Source: Bacteroidota bacterium
GTDB lineage: Bacteria; Bacteroidota; Bacteroidia; J057; JAJTIE01
Length of the DNA: 64,000 nt
Assembly: GCA_021300195.1 (NCBI GenBank)
Contig: JAJTIE010000005.1
Span: 62,001 to 126,000, forward strand
Direction: 5' to 3'
Shown in pieces: positions 1 to 64,000 of the stretch; position 1 is the first letter of the stretch; every line of letters starts with the position of its first letter. The notes beneath the pieces were generated by a model. It did not search any database. It saw nothing but the letters and a program-made list of their open reading frames with translations, and was not told where the DNA came from. Made by a program: the position numbers and the translations under genes.

Positions 1-364
1 TAATAGCCAGATACTGGATAAGGTACGCGCTGCGCACAACGAGGGCCGCGCCATAGAGTGGGTACGCATACACAACCTGCCCGACCTGGTGTACTTCAAC
101 CACAGCCAGCACGTAAAAGTGGGTGGCCTGGAGTGCCAAACCTGCCACGGCCCCGTGCAGGAGATGGAGGAGGTATATCAGTTTAGCCGCCTTACCATGG
201 CCTGGTGCGTAAGCTGCCACCGTGAGAAGGCTGTCAAGTTTAACGACAACGCCTACTACCAGCACGTGTACCACAATGTACGCAACGACCTGCAAGAGGG
301 CCGTATCGACTCGGTAACCGTAGCGCGACTAGGCGGACTGGAATGCCAACGTTGTCACTATTAA
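1..364 (+). CDS. actA: Alternative complex III subunit A, multiheme cytochrome c (3' part)
   Basis: C-terminal part of a gene that begins before the window; the frame is open from position 2 to the TAA at 362-364. About 120 residues remain. They contain three haem c attachment motifs (CQTCH, CVSCH, CQRCH), the last two residues from the C-terminus. ActA of alternative complex III is a periplasmic pentahaem cytochrome that passes electrons from the quinol-oxidising part of the complex to downstream carriers, so the other haem sites should lie outside the window. The identification rests mainly on the five act genes that follow in the canonical order. The GTG at 89 is internal, not the start. 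Confidence 0.9.
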   Translation, partial: NSQILDKVRAAHNEGRAIEWVRIHNLPDLVYFNHSQHVKVGGLECQTCHGPVQEMEEVYQFSRLTMAWCVSCHREKAVKFNDNAYYQHVYHNVRNDLQEGRIDSVTVARLGGLECQRCHY

Positions 365-383
365 TCTTCGAATCTCTCCTGCC

Positions 384-3300
384 ATGAAGCAAAAGAAATA
401 CTGGACCTCAGAGGCGGATCTGAACCTGGATCCGGCGGAGAAAAAGCAGCAGCAAAAGGAGTTTGCTGTAGACCCCATCGAAGAGATGCTACAGGAAAAC
501 GGCCGTAGCAGCCGCCGAGACTTCCTCAAGGTTATGGGCTTTAGCATTGGTGCCTCTGCCGTGCTGGCCGCCTGCAGCAAGAGCCCGGTTAAATACGCCC
601 TGCCCTATACCAACAAGCCTGCCGAGGTAACCCCCGGTGTGCCCAACTACTATGCCAGCACCTTCTTCGACGGTAGCGAGTATAGTAGCGTGCTGGTAAA
701 GGTGCGCGAGGGTAGGCCCATCTTCATAGAGGGGAACCCCGATAGCAGCATTACCCAGGGGAGCCTGGGTGCCCGGGGCAACGCCGCCGTGCTGGACCTA
801 TACGACGGACACCGGATACAACGCCCACAGACCGTGACTGGCGCAGCTGGCTGGGATGAGGCAGACAAGCTGCTAAAAGAACGCTTCAAAGACCTGAGCA
901 AGCAGGAGGCCGGTGTACGCCTGGTTACAGGCTCCATCCTTAGCCCCAGCACCTTGCAGCTGATCGCCGAGTTTGGCAGCAAGCAGGGCAACTTCAAGCA
1001 CATAAGCTACGATGCGGACAGTGCCAGCGGCATTATCCTGGCGCACGAGCGGCACTACGGACAGCGCATGCTGCCCCGCTTCCGCTTCGACAAGGCAGAG
1101 ATGATCGTGGGCATAAACGCCGACTTTTTGGGCACCTGGATCTCTCCCATCGAGTTTACCCGCCAGTACGTGCAGCACCGCACGCCCAGTAAGGATAACG
1201 TGAAGATGAGCCGGCACGTGCAGATAGAAAGCACCATGACCCTAACGGGTGCCAATGCCGATCAGCGTCTACCCATCAAACCCAGTATGGAGGGTGCCCA
1301 TGTGCTGGCCCTGCACGACGCACTAGCCGCCCTGGCGGGCCGCACTGCCTACGGCGGCGGACAGCAGCTACCTGGCAAGTACGAGGAAAAACTGGCTGCC
1401 GAGCTGTGGGCACAGCGGGCCAAGGCCCTGGTGGTGTGTGGCAGCAATGACGCTGCCGTGCAGCAGCTGGTTATCGCCATCAACCAGATGCTGGGCAGCT
1501 ATGGCACTACCATCGATGCCAGCAGTCCCAGCTACCTGCGCCAGGGCGTAGACACAGATTTTCAGGCGCTGATCCAGGAAATGGAGCAGGGCAAGGTGGG
1601 TGCGGTTCTCTTTTACGACTGCAACCCCGCCTACACCTACGCTTTCCCTGCTCAGTTTGCCTCTGCGCTGAAGAAGGTGAAGACCCGTGTGGCCCTCACA
1701 GCCAGCGAAAATGAAACCTCGGCGCTCTGCACCTACAAGCTGCCCACCCCCCACTGGCTGGAGAGCTGGGGAGATGCCCAGCCCTACAAGGGCTATTACA
1801 GCCTGCAGCAGCCCACTATACCCAGGCTGTACGACAGCCGCTCGTTTCAGGATGTGCTGCTGACCTGGATGGACAGCGACAAAGACTACCTGGCTTACCT
1901 GCAAAACTTCTGGAAGAGCCAGCTCTTCTACGGCCAGGCGGAAGGCTTGTCTGCCGATCAGTTCTGGGTCAAGTCGCTAGAAAAAGGCGTTTTTGAGCAG
2001 CCGAATGAAAAGCCAGCGACGCTGACCGCTGTGGATGCAGACCTGGCCCCCGTGGCTGCCCAGGTGGCCGCCGACTACGCGGGCAAAAAAGGGAGCCTGG
2101 ATGTATACCTGTACCGGAAAATAGGCATCGGTGCCGGTGTGCTGGCCAATGTGCCCTGGCTGCAAGAGCTGCCCGACCCCATTACCAAGGCCACCTGGGA
2201 TAACTACGTGGCTGTTTCGCCCAAGATGGCCAGCGACAAGGGCCTGAAAACCGGCGACATCGTAAAACTGGAGGTTGGCCGCCTGGCTGTGAAGCTCCCC
2301 GTGCTGGTTCAGCCGGGTGTACAGCCTGAAACCGTGGCTGTGGCCGTGGGCTATGGCCGTACCGTGGTAGGCAAGGGCGGCTATAAGATAGGCCAGAACG
2401 TGTGGCCCGCCACTACGCTGAAGGCGGGGCAAGCACTGAGCTATGCCACAGGTGCCAAGCTAAGCGCCACGGGCGACTTCGAGGAGCTTGCACTGGCACA
2501 AACCAGCCTGACTGCCATGGATCGCCCCATTATCCATGAGACGACCCTCAGCCACTTTACCGAGTATACCACCGAGCTGCAGCATGAGCGCAGCATCCTG
2601 AAGGAGCACCTGGTAAACCTGTACCCCCTGCACGAGCGGGGTGGACACCGCTGGGCCATGGCTATCGACCTGAACAAGTGTACAGGCTGCGGCTCTTGCG
2701 TAGTGGCCTGCCAGGCCGAAAACAACATACCCGTGGTGGGCAAAGACGAAGTACGCCGCCGCCGCGAGCTGCACTGGATGCGCATAGACCGCTACTACAG
2801 CATAAAGGATGAGAATGCCGACTTTAAGGACAAGGAAATACCTGCCGACCAGCCGGACGTTGTCTTCCAGCCTATGCTGTGCCAGCACTGCGATAACGCC
2901 CCCTGCGAGAACGTGTGCCCCGTACTAGCTACCGTGCACAGCAGCGAGGGCCTAAACCAGCAAGCCTACAACCGCTGCTTCGGTACCCGCTACTGCGCAA
3001 ACAACTGCCCCTACAAGGTGCGCCGTTTCAACTGGCTGGACTATACCGACCCTGAAAAGTTCACCTACAACCCCGTAGATAACCTGGGCCGGATGGTGCT
3101 GAACCCCGATGTAACGGTGCGTGCCCGTGGTGTGATGGAGAAATGCTCCTTCTGCGCCCAGCGCCTGCAGGCTGGCAAGCTGGCCGCCAAGATGGAACAG
3201 CGCAAGCTGACCGATGCCGATGTGCAACCCGCATGCGCCAAAACCTGCCCCGCAGGTGCCATCGTGTTTGGCGACCTGAACGATAAGGAAAGCACCATCA

Positions 3301-3419
3301 GCAAATACTACGAGGATGAGCGTACCTACTTCGCCCTCGAGGAGATCAAAGTACTCCCCTCTGTAGCCTACAAAGTGGTGGTGCGCAACCGTAAAGAAGA
3401 AGAAACCGCTAAAGCATAA
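384..3419 (+). CDS. actB: Alternative complex III subunit B, molybdopterin-oxidoreductase-like plus Fe-S domain fusion
   Basis: 1011 residues. A twin-arginine type signal near residues 47-70 ([14 protein letters not shown], then a hydrophobic stretch ending LAAC) suggests Tat export with a lipobox-like Cys. Residues ~75-740 resemble the molybdopterin oxidoreductase fold; in this family that half is known not to carry the cofactor. Residues ~755-1000 are a four-cluster ferredoxin domain, with [37 protein letters not shown] and [10 protein letters not shown] visible. ActB carries the Fe-S wire of the quinol:electron-acceptor oxidoreductase. It starts 19 nt after actA and ends 5 nt before actC, so it is in one operon. 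The ActB1-ActB2 fusion is the usual state in this complex. Confidence 0.95.
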
Positions 3420-3424
3420 CGCCT

Positions 3425-4861
3425 ATGTACGATTCCCCCATACGCGAACCCCTCGTTACCGGCAAGAAAGACTATGCCAAGGTAACCGAGGATATATGCC
3501 GCCCCATACACAGCAAGCCTAGCAAGGAGTGGCTGCTGGGTTTTATGCTCTCTGCGGGCATAGCGGGCCTGTTTGTTATCGCCGTGGTATACACCTTCTT
3601 CACCGGCATCGGTGCCTGGGGGCTGAATAAGACCATTGGCTGGGCCTTTGATATTACCAACTTCGTTTTCTGGATCGGTATTGGCCACGCCGGTACGCTG
3701 ATCTCGGCTATTCTGCTGCTTTTCCGCCAGAAGTGGCGCACCGGTGTAAACCGCGCCGCAGAGGCCATGACCATCTTTGCGGTTATCATTGCCGCCCAGT
3801 TCCCACTGGTGCACATGGGCCGCCCCTGGCTGGCTTACTGGATCTTCCCGCTGCCAAACTTCCACGGCCCCCTGTGGGTAAACTTCAACTCGCCGCTGCT
3901 GTGGGACGTGTTTGCCATCTCTACGTACTTCACCGTATCGCTGCTCTTCTGGTACATCGGCCTTATCCCCGATTTTGCCACGGTACGCGATCGCGTAAAG
4001 GGTCCGTTTGCAAAGAAGGCCTACACTGCACTCAGCTTTGGCTGGGTGGGTAGTGCCAAGGCTTGGCAGCGCTTCGAGTCTATCTCGCTCATCCTGGCGG
4101 GTGTGGCTACCCCGCTGGTACTTTCGGTGCACACCATCGTATCTATGGACTTTGCCACCTCGGTTATCCCCGGCTGGCATACCACCATCTTCCCGCCCTA
4201 CTTTGTGGCTGGTGCCATCTTCTCTGGCTTTGGTATGGTGCTTACCCTCATGGTCATCACCCGCCGGGTGCTGGGCCTGCAGGACTACATCACCATCGGC
4301 CACCTGGAAGCCATGGCCAAGGTAACCCTGGCTACCGGCATGATGGTGGGCGTGGCCTACAGCACCGAGTTTTTTATAGCCGTCTACAGCGGCAGCGAAT
4401 ACGAGGGCTACGCCTTTATGAACCGTGCCTTTGGCCCCTACGGCTGGTCGTACTTCATCATGTTTGGCTGCAACGTGTTTACCCCCCAGCTCTTCTGGTT
4501 CAAAAAGATACGGACTAACCCGACAGCCATCTTCATCCTCTCTATCTTTGTGAACATCGGCATGTGGTTTGAGCGGTTTGTAATTATCGTAACCTCGCTG
4601 CACCGAGACTACCTGCCCTCCAGCTGGGCCATGTATACGCCCACACTTACCGAGGCTGCCATTCTGCTGGGTACGTTCGGGGTATTCTTTACCCTCTTCC
4701 TCCTCTTTGTGCGCACCTTCCCGGTAATCGCCATTGCCGAGGTAAAGAGTGTAATGAGGGCCTCCAGCGATACACACCGTTCCGCTGCCGAAAAGCCGGC
4801 AGAGATACAGTGGCAGCAGGGCCCCGTACATGAACCCACCCACGAACCCGTACACGCATAA
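3425..4861 (+). CDS. actC: Alternative complex III subunit C, NrfD-like membrane protein
   Basis: 478 residues with about ten hydrophobic segments, typical of the NrfD/PsrC family membrane subunit that binds quinol. It has a hydrophilic N-terminus (~35 residues) and a His/Glu/Pro-rich cytoplasmic-type tail of ~45 residues ([10 protein letters not shown] at the end). In alternative complex III, ActC and ActF are the two homologous integral subunits, and ActC contacts the Fe-S subunit ActB. The gene lies 5 nt after actB and 11 nt before actD, consistent with translational coupling in the act operon. A 495-codon open frame runs antisense through the whole gene and is a coding-bias shadow. Confidence 0.95.
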
Positions 4862-4872
4862 GGTACTGCATC

Positions 4873-5409
4873 ATGGCTAAGGAAAAAAAGAACTTTCTGA
4901 TAGGCGTCTACGACGACGACGACAAGATCCTCCACGCCGTATCGTCCGTACAGCGGCAGGGCATTTCTATCGAGGACTGCTTCACGCCCTTTCCGGTGCA
5001 CGGCCTGGACCATGCCCTGGGGCTAAAGGAGTCGCGCATTCCCTCCGTAGGCTTCATCGGGGGTGCGCTGGGTACGGTTACCGCCCTTTCCATGATGGTG
5101 TATATGTACACCATCGACTGGCCGGTGGATATTGGCGGTAAGCCGAATCTGCCCTTCCCCAGCTTTATCCCCATCACCTTTGAGCTGACCGTACTGTTTT
5201 GCTCATTGGCTATGGTATTCACCTATCTGTACATAAACCGCCTCTCGCCAGCGCAGAAGCCCGAGCTATGCGACCCTAGGCAGACAGACGACCGCTTTGT
5301 GATTCGGATAGAGGCAGGCGATGCCGCCCATAATCAAAAGGTACTCGCTGCCCTGCGGGCATCTGGTGCCATAGAAGTACGTGAACAAGAAATGACGGTA
5401 CGAGTATGA
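4873..5409 (+). CDS. actD: Alternative complex III subunit D (DUF3341)
   Basis: 178 residues. The N-terminal ~80 residues are soluble and start with the typical DUF3341 pattern (GVYDDDDKILHAV). Two membrane segments follow at ~residues 55-75 and 95-120, joined by a short loop containing PSFIPITFELTVL, then a soluble tail. ActD is the small membrane-anchored subunit beside ActC in alternative complex III. Its stop codon overlaps the actE start (ATGA at 5406-5409), a sign of coupled translation. Confidence 0.93.
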   Translation: MAKEKKNFLIGVYDDDDKILHAVSSVQRQGISIEDCFTPFPVHGLDHALGLKESRIPSVGFIGGALGTVTALSMMVYMYTIDWPVDIGGKPNLPFPSFIPITFELTVLFCSLAMVFTYLYINRLSPAQKPELCDPRQTDDRFVIRIEAGDAAHNQKVLAALRASGAIEVREQEMTVRV

Positions 5410-5987
5410 AAACCTTGATCGCGCTTATCTCGCTGGGCCTGCTGGCCGGGTGTTCTGACAATCGGAGCACGGGCATTGAGTACGCGCCCCAGATGTATCA
5501 TTCCATTCCGGTGGAGCCCTATAGCCAGTCGGATTACAACGCTGTTAACCTCGAGCACTTTAAGGACGGCCGCAATGTGGTTATGCCCGTAGCCGGTACG
5601 GTAGCACGCGGAAAGGCCAGCCTGTATTATCCCTATGAGAATACGGAGGAAGGTTATCAGCGTGCGGGCGAGGAGCTGAAGAATCCCTTTACCCCTACGC
5701 AAGAGGTACTGGCCACAGCCAAAACCCTGTATCAGGTAAACTGCCAGCACTGCCACGGCGAAAATGGCGACGGCAAAGGGCCCCTGAACAAGAGCAAGCA
5801 ATACGAGGACCGGGTGCCCGACTATCGACTCCGGCTGCCTACCATCAATGAGGGCAAGGCTTTCCACAGCATTACCTATGGCAGGAATATTATGGGCGCA
5901 CATGCCTATACCCTCACACCCGAGCAGCGCTGGATGCTGGTTACCTACATCTATCAGTTTCTGGGCCCTGAGCAGGAGAAGAAATAG
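5406..5987 (+). CDS. actE: Alternative complex III subunit E, monohaem cytochrome c lipoprotein
   Basis: 193 residues. The N-terminus is a lipoprotein signal with lipobox LLAGC (Cys at residue 16), so the protein is probably membrane-anchored in the periplasm. One haem c site, CQHCH, lies near residue 116; a downstream Met in NIMGAH is a plausible sixth ligand. ActE is the monohaem cytochrome of alternative complex III that relays electrons to the terminal oxidase or a soluble carrier. The start overlaps the actD stop by 4 nt. Downstream, 65 nt separate it from actF. Confidence 0.93.
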   Translation: MKTLIALISLGLLAGCSDNRSTGIEYAPQMYHSIPVEPYSQSDYNAVNLEHFKDGRNVVMPVAGTVARGKASLYYPYENTEEGYQRAGEELKNPFTPTQEVLATAKTLYQVNCQHCHGENGDGKGPLNKSKQYEDRVPDYRLRLPTINEGKAFHSITYGRNIMGAHAYTLTPEQRWMLVTYIYQFLGPEQEKK

Positions 5988-6052
5988 ATTTGTTTGATGT
6001 TTGACAACGACGACAAGCATTTTCATTAAGCACCGCTAAAGTATTACAGACC

Positions 6053-7564
6053 ATGGGTCACGGCCATCCTTCCACATTCAAGCCTGTAGAGTACTACCGT
6101 TTCGGGGGTAAAGGCAAGCGTATCACGCTGGGTATTCTGGCATTCGGACTGCTGCTTACGGTGGTCGGGCTGCTGATTGCTGGCGGAAAGGAATATAGCA
6201 TGCACGCACCCGCCTCCAGCGGGCACGGGGATCATCATGCCGCCGCACAGCAGGCTACTGGCCACACGCCTGCAGCCTTGGTAAACCAGCATGAGCAGGC
6301 TGCGACTGCCGCTCCGGAAGATTCCGCTCAGCAGGCCGAGACACAGCAAACCACGCATGCCCCGGCAGGCACGCAGCACCCAGCTGATGCGCATGCTGCT
6401 CCGGCACAGGGCGAAACCCATGCTCACCCCTGGGAGGGCCACTACAGCTTTATCCACTCCGAAAAGGACCTGCCCACCGCTGATAAGCGATTCTTTAGCA
6501 ATCTACTGATCAACGGCTTTATCTTTACCGGCGTAGCCCTGCTGGGTCTATTCTTCATTACGGTACACCATGTGGCCAACGGCGGCTGGTATGTGCAGCT
6601 ACAGCGCATAGCCGAGAGTATGGGCTACTGGCTATTTATTGGCCCGGTTATCCTGCTTATTGTTTACTTCGTAGCCGGAGACAGCCTGTACATGTGGCTG
6701 AACCCCGAGGCAATACAAGACCCCGAGGTACGCGCACTGGTAACAGATAAGGCTGCCTGGTGGCTGTCCGATGGCTTTTTTGTTGCTCGCCACCTGGTTT
6801 TCTTCAGTTTGTGGATTCTGCTCTTCTGGCTCATCCGCCGCTCTAGCCTGCGCGAAGACACACTGGCCGGAAAGCAGAGCTGGATCCAGCGAAACAAGCT
6901 CAGTTCGATCTATATCCTGGTCTTTGCCCTTACGTTCTCGGCTGCTAGCTGGGACTGGCTGATGAGTGTAGAAACTACCTGGTTCTCCACCATGTTTGCC
7001 GTACGCACCTTTTCCAGTGCTTGGGTTATGGCGCTGGCCATCATTACCCTGGTGGCAGTTTTTCTGAAGCAGGCAGGCTATATGCCTACCCTCAGCCCCA
7101 GTATTTTTCATGACTTGGGCAAATATCTCTTCGGCTTCAGCATCTTCTGGACCTACATCTGGTTCTGCGAGTTCCTGCTAATCTGGTATGCGAACATACC
7201 CGAGGAGGGCATCTACTTCTATAATCGTTTGGGCGACTACGGCTTTAGCTTTGGGCTAATGGCCATTCTCAACTTCCTGCTCCCCTTCCTGGTGCTGATG
7301 ACCAACCAGAGCAAGCGCAGCCTGCCTACCCTCGTATTCGTATCCTGCGTGCTACTGCTGGGCCACTGGGTAGACTTTTACCTGATGGTTATGCCCGGCT
7401 CAATGGGCCCATTCGGTGAGATAGGCCTGCTGGAGCTGGGAATGTTTATCACCTTTCTGGGTGCTTTCCTCTTCGTGCTGGGCACCTTCCTGGCCAAGAA
7501 GCCCCTCATGCCCAAGAATCATCCTTACCTGGAGGAGTCTCTGGGCCACCACTACGATATCTAG
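6053..7564 (+). CDS. actF: Alternative complex III subunit F, NrfD-like membrane protein with His/Ala-rich insert
   Basis: 503 residues. A first hydrophobic segment (~residues 25-45) is followed by a low-complexity, His/Ala/Gln-rich hydrophilic stretch (~residues 48-130). About nine further membrane segments run to residue ~485. ActF is the second NrfD-like subunit of alternative complex III. The act operon stops here: a perfect terminator follows, and no cytochrome oxidase genes are adjacent, unlike many Bacteroidota in which cox genes follow. The His-rich insert is longer than I would expect for this subunit, and its role is unknown. Confidence 0.93.
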   Translation: MGHGHPSTFKPVEYYRFGGKGKRITLGILAFGLLLTVVGLLIAGGKEYSMHAPASSGHGDHHAAAQQATGHTPAALVNQHEQAATAAPEDSAQQAETQQTTHAPAGTQHPADAHAAPAQGETHAHPWEGHYSFIHSEKDLPTADKRFFSNLLINGFIFTGVALLGLFFITVHHVANGGWYVQLQRIAESMGYWLFIGPVILLIVYFVAGDSLYMWLNPEAIQDPEVRALVTDKAAWWLSDGFFVARHLVFFSLWILLFWLIRRSSLREDTLAGKQSWIQRNKLSSIYILVFALTFSAASWDWLMSVETTWFSTMFAVRTFSSAWVMALAIITLVAVFLKQAGYMPTLSPSIFHDLGKYLFGFSIFWTYIWFCEFLLIWYANIPEEGIYFYNRLGDYGFSFGLMAILNFLLPFLVLMTNQSKRSLPTLVFVSCVLLLGHWVDFYLMVMPGSMGPFGEIGLLELGMFITFLGAFLFVLGTFLAKKPLMPKNHPYLEESLGHHYDI

Positions 7565-7617
7565 ACCAGGCCCACCTGGGCTTTGGGCTGATTGTAGACT
7601 TTATACACACACCTGCA

Positions 7618-7655
7618 CAGGGTAGCAAGCGAGAGCCGTGCTACCCTGTTTTTTT
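7618..7655 (+). terminator. Intrinsic terminator of the act operon
   Basis: A perfect 10-bp stem (CAGGGTAGCA / TGCTACCCTG) with an 11-nt loop is followed at once by seven T residues, 54 nt after the actF stop codon. It isolates the act operon from pheT. Confidence 0.9.
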
Positions 7656-7798
7656 GTTGCGGGTTGGATGGGCTCTGCCCCACCTGTGACGGGGTTGAAG
7701 CTGGCGGGCATTCTCGCCTGGGCTGCGTGCAGGCTGGGGTTGCGGTACACGTTCCGCATAAATCTGGCAGGCGGGGGTGGCTACCCGTACCCTTTTGT

Positions 7799-7806
7799 TA
7801 ATTTTG
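7799..7806 (+). promoter_or_regulatory. Bacteroidota -7 box (TAATTTTG) directly before pheT
   Basis: Exact match to TAnnTTTG, the -7 element used by the Bacteroidota primary sigma factor. Only 3 nt separate it from the ATG at 7810, so the transcript would be leaderless or nearly so. No good TTG -33 element is seen at the usual spacing. Confidence 0.6.
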
Positions 7807-7809
7807 CGC

Positions 7810-10197
7810 ATGCGAGTATCTGAAACCTGGCTGCGCACCTATGCGCCACAGTTGCCCGAATTGGATCGTTTGGCGGAGGTGTTGACGGACATTGGCCTGG
7901 AGGTGGAGGCTGTGGAGCTGCACGAGGCCGTGCCGGGTGGGCTGCGCGGCGTAGTAGTGGGCGAGGTGCTGGATGTGCAACCGCACCCCGATGCCGACCG
8001 GCTGCGGATATGCACCGTATCGGTAGGTGCAGCGTCTCCGCTTCAGATCGTGTGCGGGGCTGCCAATGTGGCTGCTGGCCAGAAGGTGCCCGTGGCTACC
8101 CTGGGCACCACCCTCCACCCGGCTAGCGGCGAGGCCTTGGTAATCAAAAAGTCAAAGCTGAGGGGCGTAAGCTCTGAGGGGATGATCTGTGCCGAAGATG
8201 AGCTGGGCCTGTGCACCCGCCACGACGGCATCCTGGTGCTGCCGGCTGCGGCACCGGTGGGCGAGCCCCTGGCCCGCTTCCTGCAGATGGAGGACGAGGG
8301 TGTACTGGAGATTGGCCTTACCCCGAACCGGACCGATGCCCTGGGCCACTATGGTGTGGCACGCGATGCCGCAGCGGCCTTGCGCATACCGGTTTCTCTG
8401 CCCGTTTTAGGGCCTGTCGTGCACAGTTATCCCTGCCCGGTACAGATAGAAGTACTGGCACCGGCACAGTGCCCCCGCTACTGCGGCCTGGTGATCCGGA
8501 ATGTACAGGTGGGACCCAGCCCCAGCTGGCTACAGCAGCGCCTGGAGGCGGTGGGCCAGCGGAGCATCAACAATGTGGTGGATGCCACCAACTATATTAT
8601 GCTGGAGCTGGGCCAGCCCCTGCATGCCTTTGACCTGGATAAGATAAAAGGTGGTAAGATCGTGGTACGCACAGCACAGGAGGCGGAGATCCGTACCCTG
8701 GATGACCAGATGCGTAGCCTCCAGCCCGCCGACCTCCTGATTGCTGATGCGCAGCAGGCACTCTGCATAGCCGGTGTGATGGGGGGTAAGGACTCCGGCA
8801 CGACGGCTGCCACCACCAGCATTTTCCTGGAGTCAGCCTGTTTCCAGGCAGCCAGTGTGCGCGGCACCAGCACACGCTTGCAGCTATTTACGGACAGTGC
8901 CTATCGCTTTGCCCGCGGGGCCGACCCCGCGATCACGCTGGTGGCCCTGCAGCGCGCGGCTGCCCTGATCCTGCAGCTGGCGGGGGGCGCCGCCTCCGAG
9001 CTGGTGGACCATTATCCGCATCCGCTTGCTCCTGTGGTGGTGTCTTTTTCGCTCGATCGCCTCAATCGGCTAGCCGGTACGGACCTGCCCGAGCACGAGG
9101 TGCGCGACATCCTGCAGCGCCTGGACTTTGTGGTGGAGGGGCAGGGTGCGCAGTTGAGACTTACTGTGCCCAGCTATCGGGTGGATGTAACGCGCTTCCA
9201 AGACGTGGCGGAGGAGGTGCTGCGGATCTATGGCTACAACCGCATCCCGATACCCACACAGCTGCTGATGAGCCCTGTGGCGGAGACCGATACGGCCCGC
9301 GACTACCAGCTGCAGCAGCGTGTGGCCGACCAGCTGGTGGCCACCGGCTACTACGAGCTGCGCACCAATAGCCTGGTGGCCGCTGGGCTGGCTGCCGATG
9401 GGGCCGTGCATACGCTAAACCCCCTGAGTGAGGAGGTGTCGGTGCTGCGCACAAGCCTGCTCCCTGCTATGCTGGAGGTGGTGGCCCACAACGTGAATCG
9501 GCAGCAGCAGGATCTCCGCCTCTTTGAGTTTGGCAAGACGTATCACCTGGCTGGGGCGGGCCAGAACTATGAGGAGCGTGAACTGCTGGCGCTCATCCAG
9601 GTGGGCGAGGATCAACTGCCGCATTGGCAGCAGCCGCCCCGGAAGGCGAGCATTTTCAGCCTGCGCCGTATCCTGGAGCAGCTACAGCAGTGGCTGGGCA
9701 CACAGGCCCAGGTAACTGAGCTGGGTGATGATCTGGAACTGGCCTATGGCCTCAGCTTCCGCCAAGGGAGGCACCAGTGGGCCAGGCTAGGCCAGGTGAA
9801 GCCCGAGCTAGTAAAGCAGCAAGGCCTACAGCTGCCTGTTTTCTATGCGTGTATCGACTGGCCCTATCTGAGTCGGCAGCACCGGGCGGGCCGGACGACT
9901 TATCAGCCGCTACCTAAGTATCCCGCTGTTCAGCGCGACCTGAGTATGGTGGTGCAGCCAGGCATGGGCTTTGCCGAGATTGCCCGGCTGATCCAGCAGT
10001 GCGACCGGCAGCGCATCCAGCGGGTAGACCTCTTCGACCTGTATCAGCCCAAGGGCAGCACCGAGCGAAGCTATGCCGTGCGCATACAGCTGCAGGATCC
10101 GAATCAAACCCTGCAAGATGCCCAGGTACAACAAGTAATGGACGCCGCCATCCAGGCGCTGGAATCTACCGGGAAAGTACAGATTCGCAGGGCCTGA
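7810..10197 (+). CDS. pheT: Phenylalanine-tRNA ligase beta subunit
   Basis: 795 residues, the usual length for bacterial PheT. I chose the ATG at 7810 (MRVSETWLRTY) because the family begins with a motif of the kind MKhSxxWL; an earlier in-frame GTG at 7777 would run through the promoter box. An EMAP-like tRNA-binding domain spans ~residues 40-150 (VGEVLDVQPHPDADRL), followed by the B3/B4 editing region, the B5 domain, the catalytic-like core and a C-terminal anticodon-binding FDX-ACB domain (PKYPAVQRDLSMV). It pairs with PheS, which is not in the window, to charge tRNA-Phe. It stands alone between unrelated genes. Confidence 0.95.
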   Translation: MRVSETWLRTYAPQLPELDRLAEVLTDIGLEVEAVELHEAVPGGLRGVVVGEVLDVQPHPDADRLRICTVSVGAASPLQIVCGAANVAAGQKVPVATLGTTLHPASGEALVIKKSKLRGVSSEGMICAEDELGLCTRHDGILVLPAAAPVGEPLARFLQMEDEGVLEIGLTPNRTDALGHYGVARDAAAALRIPVSLPVLGPVVHSYPCPVQIEVLAPAQCPRYCGLVIRNVQVGPSPSWLQQRLEAVGQRSINNVVDATNYIMLELGQPLHAFDLDKIKGGKIVVRTAQEAEIRTLDDQMRSLQPADLLIADAQQALCIAGVMGGKDSGTTAATTSIFLESACFQAASVRGTSTRLQLFTDSAYRFARGADPAITLVALQRAAALILQLAGGAASELVDHYPHPLAPVVVSFSLDRLNRLAGTDLPEHEVRDILQRLDFVVEGQGAQLRLTVPSYRVDVTRFQDVAEEVLRIYGYNRIPIPTQLLMSPVAETDTARDYQLQQRVADQLVATGYYELRTNSLVAAGLAADGAVHTLNPLSEEVSVLRTSLLPAMLEVVAHNVNRQQQDLRLFEFGKTYHLAGAGQNYEERELLALIQVGEDQLPHWQQPPRKASIFSLRRILEQLQQWLGTQAQVTELGDDLELAYGLSFRQGRHQWARLGQVKPELVKQQGLQLPVFYACIDWPYLSRQHRAGRTTYQPLPKYPAVQRDLSMVVQPGMGFAEIARLIQQCDRQRIQRVDLFDLYQPKGSTERSYAVRIQLQDPNQTLQDAQVQQVMDAAIQALESTGKVQIRRA

Positions 10198-10359
10198 TGA
10201 AGCCCATGCGCACCGAATGCAGCCTGGTGTGTATAGGTGTATAGGGTAGCGGATGCACCGCTGGCAGGCTAAGCCTGGCAGATCACACCTGGTCTACATC
10301 GGCGGGGTTCCCCAGGGGCGTGCCAGGCAGGTGGGCCCGGATTGGTACCCGGATGCGTA

Positions 10360-10925
10360 TTATTCGTTCTCCTCGTTATCAGTGGGTTCCAGCTCTTTGC
10401 CATCCCATCCCCAGCTGCTTTTCCGGATGTTCGTATTTGCCAGGGCTAGCTGCACGCCCTCTTGTAGCTGCAGGTATTGCGTGCCCTTCAGGCGCATATC
10501 GCTCACATGCTCCTTTACTTCCAGTTCGCCCAGCACGCTGGTGAAGTAGCAGAACACCCGCTTGAAGCCCCTGAGAATAGGGCGGCTGTTGCCATAGGTG
10601 GCCTCCATCCATTTGCGCCAGGCAGCTTCGTCCAGTATAACAGCCTGGGTGTAGTCCTTCAGCACCTTCTGGGCCGCTACCAGGCCGGGCATGGTACTGG
10701 TAAATAGGATTGGGTCGTGCAGCACCCCGTCCTCGTCCTCTTCATCAAAGGTGTCTGCCTCGTGTGGTTTTAGCAGTCTGGAGATATGCTCAGTCAATAC
10801 CCGTACCTGCGCCTTTTCAAGGTCGCCAAATCCTTCGGTGGAGGGTTTGGTCTTTTCCGCCAGCGCCTTCAGCTCGGGCATGTGCTCATTCAGGAAGTCG
10901 ATGATGGCGGTATCGGTATCGGCCA
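10360..10925 (-). CDS. Conserved-looking hypothetical protein
   Basis: Product of 188 residues with its ATG at 10924-10926 on the minus strand. Not recognised. It is acidic at both ends (DEEDEDG near residue 62; the last ten residues contain five acidic residues), has no signal peptide or membrane segment, and its middle is rich in aromatic residues (RKWMEATYG, VFCYFTSVLGELEV). Codon use matches the neighbours and the reading frame is clean, so I take it as a real cytoplasmic protein. It is convergent with pheT, 160 nt from it, and downstream of nothing obvious. No function is proposed. Confidence 0.65.
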
Positions 10926-10926
10926 T

Positions 10927-11112
10927 ACGGGCGGTAAACTCGGTGATGCAGGCCGCTGGGTAGGGGCATCCCTGCTACAGCCTGCTCACAAATATATCAA
11001 AGCGGGGGCATTGTACTACACGCCCTAGCGGTTATCCTTTGCACATCCACACCTCTCCAGCTAGTTCGCGCGGGTATGGATGTGTGCACACATCCCCTCA
11101 TCCCCGCCTGTA
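10927..11112. other. Intergenic region with no recognised feature
   Basis: 186 nt between the hypothetical gene's start and the 3' end of the TonB receptor gene, both on the minus strand. No terminator with a T-run, promoter box or short ORF of convincing composition was found. Confidence 0.5.
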
Positions 11113-13494
11113 CTAGGAGCGCAGGCTGTGGGTGAGGGGCACACTAAGCCGGATAAGCAGATTGCGGCCTGGCTCGGGCAGGTTCAGGAAGCGGTAGCGG
11201 CTTAGGTGGTGAAAGTAGCGCACGTCGGCCAGGTTCTGCACCGTGAGGCTCCACAGCAGGCGGAGCCTGCCCCACTGTGTGGTTACCCCTGCCGAGGCGG
11301 ACCAGAGGGTGTAGCCGGGTGTAGCGGGTTCATTGCGTACCACACGGCCTTGGGCCAGCACCCACTGGCTAGCCAGGCGCAGATAGGGGCTGCGCAGCCC
11401 TTTCCAATCCCGGAATGTGTATTCTGCATCGGCCACCCATCGGTTGGGTGGCATAAAGGGTAGGGGCAGGTTCTCGCCCAGATTTTGCCCATACAGGTAG
11501 GTATAGCCGGCGCCCAGGTGCAGCCGCCCCAGGTGCCAGTCGGCCTGCAGCTCGCCGCCATACAGCAGCGCAGGGTCCTGTGCGTAGCGGTACAGCTGGC
11601 GGGCATCTGGCAGGGGGCTGAAGCGAGCCGTGGGGGTTAGGTACAGGTAGTTGTCGAAGTAGCTGAGGAAGGGTGTAGCGGATAGTTGTAGCCGTTTCCG
11701 CGTCCAGTACAGCCCCGCATCCAGCTGCCATCCCCGTTCCGTATTCAGTTCCGCATTTCCCTGCTCGTGCCGAAACGAGCCATGGTGCACCCCGTTGGCA
11801 CTCAGCTCATAGGGCTGCGGAAAACGGAAGTAGCTACCCAAGTTCAGCTTCAGGTTCAATGCCTCGAGTGGAAACCAGGATAGCCCCGCTGATGCGGCCA
11901 CGTTGCCAAAGCTGCGATCTAGCGCGGGCCCGCTCTGGGTAGTTTCGTCGGGCTGGCCATTGCGCACGAATACGGATCGGTACGGGTCTGTTTGTATCTG
12001 GCCCCAGTCGGCCCGCAGTCCCGCGTTTACAAACCATTTTTGTTTCCATTCCCACTCCTGCAGCAGGTATACCCCCAGCTGGCCCTGCCGAAAGGCCGGA
12101 AACAGAAACTCGAAGCCTTCCACCCGGTGGGTTTGTCCCTGCGCCTGTACCCCCAGTACCCCCTGCTTGCCCGGCAGCCAGTGCTGATACAGGCGGGCAT
12201 TCAGGCTATAGCTGTGCAGCAGCAGCTGCAGGGCCAGGTTGCCCGCTGCGGGTCGTCCGTGTGCATCCGGAAAACTAAACTCCTGCCGCAGGTTGCGCTG
12301 GTAGCCCAGCTCCAGCTCCAGCCAGTCTTTCCCCAGTATCAGGTTGCTTTTGCTCACCATCTTCAGGTGCCTGGTGCGCTGGTAGGGCAGGCCTATGTTT
12401 CGGCTATCGCCATCGGGCGCGGTGTTTAGCACATTGGGGATGCCCACTGCACCTATAAAGATGCCCGCCTGCTGGTCGAAATGGCTAACGTACAGGTGGC
12501 TGTACCCCCAGGCCCCATGCCTGCCCAGCATGGCCGATACATTGCGCTCGCGCCCGGCCGTATTTTTCAGCCGGTTGCTATAGATGGGCAGCACAAAGCG
12601 GTTGTAGTTGAAGGTGGTGGCTGGCACCCGGTAGTCGGCATAGTCCTGCGTGCTGAAGCGCAGGCTGCCTAGCCAGGGGCCCCGGTGCAGGGCCAGCTTG
12701 GTGCTTTGCCAGTAGTTTTCATTCAGGCTCATGTATCCTGCCTCTGCCTGGGCCTCCAGGGTGTTTTCCTCTGGCTCCGGCTCCGGCAGTATGTCTAGCA
12801 CCCCGCCTATGGCCTGTGGGCCATACACCAGTGCAGCCGGGCCCTTCAGGATCTGCACCCCGCCGGCGGAAAAGGCGTCTATCTCCAGGCCATGGTCTTG
12901 GCCCCACTGCTGCCCCTCTTGCCGCACGCCATGCTGCACCACGGCTATGCGGTTGAAGGCCAGGCCACGAATGACGGGTTTGGCAATGCCTGTGCCGGTA
13001 TTGATGTAGCTCAGGCCCGGGGTGTAGGCCAGGGTCTGTAGCAGGTTGGTGTTCGCATTCTTGCTCAGGTAGGCCGCATCCAGGTACTGCACGTTCAGGC
13101 TCTGGCGGCGGGCATCTATCTTCAGGGCATCTCCCTCCACATGTATGGTCTCCAGTTCCAGTTCGGTGGGGAATAGCTGGATGCGCAGGCTGATAACCCC
13201 CTGCTGGCTTGTGCTATCCTCCAGGTGCAGGTCTCGCTGGTGGGGCCGATACCCATTCATGGATACATGCAGGTGGTAGTGTGCGGGCCGCACCCGATCT
13301 AGCAAAAACTGGCCCAGGCTGTCTGACAGAGCACCCTGGTGCGTTTCGTGCAGCTCTACGGTGGCACCTGCCAAGGGGCTGTTGTCCTCATCGGCCACCA
13401 CCCCCTGTATGCGCAGTAGGGCCTGTGCATGCAGGCGGTGCCCCACGGGCAGGAGCAGCAGTGTGGCAAAGAGGAACCAAAAACGGACGCGCAT
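11113..13494 (-). CDS. TonB-dependent outer membrane receptor
   Basis: 793 residues. The start at 13494 (MRVRFWFLFATLL) gives a standard signal peptide ending HAQA; an upstream in-frame ATG at 13512 falls inside the -7 box and is rejected. Domain order: carboxypeptidase-regulatory-like beta-sandwich (~residues 25-110, IQGVVADEDNSPLAGATVEL), plug domain (~120-240, ending in VYGPQAIGGVLDI), then a 22-strand barrel region ending in an Arg/Leu-rich final strand. It imports a large ligand such as a siderophore, vitamin or oligosaccharide; the sequence does not say which. No SusD-like partner is adjacent, which argues against a polysaccharide utilisation locus. Confidence 0.92.
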   Translation of the reverse strand: MRVRFWFLFATLLLLPVGHRLHAQALLRIQGVVADEDNSPLAGATVELHETHQGALSDSLGQFLLDRVRPAHYHLHVSMNGYRPHQRDLHLEDSTSQQGVISLRIQLFPTELELETIHVEGDALKIDARRQSLNVQYLDAAYLSKNANTNLLQTLAYTPGLSYINTGTGIAKPVIRGLAFNRIAVVQHGVRQEGQQWGQDHGLEIDAFSAGGVQILKGPAALVYGPQAIGGVLDILPEPEPEENTLEAQAEAGYMSLNENYWQSTKLALHRGPWLGSLRFSTQDYADYRVPATTFNYNRFVLPIYSNRLKNTAGRERNVSAMLGRHGAWGYSHLYVSHFDQQAGIFIGAVGIPNVLNTAPDGDSRNIGLPYQRTRHLKMVSKSNLILGKDWLELELGYQRNLRQEFSFPDAHGRPAAGNLALQLLLHSYSLNARLYQHWLPGKQGVLGVQAQGQTHRVEGFEFLFPAFRQGQLGVYLLQEWEWKQKWFVNAGLRADWGQIQTDPYRSVFVRNGQPDETTQSGPALDRSFGNVAASAGLSWFPLEALNLKLNLGSYFRFPQPYELSANGVHHGSFRHEQGNAELNTERGWQLDAGLYWTRKRLQLSATPFLSYFDNYLYLTPTARFSPLPDARQLYRYAQDPALLYGGELQADWHLGRLHLGAGYTYLYGQNLGENLPLPFMPPNRWVADAEYTFRDWKGLRSPYLRLASQWVLAQGRVVRNEPATPGYTLWSASAGVTTQWGRLRLLWSLTVQNLADVRYFHHLSRYRFLNLPEPGRNLLIRLSVPLTHSLRS

Positions 13495-13509
13495 CTTGCA
13501 ATTGAGTTG

Positions 13510-13536
13510 CAAATTTAGGGCTTGTTTGCGGCAAAA
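13510..13536 (-). promoter_or_regulatory. Promoter of the TonB receptor gene
   Basis: On the minus strand, TAAATTTG (13510-13517) matches TAnnTTTG, and a TTTTG at 13532-13536 lies about 17 nt upstream as a -33 element. The leader to the chosen ATG would be ~12-15 nt. This supports the start at 13494. Confidence 0.65.
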
Positions 13537-13642
13537 GCCAGCGCATGGCGGACATGACTTTAAATTTCAAGCTTGCAACCGAAGGGCCTGCTTTAACCGT
13601 ATATTCGTTTCAAATCAGATTTTTTTAAAATTAAACCAAAGA

Positions 13643-16600
13643 ATGAATCTTCTTCGCAGTTTTCTTGCTTGTTTCTCCCTTGCCTTACTATGGAATGCAC
13701 CCGAAACGCTGCATGGGCAGTGCATGATGGTCCCCGTGTCGCTGGAGGCTAGGGTGCAGAATGCCGATGCCATTGTGGAGGCCCGGGTGACGGGTAAGCA
13801 GGGCTTCTGGGACGACGACCATAGCCGAATATACACCGCCTACACCCTGTCTGTTAGCCGCAGTTTCAAGGGGGGGCCTGCCGCACAGCTCCAGCTGGTG
13901 GCTCCGGGTGGGCGCGTAGGTATGGACCTGCAGGTGGTGGAACCCTCACTACAGCTGGAGGTAGGCCAGATGGGTGTTTTCCTGCTGAGCCGGGAATACA
14001 GCCTGCTGCAGGCTTCGGCCCCGCATGTCTATCAGGCCTTTGCTGGCCCGCAGGGCTTTATCGCGTTGCAGGAAACGGGCGAGGGCCACGACCCCTTTGC
14101 CAGCTATACCGATGCCTACGCCCAGGTGTTCGAGTCCATCATGCAGCACACGCAGGCATCCTACCAGGTGGTGAACCTGCAGCAACCCCACCTGTGGGTA
14201 CCCGGCGAAAAACGACCCGATCAGGGCGACGGCCTGAAGCCCTTAGGTACCAATGCCGTGCCTAACATTACAAGCTTTAGTCCCACCACCACCACAGCAG
14301 GCACCGGTTCGGTACTCACCATTACAGGTTCCAATTTTGGCACATACAGCGCGGCCAATAGTGCGATAAGTTTCCGAGACGCGAACAGTTCGAGCGCCTT
14401 TGTGGATGCGTTCGCCTCGGACATTGTCAGCTGGACCGATACTGAGATCAAAGTCCTGGTTCGCACGAATGCTGGCACAGGTGCTATTCGGGTAAGAAAC
14501 GTGGATGGCACGGCTACCAGCACCGCCAACCTTACGGTACTCTACAACCTTACTGGTGTGAATTCGACACAAACGGTACCGGCTGGCAAGTTTTTTCAGC
14601 CCGAGCTGACTGGCCCAAACGGTACCGGGGGCTATACCTTCCAGTATTCCACCAACTTTGCGGCCAATGCAGACGCAGTGGCCAGCTTTGAGCGTGCCCT
14701 ACAGAGCTGGCGGTGCGCCACGGGCGTAAACTTCACCATGGCTGCTGGCACCACCACCATCACTTGCAATTCCGGCCTCGATGCGGTTAATGTGGTTTCT
14801 TTTGACACCGACTGCCAACTTCCCAGTGGGGTGCTAGGCATCAATGCCAGCAACTATGCGGGCTGCATAAACAATGGACAAGAATATTGGTTTGTAAGGG
14901 GGCACGACTTGATATTCCGAACCCCCAACAACCCGACTGTCTGGGAGTTTGGCCCGGCGCTGCCAGCTACCAACGAAACTGACTTCGAGACCGTGGCCCT
15001 GCATGAGCTGGGGCACACCCACCAACTAGGGCACGTTATCAACAACCAGTTTGTGATGCACTTTTCACTAGGCAACGGTGTAGCCAAGCGCAGCCTGAAT
15101 GCCACCAGCGACCTGGCCGGAGCCAATGCGGTGCTAAGCTGGAGCGACAACCAGAACAGCGTAACCCGGTGTGTACCGGCACCGGCTGCCCACACCCGCC
15201 TGTATCCCACCGACTGCGCCCCCCCCCGCATCCGCTTTGCCAATGCCCTGCAGCCCCAGAGCCTGAATGAGGGCGGAGCCAACATGAATGCCGCTACCGG
15301 AGACTGCCGCCGCTACCGAGACTACCCCATTACCATGCAGATAACAGGTAGCCCTACCGGAAATGCTACCGTTACCTTCGATGCAGCAGGTAGTACCGCT
15401 ACGCCCGATGCAGACTATGCCCTGTATAATGCTGCCGCTACGGCACCTATTACCAGCCTGGTCTTCCCGGCTGGCAGCAATGCCAGCCAGGCCTTTACCC
15501 TGCGGCTGTACGACGACAGGGCCGTGGAGGCACAGAGTAGACTGCGACTCAACTTTTCCATCTCCGGCACTACCAATGCCCTGAAGGGTTCCGGAAGGGA
15601 CACTACCCTGATCGTCAACTTTGTAGATAACGACCTGCTACCGGCCAATACCGTGCCGCTACCTACGGTAAACGACGACCTTACCACCGCAACCGTATAC
15701 ATAGGTCCCAGCGATACCGTAGTGGTGTACGATGACGGCGGCGAGCTGATAGGCGTACTGGCCAACCTGAGCCAGCATAACTATGGCTGCACCACCGTAG
15801 AGGTAGACCGCGCAGGCACCGGGGCAGTGGCCTTTCAGCGTACGCCTACGGGCACCCTGGCCACCCAAAAAACGCTGCTCATTACCCCCACCAACAGCAA
15901 CCCCGGAGGATCCTTCCTGTTGACCGCCTACTTTACCGAAGCCGAGATAGCCGGCTGGGAAACCGCCACCGGGGGTAGCCGTGCCAACCTTACCCTCTTC
16001 CGCTCCGGCGGCAAGATTGGCAATGTGAGCCCCACTAGCCCGACACCGGCCGGAAACCCCTCTTCTTCCAACCGGTACGGCACCAGTCCGGTTTCGGCTA
16101 ATTTTGGCGGTGCGGGCGTAGCTCATGCCCTTGCCGCCCAGTTTCCTGCTGGCCTGGGCGGCTTTGCCGCCGGCCTGGGCAGCCCCAACGGCCCCATCCT
16201 GACCATCGAGGTTCCGCAGCTTACCCTAAGCGGTAGCCGCCAGGGTACCTCTGCCAGCTTCCAGCTACAGGCCACCCCTGCCGGTGTAGGTGGTACTCTG
16301 CGCCTGGAGCGCAGCCTCACCTCCGACTTTGCTGCGCTAACCGAGGTGCAGAGCCAGGCCTATGCCACCAGCCTGACCTTTGCCGATGCGGAGGCACCTT
16401 TTAGTGTAGTCTATTACCGGGCACGCTGGCAGAGCACCGGGGGCGATGTGGTGTATAGTGCTGTGGTGCAGCTGGCGGCCCTCAGCCCCGAGCTGACGTT
16501 GACGGGCAGCCGCCAGGGTGCCACTGCCGCCTTCCAGCTACAGGCCACACCTGCAGGCGTATCCGGTACCCTGCGGCTAGAGCGCAGCCTCACCTCCGAC

Positions 16601-17038
16601 TTCGCTGCGCTGACCGAGGTACAGAGCCAGGCCTATGCCACCAGCCTGACCTTTACCGATTCTCAGGCTCCCACTACTGCGGCCTATTATCGCGTGCGCT
16701 GGCAGGGAGCTTCCGCAGGCCAGACTGCCCTGAGCAATGTGGTGCAGCTGCAAGCCGTAACGCCCACCAGCATTGTCAGGTCCGTGGGCCAGGATACACC
16801 CCCTTTCCAGCTGTATCCCAACCCCAGCCACGATCGGCAACCCACCCTGGCCTATCAGGATATGGCTGCCTTCTCCATATCGGTGCACAATAGCCTGGGC
16901 CAGCTGGTAGCACAGTATGCCCGTGCGGCCGGTAGTGGGCTTGTTCAGCTCGATCTGCGGCAGCAACCCGCAGGTGTATACACCGTTTCGCTAAGCACCG
17001 CCAGCCAGCAGTGGCACAGCCGGTTCGTGCTGCAATAG
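13643..17038 (+). CDS. T9SS-secreted matrixin/metzincin-like protease with TIG, Calx-beta-like and tandem repeat domains
   Basis: 1131 residues, starting at the ATG at 13643, where a signal peptide begins (MNLLRSFLACFSLALLW, ending near HGQ). The N-terminal ~180 residues are an uncharacterised extracellular region with VEARVTG. A TIG/IPT domain lies at ~207-290 (ITSFSPTTTTAGTGSVLTIT). A zinc metalloprotease domain follows, with HELGHTHQLGH at 454-464 and a downstream Met in VMHFSLG (Met-turn). Then come a Calx-beta-like region (~545-650), two 91-residue repeats (860-1041), and a C-terminal sorting domain (LYPNPSHD to the final FVLQ) that targets type IX secretion. Probably a surface or secreted protease. 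The metzincin Gly at motif position 8 is Gln here. Confidence 0.85.
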   Translation: MNLLRSFLACFSLALLWNAPETLHGQCMMVPVSLEARVQNADAIVEARVTGKQGFWDDDHSRIYTAYTLSVSRSFKGGPAAQLQLVAPGGRVGMDLQVVEPSLQLEVGQMGVFLLSREYSLLQASAPHVYQAFAGPQGFIALQETGEGHDPFASYTDAYAQVFESIMQHTQASYQVVNLQQPHLWVPGEKRPDQGDGLKPLGTNAVPNITSFSPTTTTAGTGSVLTITGSNFGTYSAANSAISFRDANSSSAFVDAFASDIVSWTDTEIKVLVRTNAGTGAIRVRNVDGTATSTANLTVLYNLTGVNSTQTVPAGKFFQPELTGPNGTGGYTFQYSTNFAANADAVASFERALQSWRCATGVNFTMAAGTTTITCNSGLDAVNVVSFDTDCQLPSGVLGINASNYAGCINNGQEYWFVRGHDLIFRTPNNPTVWEFGPALPATNETDFETVALHELGHTHQLGHVINNQFVMHFSLGNGVAKRSLNATSDLAGANAVLSWSDNQNSVTRCVPAPAAHTRLYPTDCAPPRIRFANALQPQSLNEGGANMNAATGDCRRYRDYPITMQITGSPTGNATVTFDAAGSTATPDADYALYNAAATAPITSLVFPAGSNASQAFTLRLYDDRAVEAQSRLRLNFSISGTTNALKGSGRDTTLIVNFVDNDLLPANTVPLPTVNDDLTTATVYIGPSDTVVVYDDGGELIGVLANLSQHNYGCTTVEVDRAGTGAVAFQRTPTGTLATQKTLLITPTNSNPGGSFLLTAYFTEAEIAGWETATGGSRANLTLFRSGGKIGNVSPTSPTPAGNPSSSNRYGTSPVSANFGGAGVAHALAAQFPAGLGGFAAGLGSPNGPILTIEVPQLTLSGSRQGTSASFQLQATPAGVGGTLRLERSLTSDFAALTEVQSQAYATSLTFADAEAPFSVVYYRARWQSTGGDVVYSAVVQLAALSPELTLTGSRQGATAAFQLQATPAGVSGTLRLERSLTSDFAALTEVQSQAYATSLTFTDSQAPTTAAYYRVRWQGASAGQTALSNVVQLQAVTPTSIVRSVGQDTPPFQLYPNPSHDRQPTLAYQDMAAFSISVHNSLGQLVAQYARAAGSGLVQLDLRQQPAGVYTVSLSTASQQWHSRFVLQ
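16220..16765 (+). repeat. Two tandem 273-nt coding repeats
   Basis: Units 16220-16492 and 16493-16765 each encode 91 residues beginning LTL(S/T)GSRQG. The first ~170 nt of the two units are about 90% identical at the DNA level, and the last third has diverged. They look like beta-sandwich spacers before the sorting domain. Confidence 0.85.
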
Positions 17039-17111
17039 CCGACTGTGCGGTTATAGACCAACGTGTTTTTTCCCGGCTAAGGAGAATTAGCACTAAACCC
17101 GGGTAGTTAAG

Positions 17112-17160
17112 ATAAGAGGCAAACAGGAAGCTTGTAACGGCCCCTGTTTGCCTCTATCTT
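17112..17160. repeat. Inverted repeat overlapping the thiolase promoter
   Basis: A 13-bp perfect arm pair, AGAGGCAAACAGG (17115-17127) and CCTGTTTGCCTCT (17143-17155), extends outward with a one-nt bulge to about 17-18 bp. The spacer is 15 nt. The right arm runs into the -7 box of the thiolase gene. It may be an operator, a terminator for the upstream gene, or both. Confidence 0.75.
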
Positions 17161-17162
17161 TG
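17132..17162 (+). promoter_or_regulatory. Bacteroidota-type promoter of the thiolase gene
   Basis: TTG (17132-17134), a 20-nt spacer and TATCTTTG (17155-17162) match the -33/-7 consensus. The predicted transcript starts near 17167, leaving a ~35-nt leader. Confidence 0.75.
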
Positions 17163-17201
17163 TCCGGGCTATCAGTCAGAATTTTTTTCAACCCTATAAT
17201 T

Positions 17202-18377
17202 ATGAATGAAGTGTATATCGTAGGCATACAGCGCACGCCGGTGGGTGCTTTCAATGGTAAACTGGCCAGCGTAAAGGCTACCGAACTGGGTGCCATTGCG
17301 CTGAAGGCAGCCCTCGCCCAGGCAGGTGTGCCCGCCAGCAGCGTAGACGAGGTGTTTATGGGCAACGTAATGAGTGCCAACCTGGGCCAGGCACCAGCCA
17401 CACAGGTGGCCCTGGCAGCCGGCCTGCCCGACACCGTGCCCTGCACCACCATAAACAAGGTGTGCGCCAGCGGCACCAAGGCTGCTATGCTGGCTGCCAA
17501 TATGATTCGCCTGGGGGATGCGCACATCGTAGTAGCAGGCGGCATGGAGAACATGAGCCAGGTGCCCCACTATGTGCAGAGCTACCGCACAGGCCATAAG
17601 TTCGGCAACACCGAGCTACTGGACGGCGTGGTAAAAGACGGCCTACAGGATGTGTACAGCGGCATGATGATGGGCGAGGCGGCAGAGCTGTGCGCTGCGA
17701 AGTACAGCATCAGCCGCGAGGCACAGGACGAATACGCCATCCGCAGCTACAAACGCGCCATTGAGGCCACTGAGAATGGCAGCCTGAAGCCCTACATCAG
17801 CCCCGTTACCATACAGGGCCGGAAGGGTGACGTAATAGTGGATACAGACGAGGAGCCAGCCAATGTGCTGTGGGACAAGATTCCTACCCTGAAACCTGCC
17901 TTCAAGAAGGAGGGCACTATTACCGCTGCCAACGCCAGCAAGCTGAACGACGGTGCCACGGCCATGATCCTGGCCAGCGAGAAGGCCGTAAAGGAGCTGG
18001 GCCTGAAGCCCCTGGCTCGCATAGTGAGCTATGCCGATGCAGCCCTGAAGCCCGAGTGGTTTACTATAGCGCCCAATGATGCCGTACGCCTGGCCCTGAA
18101 GCGCGCTGGCCTGAAGGCTGCAGATATGTCTTTCTTCGAGATCAACGAGGCATTCAGCGTAGTAGCCATGGCAAACCAGCAGCTGCTAGAGGTGGATGCC
18201 GAGGCTGTGAACCCATTTGGCGGAGCCGTAGCCTTTGGCCACCCGCTGGGCAGCAGTGGTGCCCGCCTGATACAGAGCGTGGTAACCGGCCTGAAACTGC
18301 GTGGAGGCAAGTATGCCGCCATGGGTATATGCAACGGCGGGGGCGGTGCCAGCGCCATGGTACTCGAAAATGTGTAG
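17202..18377 (+). CDS. Acetyl-CoA C-acetyltransferase (thiolase)
   Basis: 391 residues from the ATG at 17202. Earlier in-frame codons read through the promoter and were rejected. The catalytic residues of the thiolase family are all visible: nucleophile Cys88 (NKVCASG), His347 (GHPLGSSGA) and Cys377 (CNGGGGAS). The conserved GGMENMSQVP is also present. It catalyses reversible condensation or thiolysis of acetoacetyl-CoA. The length and the GGMENMS signature fit AtoB/PhaA-type enzymes, but a FadA role in beta-oxidation cannot be excluded because no fatty-acid genes are adjacent. It stands as a single transcription unit between its own promoter and terminator. Confidence 0.93.
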   Translation: MNEVYIVGIQRTPVGAFNGKLASVKATELGAIALKAALAQAGVPASSVDEVFMGNVMSANLGQAPATQVALAAGLPDTVPCTTINKVCASGTKAAMLAANMIRLGDAHIVVAGGMENMSQVPHYVQSYRTGHKFGNTELLDGVVKDGLQDVYSGMMMGEAAELCAAKYSISREAQDEYAIRSYKRAIEATENGSLKPYISPVTIQGRKGDVIVDTDEEPANVLWDKIPTLKPAFKKEGTITAANASKLNDGATAMILASEKAVKELGLKPLARIVSYADAALKPEWFTIAPNDAVRLALKRAGLKAADMSFFEINEAFSVVAMANQQLLEVDAEAVNPFGGAVAFGHPLGSSGARLIQSVVTGLKLRGGKYAAMGICNGGGGASAMVLENV

Positions 18378-18403
18378 ACAGCAGCCGCTGCCACACCCCA
18401 TAC

Positions 18404-18428
18404 AGGCCCCACATGTGGGGCCTTTTTT
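18404..18428 (+). terminator. Intrinsic terminator of the thiolase gene
   Basis: A 20-nt perfect palindrome (AGGCCCCACATGTGGGGCCT) is followed by TTTTT, 27 nt after the stop codon. Confidence 0.88.
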
Positions 18429-18478
18429 ATGCTTGGTTATACGGCCACTATGTGGGCAGTAGTGGCCGCTTTATTTTG

Positions 18479-18486
18479 TACCTTTG
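18479..18486 (+). promoter_or_regulatory. Bacteroidota -7 box (TACCTTTG) before bamD
   Basis: Exact TAnnTTTG match, 7 nt upstream of the bamD ATG, predicting a very short or absent 5' leader for the bamD-rpoZ-coaBC unit. Confidence 0.6.
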
Positions 18487-18493
18487 TGCCCTT

Positions 18494-19378
18494 ATGCGTA
18501 GTGCGCTCTTCATAGCCGGGCTGTTTGCCGTACTGCTCTCTCTGGCAGGCTGCGATGCGTGCAAGAAGATGGCCAAGAGCAAGGACCTGGCCCTGAAGGA
18601 CTCTGCCGCCTACTGCTACTACGATAAAAAGCAGTACGAAAGCGCGGCCCTGCTGCTGGAGGAGCTGCTGGGTATATACCCTCCGGGCGAGAAATCCGAG
18701 AAGACGCTCTTCTACCTGGCCAATGCCAAATTCTTTTCCGGTGAAATGATCAGCGCCAGTTTCCTGTACAACGAGTTCATTCAGCGCTACCCGAGTAGCC
18801 GCCGAGCACCCGATGTGCACTACCAGCTCGCAGAGACCCATGTGAACATGAGCCCGTCCTTCTACCTGGACCAGGGCGATACCAAGAAGGCTATTGAGCG
18901 CCTGCAGCTATTCATAGAGCTGTATCCGCAGGACGAGCGCGTGCCCGAGGCAACCAAGACGCTGGACGAGATGCGAGACAAGCTGGCGGAAAAAATGTAT
19001 ACCCAGGCCGATCTCTACCTCAAGATCTATCACTTCCAAAGTGCCGTGCTGTACCTCCAGGCCGTCATCCAGGAGTATCCGGATAGCCGCTTTCGCGAGG
19101 CCGCCCAGTACAAACTCTTCAAGGCACAGGTATACTATGCGGACAATAGCGTGGCAGAGAAGCGCCTGGAGCGCTACGAAGAGGTCCAGGCCCTGTACCT
19201 GAAGTTCATAGACAAGTTTCCCGAAAGCAAGTATATTAGGCCTGCCGAAAGCCTGTATGCGGGCCTGGATAAAAAGATACGACTGGTAAAGGCCGGAGAC
19301 GAGGAGAGCCTGAAGAAGGAAACAAAGAACCGGCGCGGACGGCGTAGGATAGACGAAGAAGAAAAGGAGAAAAAGTAG
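18494..19378 (+). CDS. bamD: Outer membrane protein assembly lipoprotein BamD
   Basis: 294 residues. The start at 18494 gives a lipoprotein signal with lipobox SLAGC (Cys at residue 19); longer in-frame extensions read into the terminator and promoter. The mature protein contains five TPR-like helix pairs (YYDKKQYESAALLLEELL, and further repeats with YPSSRRAPDVHYQLAET). BamD is a component of the BAM complex that folds outer membrane beta-barrels. The C-terminus is a short Lys/Arg/Glu-rich tail. It is followed 9 nt later by rpoZ, the common Bacteroidota order. Confidence 0.92.
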   Translation: MRSALFIAGLFAVLLSLAGCDACKKMAKSKDLALKDSAAYCYYDKKQYESAALLLEELLGIYPPGEKSEKTLFYLANAKFFSGEMISASFLYNEFIQRYPSSRRAPDVHYQLAETHVNMSPSFYLDQGDTKKAIERLQLFIELYPQDERVPEATKTLDEMRDKLAEKMYTQADLYLKIYHFQSAVLYLQAVIQEYPDSRFREAAQYKLFKAQVYYADNSVAEKRLERYEEVQALYLKFIDKFPESKYIRPAESLYAGLDKKIRLVKAGDEESLKKETKNRRGRRRIDEEEKEKK

Positions 19379-19387
19379 CCCAACACC

Positions 19388-19699
19388 ATGGAACTGAGTA
19401 GCGATAACAACATCCAGAGCATCAACATCCTGGACCTGACACCTGAAACCGGGAACATCTACAAGAGCGTAACCATCATTGCGCAGCGTGCCAACCAGAT
19501 AGGCAGTAAGATGAAGCAGGAGCTGAATGCCAAGCTTGCCGAGTTTGGCCCCGCAGGAGACTCGCTGGAGGAAATAGTAGAAAACCGCGAGCAGATAGAG
19601 ATAGCCCGCCAGTACGAGCAGCTGCCCAAGCCCACCCTGCTGGCTGTACGCGATTTCCTGAACGGAGACGTGCACTTTAGCGACCCGCTCGAGGCCTAG
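19388..19699 (+). CDS. rpoZ: RNA polymerase omega subunit (Bacteroidota type)
   Basis: 103 residues. The central IYKSVTIIAQRANQIG matches the omega fold (YxxVxhxAxRAxQI) that wraps the beta' C-terminus. Omega helps assemble and stabilise core RNA polymerase. It sits in the typical Bacteroidota block between bamD and coaBC. The sequence is too diverged from proteobacterial RpoZ for a call on similarity alone, but motif plus context is strong. Confidence 0.85.
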   Translation: MELSSDNNIQSINILDLTPETGNIYKSVTIIAQRANQIGSKMKQELNAKLAEFGPAGDSLEEIVENREQIEIARQYEQLPKPTLLAVRDFLNGDVHFSDPLEA

Positions 19700-19721
19700 C
19701 TCGCCCCACCCCCCATTACCC

Positions 19722-20921
19722 ATGCGGCTACGCAATAAGCAGATCGTACTGGGCGTGTGCGGCAGCATAGCGGCCTATAAGTCCATCTTGCTACTCCGCC
19801 TCTTGCAGCAGGAGGGTGCCCATGTGCGGGTAGCCCTTACGCCCGATGCGGAACGCTTTGTGGGTAGCCTTACCTTTGCCGCGCTCAGCCAGCAGCCAGT
19901 GTTTGGCAACCTGTGGGACACCAGCCAGAGCTGGAGCCAGCATGTGCACCTGGCACGTGAGACAGACCTGATGGTTATTGCCCCCGCCACGGCCAACACC
20001 GTGGCCAAGCTGGCCCATGGCCAGTGCGATAACGCCGTACTGGCCGTGGCCCTGAGTGCCACCTGCCCGCTGCTGGTATGCCCTGCCATGGACCACGAGA
20101 TGTACCAGCACGCACAAACCCAGGCCAACCTGCGGCAGCTGGAGGCCCTGGGCTACCAGCTGGTGCAGCCCACCACGGGCTACCTGGCCTCGGGCCTGGA
20201 GGGGCAGGGCCGCCTGGCAGAGCCAGAGGCCATCCTGGAGGCAATATGCGGGCACCTGGGCCCCCAGCCCCTGCTGGGCAGGCGGGTGCTGCTAACGGCG
20301 GGACCCACCCAGGAGGCACTGGACCCCGTTCGCTACCTTACCAACCACAGCACCGGCAGAATGGGGGTAGCCCTAGCCCAGGCAGCCCAGGCCATGGGGG
20401 CAGCCGTAACCCTGGTGGCTGGCCCACTGCAGGTACCTGTGCCGCCGGATGTGGCGCATGTGCCCGTGCGTACGGCCCGCCAGATGCTGCAGGCCGTGCA
20501 GGCCCAGTATGAGCAGCAAGACATCCTGATCCTCACCGCTGCCGTGAGCGACTATGCCCCCGAAACCGTGGCGGAAGAGAAGATAAAAAAGGCCGGAGAT
20601 ACCCTGCAGCTCACCCTGCGCCGAAACCCGGACATCCTGGCCTGGCTGGGCGAAAACCGCAAGCCAGGCCAACTCCTGGTAGGTTTTGCCCTGGAAACCG
20701 AGCATGAGCTAGCACATGCGCAGGCCAAGCTGGAGAAGAAAAGATTGGATTGCATTGTGCTCAACAGCCTGCGCGATACGGGGGCAGGATTTGGCCACGA
20801 TACGAATAAAATCACCCTCCTGGACCAAAATGGTACCGTACATCGTTATGAGCTAAAATCCAAGGCCGAGGTGGCGCGGGATATACTACAGTACCTGGTG
20901 AAGAAGATCTCATCTGTATGA
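19722..20921 (+). CDS. coaBC: Bifunctional phosphopantothenoylcysteine decarboxylase / phosphopantothenate-cysteine ligase
   Basis: 399 residues. The CoaC half (residues 1-~180) is an FMN-dependent decarboxylase with GSIAAYK, the active-site His in SWSQHVHLA, and PAMDHEMY, where many other phyla have PxMNxxMW; a D at that position is usual in Bacteroidota as I recall. The CoaB half has LTAGPTQEALDPVRYLTNHS, then STGRMG and the KIKK lysines. The two halves carry out consecutive steps of coenzyme A synthesis from 4'-phosphopantothenate. Its stop overlaps the start of the next gene by 4 nt (ATGA). Confidence 0.95.
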   Translation: MRLRNKQIVLGVCGSIAAYKSILLLRLLQQEGAHVRVALTPDAERFVGSLTFAALSQQPVFGNLWDTSQSWSQHVHLARETDLMVIAPATANTVAKLAHGQCDNAVLAVALSATCPLLVCPAMDHEMYQHAQTQANLRQLEALGYQLVQPTTGYLASGLEGQGRLAEPEAILEAICGHLGPQPLLGRRVLLTAGPTQEALDPVRYLTNHSTGRMGVALAQAAQAMGAAVTLVAGPLQVPVPPDVAHVPVRTARQMLQAVQAQYEQQDILILTAAVSDYAPETVAEEKIKKAGDTLQLTLRRNPDILAWLGENRKPGQLLVGFALETEHELAHAQAKLEKKRLDCIVLNSLRDTGAGFGHDTNKITLLDQNGTVHRYELKSKAEVARDILQYLVKKISSV

Positions 20922-21823
20922 GGCGAAGTGCATACATCCTGGGCCTGATAGCCTGCCTGATGGGCAGCCGCCTGGCCGCGCAGGAACTAAACTGCAGCGT
21001 GAAGGTGCAGGCCCCCACCATACAGGGCATCGATCCGCAGATCTTCCAGAACATGCAGAAGGAAATCTACGAATTTATGAACCTGCGGCAGTGGACCACG
21101 GATGAGTTCAAGCCCGAGGAGCGCATAAAATGCAACCTGAACATTGTATTTACCGGTGGGGTGGGGGGTAGCGACCGTTTTGAGGGAACGCTACAGATAC
21201 AGGTCATTCGGCCCGTGCTGAACAGCGACTTCGAGACCATTACCCTCAATTTTAACGACAAGCATTTCAATATCAACTATGTGCCCTTTCAGACTGTACA
21301 GTTTTCGGACAATAGCTATGTGAATAACATTAGCTCCCTGCTTATGTTCTGGGGCTACGTGATACTGGGCATAGATTACGACACCTTTGGCCCAGAGGGG
21401 GGGACCGTATATTTTGAGAAAGCAAGAAACATCATGAACCTGGCGCTGAACAGCCGCGAAACCGGCTGGCAGGCTCAGGATGGTAACCGTACGCGTTATT
21501 GGCTGATCGAGAATCTGCTGAACAACTCCTACAAAAGTTTCCGCACCGCCTACTACGCCTACCACCGCAAGGGGCTGGACCAGATGACGCAGGATGTAAA
21601 AAAGGGACGGGCCGAGGTGCTGAATAGCCTGCAGCAGCTGGAGCGCCTGTTTGCCCAAAACCCCAATCTCTTTATTATTCGGGTATTTACAGATGCCAAG
21701 ACCAATGAGCTGGTACCTATGTTCAAGCAGTCGGAGCCTGCCACCAAGCAGCAGTTTATCCGCATGATGACCCGCATGGACCCGAATAATGCCACCAAGT
21801 ACGACTCTGTGCTAGAAAACTGA
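20918..21823 (+). CDS. DUF4835 family periplasmic protein
   Basis: 301 residues with a signal peptide (MRRSAYILGLIACLMGSRLA, cleavage before QELNC). The mature start, ELNCSVKVQAPTIQG, is characteristic of DUF4835, a Bacteroidota-specific family usually found after coaBC and before recN. Function unknown. Here the gene overlaps coaBC by 4 nt and the following small gene by 1 nt (TGATG), so all three are coupled. recN is not next in line. Confidence 0.88.
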   Translation: MRRSAYILGLIACLMGSRLAAQELNCSVKVQAPTIQGIDPQIFQNMQKEIYEFMNLRQWTTDEFKPEERIKCNLNIVFTGGVGGSDRFEGTLQIQVIRPVLNSDFETITLNFNDKHFNINYVPFQTVQFSDNSYVNNISSLLMFWGYVILGIDYDTFGPEGGTVYFEKARNIMNLALNSRETGWQAQDGNRTRYWLIENLLNNSYKSFRTAYYAYHRKGLDQMTQDVKKGRAEVLNSLQQLERLFAQNPNLFIIRVFTDAKTNELVPMFKQSEPATKQQFIRMMTRMDPNNATKYDSVLEN

Positions 21824-22071
21824 TGGGTACCCGTGTAAGGCGCCTGCCCCAGCCCACTGCCGCACAGCTGGCCCCGCTGATGGGCGAGGCAGTATTTGTC
21901 GTAACGAAGGATGGCCTGAGCCTGCATGGATACCTGCAGAGCCTGGATGGCGATAGCCTGGTGCTGAAGGACCTCTTCCGCAATGTACAGTTTCGCAAAG
22001 GCTATGCACTGTGCCGACTCCCCCTGGCCCAGGTGCAAGAGGTTTCTCTGGACGCATACGCACCCTATTAG
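21823..22071 (+). CDS. Small LSm/Sm-fold-like protein
   Basis: 82 residues; the start overlaps the DUF4835 stop (TGATG). I do not recognise a named family. Residues ~20-70 follow an Sm-like pattern: a short helix (QLAPLMGEAV), then VFVVTKDGLSLHGYLQSLDG and DSLVLKDLF (Sm1-like: G, then D, then hydrophobic-x-L-x-D), then a second beta pair ending VQEVSLD. It could be an RNA-binding-like small beta-barrel or a coincidental SH3-like barrel. Codon use matches its neighbours and the overlap argues that it is translated. It occupies the place where recN often lies. Confidence 0.65.
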   Translation: MGTRVRRLPQPTAAQLAPLMGEAVFVVTKDGLSLHGYLQSLDGDSLVLKDLFRNVQFRKGYALCRLPLAQVQEVSLDAYAPY

Positions 22072-22180
22072 CCCCCATACAGGCTGTGCCGTACACCACC
22101 GCTAGCCTGTGCGCAGTAGCTAACCCTCCTGCCCATTCTGCCTTGCCCTACCTGCTCCGCGTGCTGCCGTCCTTTCTGGT

Positions 22181-22900
22181 TTAGGCTGCGCGGCCTACAC
22201 GCTGTAGGATTCGGCGTTTGATAACTGGCATCAGTGTTTCCTGTACCGGTAGCTGCAGCTTACTTTCTGCCACAAAGGTGGCCGGGTTGGGCAGGTCCTT
22301 GTGCTCCTTTACCAGGTCCATCTTCATGTGGGTATAGCTGGTGCCCACGCTGTAGGAAAAGTTTCGGAGAAACTGCGTGTGGATACCAGTAAGGCGCTCG
22401 GATCCGTACTCGAATACGCTGACACTGTAGCGATAGGCGCTGGTTTGGCGCATGCTGCCTGTGCGGATCAGCAGATAGCCCTCCAGGTTATACATGGGCT
22501 CCAGCCCGATGGGGCTTACCTCCAGCTCTTTCTCTACCAGCTCATAGATAACCTTGCCTTCCTCAAAATGCGCCTGGAGCCGGGGTAGTGCATAGGCTAC
22601 AATCTCATTGATCTCCGCCAGTACACCCCCATAGTCTGCAGTTGGCGGCGCATAGTCTACCTTGTTCTCGCCAGGCCTGAAGCCAATGATGCGTTTGGGG
22701 ATAGCCTGCTCAAATTCCTCCTTCTCTTGCAGATACGCCTGCATGCTACGCACGTGCTCCACCAGCTCTGCCAGTGGCGGATACAGCTTCATCTCATCAA
22801 AATGCTGGCGCACATACTGCAGGTAGGCCAGCAGCATGTACTGCTTGTACTCGAAATCTACAAGGCCCTCTGTAAACCAGTTTGGTTTCAACTCTTTCAT
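22181..22900 (-). CDS. Conserved Bacteroidota-type hypothetical protein
   Basis: 239 residues, not assigned to a family. No signal peptide or membrane helix. The N-terminal half is helical and aromatic-rich (WFTEGLVDFEYKQYMLLAY). The C-terminal half has IGLEPMYNLEGYLLIRTG, then a beta-rich tail ending in KRRILQRVG. GGAGGG-like Shine-Dalgarno DNA (revcomp of 22904-22909) lies 4 nt upstream of the ATG, unusual for this phylum. Convergent with the LSm-like gene. The next leftward gene is unrelated. Function unknown; probably cytoplasmic. Confidence 0.7.
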   Translation of the reverse strand: MKELKPNWFTEGLVDFEYKQYMLLAYLQYVRQHFDEMKLYPPLAELVEHVRSMQAYLQEKEEFEQAIPKRIIGFRPGENKVDYAPPTADYGGVLAEINEIVAYALPRLQAHFEEGKVIYELVEKELEVSPIGLEPMYNLEGYLLIRTGSMRQTSAYRYSVSVFEYGSERLTGIHTQFLRNFSYSVGTSYTHMKMDLVKEHKDLPNPATFVAESKLQLPVQETLMPVIKRRILQRVGRAA

Positions 22901-23033
22901 ATGCCCTCCGGCTTTATGAATAAAAAACGTACGGAATTTGTTATTATTCTACGTTTTTTGCAAAGAAGGGTTGGGCTGTATACGCACGGAATGTAGGCGG
23001 TGCTGATGCCCCGCCCACTTATTTCCGGTATTC

Positions 23034-23270
23034 CTATTGGATAACGTCGCGAACGCGCTGTGTAAAGGCACGCAGTGCATCGCGTTCGGAAACGCCCCGC
23101 ATCATCTCCTCCTTCACCGCTATGGCACCCAGCAGGTTTGTCAGCTGGTCGCCCTCATCCTTTCCCTCTATTGTTATCGGGGGTTTTTTTCCCTCCATCA
23201 GGGCCTGCTCGGCTAGTTTTAGCACATCGAGCGGCTCGGTAATGAGCTTTTTGATAACGGGCAGTTGCAT
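23034..23270 (-). CDS. DUF6952-like small protein
   Basis: 78 residues. The pattern MQLPVIKKLI, ITIEGKDEGDQLTNLLGAI and a C-terminal ALRAFTQRVRDVI resembles the Bacteroidota DUF6952 family of small proteins encoded beside thioredoxin or peroxiredoxin genes; this is from memory of the family pattern, not a search. It lies 12 nt downstream of the thioredoxin gene on the same strand, so the two are probably co-transcribed and may work together. No cysteine is present, so a direct redox role is unlikely. Confidence 0.7.
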   Translation of the reverse strand: MQLPVIKKLITEPLDVLKLAEQALMEGKKPPITIEGKDEGDQLTNLLGAIAVKEEMMRGVSERDALRAFTQRVRDVIQ

Positions 23271-23282
23271 GGCCTATGGGTG

Positions 23283-23603
23283 TTAGTTGTTGAGTAGGGT
23301 AGCGGCCAGGGTTTCCACAGCCTCAGCCTTGCCAGAGGCAAAGCCCTCGGTGAGTGTGCCCCCATTGAAGGCCGCGAAAAACGGCAGGTTGGTTACGCCC
23401 GCTGTCTTGCGTGCCTCCGGGCTTTCCTCGGCATCCACTTCCACAAAGTACACACCCGCATATTCGGGCTTATCTGCCAGTGCTGCGTATTTGGGGGCAA
23501 TGAGCCGGCAAGAGCCGCACCAGGATGCATAGTACTTTACCACCACCTTGTCATGGTCTCTTAGCGCTTGCTGAAAAGTAGCGTCATTCAGTTTCTCAAT
23601 CAT
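23283..23603 (-). CDS. Thioredoxin-family protein
   Basis: 106 residues with a single thioredoxin fold. The active site is WCGSC (Cys29, Cys32) rather than the classic WCGPC, and the cis-Pro is in VTNLPFFAAF. No signal peptide, so it is cytoplasmic. It should act as a thiol-disulfide reductant, possibly for the peroxiredoxins in the genome. It is the first gene of a two-gene unit with the DUF6952-like gene. Confidence 0.88.
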   Translation of the reverse strand: MIEKLNDATFQQALRDHDKVVVKYYASWCGSCRLIAPKYAALADKPEYAGVYFVEVDAEESPEARKTAGVTNLPFFAAFNGGTLTEGFASGKAEAVETLAATLLNN

Positions 23604-23610
23604 GGCCTAA

Positions 23611-23639
23611 GAACTGTTCGCAATTAGGAATAGTTCCTA
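23611..23639. promoter_or_regulatory. Two short GAAC/GTTC-type palindromes upstream of the thioredoxin gene
   Basis: GAACTGTTC (23611-23619) and TAGGAATAGTTCCTA (23625-23639), with centres about 17 nt apart, lie 8-36 nt before the thioredoxin start. The spacing of roughly one and a half helical turns makes a regulator site possible but unproven. Confidence 0.3.
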
Positions 23640-23733
23640 TCTGCTGGTACTGCTTGCCAGTGCGCATCCTGCCACGCGCCGCATCCTTGGGGTCAGGGCG
23701 ATCGAACAATATCGCTAGATTGCACAAAAGCCC

Positions 23734-24838
23734 ATGCCCGTACCTGCCGCTATCGATCTTTCCCGCTATGGCCCCGGGTCCGAGCGGCCGTATGTAATAC
23801 TGGGGGGTGGCCTGGCGGGTAGTTTTGCCGCTGCCGAGGGCGTTATGCGGGGCCACTCGATTTTGCTGATCGATCATCCCCAGCCCTACGGTGCTAGCCA
23901 GGTAGCCGCCGGGCTATACAATACCGTAACGGGGCAGCGTGCTGCCCGCACCTGGCAGGCCGACCTGCTGACCGATACCCTGTTGGCATTCTTTGCCCAG
24001 CCCTGGGCGGCCCCACTGCGGCCCTACCTGCACACCCAGTCGGTGTACCGTCCTTTTCGCACCGTGGCCGAGCTGAACGAATGGTCGGCCTTTGCGGGCG
24101 ATCATCCGGCGGTGCTGCAGCTGCACCCGCCCCGCTGGCCCGGGCGCATCCGGAACGAGCTGGGGGGGCATGGAGGTACTGCGTACCGGCTGGCTGGATG
24201 TGCCCGCGCTGCTGCCCCGGCTGCATGCCCTACTGGCAGAAACCGGACGCTTTCAGCGCCTGGACTACCTCCTGCCCTACACGGCTATAGATCCCGCAGC
24301 AGGCAGCCTGCGGATAGGGGCCGAGGTGCTGCCCTATGCGGCCATTATCTTTGCCGAGGGGGTGGGCGTGCTACAAAACCCCTGGTGGCCTGGCCACCGG
24401 CAAATACAGCCCCTGAAGGGGCAGCTGCTAAGCCTGAGGATAGCAGACCTGGACCTGCCCTACACCCTGGTAAATAAACTGTACCTGGCACAGCGGGCAC
24501 CCGGGCAGTTTTATCTGGGTGCCACCTACGAGCCCCGATACACGACTGTAGCCCCTACTGAGGCGGGTGCCCATGAGCTACTGGAGCAACTACGGGCACG
24601 CATCCTGCTGCCCCCCCTGCCCAGCCTGGAGCCCATGGCGCACCTGAGCGGCCTGCGCCCCACCAGCCCCGACCGCCGGCCCCTGCTGGGCAGGCACCCC
24701 CACCTGCCATTCTATTTCCTGAATGGGCTGGGCACCAAGGGGGTGCTGCAGGCACCCTGGTGTGCGCAGCAGCTATGGGCCCATCTGGCCGGCGCGGCAC
24801 TGCCCGCTGCCATCGATCTGTTTCGTTTTCGCGCCTAG
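23734..24838 (+). pseudogene. FAD-dependent (DAO-type) oxidoreductase, interrupted by a frameshift
   Basis: The first frame runs from 23734 with an FAD/NAD-binding Rossmann motif (YVILGGGLAGSFAAAEG) and the Bacteroidota-type AAGLYNTVTG, then loses similarity after RIRNELGG. The second frame takes over from about 24169 (MEVLRTGWLDV) and ends at 24838 with NGLGTKGVLQAPW. The switch lies in a run of seven G (24162-24168); removing one G restores one ~368-residue protein. Either a disrupted gene or a homopolymer error in the assembly. The family contains amine oxidase-like enzymes, including glycine oxidase ThiO. A thiE-like gene lies next door, convergent, so a thiamine link is conceivable. Confidence 0.8.
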
Positions 24839-24844
24839 TGAATG

Positions 24845-25426
24845 CTAGTACATAAACCTGCGGATGCTAGCTACCCCCCGTGCCCCGGCGGCCAGGCATT
24901 CATCTTCGGTGGTTTCGGTGATGCCCCCCAGGGCAAACACGGGTATCTGCACCTGCGTACAAATCTCCTGTAGGCTGGCTAGCCCCACGGGCTCTGCCCG
25001 GGGGTGGCTGCGGGTGGGGAAGATGGGGCTATAGAACACGTAGTCGTACCCGTCTGCCATGGCTGCCAGCACCTCCTTCTTGCTGTGGCAGCTGCGCCCA
25101 TACAGCAGGGCTCGATCTGTGGGTAGAGGGGTCTGCTCATCCGCGCTATGGTGTATGCCGTCTGCCCGTATGCCTGCGGGTAGCTCGCTGGCTGCCAGCA
25201 GGATGGGTATCTCTATAAACTGCAGGGCGGGGTACAGCTCCAGCATCAGCGCTGCCAGCTCACCCCCTGGCAGGCCCCGCTCACGTATCATCAGGGCATC
25301 GGCCCCGCGGGCACGTGCGCTTCGCGCCCACAGTAGCATGACCTGCCGGGCCTGCGACACGGGCGCGTGCGGATCCAGTATCCCTGGTGAGATGGCCAGG
25401 CGCTTGAAGGAAATGGAGCGTGACAT
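24845..25426 (-). CDS. Thiamine-phosphate synthase-like protein (ThiE/TenI family)
   Basis: 193 residues forming a TIM-barrel of the ThiE/TenI type: ADALMIRERGLPG (family LRxK replaced by IRER), ADGIHHS, YGRSCHSKKEV, DYVFYSPIFPTRSHP (thiazole-phosphate-binding-like), and VFALGGITETTEDECLAAGARGVASI near the C-terminus. ThiE couples hydroxymethylpyrimidine pyrophosphate and thiazole phosphate. TenI-type members are instead thiazole tautomerases. The short length and altered LRxK leave the activity open. The start codon is 67 nt from the divergent ZIP transporter. Confidence 0.8.
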   Translation of the reverse strand: MSRSISFKRLAISPGILDPHAPVSQARQVMLLWARSARARGADALMIRERGLPGGELAALMLELYPALQFIEIPILLAASELPAGIRADGIHHSADEQTPLPTDRALLYGRSCHSKKEVLAAMADGYDYVFYSPIFPTRSHPRAEPVGLASLQEICTQVQIPVFALGGITETTEDECLAAGARGVASIRRFMY

Positions 25427-25493
25427 GGGCTTGCAATCATTTTTCGGCCATAAATATGCAACACCGCTGCAAAAATGCGAACTTTACCCACCT

Positions 25494-26246
25494 ATGGAGG
25501 GCAGCGTTACGGGGTCCAGCTTGGCTAGCGTGTTGGCGATCAGTATGATTACGTTGGCAGGCATGGTGCTGGTTTCACTTGGCCGTAGCATTTTTGAGCG
25601 TGCACATAGTTATCTGTTTGCGCTCGCCGCAGGGGCACTGGTGGCCAACGCGCTGCTGCACATGCTGCCCGAGGCCTGGCAGTATCTGCAGTCTTACAGC
25701 CTTACGGCTGGCATTTGTGTGCTGGGCTTTGTTTTTCTAGCCCTGCTGGATGTGCTGAAAACGGAGGAACGCCTGGCCCGGCTGACGCGGCAAAACTTCT
25801 TCTCGCCGGTTATTGCTTTCTTTGTTATTAGCGACAGCGTGCACAATTTTTTCGATGGGGCCATCGTAGCCCTTTCGTATATGGCCGACTGGCAGACCGG
25901 GCTGTATACCAGCCTGGCTGTGGGCCTGCACGAGATACCCCTGGAGCTGGTAGAGTGGAGCCTGATGCTGGGCATGGGTATGCGGCTACAGCGTGCCCTG
26001 TTGCTCAATCTGTTTAGCGCCCTTTTTTCTATCCTGGGGGCGGCTTTTTGCCTGGTCATCGGGCTGGAGAGTCGTACCCTGGTGTACTACCTGCTGCCCT
26101 TTGTGGCGGGTGGGTTCTTCTACCTGTCTTTTGTCAAGCTATTGCCACGGCTCAGCCTGGCAGGCCGGTGGGCCATCCCCCTCCATCTGCTAGCGCTGCT
26201 ATTGGGGGTGCTGCTTATGCTGGACTGGCTTCCACATCCGGGCTGA
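25494..26246 (+). CDS. ZIP-family metal (zinc) transporter
   Basis: 250 residues from the ATG at 25494; longer in-frame versions overlap the divergent thiE-like gene. About eight membrane segments. Metal-binding motifs of the ZIP family are visible in helices 4 and 5: HNFFDGAIVA and HEIPLELVEW. It imports Zn2+ or a similar divalent cation across the inner membrane. A Fur-type regulator is convergent just downstream, consistent with zinc control, but I see no convincing Zur box in the 67-nt promoter region. Confidence 0.9.
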   Translation: MEGSVTGSSLASVLAISMITLAGMVLVSLGRSIFERAHSYLFALAAGALVANALLHMLPEAWQYLQSYSLTAGICVLGFVFLALLDVLKTEERLARLTRQNFFSPVIAFFVISDSVHNFFDGAIVALSYMADWQTGLYTSLAVGLHEIPLELVEWSLMLGMGMRLQRALLLNLFSALFSILGAAFCLVIGLESRTLVYYLLPFVAGGFFYLSFVKLLPRLSLAGRWAIPLHLLALLLGVLLMLDWLPHPG

Positions 26247-26312
26247 TGGGTGCTGGCTGGCCTTGCGGTGTGGTGCCACACGTCATCCGGCAGGGCTACG
26301 TCTATTGTTTGC

Positions 26313-26735
26313 TTACACCTCGGCCCTAAGCTGTGCGCGGGCCGCGCCAGCCTGGCTGCAGTGTGGGCATATGCCTGTTAGTAGCAGGGCCTGCTGATGC
26401 ACCTCGTAGCCAGGCTTTAGGGCTATGGCGGGCACGGCCACATCCATGCAGGTAGTGGTTTGGCAGCGCTCGCACCGGAAGTGTGCGTGGGGAGCCTTGC
26501 GCTGGCTCAGGGCATATTTCAGTACGGCTGTTTCATCCATTACCCTGTGCAGGATGCCCAGCTGCTCAAACGTATTGAGCGTGCGATAGAGCGTAACCCG
26601 GTCATATGCAGGTAGGGATGCCTCCAGATCGGCATGGGTCTGGGCCTGGCTTGCACGCAGGAAGTACTGGAGCACCTCCACCCTGCACTTTGTTTGCCGC
26701 AGGGCATGCGCCCGGAGTATCTGAAGGGCTTGCAT
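26313..26735 (-). CDS. Fur-family metalloregulator, probably Zur
   Basis: 140 residues. I start at the ATG at 26735 (MQALQILRAHALRQT) rather than the upstream ATG at 26786, because a perfect -7 box lies 3 nt before it. Winged-helix N-terminus (VTLYRTLNTFEQLGILHRV), then the metal-binding region HAHFRCERC and a second CPHC pair, forming a structural zinc site. The adjacent ZIP transporter suggests a zinc regulator, but the convergent arrangement does not prove it. Confidence 0.88.
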   Translation of the reverse strand: MQALQILRAHALRQTKCRVEVLQYFLRASQAQTHADLEASLPAYDRVTLYRTLNTFEQLGILHRVMDETAVLKYALSQRKAPHAHFRCERCQTTTCMDVAVPAIALKPGYEVHQQALLLTGICPHCSQAGAARAQLRAEV

Positions 26736-26738
26736 ACA

Positions 26739-26746
26739 CAAAAGTA
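26739..26746 (-). promoter_or_regulatory. Bacteroidota -7 box (TACTTTTG) before the Fur-family gene
   Basis: On the minus strand, TACTTTTG then TGT then the ATG at 26735. A leaderless transcript is predicted. It fixes the start codon choice. Confidence 0.6.
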
Positions 26747-26810
26747 AGCATTTCGGGCTTTTGATGCCACCGTTGTACCGCTGCATGCGGTCTGCCGGAT
26801 TGTAGCCTTA

Positions 26811-27173
26811 TCACCACCCCAGGCGGTGGCCCACTACCATCGCCCCCAGAGACAGTGCCACGCTGGCCAGTATGTATAGGCCAGCCTGCACATAGCGGCC
26901 AGCCTGCAGCAGGCCCACTGTCTCCATGCTGAACGCGCTGAAGGTGGTGAATGCGCCACAGAAGCCTACCATCAGCATGGCCTGCAGGGGCGTGGCAAGC
27001 AGCCCTTTTGCCCTGAATGCCCATAGTAGGCCAAGTAGGAGGGATCCCAGTACGTTGATGCCAAGCGTACCTAGCGGAAAGCTGGACGGCCATAACCACG
27101 CGATGGCTTGGCCCAGATAATACCGGCATAGGGTGCCCAGTGCGCCCCCCAGGCAGAGCCAAATGGCCACCAT
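26811..27173 (-). CDS. crcB: Fluoride exporter CrcB/Fluc
   Basis: 120 residues, four membrane helices, the normal size for a single-domain Fluc dimer subunit. Conserved motifs are present: GALGTLCRYYLG near the N-terminus, LGINVLGSLLLG (with the conserved Asn), and GFCGAFTTFSAFSME. It exports fluoride as a dual-topology homodimer. It lies 15 nt downstream of an unrecognised gene on the same strand and is probably in its operon. No fluoride riboswitch is visible in the small gap. Confidence 0.93.
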   Translation of the reverse strand: MVAIWLCLGGALGTLCRYYLGQAIAWLWPSSFPLGTLGINVLGSLLLGLLWAFRAKGLLATPLQAMLMVGFCGAFTTFSAFSMETVGLLQAGRYVQAGLYILASVALSLGAMVVGHRLGW

Positions 27174-27188
27174 GATGGTTTGGGAAGC

Positions 27189-27737
27189 TTAGGCCCCGGC
27201 CAGTATCTCTTCCAGCTTACCGATTGGCAGCTTGAAGAGATCGAAGTTCGGGTGCGTTTTGCGCAGCAGGGCAAACTTCTCCACGAAGGTCTTGGCCGCC
27301 ACCTTGTTGTTTTTGGGGAACTGAACCAGCTGGTCAAACCACTCCTTTACACTGGGGTGGGCATCGGCCAGGGCCAGGGTACGTGCACGGCTCACCTCAA
27401 ACTCGCGCTCGCGCACAAAGTACACCACCAGCAGCGGCTTCATCAGGGCCTTTTCCTCTTCTTCAAAGTCACTCTCGGCAAAGGTCCGGATCAGCTTATG
27501 CAGGCTGCTACGGTACTGCTCGTCCTCCCAGAAAAGCGCCAGCACACTCCAGAACACATGCGGAATGTAAATGCCCCCACAGGCAGGCGCCACACCTAGC
27601 GCAAAGTCTACCTGCGCGGCTGCGTCCTTTGTTTTTTTATGTAGTTGAGAAAAAGCCTCCACTACGGCCGCCTTGTCCGTTCCTTCGCCCGCCTGGTAGT
27701 CTTTCTCTATTTTGGCTATCTCTTTTTCGAAACTCAT
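27189..27737 (-). CDS. Hypothetical protein upstream of crcB
   Basis: 182 residues from the ATG at 27737 (MSFEKEIAKIEKDY); an upstream in-frame ATG adds an unlikely Cys-rich leader. Mostly helical and charged, no membrane segment or signal peptide. Features: KIEKDYQAGEGTDKAAV, then VAPACGGIYIPHVFWSVLAL, then a heptad-like C-terminus ending FKLPIGKLEEILAG. Not assigned to a family. Close spacing to crcB suggests co-transcription, but no function can be inferred. Confidence 0.65.
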   Translation of the reverse strand: MSFEKEIAKIEKDYQAGEGTDKAAVVEAFSQLHKKTKDAAAQVDFALGVAPACGGIYIPHVFWSVLALFWEDEQYRSSLHKLIRTFAESDFEEEEKALMKPLLVVYFVREREFEVSRARTLALADAHPSVKEWFDQLVQFPKNNKVAAKTFVEKFALLRKTHPNFDLFKLPIGKLEEILAGA

Positions 27738-27865
27738 GGGTCTATGTCGGTTACAAACTGCAAAGTAAACAAGATATGGTGTACAACACACGAGCCACGT
27801 ACATTGTATGAATTAAATTTTGTGGGCGCATTTGAGATTATTTTTGGTAAATACCCCGCTATTCA

Positions 27866-27895
27866 TTGGAAATTCTTATTTGAAAAATATATTTG
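27866..27895 (+). promoter_or_regulatory. Promoter of the first T9SS paralogue
   Basis: TTG (27866-27868) and TATATTTG (27888-27895), spaced as in the Bacteroidota consensus, in an AT-rich stretch upstream of the ATG at 27919. Predicted leader about 18-20 nt. Confidence 0.7.
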
Positions 27896-27918
27896 CTTCC
27901 AGACCAATAAAATCACCC

Positions 27919-29577
27919 ATGAAAGTAACTTTACAACAAGCCCTTTTGCTCCTCCTACTCCCGGTATGGGGTTTTTCTCAGCCCGACTATGGCGATATCA
28001 TCTGGAAGCGCCGTTTGGGCGGATCGGGTACACCCAGCTTTGAAGCTTTTGGAGACAGGCCCACAGCGCTCACCGTATCTGGGGGGTTTACCTATGTGGC
28101 TGGCTATAGCAATAGCAACGACGGGGACTTTCCAGGCAATCGGGGTGAGGTGGATGCCTGGGTTGTGAAGCTGGCCCGAGACGGAAGCGTCCTGTGGAAA
28201 TATCAGTTCGGGGGCAACGCATTCGAAACCGTGCGCGACATTACCGTAATGCCCAATGGCGATGTGGTGGTGGTAGGCGAGACCTTTAGCTCGAACCTTT
28301 TCGGCTACCGTTCTTTCACCGATGCTTTCGTACTGAGGCTAACCCCCAATGGCCAGGAGGTGTACACCAAGCTTATAAACGGCACGGGGCTTGCTGAGAC
28401 CTTGAATACGTCGGCTTTCGAGTACTTTCAGGGTGTAGACACAGTAGGAACGGAATTGGTGGCCGTAGGCAGAACGAGTAATTTCTATCTTAACTCAGTG
28501 CAAGACACCTGGGATACGCTGAGCGGTTCTCTGGATGCCTGGATCCATCGCCTGGATGCTTCGGGCAACTATCGTTGGCACAATCGGGTTTTCCGGAACG
28601 ATACCCTCAAGAATTTGTCACAGGTGGCAGGTGCAGGGGGCATATCGGCGATCATAAATCGATTCAATGATGTAGTGCACCTGAACCGGGGTGGCTATGT
28701 GGCAGTGGGCGATGCCGCTTTCTTTGGCGATAGCAACGTAGGCGATGCTTATCTGGCTCGTTTCGATGAGGCGGGAGACACGGTGTGGACCCGGCTTCTA
28801 GGTGGCGCGCAGGGGGATGATGGCCTTAGGATTGAGGAAACATCCGATGGGAACGTGATCGTGCTGATGGAGCGCCGCAAGCCTAAAGCCGGAAGCCTTC
28901 CGGAGCCCGACCTGTGGCTGGCCAAGATAAACACGACCACTGGTAGCACCATGTGGGAGCGCATAGTGGGGTCCAATTTTATAGACAGCCCACAGGACAT
29001 TATACTTGCTGCTGATACCATCGTGGCGGTTGTGGGCTGGGAAGACGTAGATCAGGTAGACTTAGCTACCGGCTACGACGGATTTGTGGACCGGTACGAT
29101 GCCCGAACAGGAGCATCCATTGGTAGCCGCAGGCTGTTTGGTACCTCTGGTAAGGATGACCGTGCCTATGCAGTGGGTTATGATGTACAGACCGATGATT
29201 ATGTGATTGCCTGCACCTCCATTGGCACCAGCAGCTTTTTCCCCGAGAATAGTGGTGGAACAGACTGGTGGATTATCCGCATGGCAGGAGACAATAGTGC
29301 CTTCCAGCAGTGGGTGAGCCGCGCCGACGGGCAGCCGGGCATCGCCCATGGCGAGGAGCTGCGGGCGTGGCCCAACCCGGCCCGTGGTAGCCTGAGCCTG
29401 AACCGCACAGACCTGGACTATGTAGAGCTATACAACCTGGCAGGCATGCGCGTGCAGCGTTGGGACGGTGCCGCCCTGCCTCAGCAGCTGGACCTCTCGG
29501 GCTTAGGTGCCGGTATGTATCTGCTGAAGGCCGAAAAGGGCAGCCAGTCCTGGAACCAAAAGATAGTGATCCAATAG
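27919..29577 (+). CDS. T9SS-targeted beta-propeller-like secreted protein (copy A)
   Basis: 552 residues. Signal peptide MKVTLQQALLLLLLPVWGFS. The body consists of repeated ~50-residue beta units of the kind GDIIWKRRLGGSG, DAWVVKLARDGSVLWKYQFG and DLWLAKINTTTGSTMWERI, reminiscent of SBBP-type beta-propeller repeats. The C-terminus is a type A sorting domain (LRAWPNPARGSLSL, ending WNQKIVIQ) that directs type IX secretion and surface anchoring. No enzyme signature is seen; adhesive or structural roles are common for such proteins. Copy B follows 158 nt downstream and is about 70% similar overall, with long near-identical DNA segments. Confidence 0.85.
   Translation: MKVTLQQALLLLLLPVWGFSQPDYGDIIWKRRLGGSGTPSFEAFGDRPTALTVSGGFTYVAGYSNSNDGDFPGNRGEVDAWVVKLARDGSVLWKYQFGGNAFETVRDITVMPNGDVVVVGETFSSNLFGYRSFTDAFVLRLTPNGQEVYTKLINGTGLAETLNTSAFEYFQGVDTVGTELVAVGRTSNFYLNSVQDTWDTLSGSLDAWIHRLDASGNYRWHNRVFRNDTLKNLSQVAGAGGISAIINRFNDVVHLNRGGYVAVGDAAFFGDSNVGDAYLARFDEAGDTVWTRLLGGAQGDDGLRIEETSDGNVIVLMERRKPKAGSLPEPDLWLAKINTTTGSTMWERIVGSNFIDSPQDIILAADTIVAVVGWEDVDQVDLATGYDGFVDRYDARTGASIGSRRLFGTSGKDDRAYAVGYDVQTDDYVIACTSIGTSSFFPENSGGTDWWIIRMAGDNSAFQQWVSRADGQPGIAHGEELRAWPNPARGSLSLNRTDLDYVELYNLAGMRVQRWDGAALPQQLDLSGLGAGMYLLKAEKGSQSWNQKIVIQ
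28671..28956 (+). repeat. Near-identical segment shared with copy B
   Basis: 286 nt that differ at about seven positions from 30467-30752 (constant offset of 1796), while flanking parts of the two genes are clearly more diverged. Confidence 0.85.
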
Positions 29578-29735
29578 AGTAATGGCTTGGGTGCGTACTG
29601 TACCCAAAGCGCAGCCCCAGATCTCGGGTTAATAGTTATCGTGGTATACTCCCACAGTAAAGTGTAATTTAGATGAGGACTATCTTGCTCTAGCAAGAAT
29701 TTGATAGATTACACCGGATTAAAAATAAAAAGTAT

Positions 29736-31370
29736 ATGGTTACGCTTCTACGTATTTTCTTCTTGTTTACACTTCTTTCTGGTACCGTGCTTGCACAAGG
29801 CTATGGTGATATTATCTGGAAAAAAAATCTTGGTGGTGCTGGTTTTGAAGAGCCCACAGATGTACTTACCTCGGGTGGCTGGACGTATGTGCTGGGTTTT
29901 AGCAACAGCAACTCGGGCGATTTTTCGGTGAACAATGGATCTTCAGATCTATGGTTGTACAAGCTGGATAGAGCCGGAAACAAGAGCTGGGCTTATAATT
30001 TTGGAGGTAGTGGCTTCGATTTGGGCCAAAAGCTGCTGCTGATGCCCGATGGGGGCATAGCTGTAGTGGGCCTTACCACCAGTACTAACCTGCCAGGCTT
30101 TCGCAGTGCAGTAGACGGGTTGTATATCCGGCTAAGCCCGCAGGGTAATGTGCTGCTGGACACCCTAATAAACGGTGTGGGGTTTGCCGAGCAATTTGTT
30201 GCAGCCTCTCGAGAGGATCTTTTTGGTGCAGATACCATTGGCAACACAGGTGTTGTAGTGGTGGGCCAGACTAACGGGACCTTTTTGTACGGCCCGCAAG
30301 ACCCAAGTGATACCCTAAGCGGATCAGTTGATGCCCTGATCATGAAGCTCACGAATGCCGCCCAATATCAGTGGCACAATCGGGTTTTTCGGAACGACAC
30401 CCTGAAGAACCTGCCGCAGGTAGCATCTCAGGGCGGTATATCGGCTATTCTTAACCGTTTCAAGGGTGTAGTGCACCTGAACCGGGGTGGCTATGTGGCA
30501 GTGGGCGATGCCGCTTTCTTTGGCGATAGCAACGTAGGCGATGCTTATCTGGTTCGTTTCAATGAGGCGGGAGACACGGTGTGGACCCGGCTTCTAGGTG
30601 GCGCGCAGGGGGATGATGGCCTTAGGATTGAGGAAACATCCGATGGGAACGTGATCGTGCTGATGGAGCGCCGCAAGCCCAAGGCCGGAAACTTTCCGGA
30701 GCCCGACCTGTGGCTGGCCAAGATAAACACGACCAGTGGTAGCACCATGTGGCAACGCATTTTGGGTACAGGCTTTGTAGAGAGTCCGCAAGACATGGTA
30801 CTTGTTGCGGATACCATTGTGGCAGTAGTGGGCTGGCAGGACGTAGATGAGGCAGGCGTGGCTACCGGTTACGACGGATTTCTGGATCGGTACGATGCCC
30901 GCACGGGCGCTACTATTGGCAGCCGCAGGCTGTTCGGGGCTTCGGGTAAGGAAGATCGCGCCTATTCGGTCAGCTACGATAACCAGACCGATGACTACAT
31001 CATTGCGTGCGGCTCCATTGGCACAAGTACCTTTTTCCCTGAGACTAAGGGCGAAACAGACTGGTGGATTATCCGCATGGCAGGAGACAACAGCGCCTTC
31101 CAGCAGTGGGTGAGCCGCGCCGATGGGCAGCCTGGCGTCGCCCAGGGCGAGGAGCTGCGGGCGTGGCCCAACCCGGCCCGTGGCAGTCTGAGTCTGAACC
31201 GCACAGACCTGGACTATGTAGAGCTGTACAACCTGGCAGGTATGCGCGTGCAGCGCTGGGAGGGTGCCGGGCATCGGCAGCTGGACCTCTCGGGCCTGGG
31301 TGCCGGTATGTACCTGCTGAAGGCTGCAAAAGGCAGCCAGTCTTGGAACCAAAAGATAGTGATCCAATAG
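29736..31370 (+). CDS. T9SS-targeted beta-propeller-like secreted protein (copy B)
   Basis: 544 residues, paralogue of the gene just upstream. Signal peptide MVTLLRIFFLFTLLSGTVLA, then QGYGDIIWKKNLGG. It has the same order of beta repeats and the same sorting domain, ending WNQKIVIQ exactly as in copy A. The N-terminal half differs freely; the C-terminal half includes 286 nt at ~97% identity and a sorting-domain segment at ~94%. That pattern fits duplication followed by gene conversion or a recent partial recombination. The gap before it (158 nt) has no exact TAnnTTTG box. Confidence 0.85.
   Translation: MVTLLRIFFLFTLLSGTVLAQGYGDIIWKKNLGGAGFEEPTDVLTSGGWTYVLGFSNSNSGDFSVNNGSSDLWLYKLDRAGNKSWAYNFGGSGFDLGQKLLLMPDGGIAVVGLTTSTNLPGFRSAVDGLYIRLSPQGNVLLDTLINGVGFAEQFVAASREDLFGADTIGNTGVVVVGQTNGTFLYGPQDPSDTLSGSVDALIMKLTNAAQYQWHNRVFRNDTLKNLPQVASQGGISAILNRFKGVVHLNRGGYVAVGDAAFFGDSNVGDAYLVRFNEAGDTVWTRLLGGAQGDDGLRIEETSDGNVIVLMERRKPKAGNFPEPDLWLAKINTTSGSTMWQRILGTGFVESPQDMVLVADTIVAVVGWQDVDEAGVATGYDGFLDRYDARTGATIGSRRLFGASGKEDRAYSVSYDNQTDDYIIACGSIGTSTFFPETKGETDWWIIRMAGDNSAFQQWVSRADGQPGVAQGEELRAWPNPARGSLSLNRTDLDYVELYNLAGMRVQRWEGAGHRQLDLSGLGAGMYLLKAAKGSQSWNQKIVIQ
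30467..30752 (+). repeat. Near-identical segment shared with copy A
   Basis: Partner of 28671-28956; see that entry for the comparison. Confidence 0.85.
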
Positions 31371-31453
31371 ATAGCCTTCCTAAAGACATGGGGCGATGGC
31401 TCCTCTGCATGAGGCCCAGGGCTTGATTCAGCCGTATTCTATTTATGGTTCCC

Positions 31454-31492
31454 AAAGCAATTATCCAGTGCACAGCACTGGATAATTGCTTT
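31454..31492. terminator. Bidirectional terminator with a perfect 18-bp stem
   Basis: AAAGCAATTATCCAGTGC (31454-31471) and its exact reverse complement (31475-31492) flank a 3-nt ACA loop. It sits between two convergent genes, 84 nt after one stop and 36 nt after the other. The A/T-rich outer ends supply short U-runs in both directions. Confidence 0.8.
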
Positions 31493-31527
31493 AAACCCAC
31501 CAGGTAACTGGGCCTTTAGGGTCTTGC

Positions 31528-33324
31528 CTACACACCTGCCTGCCGGGCCTGCCTGTATGGCTGCTCCAGCAGCTGGCGGCGGCCTGGGTCTATCTCGTAA
31601 ACATCGGGCAGAAAGTATACCTGCCCCTCCGGATCGGCCCGTGCCGTAAAGTAGTACAGGTGGATCCCAAACACCCCCGGTATCGTCCGTACATGGTTGC
31701 GCGGGCCATTCGCCCCCAGCAGGCTTTCCTTCTCTGCTGTTTGCCAGTCGGGCACCGTACTCATCAGTAGGTCTAGCACCGCCTCGGGCTGCTGCAGCCG
31801 CACACAACCACTACTCAGCGCCCGCATGGGCAGGTCGAAGGCCCATTTGTCGGGCGTATCGTGCAGGTATACCTGCCAGTTGTTCGGAAACCGAAAGAGC
31901 ATTCGGCCCAAGCTGTTGGCCGCCCCTGGCCGCTGCCGGATGGAGAGGCCGCTGGTGCCAAGGCTTAGTGCCCACAGGTTATCATAGTTCAGGTAAATAG
32001 CTTGTCCGCTGGCATCCACCAGCTCCATATCCATAGCGGCTAGAAATGCCGGATTGTACCCGGCTCGGGGCAGAATGTCTTGGTATATCAGGGCCGTGGG
32101 TACAGTCCAGTAGGGGTTGAACACTACCTCATTCAGGCGCGAAGAGATAAAAGGCGTTCGGCGCTTTTTCTTTCCCACAATGGTGCGCATCTCCAGCACC
32201 GGTTCTCCCGCCTGGTAGGCTATCAGCTTGTATTCCGGGATGTTAACCCAGAGATAGTTGGGCCCCCAGTCTGCGGGTACCCAGCGCCAGCGCTCCAGGT
32301 TTAGCCGCATCTGGGCAATACGCTCTTCCAGCGGCACATTCATGGCTTGCTGGGTAGCCTGCGTCAGCTGGCTATCGGGTGCCAGGCCATGCTGCTGCTG
32401 GAACTGTGCTACGGCCCGGGCCAGATCGGTTTCATACCATTCGGGCATGTCTTGCTTTGTGCTGGCTAGCAGTCCCTCGGCCTGCAGGCGTGCGCGCACC
32501 ATGGGCACATACACATGCGTATCTCCGGGCTGTATCTCCTTCATGGCTGGCACTTTGGGCCAGTCGCCCATTTTATCTCGCAGGGACAGGTAGCGCAGGG
32601 TAGCGCGCTTCAGGTAGCGGTAGTGAACATGGCCCGGCTCCAGGCTGGTTAGGTAGGCCTCCAGGTCGGCACCCCGGTATAGTTCATTCAGTGCCACCAT
32701 GGGATCGAGCTGCTGCCCGGCATGGCCCCCAATGCCCCAGTACGGCCGTGTGGCCGTACTGTCCAGCTTGCCGTAGTGCAGGTGCGACTGATACAGGCAG
32801 AATGCATCGGTGAGCAAAAACTCCGCACGTATGCTGGTGTACCCATCGGAACGCCTGCCCAGGCTGTCTACCAGTTTTTGCAGGGTGCTATAGTGGTAGT
32901 CTCGGGGCATCAGGCCCACAGCATCGGCCTGGCGTATGCGCTCGTATAATATTTGGCCACGCGCGTTCAGCCCCCCCGGGCCTATCCACATCAGCGGGTT
33001 GCCCGATTCGTAGTAGTCTCTCACCCGTTCTTGGGCATATAGCGGCTCCACCAGTTCGGCCTGCATGCTGCTATCGCCCAGTTCCAGGAAATACGCAAAC
33101 GACTTCTGTAGTGCGCGCTCATATTCCGCTTCTTGTATCAGCTGGCCTATCTGCAGGTGTTTGCCCTCGGGGGTGGGTATCCTTAGCCAAAGGATGCACA
33201 GGAGGATCAACCCCGACAGCACGGCCACAAATAGCAGTTGGTAGTGCCAACTCCTCCGTTTGGTCAGACCCCGCCCAAAAACTGCAGGCAGCGGTACAGA
33301 AGGTATGTTGTTCGTCGAATTCAT
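31528..33324 (-). CDS. Murein L,D-transpeptidase (YcbB-like)
   Basis: 598 residues. An N-terminal membrane anchor (~residues 28-47, LLFVAVLSGLILLCILWL) is followed by a large periplasmic region, a peptidoglycan-binding-like helical domain (~300-330, AVAQFQQQHGLAPDSQL) and the YkuD catalytic domain. The catalytic Cys507 lies in ALSSGCVRLQQP and a conserved His in YLHDTPDK. It makes 3-3 cross-links in peptidoglycan or attaches proteins to it. Convergent with the T9SS paralogue; divergent from crtW, with 113 nt between starts. Confidence 0.9.
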   Translation of the reverse strand: MNSTNNIPSVPLPAVFGRGLTKRRSWHYQLLFVAVLSGLILLCILWLRIPTPEGKHLQIGQLIQEAEYERALQKSFAYFLELGDSSMQAELVEPLYAQERVRDYYESGNPLMWIGPGGLNARGQILYERIRQADAVGLMPRDYHYSTLQKLVDSLGRRSDGYTSIRAEFLLTDAFCLYQSHLHYGKLDSTATRPYWGIGGHAGQQLDPMVALNELYRGADLEAYLTSLEPGHVHYRYLKRATLRYLSLRDKMGDWPKVPAMKEIQPGDTHVYVPMVRARLQAEGLLASTKQDMPEWYETDLARAVAQFQQQHGLAPDSQLTQATQQAMNVPLEERIAQMRLNLERWRWVPADWGPNYLWVNIPEYKLIAYQAGEPVLEMRTIVGKKKRRTPFISSRLNEVVFNPYWTVPTALIYQDILPRAGYNPAFLAAMDMELVDASGQAIYLNYDNLWALSLGTSGLSIRQRPGAANSLGRMLFRFPNNWQVYLHDTPDKWAFDLPMRALSSGCVRLQQPEAVLDLLMSTVPDWQTAEKESLLGANGPRNHVRTIPGVFGIHLYYFTARADPEGQVYFLPDVYEIDPGRRQLLEQPYRQARQAGV

Positions 33325-33392
33325 GTTTGTGGTTGTCAGTTACTTTTAACGTAATCGTCTATTCCATCGTTCTACACACTTGCCATTAGGCC

Positions 33393-33419
33393 TTGGCCAG
33401 GTCGTGTGTTGTACCTTGG
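33393..33419 (+). promoter_or_regulatory. Probable promoter of crtW
   Basis: TTG (33393-33395) and TACCTTGG (33412-33419, one mismatch from TAnnTTTG) with 19 nt between their first bases. The ATG at 33438 follows after ~18 nt. Confidence 0.5.
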
Positions 33420-33437
33420 ATATACATATACAGGGTA

Positions 33438-34136
33438 ATGGCGCACAACAAGTATGCCGGTTTCTCCTTAGCTTGCCGAATGATGGGTCTTGTTATTGCA
33501 GTTGTTATACTGTGTACGTGGGGGCTTTCAGTCGCGTTTGGTCTTTCTGTAGCGCACAATTGGGCTTCGCCCCTCAGCTGGCTGTGGGTGGCTGTGCAGA
33601 CCCACCTATATACGGGCTTGTTTATCACCGCCCACGATGCGATGCACGGAACGGTGCACCCCCGCGCTCAGGTAAATAGGCTTGTGGGCTGGCTTGCGGC
33701 CGGGCTTTTTGCTTACAACTATTATCCCTTGCTCATCCGGAAGCATCATCAGCACCACAGGTTTGTGGCCACCGCTGCCGACCCCGATTTTCATACCGGC
33801 AGCTTCCTCCGTTGGTACCTAAGCTTTTTGCGGCAGTACATCCGCTGGCCCCAGCTCCTGCTCATGGCCCTTACCTTCAATGTATTGAAGTATTTCTTTC
33901 CACTAGAGAACGTGCTGCTGTTCTGGATGCTGCCTGCGGTGCTATCTACCTTTCAGCTCTTTGTTTTTGGCACTTGGCTGCCCCATCGCGGCACCCCTGC
34001 CAATGCACATCATGCCCGCAGCCAGCGCAAGAATCACCTCTGGGCCTTTGTCAGCTGCTACTTCTTTGGCTACCACTACGAGCACCACCACCACCCGGGT
34101 ACACCCTGGTGGCGCCTGTGGGCCTACAAGGCCTGA
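33438..34136 (+). CDS. crtW: CrtW-type beta-carotene ketolase
   Basis: 232 residues from the ATG at 33438. The first 15 residues of the longer frame overlap the promoter and are rejected. Membrane-bound di-iron hydroxylase/desaturase fold with the histidine boxes HDAMH, HHQHHR and YHYEHHHHPGTPWW. The sequence TGLFITAHDAMHGTV is typical of CrtW, which adds 4-keto groups to beta-ionone rings to give echinenone, canthaxanthin or related ketocarotenoids. Close relatives in the desaturase superfamily make assignment to a hydroxylase possible. No crtB or crtY in the window. Confidence 0.82.
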   Translation: MAHNKYAGFSLACRMMGLVIAVVILCTWGLSVAFGLSVAHNWASPLSWLWVAVQTHLYTGLFITAHDAMHGTVHPRAQVNRLVGWLAAGLFAYNYYPLLIRKHHQHHRFVATAADPDFHTGSFLRWYLSFLRQYIRWPQLLLMALTFNVLKYFFPLENVLLFWMLPAVLSTFQLFVFGTWLPHRGTPANAHHARSQRKNHLWAFVSCYFFGYHYEHHHHPGTPWWRLWAYKA

Positions 34137-34165
34137 TGCGGGCAGCGACCAGGATGGTGCCGTGC

Positions 34166-35575
34166 CTAAAAGTTTGCGTTATCCGGCGTGCGCGGAAAGG
34201 GGATCACGTCTCGGATGTTGCTCATCCCCGTTATAAACATCATGAGTCGCTCCAGCCCTAGCCCAAAGCCGGCGTGCGGCACTGTGCCAAAGCGGCGGGT
34301 ATCCAGGTACCACCAGTAGTTTTCTTCGGGCAGGCCCATCTCCTGGATGCGCTGCTGTAGCACTTCCAGGCGCTCTTCGCGCTGGCTACCGCCTATTATC
34401 TCGCCAATACCCGGGAACAGAATGTCCATGGCAGCTACTGTGTTGTTATCCTCATTCAGGCGCATATAGAAGGCCTTGATGCCTTTGGGATAGGCCGACA
34501 CGATGACCGGACGCCCAAAGTGCTCCTCCACCAGGTAGCGTTCATGTTCGCTTTGCAGGTCGCTACCCCAGCGTACGGCGTACTCGAAGCTGCGCCCCGA
34601 CTCTTCCAGTATCTGGATGGCCTCGGTATAGCTGATGCGGATAAAGTCTTGCTCCAGCACGGCCTGCAGCTTGGCTGTTAGTCCAGGCTCATACTGCCCT
34701 TCCAGAAAGCCCAGGTCGTCTGCCCGATGGGTGAGTACAAACTGGATGCAGTATTTCAGGAAGTCCTCGGCCAGCTGCTGGTTGGCCGCCAGGTCATAGA
34801 ACGCCATCTCTGGCTCTATCATCCAGAACTCGGCCAGGTGCCGGGTGGTATTGCTATTTTCGGCCCGAAAGGTAGGGCCAAAGGTATATACCTCGCCCAG
34901 GCCCAGGGCTCCCAGCTCAGCATTCAGCTGGCCGCTTACCGTTAGCCGTGCGTGTGTGCCAAAAAAATCCTGTGCAAAATCTACTCCGCCGGTCTCGGCC
35001 AGCGGTGCAGCCCCTGGCGGCAGGGTAGTAACGGTGAACATCTCGCCTGCGCCCTCGGTGTCGCTGGCGGTAATAATGGGGGTATGCAGGTACACAAAGC
35101 CTCGCTCGTGGAAAAACTGATGGATGGCGAAGCTGACGGCATGGCGTAGGCGAAACACTGCCCCAAACGTATTGGTACGACTACGCAGGTGGCCAATCTC
35201 GCGAAGGAACTCCAGGCTGTGCGCCTTCTTTTGCAGCGGGTAGGTCTCTTGGTCTGCCACGCCCAGCACCTGTATCTGGCGCACCTGTAGCTCCACGGCC
35301 TGTTCCTTGCCCTGGCTCTGCACTAGCACCCCCTCCATGCGCACAGATGCACCTGTGGCTACGTCTTTCAGCACTACTTCGGGGAAGAGCCCATTGTCTA
35401 TCACCACCTGCAGGTTGCCCAGGCAGCTGCCATCATTCAGCTCGCAAAAGCTGAATTTCTTGCCTGCCCGGCGCGTCTTTACCCAGCCACAGGCCACTAC
35501 CTCTCGGTCAAACTCGGTGGTGGCCAGTAGGTCTTTGATCCTGGTTCGTAGGGTGCGCGTGGTAAGCATATGCAT
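34166..35575 (-). CDS. asnS: Asparagine-tRNA ligase
   Basis: 469 residues, normal for AsnRS. N-terminal OB-fold anticodon-binding domain (~residues 20-115), then a class II catalytic core with motif 1 ([18 protein letters not shown]), motif 2 ([15 protein letters not shown]) and motif 3 ([12 protein letters not shown]). The absence of AspRS features and the presence of [13 protein letters not shown] fit AsnRS. Two in-frame ATGs, at 35575 and 35569, are both reasonable. Convergent with crtW, 29 nt apart. Confidence 0.95.
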
Positions 35576-35604
35576 AGTGCGATGATAAGATAAAAATGCG
35601 GCTA

Positions 35605-35612
35605 CAAAAATA
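35605..35612 (-). promoter_or_regulatory. Bacteroidota -7 box (TATTTTTG) of asnS
   Basis: Exact TAnnTTTG on the minus strand, about 30 nt before the asnS ATG. A -33 element is not clear. Confidence 0.5.
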
Positions 35613-35623
35613 GCGTTACAGGC

Positions 35624-35652
35624 CCCGAAAAGCTAGGCTTTTTCGGGTTTTT
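35624..35652. terminator. Terminator-like hairpin after the lipoprotein gene
   Basis: CCCGAAAAGC and GCTTTTTCGGG pair with one bulged T around a TAG loop. The T-run follows on the plus strand, whereas the gene ending nearby (35677) is on the minus strand, so its direction of action is uncertain. Confidence 0.4.
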
Positions 35653-35676
35653 CCGCCAGCTATCGGCCAGAAGCTG

Positions 35677-36420
35677 CTACTGAATGCGCACAGGAATTTC
35701 CACCCTGCGCTCGTTTAGTTCACGGTCAAAGGCTAGGAAGGTGAGGCGGTAGATGCCCCCGGGGGCCGTTCCGGGTACGTTCAGGTTTCGGCTGAAGGTG
35801 TAGGTGCTGCCAGAAAGGGTCTCATTCAGCAGTTCGATGGAGGGGGTTCCGGTCGCGCCGATCAGCAGCACCTGCAGGAAGGCGAGGGTGCCCTTGCCAT
35901 CGTCCACGGTACCCGCCACTGGGATCGTTCCGCCTGGAGGGCTAGCCAGGGTGTCCGTCAGGCTGCCAGGTGTGGTAAGGCTAAGGCTAGGGGCATTCAG
36001 GTCTGCATCGTTCTCTATGCGTAGCAGCAGGGTGGCGGTGGCTACCTTGCCATCTGTGTCGGTTACCCGTACCTCCAGGCTGTAGTTGCCCGCCACGGCA
36101 TTGCTGGGTATTACCAGGTCGGCCGTATCTCGCGCCTGGGTGCCACTCAGGGGTAGGGTGGCACTGCCGTTCCAGCCGACAAAGCCCTCCGGCAGAGCCT
36201 GGTATCCCCAGCTCTGCAGTCCTTGCCCATCGCTCGCCTCTACCACCAGCCTTAGGGTTTGTTCTGCAGCCAGGGTCTTACGTTCTGTCGGGTTGCTCGG
36301 CGCGATCAGGCTGAGGCTGGGGCCCCCTTCCGCAGGGTCGTTGTCGTCGCTCCGGTTGCAGGCCGGCATACTCAGCCCGGTGCACAGGCACAGCAGGTAG
36401 ATGAGCAAGTTTTTTTTCAT
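35677..36420 (-). CDS. Lipoprotein with two Ig-like domains, probably surface-exposed
   Basis: 247 residues. Lipoprotein signal MKKNLLIYLLCLCTGLSMPAC, followed by the acidic NRSDDNDP, which resembles the export signal reported to place Bacteroidota lipoproteins on the cell surface. Two beta-sandwich regions follow (SLSLIAPSNPTERKTLAA and the second starting SLSLTTPGSLTD), related to each other at the start and similar in outline to DUF4625-type domains. No catalytic residues are apparent. Upstream is the carotenoid oxidoreductase gene on the same strand, 24 nt away. Confidence 0.75.
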   Translation of the reverse strand: MKKNLLIYLLCLCTGLSMPACNRSDDNDPAEGGPSLSLIAPSNPTERKTLAAEQTLRLVVEASDGQGLQSWGYQALPEGFVGWNGSATLPLSGTQARDTADLVIPSNAVAGNYSLEVRVTDTDGKVATATLLLRIENDADLNAPSLSLTTPGSLTDTLASPPGGTIPVAGTVDDGKGTLAFLQVLLIGATGTPSIELLNETLSGSTYTFSRNLNVPGTAPGGIYRLTFLAFDRELNERRVEIPVRIQ

Positions 36421-36444
36421 ACACTCGAAAATACCACTTTTGTC

Positions 36445-37926
36445 TTAAATAGTTTCCTCCAGGATGCGGCGGGCCGCGATAATTCCACCCAGCACCACCC
36501 CGGGTATGCCTTGGCCGGGGTACACGGTGTCTCCGCACAGGTATAGGCCTGGCAGTGGGGTAGTGCAGCCCTGCCAGGCCAGCAGGCTGCGGTCCATGCG
36601 CTGGGGCAGGCCGCCCACGGTGCCTTGGTGGCGGTAGGTCCATTTTTCCCAGCTAAGGGGGCTACTCGCCGTCTGCTGCACCACACATGCCTCGGCCAGG
36701 CCGGGCAGGGTGCTGCGCAGGGCCTGCAGGATGGCGTTGCACAGTTCAGTTTTTCGCGCCTGGTAGGTGGCGGGGTCTAGCCCCTGCCAGTCGGCAGCCC
36801 GGGTGTGGGTGCTTAGGGCAATAACGCGCTGCCCCTCGGGTGCCCGCTCCAGGTCTCCCCGCATGCTTAGGCTGGCAAACAGGGTATGGCTGCCGGTATG
36901 GGGCAGGGGTTCGGCCAAGATCAGCTGGTGGTGCAGGGCCAGGTCTGCGGGCAGTTTGTCTTCCACCACCAGGCCCAGAGTATAGGCTGCCCAATAGTGC
37001 GGCTCGCTGGCGGCTAGCGCTGCCGCCCAGCCTCGGTGCGCCTCGGGTAGCAGGCTGGGGAGGTTCCAGATGGGTAGGCTGCTGAGTATGCGGCGTGCCT
37101 GCAGCACCTGGTGCCGCCCCCCCACGCCACGAGTATGCAGCTGCCAGTGGCCTTGCCTGGGTGCTATGGCTACCACCTGCTGCCGCAGCTGCACCTGCCC
37201 CTGCCGGTGCGCCAGGTAGCCCACTAGCTGCTGTGCCAGCTTCCACATGCCGCCCGGAACATAGTAGTTGGGCGACTGGGTGTAGCACAGCGCCGGGGCG
37301 GCAAACAGCAGGGGTACACCTGTGGCAGGGCTCTGGGCTGTTATCAGTAGCTGGGCATCCACATAGCGCCTAAACTGGGCACTCAGCCCCAGGCGGTGCA
37401 GCTGCTGTGCGGTGGAAACGAAGGCCCAACGCAGCCTGGGCAGGTTGCGCGGGTCATTCTGCTGCAGCAGCTGCACATAGTCGCCCAGTGCCTGGGGCGG
37501 AAAGCGCAGGTTGCGCCCAGATGCCTGCCACACCAGCTCATCCAGCGCCCACAGGTGGCTCCACAGCTTGCGCTGTTTCTCCGCCTGCCCATATACCTGT
37601 ATCAGTGCGTGCAGTGCCTGCTCGCGGTCTGTGTAGCGGTGTATGGGGGTAGCTCCGTGCCACACCGTCATGGGTAGCTGTAGCGGCACCACGGGGGGCT
37701 GTAGCCCCAGCTGCCTGTATAGTATGCCCAGGGGCTGGTGGGGTTCCAGGCCCATCAGGGTGGTGGCCCCGGCCTCGAACACATAGCCCCGGCGCGGGTA
37801 GCTGCCTGCGCAGCCACCGGCCAGCCAGTTGGCCTCCAGTACCTGCACCCGCTGCCCCGCCTGTGCCAGCAGTGCTGCGGCACTTAGCCCAGCCATGCCT
37901 GCCCCTATGATGGCCACGTCTGTCAT
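36445..37926 (-). CDS. CrtI/CrtD-like FAD-dependent carotenoid oxidoreductase
   Basis: 493 residues from the ATG at 37926 (MTDVAIIGAGMAGLSAAALL), where the dinucleotide-binding motif begins as in the family; the upstream ATG at 37959 adds 11 residues. The FAD-binding C-terminal motif LYLCGDTVYPGQGIPGVVL matches phytoene desaturase, carotene isomerase and C-3',4' desaturase enzymes. Which of these it is cannot be told from the sequence, and the lengthy central region is diverged. CrtW at 33.4 kb and a polyprenyl synthase at 54.6 kb are the only other carotenoid-linked genes here. Confidence 0.8.
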   Translation of the reverse strand: MTDVAIIGAGMAGLSAAALLAQAGQRVQVLEANWLAGGCAGSYPRRGYVFEAGATTLMGLEPHQPLGILYRQLGLQPPVVPLQLPMTVWHGATPIHRYTDREQALHALIQVYGQAEKQRKLWSHLWALDELVWQASGRNLRFPPQALGDYVQLLQQNDPRNLPRLRWAFVSTAQQLHRLGLSAQFRRYVDAQLLITAQSPATGVPLLFAAPALCYTQSPNYYVPGGMWKLAQQLVGYLAHRQGQVQLRQQVVAIAPRQGHWQLHTRGVGGRHQVLQARRILSSLPIWNLPSLLPEAHRGWAAALAASEPHYWAAYTLGLVVEDKLPADLALHHQLILAEPLPHTGSHTLFASLSMRGDLERAPEGQRVIALSTHTRAADWQGLDPATYQARKTELCNAILQALRSTLPGLAEACVVQQTASSPLSWEKWTYRHQGTVGGLPQRMDRSLLAWQGCTTPLPGLYLCGDTVYPGQGIPGVVLGGIIAARRILEETI

Positions 37927-37986
37927 CGCATTGGGTAGGAGAGTATGGAGAATAGCCAAGTCGGGCGCTAGGCCTTGCGCCGCAGG

Positions 37987-39150
37987 CTAGGGGCTGGTAG
38001 GGCTTACGGGCGTGCCGCTGGGCGCGCTAAATGGGTCGGACTTGATGTTGCACTTGATGTGCAGGATGACGGTGTCATTCTGCGGGTCGTTGGTGCGTAC
38101 GGCCACCGTTTTGTGCTGGGGGCCTTTTTTGCCTGCCGAGTTGAACACCACGTCAATCTTTCCGGTGCCGCCGGGGGGTACAGCATCCTTGGTCCAGCTG
38201 GGGGTGGTGCAGCCACAGCTGGCTTTTACACTCACCAGCTGCAGGGGCTGCTTGCCCAGGTTGCCAAACTCGAAGCTGTGCTCCAGCTTGTCGCCCTCCA
38301 GGATGTCTCCACCGTCAAAGGTAAGCTCATTGAAGGTAATGCGGGGTAGCTCGGCCAGCTCGGCCTCTGTGAATATGCGCTTGTAGGTGCCATTCAGTTC
38401 GATGGTCTTCAGGGGGCGGTCGGTGTCATTTGTCTCAAAGGTGAGCACGCTGTTGAAGCTCATGTTGTGCTCCAGGCCGCTTTCCGCTGCTTTTTTCATA
38501 TCCATGCGTATGGTGCCGGTGGTTTCTTCGCCGGGCTTCAGTACGGCCTTGGCCCAGCTGAGTACATAGATGGGCTCTGTGTCTTTTAGCTGCTTCAGCT
38601 GTAGGGGCTGGCTGCCCTGGTTGCGTACTTTGAAGTCGAACGCGTAGGTCTGGTCGCTATTCACCACGCCTGCCATCAGCTGCTTCTTCTCCAGCTGCAG
38701 GTTGCCCTGCACTTCCTCATAGGTAGTGGCGGGGGCCTGTGCTGGCAGCTCGGCATCGGCCTTGGCCTTGGTTACGTCTCCCTTTATGGCCAGGATGATG
38801 GGGCGGGCTCCGGCCGTAGTGTCGTAGGTTACGGTTATGCTCTTGTTGAAGGGGCCGGGCCGATTTTTACTATCGTAGGTTACCTCTATGCGGCCCCGCT
38901 CGCCGGGCTTTACGGGTTCGCGGGTCCAGCTGGGGGTGGTGCAGCCGCAGCTGGCCTTTACCGAGTGTAGCCGTACCTCTGCCTGCCCAGTGTTGGAAAA
39001 CTGGAATACATGCGTAGCCTTGGCCCCCTCCTCCAGGGTGCCAAAGTCGTGGGTCATTTGGTCAAACTGGATCTGCGCCTGCGCCTGCAGGCCGCCAATG
39101 CCAATGAAAGCTAAGAGGAAGAGCGCTATTCTGATTAGGTGTACGTTCAT
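37987..39150 (-). CDS. DUF1573-domain periplasmic protein
   Basis: 387 residues from the ATG at 39150, where a signal peptide starts (MNVHLIRIALFLLAFIGIGG). Two DUF1573 beta-sandwich modules, each with ASCGCTTPSWT and flanking HxF and V-T patterns, occupy ~residues 22-115 and ~285-375; a third, weaker repeat lies between them without the CGC motif. DUF1573 proteins are common and uncharacterised in Bacteroidota. The conserved CGC could bind metal or act in folding. Its promoter has an exact -7 box. Confidence 0.85.
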   Translation of the reverse strand: MNVHLIRIALFLLAFIGIGGLQAQAQIQFDQMTHDFGTLEEGAKATHVFQFSNTGQAEVRLHSVKASCGCTTPSWTREPVKPGERGRIEVTYDSKNRPGPFNKSITVTYDTTAGARPIILAIKGDVTKAKADAELPAQAPATTYEEVQGNLQLEKKQLMAGVVNSDQTYAFDFKVRNQGSQPLQLKQLKDTEPIYVLSWAKAVLKPGEETTGTIRMDMKKAAESGLEHNMSFNSVLTFETNDTDRPLKTIELNGTYKRIFTEAELAELPRITFNELTFDGGDILEGDKLEHSFEFGNLGKQPLQLVSVKASCGCTTPSWTKDAVPPGGTGKIDVVFNSAGKKGPQHKTVAVRTNDPQNDTVILHIKCNIKSDPFSAPSGTPVSPTSP

Positions 39151-39171
39151 ATCATGGTTTTTTTGATACAG

Positions 39172-39179
39172 CAAAGATA
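39172..39179 (-). promoter_or_regulatory. Bacteroidota -7 box (TATCTTTG) of the DUF1573 gene
   Basis: Exact TAnnTTTG on the minus strand, 21 nt before the ATG at 39150. Confidence 0.55.
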
Positions 39180-39316
39180 CGTGCTTTTGGTGTTGGATCT
39201 GGGCCCGCGGTGGCACCCCTGCACGGGTACGCCGGTACCGCCCGCCCGCATCCACCCCTCTAACGAGGCCGAGCCCAACAAAATTTCCGAACGCGAGCCA
39301 TAAAAAACACTACCGC

Positions 39317-40189
39317 CTAGTCAGCCGTAATTTGTGCCAGCTCCTCTACTTTGAAGATCAGCACGGGCATGGGGGTGTGCTCAATTACTTCTTTGGTTAC
39401 ACTGCCGTTCATCATCAGGCTAAAGCCCGAGCGTGCATGGGTGGCCATCACAATGGCATCGCACTGGTGGTCTTCGGCACAGTGCACGATGCCCTGCGCA
39501 ATGCTGCGGGCATTGTAGCTGTATATGCCCACTAGCTGCTCCTCCAGGTGCTGGGCAAATGCCGGGCCATTGTCTGCGGCCATGTCTTTCATCTCCTGGG
39601 CATGCTCTCGGAAGTCACGCTCGGGCAGCCAGTCGGAACCTGTGTTAATACGCACCACCACAATGCGGGCCTTCAGCTTTCGGGCATAGGGGAGCAGAGA
39701 AAACAGGGCTTTGGTGCTTTCGGGGGCAAAGTCGGTAGTGAAAAGCAGGGTGTTGAGCTTGGGCAAATGCCCCTCTGTGAGCACCAGTATGGGTACATCG
39801 CACAGGCGTACCAGTTTGCTCAGGGTGCTGCCCATCACATACTCTGCGGCCCCCCGGCGAAACCGATGAGCGGTAAAGATCAGATCGTAGCGCCCGTGGT
39901 TGGCCATTTTGGCAATGGCTTTGGCCGGGTTGCGGGTTTTGGGGATCAGCACGCTCTCTGTCTGGCAGTTTTCCAGCTGTATGCGGTGCCCCTCTGCCTC
40001 CAGCGCCTCGGATATAGGGAGGGGGGCCTGCACGGCCTCGGGCTGTGGGCCGGGGCGGACACTGCTATTTGTAGCAGCATGCACCAGCGTTACCCGCACA
40101 GGCACCGCCTGGCCCAGCTGGGCTATCAGGCTATAGATTACCTGGTTTGCCGGCGAAAAATCAATCGGTACCAGTATGGATAGTTGCAT
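39317..40189 (-). CDS. Tandem universal stress protein (UspA family)
   Basis: 290 residues made of two Usp domains (~1-140 and ~148-285). Domain 1 begins LSILVPIDFSPANQVIY and domain 2 begins KLNTLLFTTDFAPESTKAL. A nucleotide-binding-like tail, ATHARSGFSLMMNGSVTKEV, lies near the C-terminus of domain 2, while domain 1's equivalent (HRFRRGAAEYVMGSTLSKL) is looser. Cytoplasmic stress or starvation protein. It is 23 nt downstream of the redoxin gene, on the same strand. Confidence 0.88.
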   Translation of the reverse strand: MQLSILVPIDFSPANQVIYSLIAQLGQAVPVRVTLVHAATNSSVRPGPQPEAVQAPLPISEALEAEGHRIQLENCQTESVLIPKTRNPAKAIAKMANHGRYDLIFTAHRFRRGAAEYVMGSTLSKLVRLCDVPILVLTEGHLPKLNTLLFTTDFAPESTKALFSLLPYARKLKARIVVVRINTGSDWLPERDFREHAQEMKDMAADNGPAFAQHLEEQLVGIYSYNARSIAQGIVHCAEDHQCDAIVMATHARSGFSLMMNGSVTKEVIEHTPMPVLIFKVEELAQITAD

Positions 40190-40212
40190 CCGGAAATATC
40201 AAATACATTTTG

Positions 40213-40740
40213 CTATTTAGCAAGCTTGCGAAAATTGGGCTGATCTCCGGCATACTTGGCACGATGACTCCAGGCCAGCTTGCCCCGGAAGAACAGAAAG
40301 GTACCACTCAGCTGCATAATGTGCCGGTGGCCCTTCGTGATGTTACGGTAGCCCTTTAGGCCCAGCCATATTCCTTTCAGGATCATAAGGGGGTTAAGTA
40401 GCTGTAGGCCACCCAGCCTCCGGATGCCGAACAGGCGATACAGCTCCAGCTCAGGGTCGGAGATGTGCATAGCCCCCGGGTAGTGGTGGGCAAAGAAGGC
40501 CTCGCCCCGCTCGGGTGTGTCGTGGTGCACAAAAATGATGTCCGGAAATCGAGGGTTCTCCTGTTTCAGCCGCTGCAGCTCATCCACCTGGCCTTTGCAG
40601 AACATGCAGCCCAAGTGTCGCAAAAAATGCAGAATCAGAATATCTTTGGAGGCAATCAGTTCGGGCAGCGTATCCTTCGGTAGCCGCTTTCCGGCCAGCG
40701 TGGTTGCGTGGTGTTGTATAGCTTCGATGGAAGGCTCCAT
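40213..40740 (-). CDS. AhpC/TSA-like redoxin of the SelL-related type
   Basis: 175 residues. Thioredoxin fold with the pattern LHFLRHLGCMFCKGQVDEL, in which CxxC takes the place of the UxxU or CxxC of SelL/PRXL2-like redoxins. The conserved FGIRRLGG segment and a C-terminal GDQPNFRKL fit the same family. Predicted thiol peroxidase or oxidoreductase in the cytoplasm. It shares a divergent, 30-nt promoter region with the BtuF-like gene and is followed by a universal stress protein, a plausible stress unit. Confidence 0.8.
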   Translation of the reverse strand: MEPSIEAIQHHATTLAGKRLPKDTLPELIASKDILILHFLRHLGCMFCKGQVDELQRLKQENPRFPDIIFVHHDTPERGEAFFAHHYPGAMHISDPELELYRLFGIRRLGGLQLLNPLMILKGIWLGLKGYRNITKGHRHIMQLSGTFLFFRGKLAWSHRAKYAGDQPNFRKLAK

Positions 40741-40770
40741 AGTGGGCCAAGTTAAAGATAATCCTGCAAG

Positions 40771-41784
40771 ATGTTTGGTTTTCGCCTCTTCCCATGTTGC
40801 CGTTCGTCATTTTTTGGCTTTCCCGGGTATGTCCGCCCGTTTGCGGTTTCGCTACTGCTGTTGGGCTGCGAGCACCCCAACCGGCAGCTGGTGGCCGAGG
40901 CCCCGCTGATAAGCACCACCTATCAGGACGATACGCGGCAGGCATTTCGCTTCTTTGAGCCACCCGGGCGCCTGGTGCTGCTTTCGCCCAGCCTGGTAGA
41001 TCTTGTGCAGGCCCTGGGTGGGGCCGACCGGATTGTGGCTGTATCGGATCGTTCGCTGGATTTTGCACAGCAGCATCACCTGCCAGCCCTTACCAGTTAT
41101 CCCGACTCGGCCTTTGACTGGCAGGGACTGAAGAGCCTGGTACCCAGCCTGGTGATCGCCACAGATGACCAGTATGAGGGGGTGCCCTACTGGCGCGAGC
41201 AGGCCGCCCAGCAGGGTATTCCCTGGTTTTACCTGAAGATGGGTAGCCTGAGCAAGGTTTTTGCACACATAGAAACCCTGGGCCGGCTGGTGGGGAAGCC
41301 CGCAGAGGCTACAGACCTGGCCCAGCGCATGCGCGGCTTTACCCAGGCCATGCGTGGCCAGTGGGCTGGCAAGCGAAAGCCCCGGGCCGTGCTGCTGATA
41401 AACCAGCAGCCGCTGGTGGCACTGGGTGCCGAGCACTACCTGACCGATATGGTGGAGGCAGCAGGTGCCGAGCTGCCCCTGGCACGGGCGGGAGAACGCT
41501 ATGTAACCCTGACCGATAGCCAGCTAGTGGCAGCCCAGCCCGATATCCTGTTTATGGTAACGGCAGACCCCGGCTACTTCAATGCCCTGCTGCGGCTATA
41601 CCCCAGCCTCATACACCTGCCTGCCGTGGTGCAAAAGCGCCTGATAGCCCTGCCTCCATCCGACTATCTGCACCCCGGAACAAATATCCCCGCCCTGCTG
41701 ATCAACCTGGCAGGCGTTGCCTGGCCCGAGGTGCAACTAAACGACCTGTACCATCGTTTCTTTGGCCAACCTACCGCGCGCTAA
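40771..41784 (+). CDS. Periplasmic metal- or cobalamin-binding ABC transporter lipoprotein (BtuF/FepB-like)
   Basis: 337 residues. Signal region with lipobox LLLLGC (Cys33), then a helical-backbone metal receptor fold: RLVLLSPSLVDLVQALGGADRIVAVS (first lobe) and IPWFYLKMGSLSKVFAHIETLGRL (connecting helix), with a second lobe ending in PGTNIPALLINLAG. This family delivers vitamin B12, haem or siderophores to an ABC importer. No permease or ATPase genes are adjacent, so the ligand stays open. The Cys-rich N-terminus before the lipobox is odd and the true start may be further in. Confidence 0.85.
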   Translation: MFGFRLFPCCRSSFFGFPGYVRPFAVSLLLLGCEHPNRQLVAEAPLISTTYQDDTRQAFRFFEPPGRLVLLSPSLVDLVQALGGADRIVAVSDRSLDFAQQHHLPALTSYPDSAFDWQGLKSLVPSLVIATDDQYEGVPYWREQAAQQGIPWFYLKMGSLSKVFAHIETLGRLVGKPAEATDLAQRMRGFTQAMRGQWAGKRKPRAVLLINQQPLVALGAEHYLTDMVEAAGAELPLARAGERYVTLTDSQLVAAQPDILFMVTADPGYFNALLRLYPSLIHLPAVVQKRLIALPPSDYLHPGTNIPALLINLAGVAWPEVQLNDLYHRFFGQPTAR

Positions 41785-41853
41785 ACCGGTAAAGTAAGGG
41801 GGGTAGGGAATTTTTTGTCATCCGCCCCTTGTTGCCTACCCGAGCCTACTATC

Positions 41854-42261
41854 ATGGTATATGTAACCAGGCGTGTACACTTCAACGCCGCACACCGCAT
41901 GCACAACCCCGCCTGGGATGCCGACACCAATGCAGCCACCTTTGGCCCCTGCAATAATGCCAACTGGCATGGCCATAACTATGAGCTGGAGGTAACCGTA
42001 GCCGGCACCCCAGACCCGGATACGGGCTATGTGCTGGACCTGGCCCGCCTGAACCGCATTGTTCAAACCTGTATATTGGACAAGGTAGACCACAAGAACC
42101 TGAACCTGGATGTAGACTTTATGCGCGATGTGATCCCCAGCACCGAGCACTTTGCCATCCGCATCTGGCAGCAGCTGGAGCCCCAGCTGCGCCCGCATCG
42201 CCTGCACGCCATCCGGCTATACGAGACAGCCCGAAACTATGTAGAGTACCGGGGCGAATAG
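41854..42261 (+). CDS. 6-Pyruvoyl-tetrahydropterin synthase (PTPS-II-like) / QueD homologue
   Basis: 135 residues from the ATG at 41854. Zn ligands: His in FNAAHRMH and HGH in CNNANWHGHNYELEV. The catalytic Cys is five residues before HGH (CxxxxxHGH), the spacing of true PTPS enzymes; queuosine QueD has CxxxHGH. The DHKNLN motif and PSTEH (Glu for pterin binding) are also PTPS-like. It converts dihydroneopterin triphosphate to 6-pyruvoyl-tetrahydropterin. The next gene, folE, makes its substrate. Together they suggest tetrahydrobiopterin synthesis. Confidence 0.82.
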   Translation: MVYVTRRVHFNAAHRMHNPAWDADTNAATFGPCNNANWHGHNYELEVTVAGTPDPDTGYVLDLARLNRIVQTCILDKVDHKNLNLDVDFMRDVIPSTEHFAIRIWQQLEPQLRPHRLHAIRLYETARNYVEYRGE

Positions 42262-42288
42262 TAACCCATTCCCTTTTCAACGCCTGCT

Positions 42289-42954
42289 ATGGACATAAAA
42301 ACACTGGAAGAGATGATGGCCCGGGGCGAAAGCCACGCCGGAAACCTGAATACACCCATCCGACAGGATGCTTTTGAGCTAACGAACGAAGAGAAGATAG
42401 AGCTGATAGCCAAGAACTTCCGCCAGATCATGCTAACCCTGGGGCTAGACCTGGAAGACGACAGCCTGAAGGGCACCCCCATGCGTGTGGCAAAAATGTA
42501 TGTGGAAGAAATCTTCAGCGGACTAAACCCTGCCAACCTGCCGAAGGCCACCCTCTTCGAGAACAAGTATGACTACCGCCAGATGCTGGTAGAGAAGAAC
42601 ATAACCGTGCACAGCATGTGCGAGCACCACTTTGTGCCCATAGTAGGGTATGCGCATGTGGCGTACATCAGCAGCGGGCAGGTAATTGGCCTCAGCAAGA
42701 TAAACCGCATTGTGCGGCACTTTGGCCGCAGGCCCCAGGTGCAGGAGCGCCTGACCCGCGAGATAGCAAACCACCTGCGCCAGGTGCTGAACACGGAGGA
42801 TGTGGCCGTGGTGATAGACGCAAAGCACTACTGCGTGGCCATGCGCGGCATAGAGGACCAGGCCAGCACCACCATTACCGCCGAGTACACGGGGGCTTTT
42901 CAAGACCCGGACCGTAAGCGGGAGTTTCTCCAGCATATTGCCCATACCGCCTAG
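42289..42954 (+). CDS. folE: GTP cyclohydrolase I
   Basis: 221 residues. Zinc and catalytic motifs of the bacterial FolE type are clear: HSMCEHHFVPIVG (Cys and His ligands), GLSKINRIVRHFGRRPQVQE, and the second ligand in AKHYCVAMRGI. It opens the GTP ring to give dihydroneopterin triphosphate for folate or biopterin. It follows the PTPS gene by 27 nt on the same strand. Confidence 0.95.
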   Translation: MDIKTLEEMMARGESHAGNLNTPIRQDAFELTNEEKIELIAKNFRQIMLTLGLDLEDDSLKGTPMRVAKMYVEEIFSGLNPANLPKATLFENKYDYRQMLVEKNITVHSMCEHHFVPIVGYAHVAYISSGQVIGLSKINRIVRHFGRRPQVQERLTREIANHLRQVLNTEDVAVVIDAKHYCVAMRGIEDQASTTITAEYTGAFQDPDRKREFLQHIAHTA

Positions 42955-43053
42955 GCCTGTTTTTGCTGCCCAGGCTGGGCATACTTGCTTCGGGCTCATG
43001 CGCCTATTTTCTGCTCGAAAGCACCGGCCCTGTTGGCCGTGCAGGATCCTGTA

Positions 43054-43590
43054 CTACCTATGGCAGATGCTCGGCATGCCGGCGCACAGGTCTATACTGG
43101 CCAGATAGGTGTAGTACGCCGGGTTTTGGTTGTAGCCCCGGCGGCGCAGAAAAGCGTAGGGGTTTTCTCCCGGCAGGGGTGGGCTCAGGCTGATCCATAG
43201 CTTCAGGTCTGCAATGGCATCCTCGATGCTGGGATACCAGGCATGGCCCAGGTTTTCTCTTGTGCTATAGCTGAAGCGCTCGCTTGGGTAGATAAAGCCG
43301 AAGAAGTTGTTGTTTTGCATAGCCACCGGGCTTTTCAGCTGCCAGCCACTCTCGGCAATGGCCACCTGCGTAAACATCTCGGGGAAGTCCACCTGGGCTG
43401 CCACCAGGCGTTTGTACAGCCCGGCCGCCGTGAAGGTGGCATGATTCCGGGTTTTCTGTGCGGTCTTCTCTTTGCTGGAGGCCTCTGCCGGGCCAAGCAG
43501 GGTGTGGCTCATCTTACCGTCTCCCACAAAACCCAGGGAGAATATGGCCACAATAGCCAGTAGGATAGCCAGCTGTCTACGCTTCTTCAT
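43054..43590 (-). CDS. Glucosaminidase-domain peptidoglycan hydrolase
   Basis: 178 residues. Membrane anchor or uncleaved signal at residues 6-22. The catalytic-type motif is VAIAESGWQLKSPVAMQNNN (Glu in AIAESG) followed by FFGFIYP, as in the LytD/FlgJ-like N-acetylglucosaminidases. No cell-wall-binding repeats. Convergent with folE, with a 99-nt gap that has only a weak 13-nt palindrome (42968-42980). Confidence 0.85.
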   Translation of the reverse strand: MKKRRQLAILLAIVAIFSLGFVGDGKMSHTLLGPAEASSKEKTAQKTRNHATFTAAGLYKRLVAAQVDFPEMFTQVAIAESGWQLKSPVAMQNNNFFGFIYPSERFSYSTRENLGHAWYPSIEDAIADLKLWISLSPPLPGENPYAFLRRRGYNQNPAYYTYLASIDLCAGMPSICHR

Positions 43591-43756
43591 ACGCGTCTGG
43601 TTTTGGGCGGACAGGCGCTATTCAGCGCTTTCGGCGTGCAAAGTACGCGAAAAATTTAACATAAAGCTAATTTTAGCCAGGTGTTCCCCTGGCGGCAGTT
43701 CGCATCCGGGCTTTTTGTTGGGCGGGGGCTTCTTGTGCGCTGGTGGGGCGCGTAGC

Positions 43757-44194
43757 CTACTTGATCAGGAACCAGATGAGGCTGATCAGGCCGATGAAGG
43801 CAAGGATAACGAGCAGCTTGAAGCTCACTTCCTGCCGGAAGTCTGCCGCCTGCCGCTTTTTTTCTGCTTCGTCTGCTTCGTCCAGTGCTTCCCAGTCAAA
43901 GTTCATCAGCTCAGTAAGGGTGGGTGTACTAGCAGCCTTTGTCAGCGGTTCCGTTTGCCTGGGCCTGCGTGCCCGGTACAGCCCCGCCTGCTTTAGCCTC
44001 TGGTCATGGATGGCCCTGCTTTCCGGGTTTTTCAGGGCGCTGTAGGCATCCAGGATCAGCTGAAAGTGCGCATCATGCTCGGGGTGTATGGCTGGGTTGT
44101 ACGCATCGGCCTTTTGCCGGAAGGCCAGCTCTATGCGGGCCATATCCGCATCGGGCGGTATGCCCAGTATGTCGTAGTAGTTTGGCAGCTCCAT
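43757..44194 (-). CDS. Tail-anchored J-like protein with altered HPD
   Basis: 145 residues. Residues 4-70 match a J domain (YYDILGIPPDADMARIELAFR, AYSALKNPESRAIHDQRL), but the invariant HPD loop is replaced by NPA (YNPAIHPEHD). A linker follows, and the protein ends in a hydrophobic helix (VILAFIGLISLIWFLI). Without HPD it should not stimulate DnaK ATPase and may be a membrane scaffold. A gap of 166 nt separates it from the glucosaminidase gene. Confidence 0.75.
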   Translation of the reverse strand: MELPNYYDILGIPPDADMARIELAFRQKADAYNPAIHPEHDAHFQLILDAYSALKNPESRAIHDQRLKQAGLYRARRPRQTEPLTKAASTPTLTELMNFDWEALDEADEAEKKRQAADFRQEVSFKLLVILAFIGLISLIWFLIK

Positions 44195-44304
44195 CAGTAT
44201 ACGAATACAAGGGTTTAACCTGCTTTTGGGTCATTAGGTTCTAAGGGCGCACCACGTTCCTGGCGGGCCATCTTTCCTCCTTCTGCCAGCGATCGGGTTT
44301 GCAC

Positions 44305-44952
44305 TCAGCTTGTCTTCAGCCGCTGCTGCCTGAGCAGCCTGCAGGGGCTGTACTTTTCCTGGCCGGTGGCACGCTGTAGCCGGATCAGCAGCTCGGCTAT
44401 GTATCCCGGGCCTATCTCTTGCGCCCAGGCCAGTGGCCCTTTGGGATAGTTTACCCCTAGTTTCATGGCCGCATCTATGTCTTCGGCAGAGGCCGTTTCC
44501 TCCTGTAGCAGGTAGTAGGCCTCGTTTATAATCATGGCCAGCACACGGGGGGTTACCAGCCCCACCTCATCTGCCACCTGCTGGTAGGGGGGCACATGGG
44601 CCGGTGCGGGGGCCTCGGGCTGCAGCTTGCATAGCTCCCAGGCGGGTAGTGCCAGAAAGCCCGGCAGATGATTGACCCCATACAGCTGGCAGCGGGCTGG
44701 GATGCCGAGCCGGTGCACCTGCTCGCCCAGGCTGTGCAGCACATTGCCCAGCAGGATGGTGGCCCCGGCTACAGGCAGGTAGCCAGCCAGCCGGTGGGGG
44801 TGCTGCTCATAGCTAAGGTCTAGCACCCAATCTCCGGCTTCGGGTATCAGCTGTGCATCTGTCGCCAGGCAGTGCGTGCCTGCCAGTATGCCAGGGTGTG
44901 CCGTGGCCAAGTACTGCTGCTGGGCCTGGGTGGCGATAAGATATTTTTTCAT
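44305..44952 (-). CDS. 3-Hydroxyacyl-CoA dehydrogenase C-domain protein with degenerate Rossmann part
   Basis: 215 residues from the ATG at 44952. An in-frame extension to 45123 overlaps the divergent ridA start and is rejected. The C-terminal ~100 residues match the 3HCDH helical domain (GLVTPRVLAMIINEAYYLL, KLGVNYPKGPLAWA). The N-terminal part has no GxGxxG and seems too short for an NAD-binding Rossmann fold. Such short members occur in Bacteroidota, but their activity is unknown. Confidence 0.75.
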   Translation of the reverse strand: MKKYLIATQAQQQYLATAHPGILAGTHCLATDAQLIPEAGDWVLDLSYEQHPHRLAGYLPVAGATILLGNVLHSLGEQVHRLGIPARCQLYGVNHLPGFLALPAWELCKLQPEAPAPAHVPPYQQVADEVGLVTPRVLAMIINEAYYLLQEETASAEDIDAAMKLGVNYPKGPLAWAQEIGPGYIAELLIRLQRATGQEKYSPCRLLRQQRLKTS

Positions 44953-45045
44953 ATTTTTCAGCTTTGGCGCGGGTGTGGCTTCGGGTTGGGTGCGCTTCGG
45001 CCTCTGCTCTCGGCCACGTCCCTGTTCCAAAACTAATGAAACCCC

Positions 45046-45074
45046 GACTGAGTAAACCCCCCAGACTGAGTAAA
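45046..45074. repeat. Two 11-nt direct repeats in the ridA promoter region
   Basis: GACTGAGTAAA occurs at 45046-45056 and 45064-45074, 18 nt apart, immediately before the ridA ATG. A shorter ATGAGTGAG follows across the start. Could be a regulator site or chance; not a known element to me. Confidence 0.35.
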
Positions 45075-45076
45075 AA

Positions 45077-45472
45077 ATGAGTGAGCGAAAAATAATCCTG
45101 TCTCGCACGGCCCCCGAGCCCATAGGCCCCTATGCACAGGCTGTACAGGCCGGCGACCTGATCTTTTGCAGTGGCCAGATCGGCCTAGACCCCCAAACCG
45201 GCACAATCCCCACCACGGTGGAGGCGGAGAGCCGGCAGGTGATGAACAACCTGGGCGAAGTGCTGAAGAGCGCCGGTGTGTCCTTTGACCAAGTGGTGAA
45301 GTGCAGCATCTTCCTGAAGAGCATGAGCGACTTTGGCACCGTAAACAAGGTGTACGGCGAATACTTTGCCGAGGGGAACTACCCCGCCCGAGAGACCGTG
45401 GAGGTGAGTGGCCTACCCCGGAATGTAAAGGTGGAGATTAGCCTGATTGCGCTGAAGCCCCAGGGCAAGTAG
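45077..45472 (+). CDS. ridA: RidA-family enamine/imine deaminase
   Basis: 131 residues. YjgF/YER057c/UK114 fold: APEPIGPYAQAVQAGDLIFCSGQIGLDP near the N-terminus and ETVEVSGLPRNVKVEISLIAL at the C-terminus, including the Arg of the active site in PARETVEV. It hydrolyses 2-aminoacrylate-type intermediates. Divergent from the 3HCDH-like gene with a 124-nt shared region. Confidence 0.93.
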   Translation: MSERKIILSRTAPEPIGPYAQAVQAGDLIFCSGQIGLDPQTGTIPTTVEAESRQVMNNLGEVLKSAGVSFDQVVKCSIFLKSMSDFGTVNKVYGEYFAEGNYPARETVEVSGLPRNVKVEISLIALKPQGK

Positions 45473-45622
45473 TAGCCCCGCCCGGGCCGCTGCCTGTACG
45501 CCCCCTGGTGGCGTAGGGTGTATGGCTTGTCGGGCCTGGTCTGCCCCCCCCCAGGGGGTGTCTGTCCTGCTTGCCGGGCGATACCCGCCGGTGTGGGCGT
45601 GTACCGCATCGCGGGCAAAAAG

Positions 45623-45653
45623 AGTGGGGGCAACGGAATCCGTTGCCCCCACT
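45623..45653. terminator. Bidirectional terminator between ridA and the TPR gene
   Basis: AGTGGGGGCAACGG (45623-45636) and its exact reverse complement (45640-45653), with a 3-nt loop. On the minus strand it is followed by CTTTTT, a good end for the TPR gene. The plus side has a weaker U-run. Confidence 0.8.
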
Positions 45654-45678
45654 TCTCATTTCTGCCTACCGGTTCTTT

Positions 45679-47454
45679 TTATTTCAGCTCTTCGGGCTTT
45701 GTTTTTTGGCCCTCAAAATAGGCCTTCAGCTGCCCGGCAGGCTCTTGGTAGCGCTTGTCTTGCGTTTCCAGATACTTGAGCGTGTAGGCATAGGCACGCC
45801 CGGGGTTCTTCTCCTCATTTTTCTCATCGTAGTAGTAGAAGGCGAGCGCCCAGTAGGATTCGGCTATATCCTTGGTGTATTTTTCCTTCTTGTCTTGCTC
45901 CAGTGGCTGCACCAGTTGCAGGAATTTGGCGTACTCGGCGGCCATCTCCCGGTTGAGGCTTTTGCTGTCTGTGGTTGCACCACTCACGCCTTCGGGCTTG
46001 GCTGCGGCGGCTTTTTCGGTCATGCGGGCGTGGGCGCGTGCCTTGTACAGGTACAGGTCGGGCACCTTGTCTCCATACGTGGCCAGGGCCTGGTCGGCGT
46101 AGGTTACGCATTTCTCGTCGTCCTTCAGCCGGTTTGCCAGCCAGGCAGCGTAGAATAGGTCCTGTACATCGGGCTTAGAGGTTATACTCAGGTGCAGCTG
46201 CATCAGGGTATAGGCGGCCTCGTAGTTTTTGGCCTCCCACTGTACGTCATACAGCTCCTTGAAGAAGGAAGCAAAGCGTGCATTTTTCTCAATAGCTTTC
46301 TTTATGGCGGCTATGGCGGCCTCCATGTTCCCCAGGCAGTATTCGGCCTGGGCCAGGTACTTGTAGTCTATGGCTGCGCGTGCGGCCTCTTCCTGCCCGG
46401 CCAGCAGGCTTTCCAGTGTTTGCTTGCCCGCCGCACACTTTCCGGTTTCTATTTCGGTATAGGCCAGGTAGCGTTTCAGGCCGATTGATTCTTTCAGTTC
46501 CGGTTTTTGCAGCAGCTCGCGAAACAGCGTTTCGGCGCTGGCATAAGAGGCGGTGAAGTACAGGATCTCGGCATAGCGCACCTGTGCATTCAGGTCGTCG
46601 CTTACCCGTTTGCGAAACTCTTCGGCATAGCCCCTTGCGGTAATGAATTTTTCCTCGCGTACGCTCTGCTTGGTAGTGGCGCGGCCCCACAGGTAGTAAA
46701 ATTCGGCTAGCTCGCGGTAGGCCAGGGCGTACTCGCTGTCTAGCTCCAGCACTTTTTTGTACTGCTGTTCTGCCTCGGTATACTCTTTTTCTTCAAAGTG
46801 GCTTTTGGCCAGGCGGAACCGGGCCTCTACGTTGGCGGGGTCTTGCGCCAGGGCCTTGGTGTATTTTGCCTTGGAGAGGGCCCATACGCCCTGCGTGTAG
46901 TACACAAAGCCCGAGGCCATGAGCACCTCTACGTTGTCGGGTGCCTTGGCTTCGGCCCGGCTTACAAAGTAGCTGGCATTGGTGCTGGCAATGGTCTTTT
47001 GCTTGCTGTCTACAAACGGTAGGCTGTAGAGCGAGATGTTGGCCTTAGCAGCCTCGGTTAGTGCAATCAGGTCATTGGGTTCCATGCTCTTTACCGTTAG
47101 CAGCTGGCTCATGGCCTCGGGTATGTTCTGTTTGGCCAAGTGGTAGTAGGCCAGGCCCACATAGTTTAGCGGTTCCTTGCTTTTTCGGTTTGTGGCCTCT
47201 TCGTGCAGGGTTTTGCTTTTTTCCAGCAGGGTTTTTGCCTTTTCGGGTTGGTAGGCCATTAGCTCCAGTGCCTGCAGGTAGTACACATGGCCCAGGTAGT
47301 ATTGGGCTACCAGGTCCTTGCCCCCGGCAGCTGCGGCTGCGGCGGCAGCTTCGGCCTGGTCATACTTTTTCTTTTCGATGGCATCCACTATGCCGTTATA
47401 GTCCTGTGCCAGGGCACCGGTAGCCAGGGCAGCCAGTAAGAGCAGATATTTCAT
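45679..47454 (-). CDS. TPR-repeat periplasmic protein
   Basis: 591 residues. Signal peptide MKYLLLLAALATGALAQ, then an Ala-rich first segment and at least seven TPR-like helix pairs (VEARFRLAKSHFEEKEYTEA, ALAYRELAEFYYLWGRA, and others). No catalytic domain. It follows the PstS-like gene on the same strand. In Bacteroidota a TPR protein often ends an exbB-exbD-tonB-pstS cluster, so a role in the periplasmic TonB energy system or in phosphate-type binding is possible. The Ala-rich track near residues 36-46 is encoded by a GCN-rich run. Confidence 0.8.
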   Translation of the reverse strand: MKYLLLLAALATGALAQDYNGIVDAIEKKKYDQAEAAAAAAAAGGKDLVAQYYLGHVYYLQALELMAYQPEKAKTLLEKSKTLHEEATNRKSKEPLNYVGLAYYHLAKQNIPEAMSQLLTVKSMEPNDLIALTEAAKANISLYSLPFVDSKQKTIASTNASYFVSRAEAKAPDNVEVLMASGFVYYTQGVWALSKAKYTKALAQDPANVEARFRLAKSHFEEKEYTEAEQQYKKVLELDSEYALAYRELAEFYYLWGRATTKQSVREEKFITARGYAEEFRKRVSDDLNAQVRYAEILYFTASYASAETLFRELLQKPELKESIGLKRYLAYTEIETGKCAAGKQTLESLLAGQEEAARAAIDYKYLAQAEYCLGNMEAAIAAIKKAIEKNARFASFFKELYDVQWEAKNYEAAYTLMQLHLSITSKPDVQDLFYAAWLANRLKDDEKCVTYADQALATYGDKVPDLYLYKARAHARMTEKAAAAKPEGVSGATTDSKSLNREMAAEYAKFLQLVQPLEQDKKEKYTKDIAESYWALAFYYYDEKNEEKNPGRAYAYTLKYLETQDKRYQEPAGQLKAYFEGQKTKPEELK

Positions 47455-47524
47455 GTAAGAGATTTTTGGGTAAAAACGCCTGCGAAGATAGGGCTTATTG
47501 CCACTGCATCGGGTTATTTTTCTG

Positions 47525-48439
47525 TTACTCCACCACCGGGCGGGCTTTTTGCTGCAGTTCCACGGCCCGCTCGGGCGGGTAGGCAGGCAGCATGCCGCTC
47601 TGGTCGATGATTAGCTGTCCGTCCTCTTCGGTAAGGTAGATAGCAAAAGCCGTGCCAGCACTGCCTACCGGGCCAGTGCTGTGCAGCCGGTACGTACGTG
47701 CCAGCGGATATCCGCCGCTGAAGATTTGGTATCGGCCCTCGGTGCCTGCCAGCGAGTAGCCGTCTATGCGTGCCAGCCGGACCCGCTGCAGCTGTGCCCG
47801 GAGTCTGGGGTCGTGGGGGTCGCTCAGGTGGCTGTGGCTAATGATGCCCAGGGCTGCCGGGTGCTGGGCCACATAGTCTACCACAGCCTGTGTGCTGCCC
47901 GCTGCATACAGCCTGGGGCCAAGTGCCTCGCCCTTCAGCACCTCGGCCTGGCAGAAGGCCTGGGTACTGCTGCCGGTTTCGTCCACCACGGGTATAACTG
48001 CTGGCCCATGTGGCCAGTTTGGCTGCCTGCCACTCAGGATGGCACGCAGCTTTTCCTGCGTCAGGCTCGTGTCGGGGTTGCTGGGGTGCAGCAGGATCGC
48101 CAGGGCATCGTGCACAAAGGCGAAGCTGCGCACCTGGTGCTGGTGTCGGGTTTTCAGGTGGGTGCGTTCGGCCTGGGTCAGGTCTCGCGCCAGCACCACC
48201 TGCTGCAGCGAGTCATCCAGCAGCAGCTGCACCAGTTTGTGCTCCGGTAGGGAGACCAGCTGCACCGGTTTTTCGGGGTACTGCCTTTTGTAGGTGTCGT
48301 GCACGGTTTCCACCAGGGGGTATATGGCCGCATCCACACCGATGCGGGTGGGCGCCGTGGGGGTGCGGGGTGCCTGGCAGGCCCACAGGCCGAGGCCCAG
48401 CAGGCAGGCTCCCAGGCTATGCGTCATTCTTTTTCTCAT
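47525..48439 (-). CDS. PstS-like phosphate-binding lipoprotein
   Basis: 304 residues from the ATG at 48439 (MRKRMTHSLGACLLGL). The lipobox is GLWAC. A further M at 48427 is an alternative. The longer frame to 48538 overlaps the VWA gene. PBP-like type II fold: IGVDAAIYPLVETV, VPVVDETGSSTQAF (the PstS phosphate loop pattern) and FSGGYPLARTYRL. Either a phosphate ABC binding protein or, as in many Bacteroidota, a PstS-like protein encoded with ExbBD/TonB genes. Here only the TPR gene accompanies it. Confidence 0.8.
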   Translation of the reverse strand: MRKRMTHSLGACLLGLGLWACQAPRTPTAPTRIGVDAAIYPLVETVHDTYKRQYPEKPVQLVSLPEHKLVQLLLDDSLQQVVLARDLTQAERTHLKTRHQHQVRSFAFVHDALAILLHPSNPDTSLTQEKLRAILSGRQPNWPHGPAVIPVVDETGSSTQAFCQAEVLKGEALGPRLYAAGSTQAVVDYVAQHPAALGIISHSHLSDPHDPRLRAQLQRVRLARIDGYSLAGTEGRYQIFSGGYPLARTYRLHSTGPVGSAGTAFAIYLTEEDGQLIIDQSGMLPAYPPERAVELQQKARPVVE

Positions 48440-48497
48440 AGGTTGCTTGGCAGTGCCGCCCGGCATGCTGGCGCAAAGCAATAAAAATTGCATGGCA

Positions 48498-49598
48498 CTA
48501 GCGCACGGTCTTGCGGCGGTTTCGCACAAAGTCCTCAAAGATATACTGCCCCAGCCCGTCTAGCGAGCTGTAGAAAGCCCGGCCCTGGTTGGCCTCCGTA
48601 AACTCCTTCACAAAGCGCTGCAGGTAGGGGTCTTGGGCAATCATAAAGGTGGTAATGGGAATTTTCAGTCGGCGGGCCTGGCTTGCCAGGTTTAGCGTAC
48701 GGTTCAGTATTTTTCGGTCCAGCCCCCAGCTGTTTTTGTAGTATTGGTCTCCCTCTTTCAGGCAGGTGGGCTTCCCGTCGGTGATCATGAAGATCTGTTT
48801 ATTGGCGGTCTTGCGCCTGCGCAGCAGGTCCATGGCCAGCTGTAGCCCCGCTACGGTATTGGTGTGGTAGGGGCCCACCTGCAGGTAGGGCAGGTCTTTC
48901 ACCTCTATGGGCCAGGCATCGTTGCCAAATACGATGATGTCGAGCTTGTCTTTGGGATACTTGCGCGCGATCAGTTCACTCAGGGCCATGGCCACCTTTT
49001 TGGCCGGGGTTATGCGGTCCTCTCCGTACAGGATCATGCTGTGGCTGATGTCGATCATCAGCACGGTAGCGGTACTGGTTTTGTACTCCTGCTCGCGCAC
49101 CTCCAGGTCGTCTCCGGTAAGCTGTAGGTCTGCTATGCCGTGGTTTATCTGGGCATTGCGCAGGCTCTCGGTCATCTGTATATGTTCCAGGCTATCGCCA
49201 TACTGGTAGGGCCGTGTGTCTGTCGTATACTCATCCCCCAGGCCACTGTGGGGGGTTCGGTGGTTGCCAAATCCACCCCGCTTCAGTTTGCCAAATATCT
49301 CCTCCAGGCTACGCTGCCGGATGCTGCGCTCGCTTTTGGCAGTCATCTGCATGCTTTCTCCGTCTTCGGGCTTGCGCTGCAGGTAGCCTTTCTCCTCCAG
49401 ATCGCGGATAAAGTCGCCCATGCCATAGCGGTCGTCCGTCAGCTTATAGGTTCGGTCTAGCTCGTTCATCCAGCTCAGGGCCTCGTCCACGTCTCCGCTG
49501 GTGTGCGTCAGCAGTTCCAGAAACAGCTTGAGCAGCCGCTGAAAAGGCTCCTCGGTGGATCCGGTGGGTATATAGCGGGTGAAGCGATGGCCAATCAT
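48498..49598 (-). CDS. VWA-domain protein of the CoxE/BatA-like type
   Basis: 366 residues. The N-terminal half (~1-185) is charged and helical (YIPTGSTEEPFQRLLKLFLE, with acidic and basic stretches). The C-terminal half is a von Willebrand A domain with the MIDAS motif DISHSM, a Thr in NTVAGL and MITDGKPT. MIDAS-bearing proteins of this class usually pair with a MoxR AAA+ ATPase, which is not in the window. Cytoplasmic, no signal peptide. The gene ends 59 nt before the PstS-like start, same strand. Confidence 0.85.
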   Translation of the reverse strand: MIGHRFTRYIPTGSTEEPFQRLLKLFLELLTHTSGDVDEALSWMNELDRTYKLTDDRYGMGDFIRDLEEKGYLQRKPEDGESMQMTAKSERSIRQRSLEEIFGKLKRGGFGNHRTPHSGLGDEYTTDTRPYQYGDSLEHIQMTESLRNAQINHGIADLQLTGDDLEVREQEYKTSTATVLMIDISHSMILYGEDRITPAKKVAMALSELIARKYPKDKLDIIVFGNDAWPIEVKDLPYLQVGPYHTNTVAGLQLAMDLLRRRKTANKQIFMITDGKPTCLKEGDQYYKNSWGLDRKILNRTLNLASQARRLKIPITTFMIAQDPYLQRFVKEFTEANQGRAFYSSLDGLGQYIFEDFVRNRRKTVR

Positions 49599-49683
49599 GG
49601 TTCAGGAATTTTACTGTTTCAGTCTGTATCCCGTTGTGTGCAGAAATCTGTAACGAATATAGGGTACAGAAGGTGCAATAAGC

Positions 49684-49714
49684 CAGAAAGCCCGCTGTAT
49701 CGGCGGGCTTTCTG
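49684..49714. terminator. Terminator-like hairpin between the VWA and Cys-rich genes
   Basis: CAGAAAGCCCGC (49684-49695) and GCGGGCTTTCTG (49703-49714) are perfect complements around a 7-nt loop. It follows the end of the Cys-rich gene on the minus strand, but no clear T-run follows. Confidence 0.65.
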
Positions 49715-49754
49715 CTTTCTGGTATTTCCGGAAAATCGGGTTTGAAATCGAAGT

Positions 49755-50189
49755 TTACAGCCGCATTCTACGCACCAGCTCGCTTGCCAGCAGCACAATC
49801 AGCAGGCTACCGCCCAGGGCGGCAGTGGTGTTGCGCGTGGCACATCCACGGGTGCAGGTGGCACCTTCGTTGTAGCTGCACGTACTGCTTGCAGTTGCTA
49901 CAATGGAAGCCTGAACGGGGTGGTAAATGGCACCCTGCATGGAGGCTCCACTGGCACCGTCCTTATGCTTGCACTTTTTGGCGCATTTTTCGTGCTTGCA
50001 GCTCTCTCCTGCACATTTCTGCTTACAGGCTTTTGCACATTTTTTGTGCTTGGTGCTGTCGGTATAGTTTTCAGCCTGGTGGTCGGCCAGTGAGTAGCCA
50101 GCCTGTGCCGAGGTATTTGCGCTGCCGCTGCAAGCCCAGGCACTACCTGCGCCTACCAGGAGTAGAAGTGAAAAAAACAGGGTTTTCAT
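49755..50189 (-). CDS. Cys/His/Lys-rich small membrane protein, candidate metal-binding
   Basis: 144 residues. Signal peptide MKTLFFSLLLLVGAGSAWA (AWA|CS cleavage). A central cluster of six Cys in C-x3-C-x3-C-x4-C-x4-C-x3-C spacing, packed with Lys and His (KHKKCAKACKQKC, then KHEKCAKKCKHK), resembles a metallothionein-like metal-binding segment. Three more Cys lie in the CSYNEGATCTRGC region. The C-terminus, ALGGSLLIVLLASELVRRMRL, is a Gly-Gly/hydrophobic/Arg tail, like a C-terminal processing or sorting signal or a tail anchor. Not assigned to a known family. Divergent from a Fur-type regulator and peroxiredoxin. Confidence 0.7.
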   Translation of the reverse strand: MKTLFFSLLLLVGAGSAWACSGSANTSAQAGYSLADHQAENYTDSTKHKKCAKACKQKCAGESCKHEKCAKKCKHKDGASGASMQGAIYHPVQASIVATASSTCSYNEGATCTRGCATRNTTAALGGSLLIVLLASELVRRMRL

Positions 50190-50440
50190 GATGATTTTGA
50201 TGATTTAGTTTTCAATTTTTCAGATGCCGTCTTGGCTAGGGGGCTGGGTGTGTGCCGCGACGAGATAAGCAACCCACGCACCAATTTACGGATTTTATGC
50301 GAGATCGGTTTCGTTTTCTACTTTCTTTCGCTTGGCCAGGGGCTGCCTGAGCGCTGAGTGTGTAACTGTGATTTGTGCGCAACGAGAAAATTCTTTTTGC
50401 TTCAGTTGCGAACGATTCTTATCTGCGAGTGGTTTCTACA
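50190..50440. other. Divergent intergenic region
   Basis: 250 nt between the Cys-rich gene and the Fur-type gene. AT-rich near both starts, it should hold both promoters and probably the regulator's operator. I see no exact TAnnTTTG box, and no recognisable Fur or PerR palindrome. Confidence 0.45.
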
Positions 50441-50887
50441 ATGACAACTATGGGCATGAGTACTACACCGCACACCGCCAATCAGCTGCTGGAGCTGGCC
50501 GGGATGAGGCAAACGCCCCAGCGGCTGGTTATCCTGCGGCACCTGCTAGCGTGCACTGAGCACCCAAGTGCTGAGGACCTGCACGCAAGAATTGCCGTGG
50601 AGTTTCCGTCCATCAGCATTGGCACCATCTACCGGACGCTCGAGTCTTTGGTAGAGGTAGGCATTGTGCGGCGCGTGCGCAGCGAAGCGGGCACCATGTT
50701 TTTTGATGCAAATCCGGACCCACATCACCATTTGTTTGACACACAGGCAGGCAAGTTTGCCGACTATGATGCGCCTGAGCTGGATAGGCTGATTGCCGAC
50801 TATTTGCACCGGCACCCGATTCCGGGTTTCTCCGTTCAGGACTTCCAGCTGCACATCAACGGTACTTTTCAAAATTCATCTCACTAA
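50441..50887 (+). CDS. Fur-family regulator lacking structural-zinc cysteines (PerR-like)
   Basis: 148 residues from the ATG at 50441, although ATGs at 50450 and 50456 are also possible. Winged-helix N-terminus ([34 protein letters not shown]). The metal site region is [17 protein letters not shown]: the usual CxxC after HHH is replaced by DTQA, and the protein has only a single Cys (in the helix, LACTEH). It is therefore a zinc-structural-site-less Fur/PerR-type. The peroxiredoxin gene follows by 31 nt, so a peroxide-sensing role is likely. Confidence 0.85.
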
Positions 50888-50918
50888 ATCTTTTAATTCA
50901 AATCCCAACCCAATTTTT

Positions 50919-51563
50919 ATGTCAGTACTAGTAGGTAAAAAAGCACCCGATTTCTCTGCCACGGCTGTGGTAAACGGGGGAGACATGGTAGAAGATTTCA
51001 CCCTCAGCCAGTTTCAGGGCAATAAGTATGTGGTGCTATTCTTCTATCCGCTGGACTTCACCTTTGTGTGTCCTACCGAGATCCTCGAGTTTCAGAACCA
51101 CCTGCAGGAGTTTCGCAAGCTGGATGCTGAGGTAGTGGGTGTGTCTATCGACAGCCAGTTTTCGCACTGGGCCTGGCTAAACACGCCCAAGGACAAGGGC
51201 GGCATACAGGGCGTTCAGTTCCCCCTGGTGGCCGACCTGACCAAGACCATCGCCAAAAACTATGATGTGCTGGCGGGCGACTACTACAGCGAGATAGACG
51301 AAAACGACAATGAGCAGCTGGGCTTCAAGGGTGCTCCCGTTGCCTACCGGGGCACGTTTATTATCGACAAGGCAGGCGTGGTGCAGCACCAGCTGGTAAA
51401 CAACCTGCCCCTGGGCCGAAACATAGGCGAAACCCTGCGTACCCTGAAGGCACTGAAGCACGTGGAGCAGTATGGCGAGGTGTGTCCCGCCAACTGGGAC
51501 GAGGGCAAAGATGCCATGAAGGCAACCGCAGCTGGTGTAGCTAGCTACCTGGCTACACACTAG
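50919..51563 (+). CDS. Typical 2-Cys peroxiredoxin
   Basis: 214 residues from the ATG at 50919; the longer frame overlaps the fur gene. Peroxidatic Cys in FTFVCPTEI, resolving Cys in [10 protein letters not shown] near the C-terminus, and the GxxxG-type loop and Arg of the AhpC/PrxQ superfamily. It reduces H2O2 and organic peroxides with thioredoxin or AhpF. It follows the Fur/PerR-like gene on the same strand and is likely co-transcribed and under its control. It ends in a strong hairpin. Confidence 0.95.
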
Positions 51564-51585
51564 GTACGTATTTTTGCCTAGATCT

Positions 51586-51624
51586 AAAATGGGTGGTCCG
51601 ATCCGTCGGACTACCCATTTTTTG
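51586..51624 (+). terminator. Intrinsic terminator of the peroxiredoxin gene
   Basis: AAAATGGGT-G-GTCCGA pairs with TCGGAC-T-ACCCATTTT (one mismatch), loop TCCG, then a T-run. It lies 23 nt after the peroxiredoxin stop. Confidence 0.88.
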
Positions 51625-52047
51625 TTTTCTAACACCTCAATGGGCTGCTTTTCGGGTTCCGCGTGCATAAGTGGGCTATATTCACTCAGGCACCGGCAGA
51701 AAAACACCCGATCGTTGGGGAGACAGGCTGTGCCGGAACTGCATACACCGGGCTATGTGCTACCGGTGTTGTGGCATACGGCATTCATATTTTTCCGGGG
51801 GGGGGAGCGCCCCCCATACCCATCCTTGCTCGGCCCTTTACAAACACACGACGAACAAACGGGCCTGGCTCCCTACCGAGCGGTGTGGCACAGTCCCCCC
51901 GCTCGGCCCGCCCTGGCGCGGTGCCTGGCTGTGTAGGGTGGGGCGTAGCGGGATAAAAGGACAAACGAAGCGGTCGAAAGCCAGAATTTGCTTTTTTGTG
52001 GAATAAAAATACACTCAGGCACTTTTTCCTGTGCATATTTGCTATAA
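51625..52047. other. Gene-poor region with G/C-runs and inverted repeats
   Basis: 423 nt with no convincing gene. A run of nine G and a run of six C lie at ~51798-51817, and CCGAGCGG/CCGCTCGG arms at 51876-51883 and 51899-51906. A 120-codon plus-strand frame (51574-51936) crosses the terminator and has no family-like features. The last 60 nt are AT-rich and presumably hold the rnr promoter. Confidence 0.5.
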
Positions 52048-54219
52048 GTGAAGAATAAGAAGAAAAGAAGCCCCCGACACGTGGGCCAAGCGCCGAAGAA
52101 CAAGGAGAATACCGGCGGAAAAATGACGGATCTGCAGGTAGCTATCCTGCGAACCATGGAGCAGAAGCCCAGCATGAGCTGGGAACCTACCCAGCTGCTA
52201 CCCAAGCTACCCGAAGACTTTAGAGATACCGACATCCACCACCTGATTGGTAGCCTGAAGGAACTAAGCCGCCGAAACTACCTGACCGAGCACCAGAAGC
52301 TCAGCTTTCAGCTCAGCCTGGAGGGCGGTGTGTTTGAGGGCCGCCTTACCCAAGACGAAAACCGAAACTGGGTGGTGGATGTACCCACCCTACAGCACAA
52401 GGTGCGCCTGCAAAACGAAGGCCCCCTGCCCGCCCTGCCCGACGATACGGTGCGGGTACGCATCACCAAGTTTGGCACCAAGGGCATAAAGGGCATGATG
52501 ACCCGCGTGGTGCAGTCCTCGCGCACCAACTTTGTGGCCACCCTGTACCGCAAGGGCAAGCAGCTGGTAGCCCGCCCGCAAGACACGCGCATGAAGTACG
52601 ACTTCCGGATACCCCCCGGTGCCGATGCCGGTGGCCAGGAGGGCGACAAGGTGCAGATGACCCTGCTACGCTGGGAGGAGAAAACCCCCGTAGGCCGGGT
52701 AGAAAAAGTACTGGGAAGAGCAGGAGAACACAATGCCGAGATGCACGCCATCGTGCTGGAGTATGGCCTGCCCCTGGAGTTCCGGCCCGAAACCCTGGAG
52801 GCCGCCGCCGCCATACCCGATGCCATACCGGCCGAGGAGATAGCCCGCAGGCGAGACATGCGCAGCATCCTCACCTTCACCATCGACCCTGCAGATGCCA
52901 AGGACTTTGACGATGCCATCAGCTTTCGCCCCCTGGCCAGCGGCACCTATGAGGTTGGGGTGCATATAGCCGATGTATCCCACTTCCTGAAGCCCGAAAC
53001 CGACCTGGACCGCGAGGCCCAGGAGCGTGCTACCAGCGTGTATCTGGTAGACCGAACCATACCCATGCTGCCCGAAAAGCTGAGCAACAACCTGTGTAGC
53101 CTGGTGCCGCACCAAGACCGCCTGTGCTTCTCGGCCATCTTTGTGCTGAATGACAAGGCCCAGGTGCAAGAGCGCTGGTTTGGCCGCACCGTCATCCACT
53201 CCGACCGACGCTTTGCCTACGAGGAAGCCCAGGAAATAATGGACCGCGGCGAAGGCGAGCTGGTGGAACCCCTGCTGAAGTGCAACGCCCTGGCCCACGA
53301 GCTGCGCGCACGGCGCTTCCAGGAGGGCAGCATCGGCTTCGAGAGCGAAGAAATTCGCTTCAAACTGGACGAAAAAGGCGTGCCCCTGGCCGTGTACAAA
53401 AAAGAGCGTAAGGATGTGCACAAGATGATAGAGGACTTCATGCTACTGGCCAACCGCGAGGTGGCCAAGTACATGCACGATGCCCGCAAAAAGCCACCCG
53501 TGCCCGTGCCCTACCGCGTGCACCCCCAGCCCGACGAACTGCGGGTGCGAGACCTGCAGAGCTTTGTGAAAAACTTTGGCTACGACCTGAAGGCCGACAA
53601 CGCAAGGGAACTGAGCCGAAACCTGAACCAGATGGGCCAGGCCCTGGAGGGCAAGCCCGAGAGTGGCATCATCCAGAGTGTGGCCATCCGCACCATGGCC
53701 AAGGCCTACTATACCGTGCACAACATTGGCCACTACGGCCTGGGCTTCGACTACTACACGCACTTTACCAGCCCCATCCGCCGCTACCCCGACGTGATGA
53801 CCCACCGCCTGCTGCAGCAGGTGCTGGACGCCGACATACAGGCCCAGCCCGAGCCTACCGAAAAAATGCTGAAGCACTGCAGCGAGCGCGAAAAGGCTGC
53901 CGCCGATGCCGAACGCGCCAGCATTAAGTACAAGCAGGTGGAATACCTGGGTGCCGTGCTGGGCGAACAGTTTGACGGCATGGTATCCGGCGTAACCGAC
54001 TGGGGCATGTACGTGGAGCTGGATGAAAACAAGTGCGAGGGCATGGTGGGCCTGCGCGATATGCGAGACGACCACTACGAGGTAGACGAGCGCCGCCACT
54101 ACCTGAAGGGCCGCCACACCGGCCGCACCTTCCGCCTGGGAGACCGCGTGCGGGTGCAGGTAGTACGTACCGACCTGATGAAACGCATTATCGACTTCAA
54201 GCTGGTGAAAAAGCTGTAA
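52048..54219 (+). CDS. rnr: Ribonuclease R
   Basis: 723 residues starting at a GTG (52048); the ATG at 52123 is an alternative. The short Lys/Arg-rich N-terminus is typical of RNase R. Cold-shock-like domains (~65-200), the RNB catalytic domain with the Asp cluster DPADAKDFDDAI, and a C-terminal S1 domain (~620-710, FDGMVSGVTDWGMYVEL). It is a 3'-to-5' exoribonuclease that degrades structured RNA. The gene stands alone. Confidence 0.93.
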   Translation: MKNKKKRSPRHVGQAPKNKENTGGKMTDLQVAILRTMEQKPSMSWEPTQLLPKLPEDFRDTDIHHLIGSLKELSRRNYLTEHQKLSFQLSLEGGVFEGRLTQDENRNWVVDVPTLQHKVRLQNEGPLPALPDDTVRVRITKFGTKGIKGMMTRVVQSSRTNFVATLYRKGKQLVARPQDTRMKYDFRIPPGADAGGQEGDKVQMTLLRWEEKTPVGRVEKVLGRAGEHNAEMHAIVLEYGLPLEFRPETLEAAAAIPDAIPAEEIARRRDMRSILTFTIDPADAKDFDDAISFRPLASGTYEVGVHIADVSHFLKPETDLDREAQERATSVYLVDRTIPMLPEKLSNNLCSLVPHQDRLCFSAIFVLNDKAQVQERWFGRTVIHSDRRFAYEEAQEIMDRGEGELVEPLLKCNALAHELRARRFQEGSIGFESEEIRFKLDEKGVPLAVYKKERKDVHKMIEDFMLLANREVAKYMHDARKKPPVPVPYRVHPQPDELRVRDLQSFVKNFGYDLKADNARELSRNLNQMGQALEGKPESGIIQSVAIRTMAKAYYTVHNIGHYGLGFDYYTHFTSPIRRYPDVMTHRLLQQVLDADIQAQPEPTEKMLKHCSEREKAAADAERASIKYKQVEYLGAVLGEQFDGMVSGVTDWGMYVELDENKCEGMVGLRDMRDDHYEVDERRHYLKGRHTGRTFRLGDRVRVQVVRTDLMKRIIDFKLVKKL

Positions 54220-54267
54220 CTGAACCGGTAGCAGTTTGTTTAGTCCTATCCGCTAGGGTTTAGGGCT

Positions 54268-54390
54268 CTACCGCTCGTGGGGCTTTACCAGCACCGTTTT
54301 GGGTCCTCGCTTGGGTGCATCTGGGTTCTTTCGCGGTTTTGGCGAAGGCCTGGATCTTTTGTGCTCCCTAACGGGTATGTTCTTACTCAT
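54268..54390 (-). CDS. Small, highly basic protein (40 residues)
   Basis: ATG at 54388-54390 on the minus strand, TAG at 54268-54270. Forty residues, of which about one third are Lys or Arg and eight are Pro; MSKNIPVREHKRSRPSPKPR begins it. Codon use fits the neighbours. Hypothetical, could bind nucleic acid. It lies in an otherwise empty 371-nt gap (54220-54590). I see no strong promoter. The chance of a false ORF is real. Confidence 0.45.
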   Translation of the reverse strand: MSKNIPVREHKRSRPSPKPRKNPDAPKRGPKTVLVKPHER

Positions 54391-54577
54391 TTTCTTCTAA
54401 AATTTCTTTTGTATACCAATATCCAGCTGTTTTTTCGAGTATATATGTTTGTACATGGATAGTTTTTTCACAGTATGATTACCCATGCGGACAGATGTAT
54501 CGTTGTGCGCCCACGTACTGTCGCATAACGAACTGCACACCAACGGGGGCGATGACCAAGCCCTGAAACTAAATCCG

Positions 54578-54585
54578 TAGCTTTG
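54578..54585 (+). promoter_or_regulatory. Bacteroidota -7 box (TAGCTTTG) before the polyprenyl synthase gene
   Basis: Exact TAnnTTTG, 5 nt before the ATG at 54591; a leaderless transcript is predicted. Confidence 0.6.
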
Positions 54586-54590
54586 AGCCT

Positions 54591-55592
54591 ATGTCTACCC
54601 GTATGCCCGAGTCCCCTCCTACTAATAGCATAGATACCCTGCAGGCGCAGGTAGAGGCAGCCCTGCAGGCTCTGGATCTGGCCGAGCGGCAGCCCCGCGC
54701 CCTGTACGAGCCACTGAGCTACATCCTGCAGATGCCCGCCAAGCGCACCCGCCCCGTGCTGTGCCTGCTGGCCGCGCAGGCCTATGGGGCACCTGCCCAC
54801 CAGGCAATGCCGGTAGCCCTGGCCCTGGAGCTGTTTCACAACTTTACCCTCCTCCATGACGACATCATGGATAATGCCCCCACCCGCCGGGGCCAGGCCA
54901 CCGTGCACACCCTGTGGTGCTCCAATACGGCCATACTGAGCGGAGATGCCCTGTATGCCTACACCCAGCAGCTGCTGGCCAGCCTGGCGGGGGTAGACAC
55001 ACGCGCCCTGCTGGGCCACTATAGCCGCATGGCCCTGGAGGTGTGCGAGGGGCAGATGCGAGACATGGAGCTGGCCACGCAGCCCAGTGCCGGCATACAC
55101 GATTATCTGCAGATGATCGAGCAGAAAACCGCCGCCCTGCTGGGGGCAGCACTGGCCATGGGTGCCCTGGTGGGGGGTGCCAATGCCGATACCCAAGACC
55201 GCCTGGATGGCTATGGCCGCAGGATGGGCATCGGCTTCCAGCTGCTGGACGACCTGCTGGATGTGTATGCCGAGGCCGATAAATTTGGCAAGCAGCCCGG
55301 CGGAGACATTATAGAGAACAAAAAGACCTGGCTGTGGCTGAGGGCCCTGGAGCTGGCACCACCCACCCTGCGCGCCCAGCTGGAGCAGTGGGCCGCCGTG
55401 GCCGACCGCAATGCGGAGAAGGTGGCCTTTGTAACCGATAGCTACAACCAGCTGGGGATCCCCGCAGCCACCCGCAGCCTGATAGCCCACTACGTGGCCG
55501 ATGCCGAGGCACTGCTACAGCCCCTGCTGCCCAACCCTGCCCTGCAGGCCATGCACCACTACCTGTGTAGTGTACTAACCCGCGCCTACTAG
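54591..55592 (+). CDS. Polyprenyl (geranylgeranyl-type) diphosphate synthase
   Basis: 333 residues. First Asp-rich motif DDIMDNAPTRRG and second DDLLDVYAEADKFGKQPGGD, with the KRTRP lysine-arginine start motif at ~residue 55. It condenses isopentenyl diphosphate with an allylic diphosphate. Chain length (FPP, GGPP or longer) is not decidable by eye; the small residues before the first DDxxD (FHNFTLLHDD) allow C20 or so. The stop is directly followed by the rhomboid gene (0 nt gap). Confidence 0.9.
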   Translation: MSTRMPESPPTNSIDTLQAQVEAALQALDLAERQPRALYEPLSYILQMPAKRTRPVLCLLAAQAYGAPAHQAMPVALALELFHNFTLLHDDIMDNAPTRRGQATVHTLWCSNTAILSGDALYAYTQQLLASLAGVDTRALLGHYSRMALEVCEGQMRDMELATQPSAGIHDYLQMIEQKTAALLGAALAMGALVGGANADTQDRLDGYGRRMGIGFQLLDDLLDVYAEADKFGKQPGGDIIENKKTWLWLRALELAPPTLRAQLEQWAAVADRNAEKVAFVTDSYNQLGIPAATRSLIAHYVADAEALLQPLLPNPALQAMHHYLCSVLTRAY

Positions 55593-56249
55593 ATGGAAGG
55601 AATCTTGGCCCTCATCCCACACGCACCGGCCGCCACGCTGCTGCTGGCCATCACCCTGGCTACCAGCCTATACGACTTTCTGATAGATGGCAGCATCCGC
55701 GCCAGGTTCATCCTGCACCCCTACACCGTGGTGCGCGAGCGCCAGTGGTACCGCCTGTTTACCAGCACCCTGCTGCATGGAGACTGGCTGCATCTGTTCC
55801 TCAACCTCTTTGTGTACTACAACTTTGCCTTCTACCTGGAGGCCGTCTTCTACCGCTACTACACCCTGGGCCAGCCGGCCCTGGTCAGCAGCCTGTATTT
55901 CACCGTCATTTATGTAGGCAGCGGCATCCTGGCCTCGCTGGCCCTGGTGTTTCGCCACCGGGCCGATCCGGGCTACTACGGCCTGGGGGCCAGTGGGGCT
56001 ATCGCCGGCATTCTCTTTTCGTTCATCCTGCTGGAACCCTCGGTCCAGCTACTGGTCTTCTTTGTGCCCCTGCCTGCCTGGCTGTTTGGCCTGCTGTACC
56101 TGGTGTTCAGCTATGTGGCCAGCCGCCAGCAGCACGACCGTGTGGCACACGACGCGCACTTCTGGGGGGCACTGGTGGGGGCACTGCTCACCCTTGCCCT
56201 TATGCCCCAGGCTGTGCTGCATCGCTGGGCCGAGTTCCTTGCCCAGTAG
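55593..56249 (+). CDS. Rhomboid-family intramembrane serine protease
   Basis: 218 residues, six membrane segments. Catalytic Ser in GLGASGAIAGILFS and His in HDAHFWGALVG, plus the HGDWLHLFLN His/Asn motif, all of the rhomboid family. It cleaves transmembrane substrates. It starts at the base after the polyprenyl synthase stop codon, so it is co-transcribed. No substrate is proven; the Cys-rich protein's C-terminal signal is a speculative candidate. Confidence 0.9.
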   Translation: MEGILALIPHAPAATLLLAITLATSLYDFLIDGSIRARFILHPYTVVRERQWYRLFTSTLLHGDWLHLFLNLFVYYNFAFYLEAVFYRYYTLGQPALVSSLYFTVIYVGSGILASLALVFRHRADPGYYGLGASGAIAGILFSFILLEPSVQLLVFFVPLPAWLFGLLYLVFSYVASRQQHDRVAHDAHFWGALVGALLTLALMPQAVLHRWAEFLAQ

Positions 56250-56355
56250 CAGGCTGCCTACACACCCCAGTCTTTTCCGGCTTGGCGTGCTTTTTTTCTA
56301 CAGCCCAGTATGCTGATATCCCCTTGCTTTTTCCTAACTTGCGCCCGTTTTTTGA

Positions 56356-57897
<1,542 letters not shown>

Positions 57898-58002
57898 TCC
57901 CCAGGCTGGAGTAGTGCGCCATGCCGGGCCTGTTTCCCGCGGCCCATTTGTTGCCCGGGTACAGCACCCCGCAGGTTGTATACCTCGAATCCATAAAAAA
58001 AG

Positions 58003-58248
58003 ATGACAGTAGAACTCATTACCCCAGATGGCCCGGTATTCAAGGGTGAGGCGCATGCGGTACAGGTGCCCGGCACGCAGGGTAGCTTTCAGATACTGCG
58101 AAACCACGCCCCCATCATCAGCACCCTGGAGAAGGGCAGGCTAAAAATAGATACAGCCACCGAGAGTAAGGTGTATGTGATAGAGGGCGGGGTGGTGGAA
58201 GTGCTGAATAACCAGGTGGTGGTGCTGGCCCAGCGCGTGCTGAGCTAG
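58003..58248 (+). CDS. atpC: ATP synthase F1 epsilon subunit, short form
   Basis: 81 residues. The whole protein corresponds to the N-terminal beta-sandwich (MTVELITPDGPVFKGEAH, GSFQILRNHAPIIS, GGVVEVLNNQVVVLAQR). The C-terminal helical inhibitory domain is absent, so its regulatory function is probably missing, as in several Bacteroidota. It follows atpD. Confidence 0.93.
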   Translation: MTVELITPDGPVFKGEAHAVQVPGTQGSFQILRNHAPIISTLEKGRLKIDTATESKVYVIEGGVVEVLNNQVVVLAQRVLS

Positions 58249-58298
58249 AGATACCGCTGCACTACTGCAAGCCCGGCAGGAAAAAAATGCCCCAAGTG

Positions 58299-58331
58299 GT
58301 GCCCGCCCGTACATAGGCGGGCACTTTTTTT
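58299..58331 (+). terminator. Terminator after atpC
   Basis: GTGCCCGCC and GGCGGGCAC are perfect complements around an 8-nt loop, followed by seven T. It lies 50 nt after the atpC stop. Confidence 0.9.
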
Positions 58332-58490
58332 GTGCGGGTTTTCCCATTTCATTTTCTGTGGGTTAGGGCTGTTTGCTCACACAGCCCTTTTGGTGCCGGG
58401 CAGTGCCTGCGCCTGGTACGCCCCCTGTGGCAAGTAGTAGGGTCGCCCCACTTGCTGCTGCTATGCGTTAGGCTTGGGTGGGCCGTGCTG
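58332..58490. other. Short gap with no recognised feature
   Basis: 159 nt between the atpC terminator and the LOG gene end. No T-run hairpin for the LOG gene is obvious. Confidence 0.4.
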
Positions 58491-59216
58491 TCATTCTGCC
58501 AGCAGCCATAGCCGCTTTCTGCGCTCTCGTAGCTTGAACCGCTCGATGGCATGCTTGTGGATGTGTGCGCATGCCGCCTCGGGCTCGTCGGTTGCCAGCA
58601 CCAGGCCCAGGTCTGCCCGGTCTATGGTGCCGGCCTTTGCCAGGTCGTCCATCAGCACCAGCAGGTTCTTCCAGTACTCCATTCCCATCAGCACCACCGG
58701 GAACCCCTTGATGGTGCCCGTCTGTATCAGGGTCAGGGTCTCAAACAGTTCGTCCAGGGTGCCCATCCCCCCGGGCATAATGATAAAGGCGTAGCTATAC
58801 TTTACCAGCAGTACCTTGCGGATGAAGAAGAATTTCATGTCCACATTCCGGTGCAGGTAGTCGTTTGCCATCTGCTCGCTGGGTAGCCGGATGTTGCAGC
58901 CTACGCTTACGCCGCCCGCCTCAAAGGCACCCTTGTTTGCAGCCTCCATGATGCCCGGGCCACCGCCTGTAATGACACAAAACCCCATGCGCACCATTTC
59001 TGCGCCCATCTGCTCGGCCAGGCGGTAGTAGGGGGCGCCCGGCTGTATGCGGGCCGAACCAAACACCGTAACGCAGGGACCCAGAAAGTGGAAGGTCCTG
59101 AGCCCCCGGATCAGTTCATAGAAGGCTTTTAGGGCGAAATGAAGCTCCTTCCAGCGGCTACGGGGCCGGTCTAGCACCGAGCACATGGTGAGCGAGGAGC
59201 GAATGCGTTTGGTCAC
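58491..59216 (-). CDS. LOG-family (TIGR00730) nucleotide phosphoribohydrolase
   Basis: 241 residues, starting at GTG (59216), supported by a -7 box 5 nt upstream. The LOG motifs are both present: GGGPGIMEAANKGAFEAGG and the PGGMGTLDELFE active-site motif. The protein hydrolyses nucleoside 5'-monophosphates, such as cytokinin ribotides, to the free base. The extra N-terminal ~40 residues place it among the longer members. Co-directional with the Dna2-like gene, which ends 18 nt upstream of the start. Confidence 0.88.
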   Translation of the reverse strand: MTKRIRSSLTMCSVLDRPRSRWKELHFALKAFYELIRGLRTFHFLGPCVTVFGSARIQPGAPYYRLAEQMGAEMVRMGFCVITGGGPGIMEAANKGAFEAGGVSVGCNIRLPSEQMANDYLHRNVDMKFFFIRKVLLVKYSYAFIIMPGGMGTLDELFETLTLIQTGTIKGFPVVLMGMEYWKNLLVLMDDLAKAGTIDRADLGLVLATDEPEAACAHIHKHAIERFKLRERRKRLWLLAE

Positions 59217-59221
59217 GGTGC

Positions 59222-59229
59222 CAAAAATA
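59222..59229 (-). promoter_or_regulatory. Bacteroidota -7 box (TATTTTTG) before the LOG gene
   Basis: Exact TAnnTTTG on the minus strand, 5 nt upstream of the GTG. Part of the leaderless pattern in this window. Confidence 0.55.
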
Positions 59230-59234
59230 CAGGA

Positions 59235-62200
59235 CTAGATGTTATCTGCCAAGTCGGCCACCTGGGCATAGGCCTTGTGCTGCTTGGCCCAGGCTATCAG
59301 GCGGTTGTAGTGGTAGTTCTTGCTCAGTATCTCGTCGCAGCCCAGCAAATACACGTGCTGGCGGGCGCGGGTTAGGGCCACATTCAGCTTGCGGTCTACC
59401 CTGCCATCCAGGGTAGGGCTTTGCAGGTGCCGCAGCTGTGCCAGGTGGTTTACACTCATGGAGATGAGGATGATCTCGCGCTGGCTGCCCTGGAAGCGCT
59501 CTACCGTGTCTACCAGTATAAGGCTCTGATATTCAGCTGGCAGGCGCTGGGTTATCTCGGCTATCTGGGCGCGGTAGGGGGTGATGATGCCCAGGGTTTC
59601 GGGCCGGATGCCATCCGGAAACTGAGCTGCAATAATGTGCACCATGCGGGCTATCAGCTCGGCCTCCAGGGGGTGGGTTTTGCTGTAGTGCAGGCTGGGG
59701 GTGGAGAGGTAGAGTAGCCGGTGCCGGGCCATAAGGGGGTATAGCGGATCCGAAACCGGGCGTGTAAAAATGAAGCCGGGCTGGCGCTGCCGCTCCGAGG
59801 CTACCTCCAGCCCCTGCTCGTAGTACTCCAGGTTTACAAATGCGGCTACCTCCTGGTGCATCCGGCCGTGCGTGCTCAGCATACCGTAGGCCTCGTACCA
59901 GCCCTGGTCTCGGCAGCGGTTTAGCAGGCGTTCAAACAGGCTGTGCCGCAGGTCGTGAAAGCCGGCCTGCAGCAGCAGCGGGTCTTGCACCACACTGCGT
60001 GCAGGGTTCTGCGTTACCACTGCAGGCAGCTGCTTTTCATCCCCGATCATGATAAACCGCCGGGCATGCTCTACCATGCCACACAGATAGGGGTCTAGTA
60101 GCTGGCTAGCCTCATCTATAATGGCGGTTGTGAAGTTTCGGTTGCGCAGTTTGTTGAAGTTTGACAGATACGAGCTGACGGTACTGACAATCACCCGTAT
60201 GCCACTCAGTTCCTCAAAGGTCTGTTTCAGGCTCTTTTCCTTCAGGATGCGGCTCAGTACATGAAAGGTGTCTGCATTGGCAAAGCCCAGCCGCAGGTAG
60301 GGGATGGATTCTTTTTCCAGCTGGACACAGATCTCATCTACGGCCCGGTTTGTGTAGGCCATGAGGAGCACCTGCTCCCAAGGGTCGGCATACAGGTGGC
60401 GGATCATGGCGCGTAGCACGATGCTGGTTTTGCCCGTGCCCGGTGGCCCCTGCAGCAGGAAGTAGTCCTTGGCACTCAGTGCCCGGTTTAGCAGGGTATT
60501 CTGTGCGGTGCTTAGTTCGGGGTCTTCTATGCCCTGCGTGGGGCCAAACTCCGGTGCCGTTTGCCCCAGCATTACCTGTTTCTTGTGCTGCTCGGTGCTT
60601 TGCAGAAACTTGAAGAGTGACTGATACAGTCCGGTTACGCTGTTTTCCAGGTAGTCGTGCTCCAGCACCCAATGGGGGTGGCTGCGCAGGTAGGAGGGGT
60701 TCACCAGTTTGTTTCGCAGGCTGATGCGCACGCGGTCTGGGCTCAGCTCCTTGATGCTGCACTTCAGGATCTGGTGGCTAAGGGGGGCCAGGCTACCGTC
60801 CTTCTCTACCGGGTACAGCACCGCTATGTCTCCCTCGCGAAAGTTAGCTACCTGGCGGCTAAGGGCCGTTGCGCGCCGAAAGCCTAGATGAAACTGCCGG
60901 AAGTCGCTTGCATTCTCCTCCAGCTCTAGGCCATAGAGGATCCGGTAGTTTTGGAGCTTTTCGTCCAGGCTGTCTTGCCACAGGCCAGCATAGCCATGGT
61001 CGGTTTCATCCACGTCGCTGCCTGTTTTGGCGATGATCTTTTCGCGGGTGATGAAGGCCACGTAGGCGCGAAAGAAGGCGATCTCCAGCTTGGGCGCGTG
61101 CTTGAAGATGTTGATGGCCAGGGCTGCATCGGTGTTTTTCCAGCTGGGTAGGCTTCCGGTATGGCCCTGCACCAGCTGTCGGAGGACTTCAAAGTTGTCA
61201 GCTGCTAGCTGAAAGTCGTGCCACACCAGGTGGTTGCGCATCATCATTATCTCCTGTGCATCCTGCACATTGGTAGCCACGTGGCGCAGGGCTGGTTCGT
61301 CTGCCCGGATGCCGCTGTAGAAAATCGCGTTGTTCCCCACACGGCTGGGGTAGGTGCTCTTTAGCAGCAGGTGGTAGCAGTGGGTTTGCGCTTCATGCTC
61401 GCTTTTCACCCCCTTGTTTAGGTAGGGCGAGGGCGACTTGCCGCTTTTCAGCTCGATGATGTCCTTCTTGTCGGGCCTGCCAGGCTCCTGCAGCATGAGG
61501 TCCAGCCGACCCTGCAGGCCATATTTTACCGAGTTGTAGGTGGGTTCAATAAATACTTCCAGGTTCTGGGTAGCCTCCACAAAGGCACGCAGCTGGGGCA
61601 GGTGCTGCGCCACCTCGGTCCTTAGGCTGGCCAGTAGTTCCTCATCCCAGCCGTGTTTTCGGTACATCAGGCCCAGCACATCCAGGGCGTATACACGTAG
61701 GGCCTCTTCATACAGCTGGTCAAAGTCTCGGTCGGCATCCACCATCATTTCATCCAGCAGGTAGTTTATCAGCGCCCCTTTCACCATCTGGGTGCTGGGT
61801 TCCGACTCTATGAAGCGGTGGATGATATCCAGCATGGGGTTTGCCCCATCGTGGATAAAGCAGCGGGCAATGTCGGTAGCTTGTATCAGGTAGTCGGGCT
61901 CTAGTACAAGCAGGGTGTTGGGTGTGGAAAGAAACACATCCTGATCGGCCTTGGCTTGCTCCAGGTTATACACGTCCAGGGTGGCAAAGCGCCACAGGAT
62001 GCTGCTCATCTGGCTGATGTGCGCCCCGAAAAAACGCTTGCGCAGGTCTCGCAATACGATGGTTATGGGGCCGTACTCGTGGGTGTCGCAGTACAGCGAG
62101 CAGAGCAGTTGATCCGGCTCTCGGCTGTTGGCACCACTGCGTATGGGCCCTATGTCCAGCACCGTAGCCTGTATGTACTGGATCAGCTTCTTTTTTTGCT

Positions 62201-62615
62201 GTGGACTGCGGCTGAATTGTAGGTCTTCAGCGTCGGAAAAAAGCACCGTCAGGTCGTCGGGTATGGCTACGGTGGAGAAAGCGTGTACTCCCTCGGCCAT
62301 CACCTTCAGGCAGGTAAGGTACTCTTTGGGGCCTATTTCCACCTCCAGCTGGTGTACCACCCGGTTGGCAAAAATGCGAAATTCATGCAGCTCATCGGCC
62401 AGGGTACCCGGTGGGTCGTAGCGGTTTTGTATGTACTGCATTCGCCCCTTCAGGTCCTGTATCATTTCTTTTTCGTCCTGGGTGAGCTGCTTGAAGAGGT
62501 GCTCGAGCAGGGTGCGAAACTGTATGATCTTTTCACGATACCCCAGCTGCTGCCTGTGCGTGCTTAGCAGGCGATCATACAGGTATACAGCACTTTCCCG
62601 ATCTATCGATTTCAT
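59235..62615 (-). CDS. Dna2-like nuclease-helicase (PD-(D/E)xK plus SF1 helicase)
   Basis: 1126 residues from the ATG at 62615, where a longer frame adds an unlikely leader. ~residues 1-330 unassigned. A PD-(D/E)xK nuclease core at ~370-420: GRLDLML, IIELKSGK (ELK at 388-390), and QTHCYHLL (QxxxY motif). An SF1B Upf1/Dna2-type helicase occupies ~700-1115: Walker A GPPGTGKTS (723-730), Walker B IIDEASQLLD (~833), GDEKQLPAV, and C-terminal GIITPYRAQI, VERFQGSQREI and NVALTRAR. No CxxC iron-sulfur ligands seen, unlike eukaryotic Dna2. Possibly DNA repair or defence. Confidence 0.85.
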   Translation of the reverse strand: MKSIDRESAVYLYDRLLSTHRQQLGYREKIIQFRTLLEHLFKQLTQDEKEMIQDLKGRMQYIQNRYDPPGTLADELHEFRIFANRVVHQLEVEIGPKEYLTCLKVMAEGVHAFSTVAIPDDLTVLFSDAEDLQFSRSPQQKKKLIQYIQATVLDIGPIRSGANSREPDQLLCSLYCDTHEYGPITIVLRDLRKRFFGAHISQMSSILWRFATLDVYNLEQAKADQDVFLSTPNTLLVLEPDYLIQATDIARCFIHDGANPMLDIIHRFIESEPSTQMVKGALINYLLDEMMVDADRDFDQLYEEALRVYALDVLGLMYRKHGWDEELLASLRTEVAQHLPQLRAFVEATQNLEVFIEPTYNSVKYGLQGRLDLMLQEPGRPDKKDIIELKSGKSPSPYLNKGVKSEHEAQTHCYHLLLKSTYPSRVGNNAIFYSGIRADEPALRHVATNVQDAQEIMMMRNHLVWHDFQLAADNFEVLRQLVQGHTGSLPSWKNTDAALAINIFKHAPKLEIAFFRAYVAFITREKIIAKTGSDVDETDHGYAGLWQDSLDEKLQNYRILYGLELEENASDFRQFHLGFRRATALSRQVANFREGDIAVLYPVEKDGSLAPLSHQILKCSIKELSPDRVRISLRNKLVNPSYLRSHPHWVLEHDYLENSVTGLYQSLFKFLQSTEQHKKQVMLGQTAPEFGPTQGIEDPELSTAQNTLLNRALSAKDYFLLQGPPGTGKTSIVLRAMIRHLYADPWEQVLLMAYTNRAVDEICVQLEKESIPYLRLGFANADTFHVLSRILKEKSLKQTFEELSGIRVIVSTVSSYLSNFNKLRNRNFTTAIIDEASQLLDPYLCGMVEHARRFIMIGDEKQLPAVVTQNPARSVVQDPLLLQAGFHDLRHSLFERLLNRCRDQGWYEAYGMLSTHGRMHQEVAAFVNLEYYEQGLEVASERQRQPGFIFTRPVSDPLYPLMARHRLLYLSTPSLHYSKTHPLEAELIARMVHIIAAQFPDGIRPETLGIITPYRAQIAEITQRLPAEYQSLILVDTVERFQGSQREIILISMSVNHLAQLRHLQSPTLDGRVDRKLNVALTRARQHVYLLGCDEILSKNYHYNRLIAWAKQHKAYAQVADLADNI

Positions 62616-62645
62616 TATTTGCTTATCGGAGGGGGATACAAGATT

Positions 62646-62653
62646 CAAAAATA
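62646..62653 (-). promoter_or_regulatory. Bacteroidota -7 box (TATTTTTG) before the Dna2-like gene
   Basis: Exact TAnnTTTG on the minus strand, 30 nt before the ATG at 62615; it supports that start and separates the gene from radA. Confidence 0.55.
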
Positions 62654-62724
62654 ACATAGGGCTGCACACACAGCCATGCACAAGGCTGCTATATGGCCTA
62701 TGCTCCCCACATTGGGATATTTTT

Positions 62725-64000
62725 CTAGCTGAATAGTTGTCGGAAAATCTCGTCCAGCCGCCGGGCCGTTTTTGTACGGGTACCCGGGGTAGCTAGCCGG
62801 GCTGGGGCGGTATAGAAGTCCTCAAACCCCATCTTGGAGGCTTCGGCCAGGCGTTGCTCCAGGCGCGCGGCCACGCGCAGCTCTCCGGTCAGGCTGATCT
62901 CGGCGGCAAAAACAGCCTGGGGTGGTAGCGGCGCATCGTACACCGAGGAGAGCAGCGCACAGAGTATGGCCAGGTCCAAGCCGGGGTCATCCAGGCGGAT
63001 GCCCCCGGCTATGTTTACAAACACATCTTTGGTGGCCATCTTCACCCGTCCTTTCTTCTCCAGCACGGCTATCAGCATGCCTAGGCGCTTCATGTCCAGG
63101 CCCACGGCATTTCGCTGTGGGCTGCCATAGGTGGCATCGGTTACCAGGGCCTGGCACTCTACCAGTAGGGGGCGCATGCCCTGTATGCTGGCTGCCACGG
63201 CTATGCCGGCCTCCGGGCTTCTGTGCTCGCCCAGCAGCAGCTTGCTGGGGTTGGGCTCGGCGTGCAGGCCATCGGCCTTCATCTCGTACAGGCCCAGCTC
63301 GGGGGTGGCGCCAAAGCGGTTTTTGGTGGCCCGCAGCACCCGGTACTGGTAGTGCCGCTCGCCCTCAAACTCCAGTACCACATCCACCATGTGCTCCAGC
63401 ACCTTGGGTCCGGCTATCATTCCGTCCTTGTTGATGTGCCCCACCAGGATGAGCGGTATGTGGTGCTCCTTGGCTATACGTAGCAGGCGTGCGGCACACT
63501 CGCGCACCTGGGCCACCGTGCCCGGCGCACTCTCCAGGGCATCGGTGTACAGGGTTTGTATAGAGTCGATAATCAGCAAGGCAGGCCGTAGCTGGTGTAC
63601 CTGGGGTATGAGAGCCTCCACCCGGGTTTCGGCTAGCAGATACAGCTGTTCATTCTGCCCTGGCAGGCGCTCGGCCCGCAGTTTTATCTGCTGGGCACTC
63701 TCTTCGCCGCTTATGTACAGTACGGGCTGCCCTAGCTGCAGGGCTATCTGTAGCAGTAGGGTGCTTTTGCCTATGCCGGGCTCGCCCCCCAGCAGCAGTA
63801 CACTGCCGGGCACCAGGCCGCCGCCCAGCACCCGGTTTAGCTCGGCATCCTGCAGGGCAGTGCGTGGGTAGTCTTGGGCGGCTACCTCCTGTAGGCGTAT
63901 GGGGCTGGCCTGTTCCGTGCCGGTCCAGCTTCGTGCTGCCGGTGTACGGGGGTCGCTGCTGATCTTGTGTTCTACAATTGTGTTCCAGGTGCCACAGCTG
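62725..64000 (-). CDS. radA: DNA repair protein RadA/Sms (5' end outside the window)
   Basis: At least 424 residues; the frame stays open to the window edge at 64000. The N-terminal zinc finger is partly visible (SCGTWNT, the second CxxC pair), so the first ~25-30 residues lie outside. RecA-like core with Walker A GGEPGIGKST, the RadA-specific KNRFGATPELGLYEM motif and a C-terminal Lon-like domain (ECQALVTDATYGSPQRNAVG). RadA is a branch-migration helicase in recombination. Upstream of the Dna2-like gene on the same strand, separated by 109 nt. Confidence 0.93.
   Translation of the reverse strand, partial: SCGTWNTIVEHKISSDPRTPAARSWTGTEQASPIRLQEVAAQDYPRTALQDAELNRVLGGGLVPGSVLLLGGEPGIGKSTLLLQIALQLGQPVLYISGEESAQQIKLRAERLPGQNEQLYLLAETRVEALIPQVHQLRPALLIIDSIQTLYTDALESAPGTVAQVRECAARLLRIAKEHHIPLILVGHINKDGMIAGPKVLEHMVDVVLEFEGERHYQYRVLRATKNRFGATPELGLYEMKADGLHAEPNPSKLLLGEHRSPEAGIAVAASIQGMRPLLVECQALVTDATYGSPQRNAVGLDMKRLGMLIAVLEKKGRVKMATKDVFVNIAGGIRLDDPGLDLAILCALLSSVYDAPLPPQAVFAAEISLTGELRVAARLEQRLAEASKMGFEDFYTAPARLATPGTRTKTARRLDEIFRQLFS

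Follow-up and report, generated by a model that had tools for sequence, protein, structure and literature searches.

The stretch of DNA analysed (the window, 64,000 nucleotides) contains two adjacent genes, A and B, both on the + strand and separated by 158 nt, whose proteins show 71% amino acid identity. The genes, the segments distinguished within them and a nearby palindrome are the following:

27919..29577, + strand: gene A, an ORF of 552 aa with a signal-peptide-like start, a probable seven-bladed beta-propeller and a T9SS type A sorting domain
27919..28662, + strand: N-terminal part of A, anciently diverged, with the signal peptide and blades 1-3; 52 of the 115 same-amino-acid codons in 27931-28662 are identical
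28663..28962, + strand: putatively converted tract in A, about blades 4-5, delimited by segmentation breakpoints; 85 of 87 same-amino-acid codons identical, dS 0.042
28663..28881, + strand: core of the tract in A, without synonymous differences
28963..29256, + strand: diverged stretch of A between the tract and the C-terminal block
29257..29577, + strand: C-terminal block of A, with the linker and the sorting domain; 73 of 88 codons identical
29736..31370, + strand: gene B, an ORF of 544 aa that is paralogous to A, in tandem with it, and carries the same sorting domain
30459..30758, + strand: matching putatively converted tract in B, at an offset of 1796 from A
31053..31370, + strand: C-terminal block of B
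31454..31492, no strand: 39-nt palindrome (hairpin), a self-complementary blastn match of 92% that is also visible in the sequence

The initial annotation had described A and B as tandem T9SS paralogues, and both ORFs show a sorting domain above the cut-offs of TIGR04183 (T9SS type A sorting domain; 36.7 bits in A and 37.8 bits in B, cut-off 23) and PF18962 (35.9 bits in each, cut-off 27). The N-terminus of both proteins, judged by eye from the translations, is signal-peptide-like, and their body shows a repeated beta-strand pattern. The closest NCBIfam likeness of the propeller part is NF047494, the SBBP propeller family of the LipL53 lipoproteins, with 48 and 38.9 bits in A and B. Both differ from these lipoproteins in their score, far under the family cut-off of 400 bits, and in the T9SS sorting domain at their end, and because of this ending they are not filed in the NF047494 equivalog. 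The AlphaFold2 model was obtained with a two-sequence input and has a low confidence (pLDDT 57.6); it can be read as seven blades of about four strands each, followed by a C-terminal domain, with approximate blade limits set by ourselves. Its top Foldseek matches are structures of CylK, which we take to be a propeller, with TM 0.53-0.57 by query length. A and B are probably secreted or surface-bound propellers exported via T9SS and belonging to an unnamed family.

Eight neighbouring genes were scanned with Pfam, and no recombinase or mobile gene was found among them: they encode a thiamine-phosphate synthase, Fur, CrcB, an L,D-transpeptidase, a desaturase, a class II tRNA synthetase and a DUF4625 protein, and one has no match. 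No edges of the duplication were found outside the ORFs, where the 158-nt upstream and downstream flanks are no more alike than shuffled sequences (97 and 57 of 200 shuffles, respectively, reach the score). The palindrome is located 3' of B, between convergent genes and outside the mosaic.

Orthologues were searched in family, order and class genome sets that overlap and that each contain the own genome. The family search shows a full-length match in one of two genomes, the own genome only, and in the order search (22 genomes including the own) the other matches listed cover no more than 144 of 553 positions. The class search of 395 genomes shows a full-length match in the own genome only (E <= 1e-22), with three candidates per genome scored among the matches listed, a depth at which weak relatives would be missed. 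In a search of 40 genomes at least 38, the own counted, have some match at E <= 0.001, and those of the other genomes are partial and repeat-level. Scans of genome contigs confirmed no relative within their scope, outside which near records may fall.

Synonymous divergence along A and B

The codon comparison is limited to positions with the same degenerate amino acid in A and B, the expected number of identical codons is that given by codon usage alone at saturation, and dS was calculated per segment by the Nei-Gojobori method. Along their length, the two genes show a sharp-edged mosaic of synonymous divergence. In 27919-28566, 39 of 90 codons are identical (39.9 expected) and dS is about 2.0, a saturated value with a wide error and a lower bound of 1.32; in 28567-28662, 13 of 25 codons are identical (11.4 expected) and dS is about 1.5, with a lower bound of 0.59. 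At 28663 the pattern changes: in the core (28663-28881) all 67 codons are identical, with 29.7 expected, and dS is 0.00 (0 of 55.7 sites), and in the whole tract (28663-28962) 85 of 87 are identical, with 38.4 expected. Divergence returns in 28963-29256, where 42 of 72 codons are identical (31.7 expected) and dS is 0.92 [0.57-1.65], and takes an intermediate value in the C-terminal block, where 73 of 88 are identical in 29257-29577 (40.3 expected) and dS for 29257-29574 is 0.27 [0.14-0.46], with 17 synonymous differences in 74.7 sites. The tract and the adjoining stretch (85/87 versus 42/72) differ with a Fisher p of 1.7e-10. The longest run of identical codons, 67, is reached in none of 20,000 permutations, whether these are made over the whole gene, only from 28564 on or only within 28564-29254. 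Nucleotide identity changes from 41% in the signal peptide and 51-58% in blades 1-3 to 89-91% in blades 4-5, 79-80% in blades 6-7 and 92% in the linker and C-terminal domain, and bears out the earlier remark that the N-terminal halves are far more diverged.

Inside the tract, 28671-28956 and 30467-30752 differ at exactly 7 of 286 positions, as the initial annotation had counted. These differences are C/T, G/A, T/C, A/G, G/A, C/T and C/G; they show no significant clustering within the tract (1,882 of 20,000 permutations), and the longest exact stretch common to A and B is 118 nt. Since nonsynonymous differences are present at 28757, 28765, 28895, 28897 and 28940, the tract cannot count as a pristine copy. 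The assembly contains no third copy of this block at E <= 0.001. With two copies only, the source of the tract would be the neighbouring gene, provided that the draft lacks no further copy. GC3 and codon adaptation decide for neither copy as the donor.

A second block, about 94% identical, had also been reported, with its copy in B placed at 31050-31265. This position is one base off and gives 165 differences in 216 positions; the block itself holds, since 29255-29470 and 31051-31266 differ at 15 of 216 positions (93% identity). Downstream of 28957 the run test gives an ordinary result (the longest run is reached in 9,143 of 20,000 permutations), and the BIC slightly prefers three segments (394.5) over four with the C-terminal block split off (396.8). 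A Fisher test of the block against the stretch before it (73/88 versus 42/72 identical codons) gives p 0.0007, for boundaries that were themselves set from the data. No third copy of the C-terminal block was found in the genome beyond an 18-nt match. A separate exchange event in this block is moderately supported, and the block, which is of intermediate age, may reflect an older conversion or recurrent homogenisation.

Explanations of the mosaic

From the comparison of two sequences in one genome, the best reading of the mosaic is segmental gene conversion between A and B, which we consider very probable. Conversion or recombination within the pair had been proposed in the initial annotation and is supported by the contrast between a dS of 0 in the core and values of about 1.5-2 and 0.92 in the flanks. 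A and B, whose products are probably type IX-secreted beta-propellers, would have formed a tandem pair long ago and diverged to synonymous saturation; then a segment of some 220-300 bp, corresponding roughly to blades 4 and 5, would have been copied non-reciprocally from one gene to the other by homologous recombination, presumably by a RecA-type conversion. This copying would have reset synonymous divergence to near zero in the tract and kept the old sequence on both sides. Since old sequence is present on both sides, a double exchange, that is conversion, is needed, and neither a single crossover nor a partial duplication is sufficient; had a partial duplication occurred recently, the reset would extend over the entire C half. 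An earlier exchange, or a repeated one, may have left its trace in the C-terminal sorting-domain block, where dS is about 0.27.

B could instead have been assembled from modules: a C-terminal half duplicated from A would have been fused to another N-terminal propeller half, with uneven evolution of the C half afterwards. The protein similarity fits such an origin, being higher over the whole C half (78-92% per segment) than over the N half (27-57%), as does the finding that other secreted repeat proteins of the genome likewise have C-terminal parts in common and N-terminal parts that are diverged. However, synonymous identity is uneven inside the C half itself, by the step between the tract and the adjoining stretch given above, and the run test on the C part alone also rejects uniformity; at least one later local exchange is therefore required even under modular assembly, which as a full explanation is very unlikely. 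In part, the mosaic could reflect older exchange of modules with unseen paralogues. An artefact of assembly, in which the reads of both copies were mixed and the sequence of one was written into both, deserves attention in a draft of 71 contigs, at least seven of which have their start or end within a related secreted repeat gene, a sign that the assembler struggled with such genes. Against it, ordinary reads can bridge an exact match of no more than 118 nt, the two copies retain seven differences, and the path through a repeat used twice should be unique in a linear tandem order, so that we regard this artefact as highly improbable.

Purifying selection on functionally constrained blades 4-5, with the remainder free to diverge, agrees with the conservation of the amino acids of the tract and with its codon adaptation, slightly above that of the N half (0.58-0.60 versus 0.46-0.48). 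It is scarcely conceivable as the cause of 67 identical codons where codon usage predicts 29.7 of 67: constraint on the protein is ruled out because it leaves synonymous changes in place, and the C-terminal block has a higher codon adaptation (0.63-0.64) yet more synonymous differences. The tract shows no signal of RNA structure, and constraint at the RNA or nucleotide level was rejected, with a fold z of -0.08 and two Rfam matches at E <= 1, both under the gathering score. Antisense ORFs at 28749-29021 and 30545-30817 explain only part of the pattern, since 28671-28748 is located outside them and has zero differences, and the sequence past 28962, at their far end, is diverged.

Two further systems were considered. 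A diversity-generating retroelement was rejected, given that the seven differences are not confined to template adenines. For an antigenic-variation cassette, no silent truncated donors were found: the reading frame is open and complete in both copies, the only two that match.

Known systems and other gene pairs

That paralogous surface-protein genes undergo gene conversion is established. In Helicobacter pylori, the outer-membrane paralogues babA and babB are not adjacent in their usual arrangement, and phenotypic switching is documented for them. Their products, unlike A and B, are not T9SS or propeller proteins. As proposed here for A and B, they are paralogous surface-protein genes that exchange segments by gene conversion (e.g. 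PMC4552749). Among T9SS cargo, the nearest precedent in the literature found is the variation of gingipain adhesin domains in P. gingivalis: for the adhesin domains of Kgp, RgpA and HagA, Dashper et al. 2017 (PMC5266723) conclude that domains have been rearranged and genetically exchanged, gene conversion is raised in the discussion, and the repeats of hagA, rgpA and kgp are said to have broken short-read assemblies. Like A and B, the gingipains and HagA are there T9SS-exported, CTD-bearing surface proteins with variable modules, and the evidence consists of variant mosaics among 21 strains of the pathogen (PMC5266723). The case of A and B differs: it concerns a single tract, the two paralogues are in tandem and belong to another protein family, and the evidence is a synonymous-site test within one draft genome. 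In the available part of PMC5808330, 'gene conversion' occurs in the reference list only, and no literature on SBBP proteins together with type IX secretion was found.

The mechanism is already known, and A and B are a further example in an uncharacterised protein family. At synonymous sites they would make a clean case of conversion between paralogues in a probable type IX cargo, from a bacterium that is not one of the well-studied oral pathogens. Its visible effect is the homogenisation of about two propeller blades; since the tract homogenises, the diversification of surface proteins by this recombination, suggested in the initial annotation, is a possibility, and any benefit would be conjectural. 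For such propeller families, exchanges of this kind can distort short-read assemblies as well as phylogenies and dN/dS scans.

Other gene pairs, picked from matches to secreted repeat or T9SS genes and covering a part of such genes, were tested in the same way. The genome shows 47 listed matches to the type A sorting domain, 45 of them above the cut-off. The permutation values are per pair and uncorrected for multiple testing, and the test rejects uniform divergence and does not alone separate conversion from older module sharing. The first set contains ten pairs including A/B, and in seven of them the longest run is reached by at most 15 of 5,000 permutations. These seven are A/B itself, five of the six comparisons among dispersed T9SS genes on contigs C42 (two genes), C71 and C27 (one gene each), at least three of these four genes being cut by contig ends, and the adjacent repeat-protein pair C22. 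The C22 pair shows a comparable step, with 10-19 of 36 codons identical in each of the first four eighths, 33 of 35 in the sixth and 34 of 35 in the seventh. No run signal was found in the adjacent T9SS subtilase pair C19 (482 of 5,000) or in the non-adjacent pair C21 (4,981 of 5,000), and in C42b-C27 the run is not significant (2,413 of 5,000), though the window-range statistic is extreme (4 of 5,000). In the second set, of seven pairs, only C5b-C35 reaches the level of those seven (9 of 5,000); C25-C9 and C25-C35 give 55 and 176 of 5,000, and three others 962-1,551 of 5,000. An adjacent repeat-protein pair of another genome of the class (G023), with one gene cut by a contig end, shows no signal (2,907 of 5,000). 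Conversion-like mosaics may recur among the secreted repeat genes of this genome. The three adjacent pairs examined in it comprise the propeller-like A/B and C22, which are mosaic, and the C19 genes, which encode subtilases with a type A sorting domain and not propellers and are not mosaic; they are too few for a rule.

A broader reading, which we hold to be rather unlikely, is that the lineage recombines many secreted repeat genes, tandem and dispersed, as an ongoing system of surface diversification. The gene set would include T9SS type A, type B-like and C22-like SBBP propellers. Their C-terminal and some blade modules would be continually homogenised and serve as homologous anchors, other blades would diverge and be reshuffled, and cells or strains would carry different blade combinations. 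As regards the sorting signals of the genes compared, the C22 pair is the best parallel to A/B yet differs from it, as A and B have a T9SS sorting domain and the C22 proteins, with 35 bits for the SBBP profile, show no recognised T9SS signal. C25 and C9 show a CHU_C (type IX signal) domain of 38.9 and 42.4 bits, above the Pfam cut-off of 27 and below the NCBIfam type B cut-off, and C9 also shows a partial TIGR04183 match.

Adjacent pair and scattered family in the source genome

The draft source genome contains, on contig C22, two neighbouring genes of the SBBP-like repeat type, which show a mosaic of the same kind as the window pair A/B (coordinates within locus L057):

3289-5292, - strand, SBBP-like gene
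5325-7256, - strand, SBBP-like gene

Their N parts share 23-52% amino acid identity, window by window, and ~500 nt encoding the C-terminal part show 82% identity (blastn), with shared codons identical up to 33/35 and 34/35. Neither protein shows a recognised T9SS signal.

A scattered family of repeat proteins (loci L059, L060, L063 and L065, on contigs C5, C25, C9 and C35) shows a common block of 0.8-1.4 kb with 71-87% identity, adjoining diverged repeats, and within this block identity ranges from about 55% up to 99% per 100-nt window. The C25 and C9 members contain the CHU_C type IX signal. The reading frame changes inside the repeats of two members (L059, about 4435-4480, and L063, about 4605-4745), with assembly error, decay and slippage as possible causes.

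Repeats within genes and at contig ends

One propeller-repeat gene, on contig C65, contains a direct repeat:

L066 1-450, 270 nt, 94% identity, offset 180 nt

This repeat suggests homogenisation among repeats within a single gene. Since at least seven draft contigs end (L061, L062, L074) or start (L064, L065, L066, L075) inside secreted repeat genes, the number of such genes is probably underestimated, and part of their sequence probably collapsed, in the draft assembly.

Palindrome downstream of gene B

Gene B and the L,D-transpeptidase gene are convergent, and between them is:

31454-31492, 39-nt palindrome (92%)

This palindrome, absent from the terminator scan output, is likely a terminator common to both genes.
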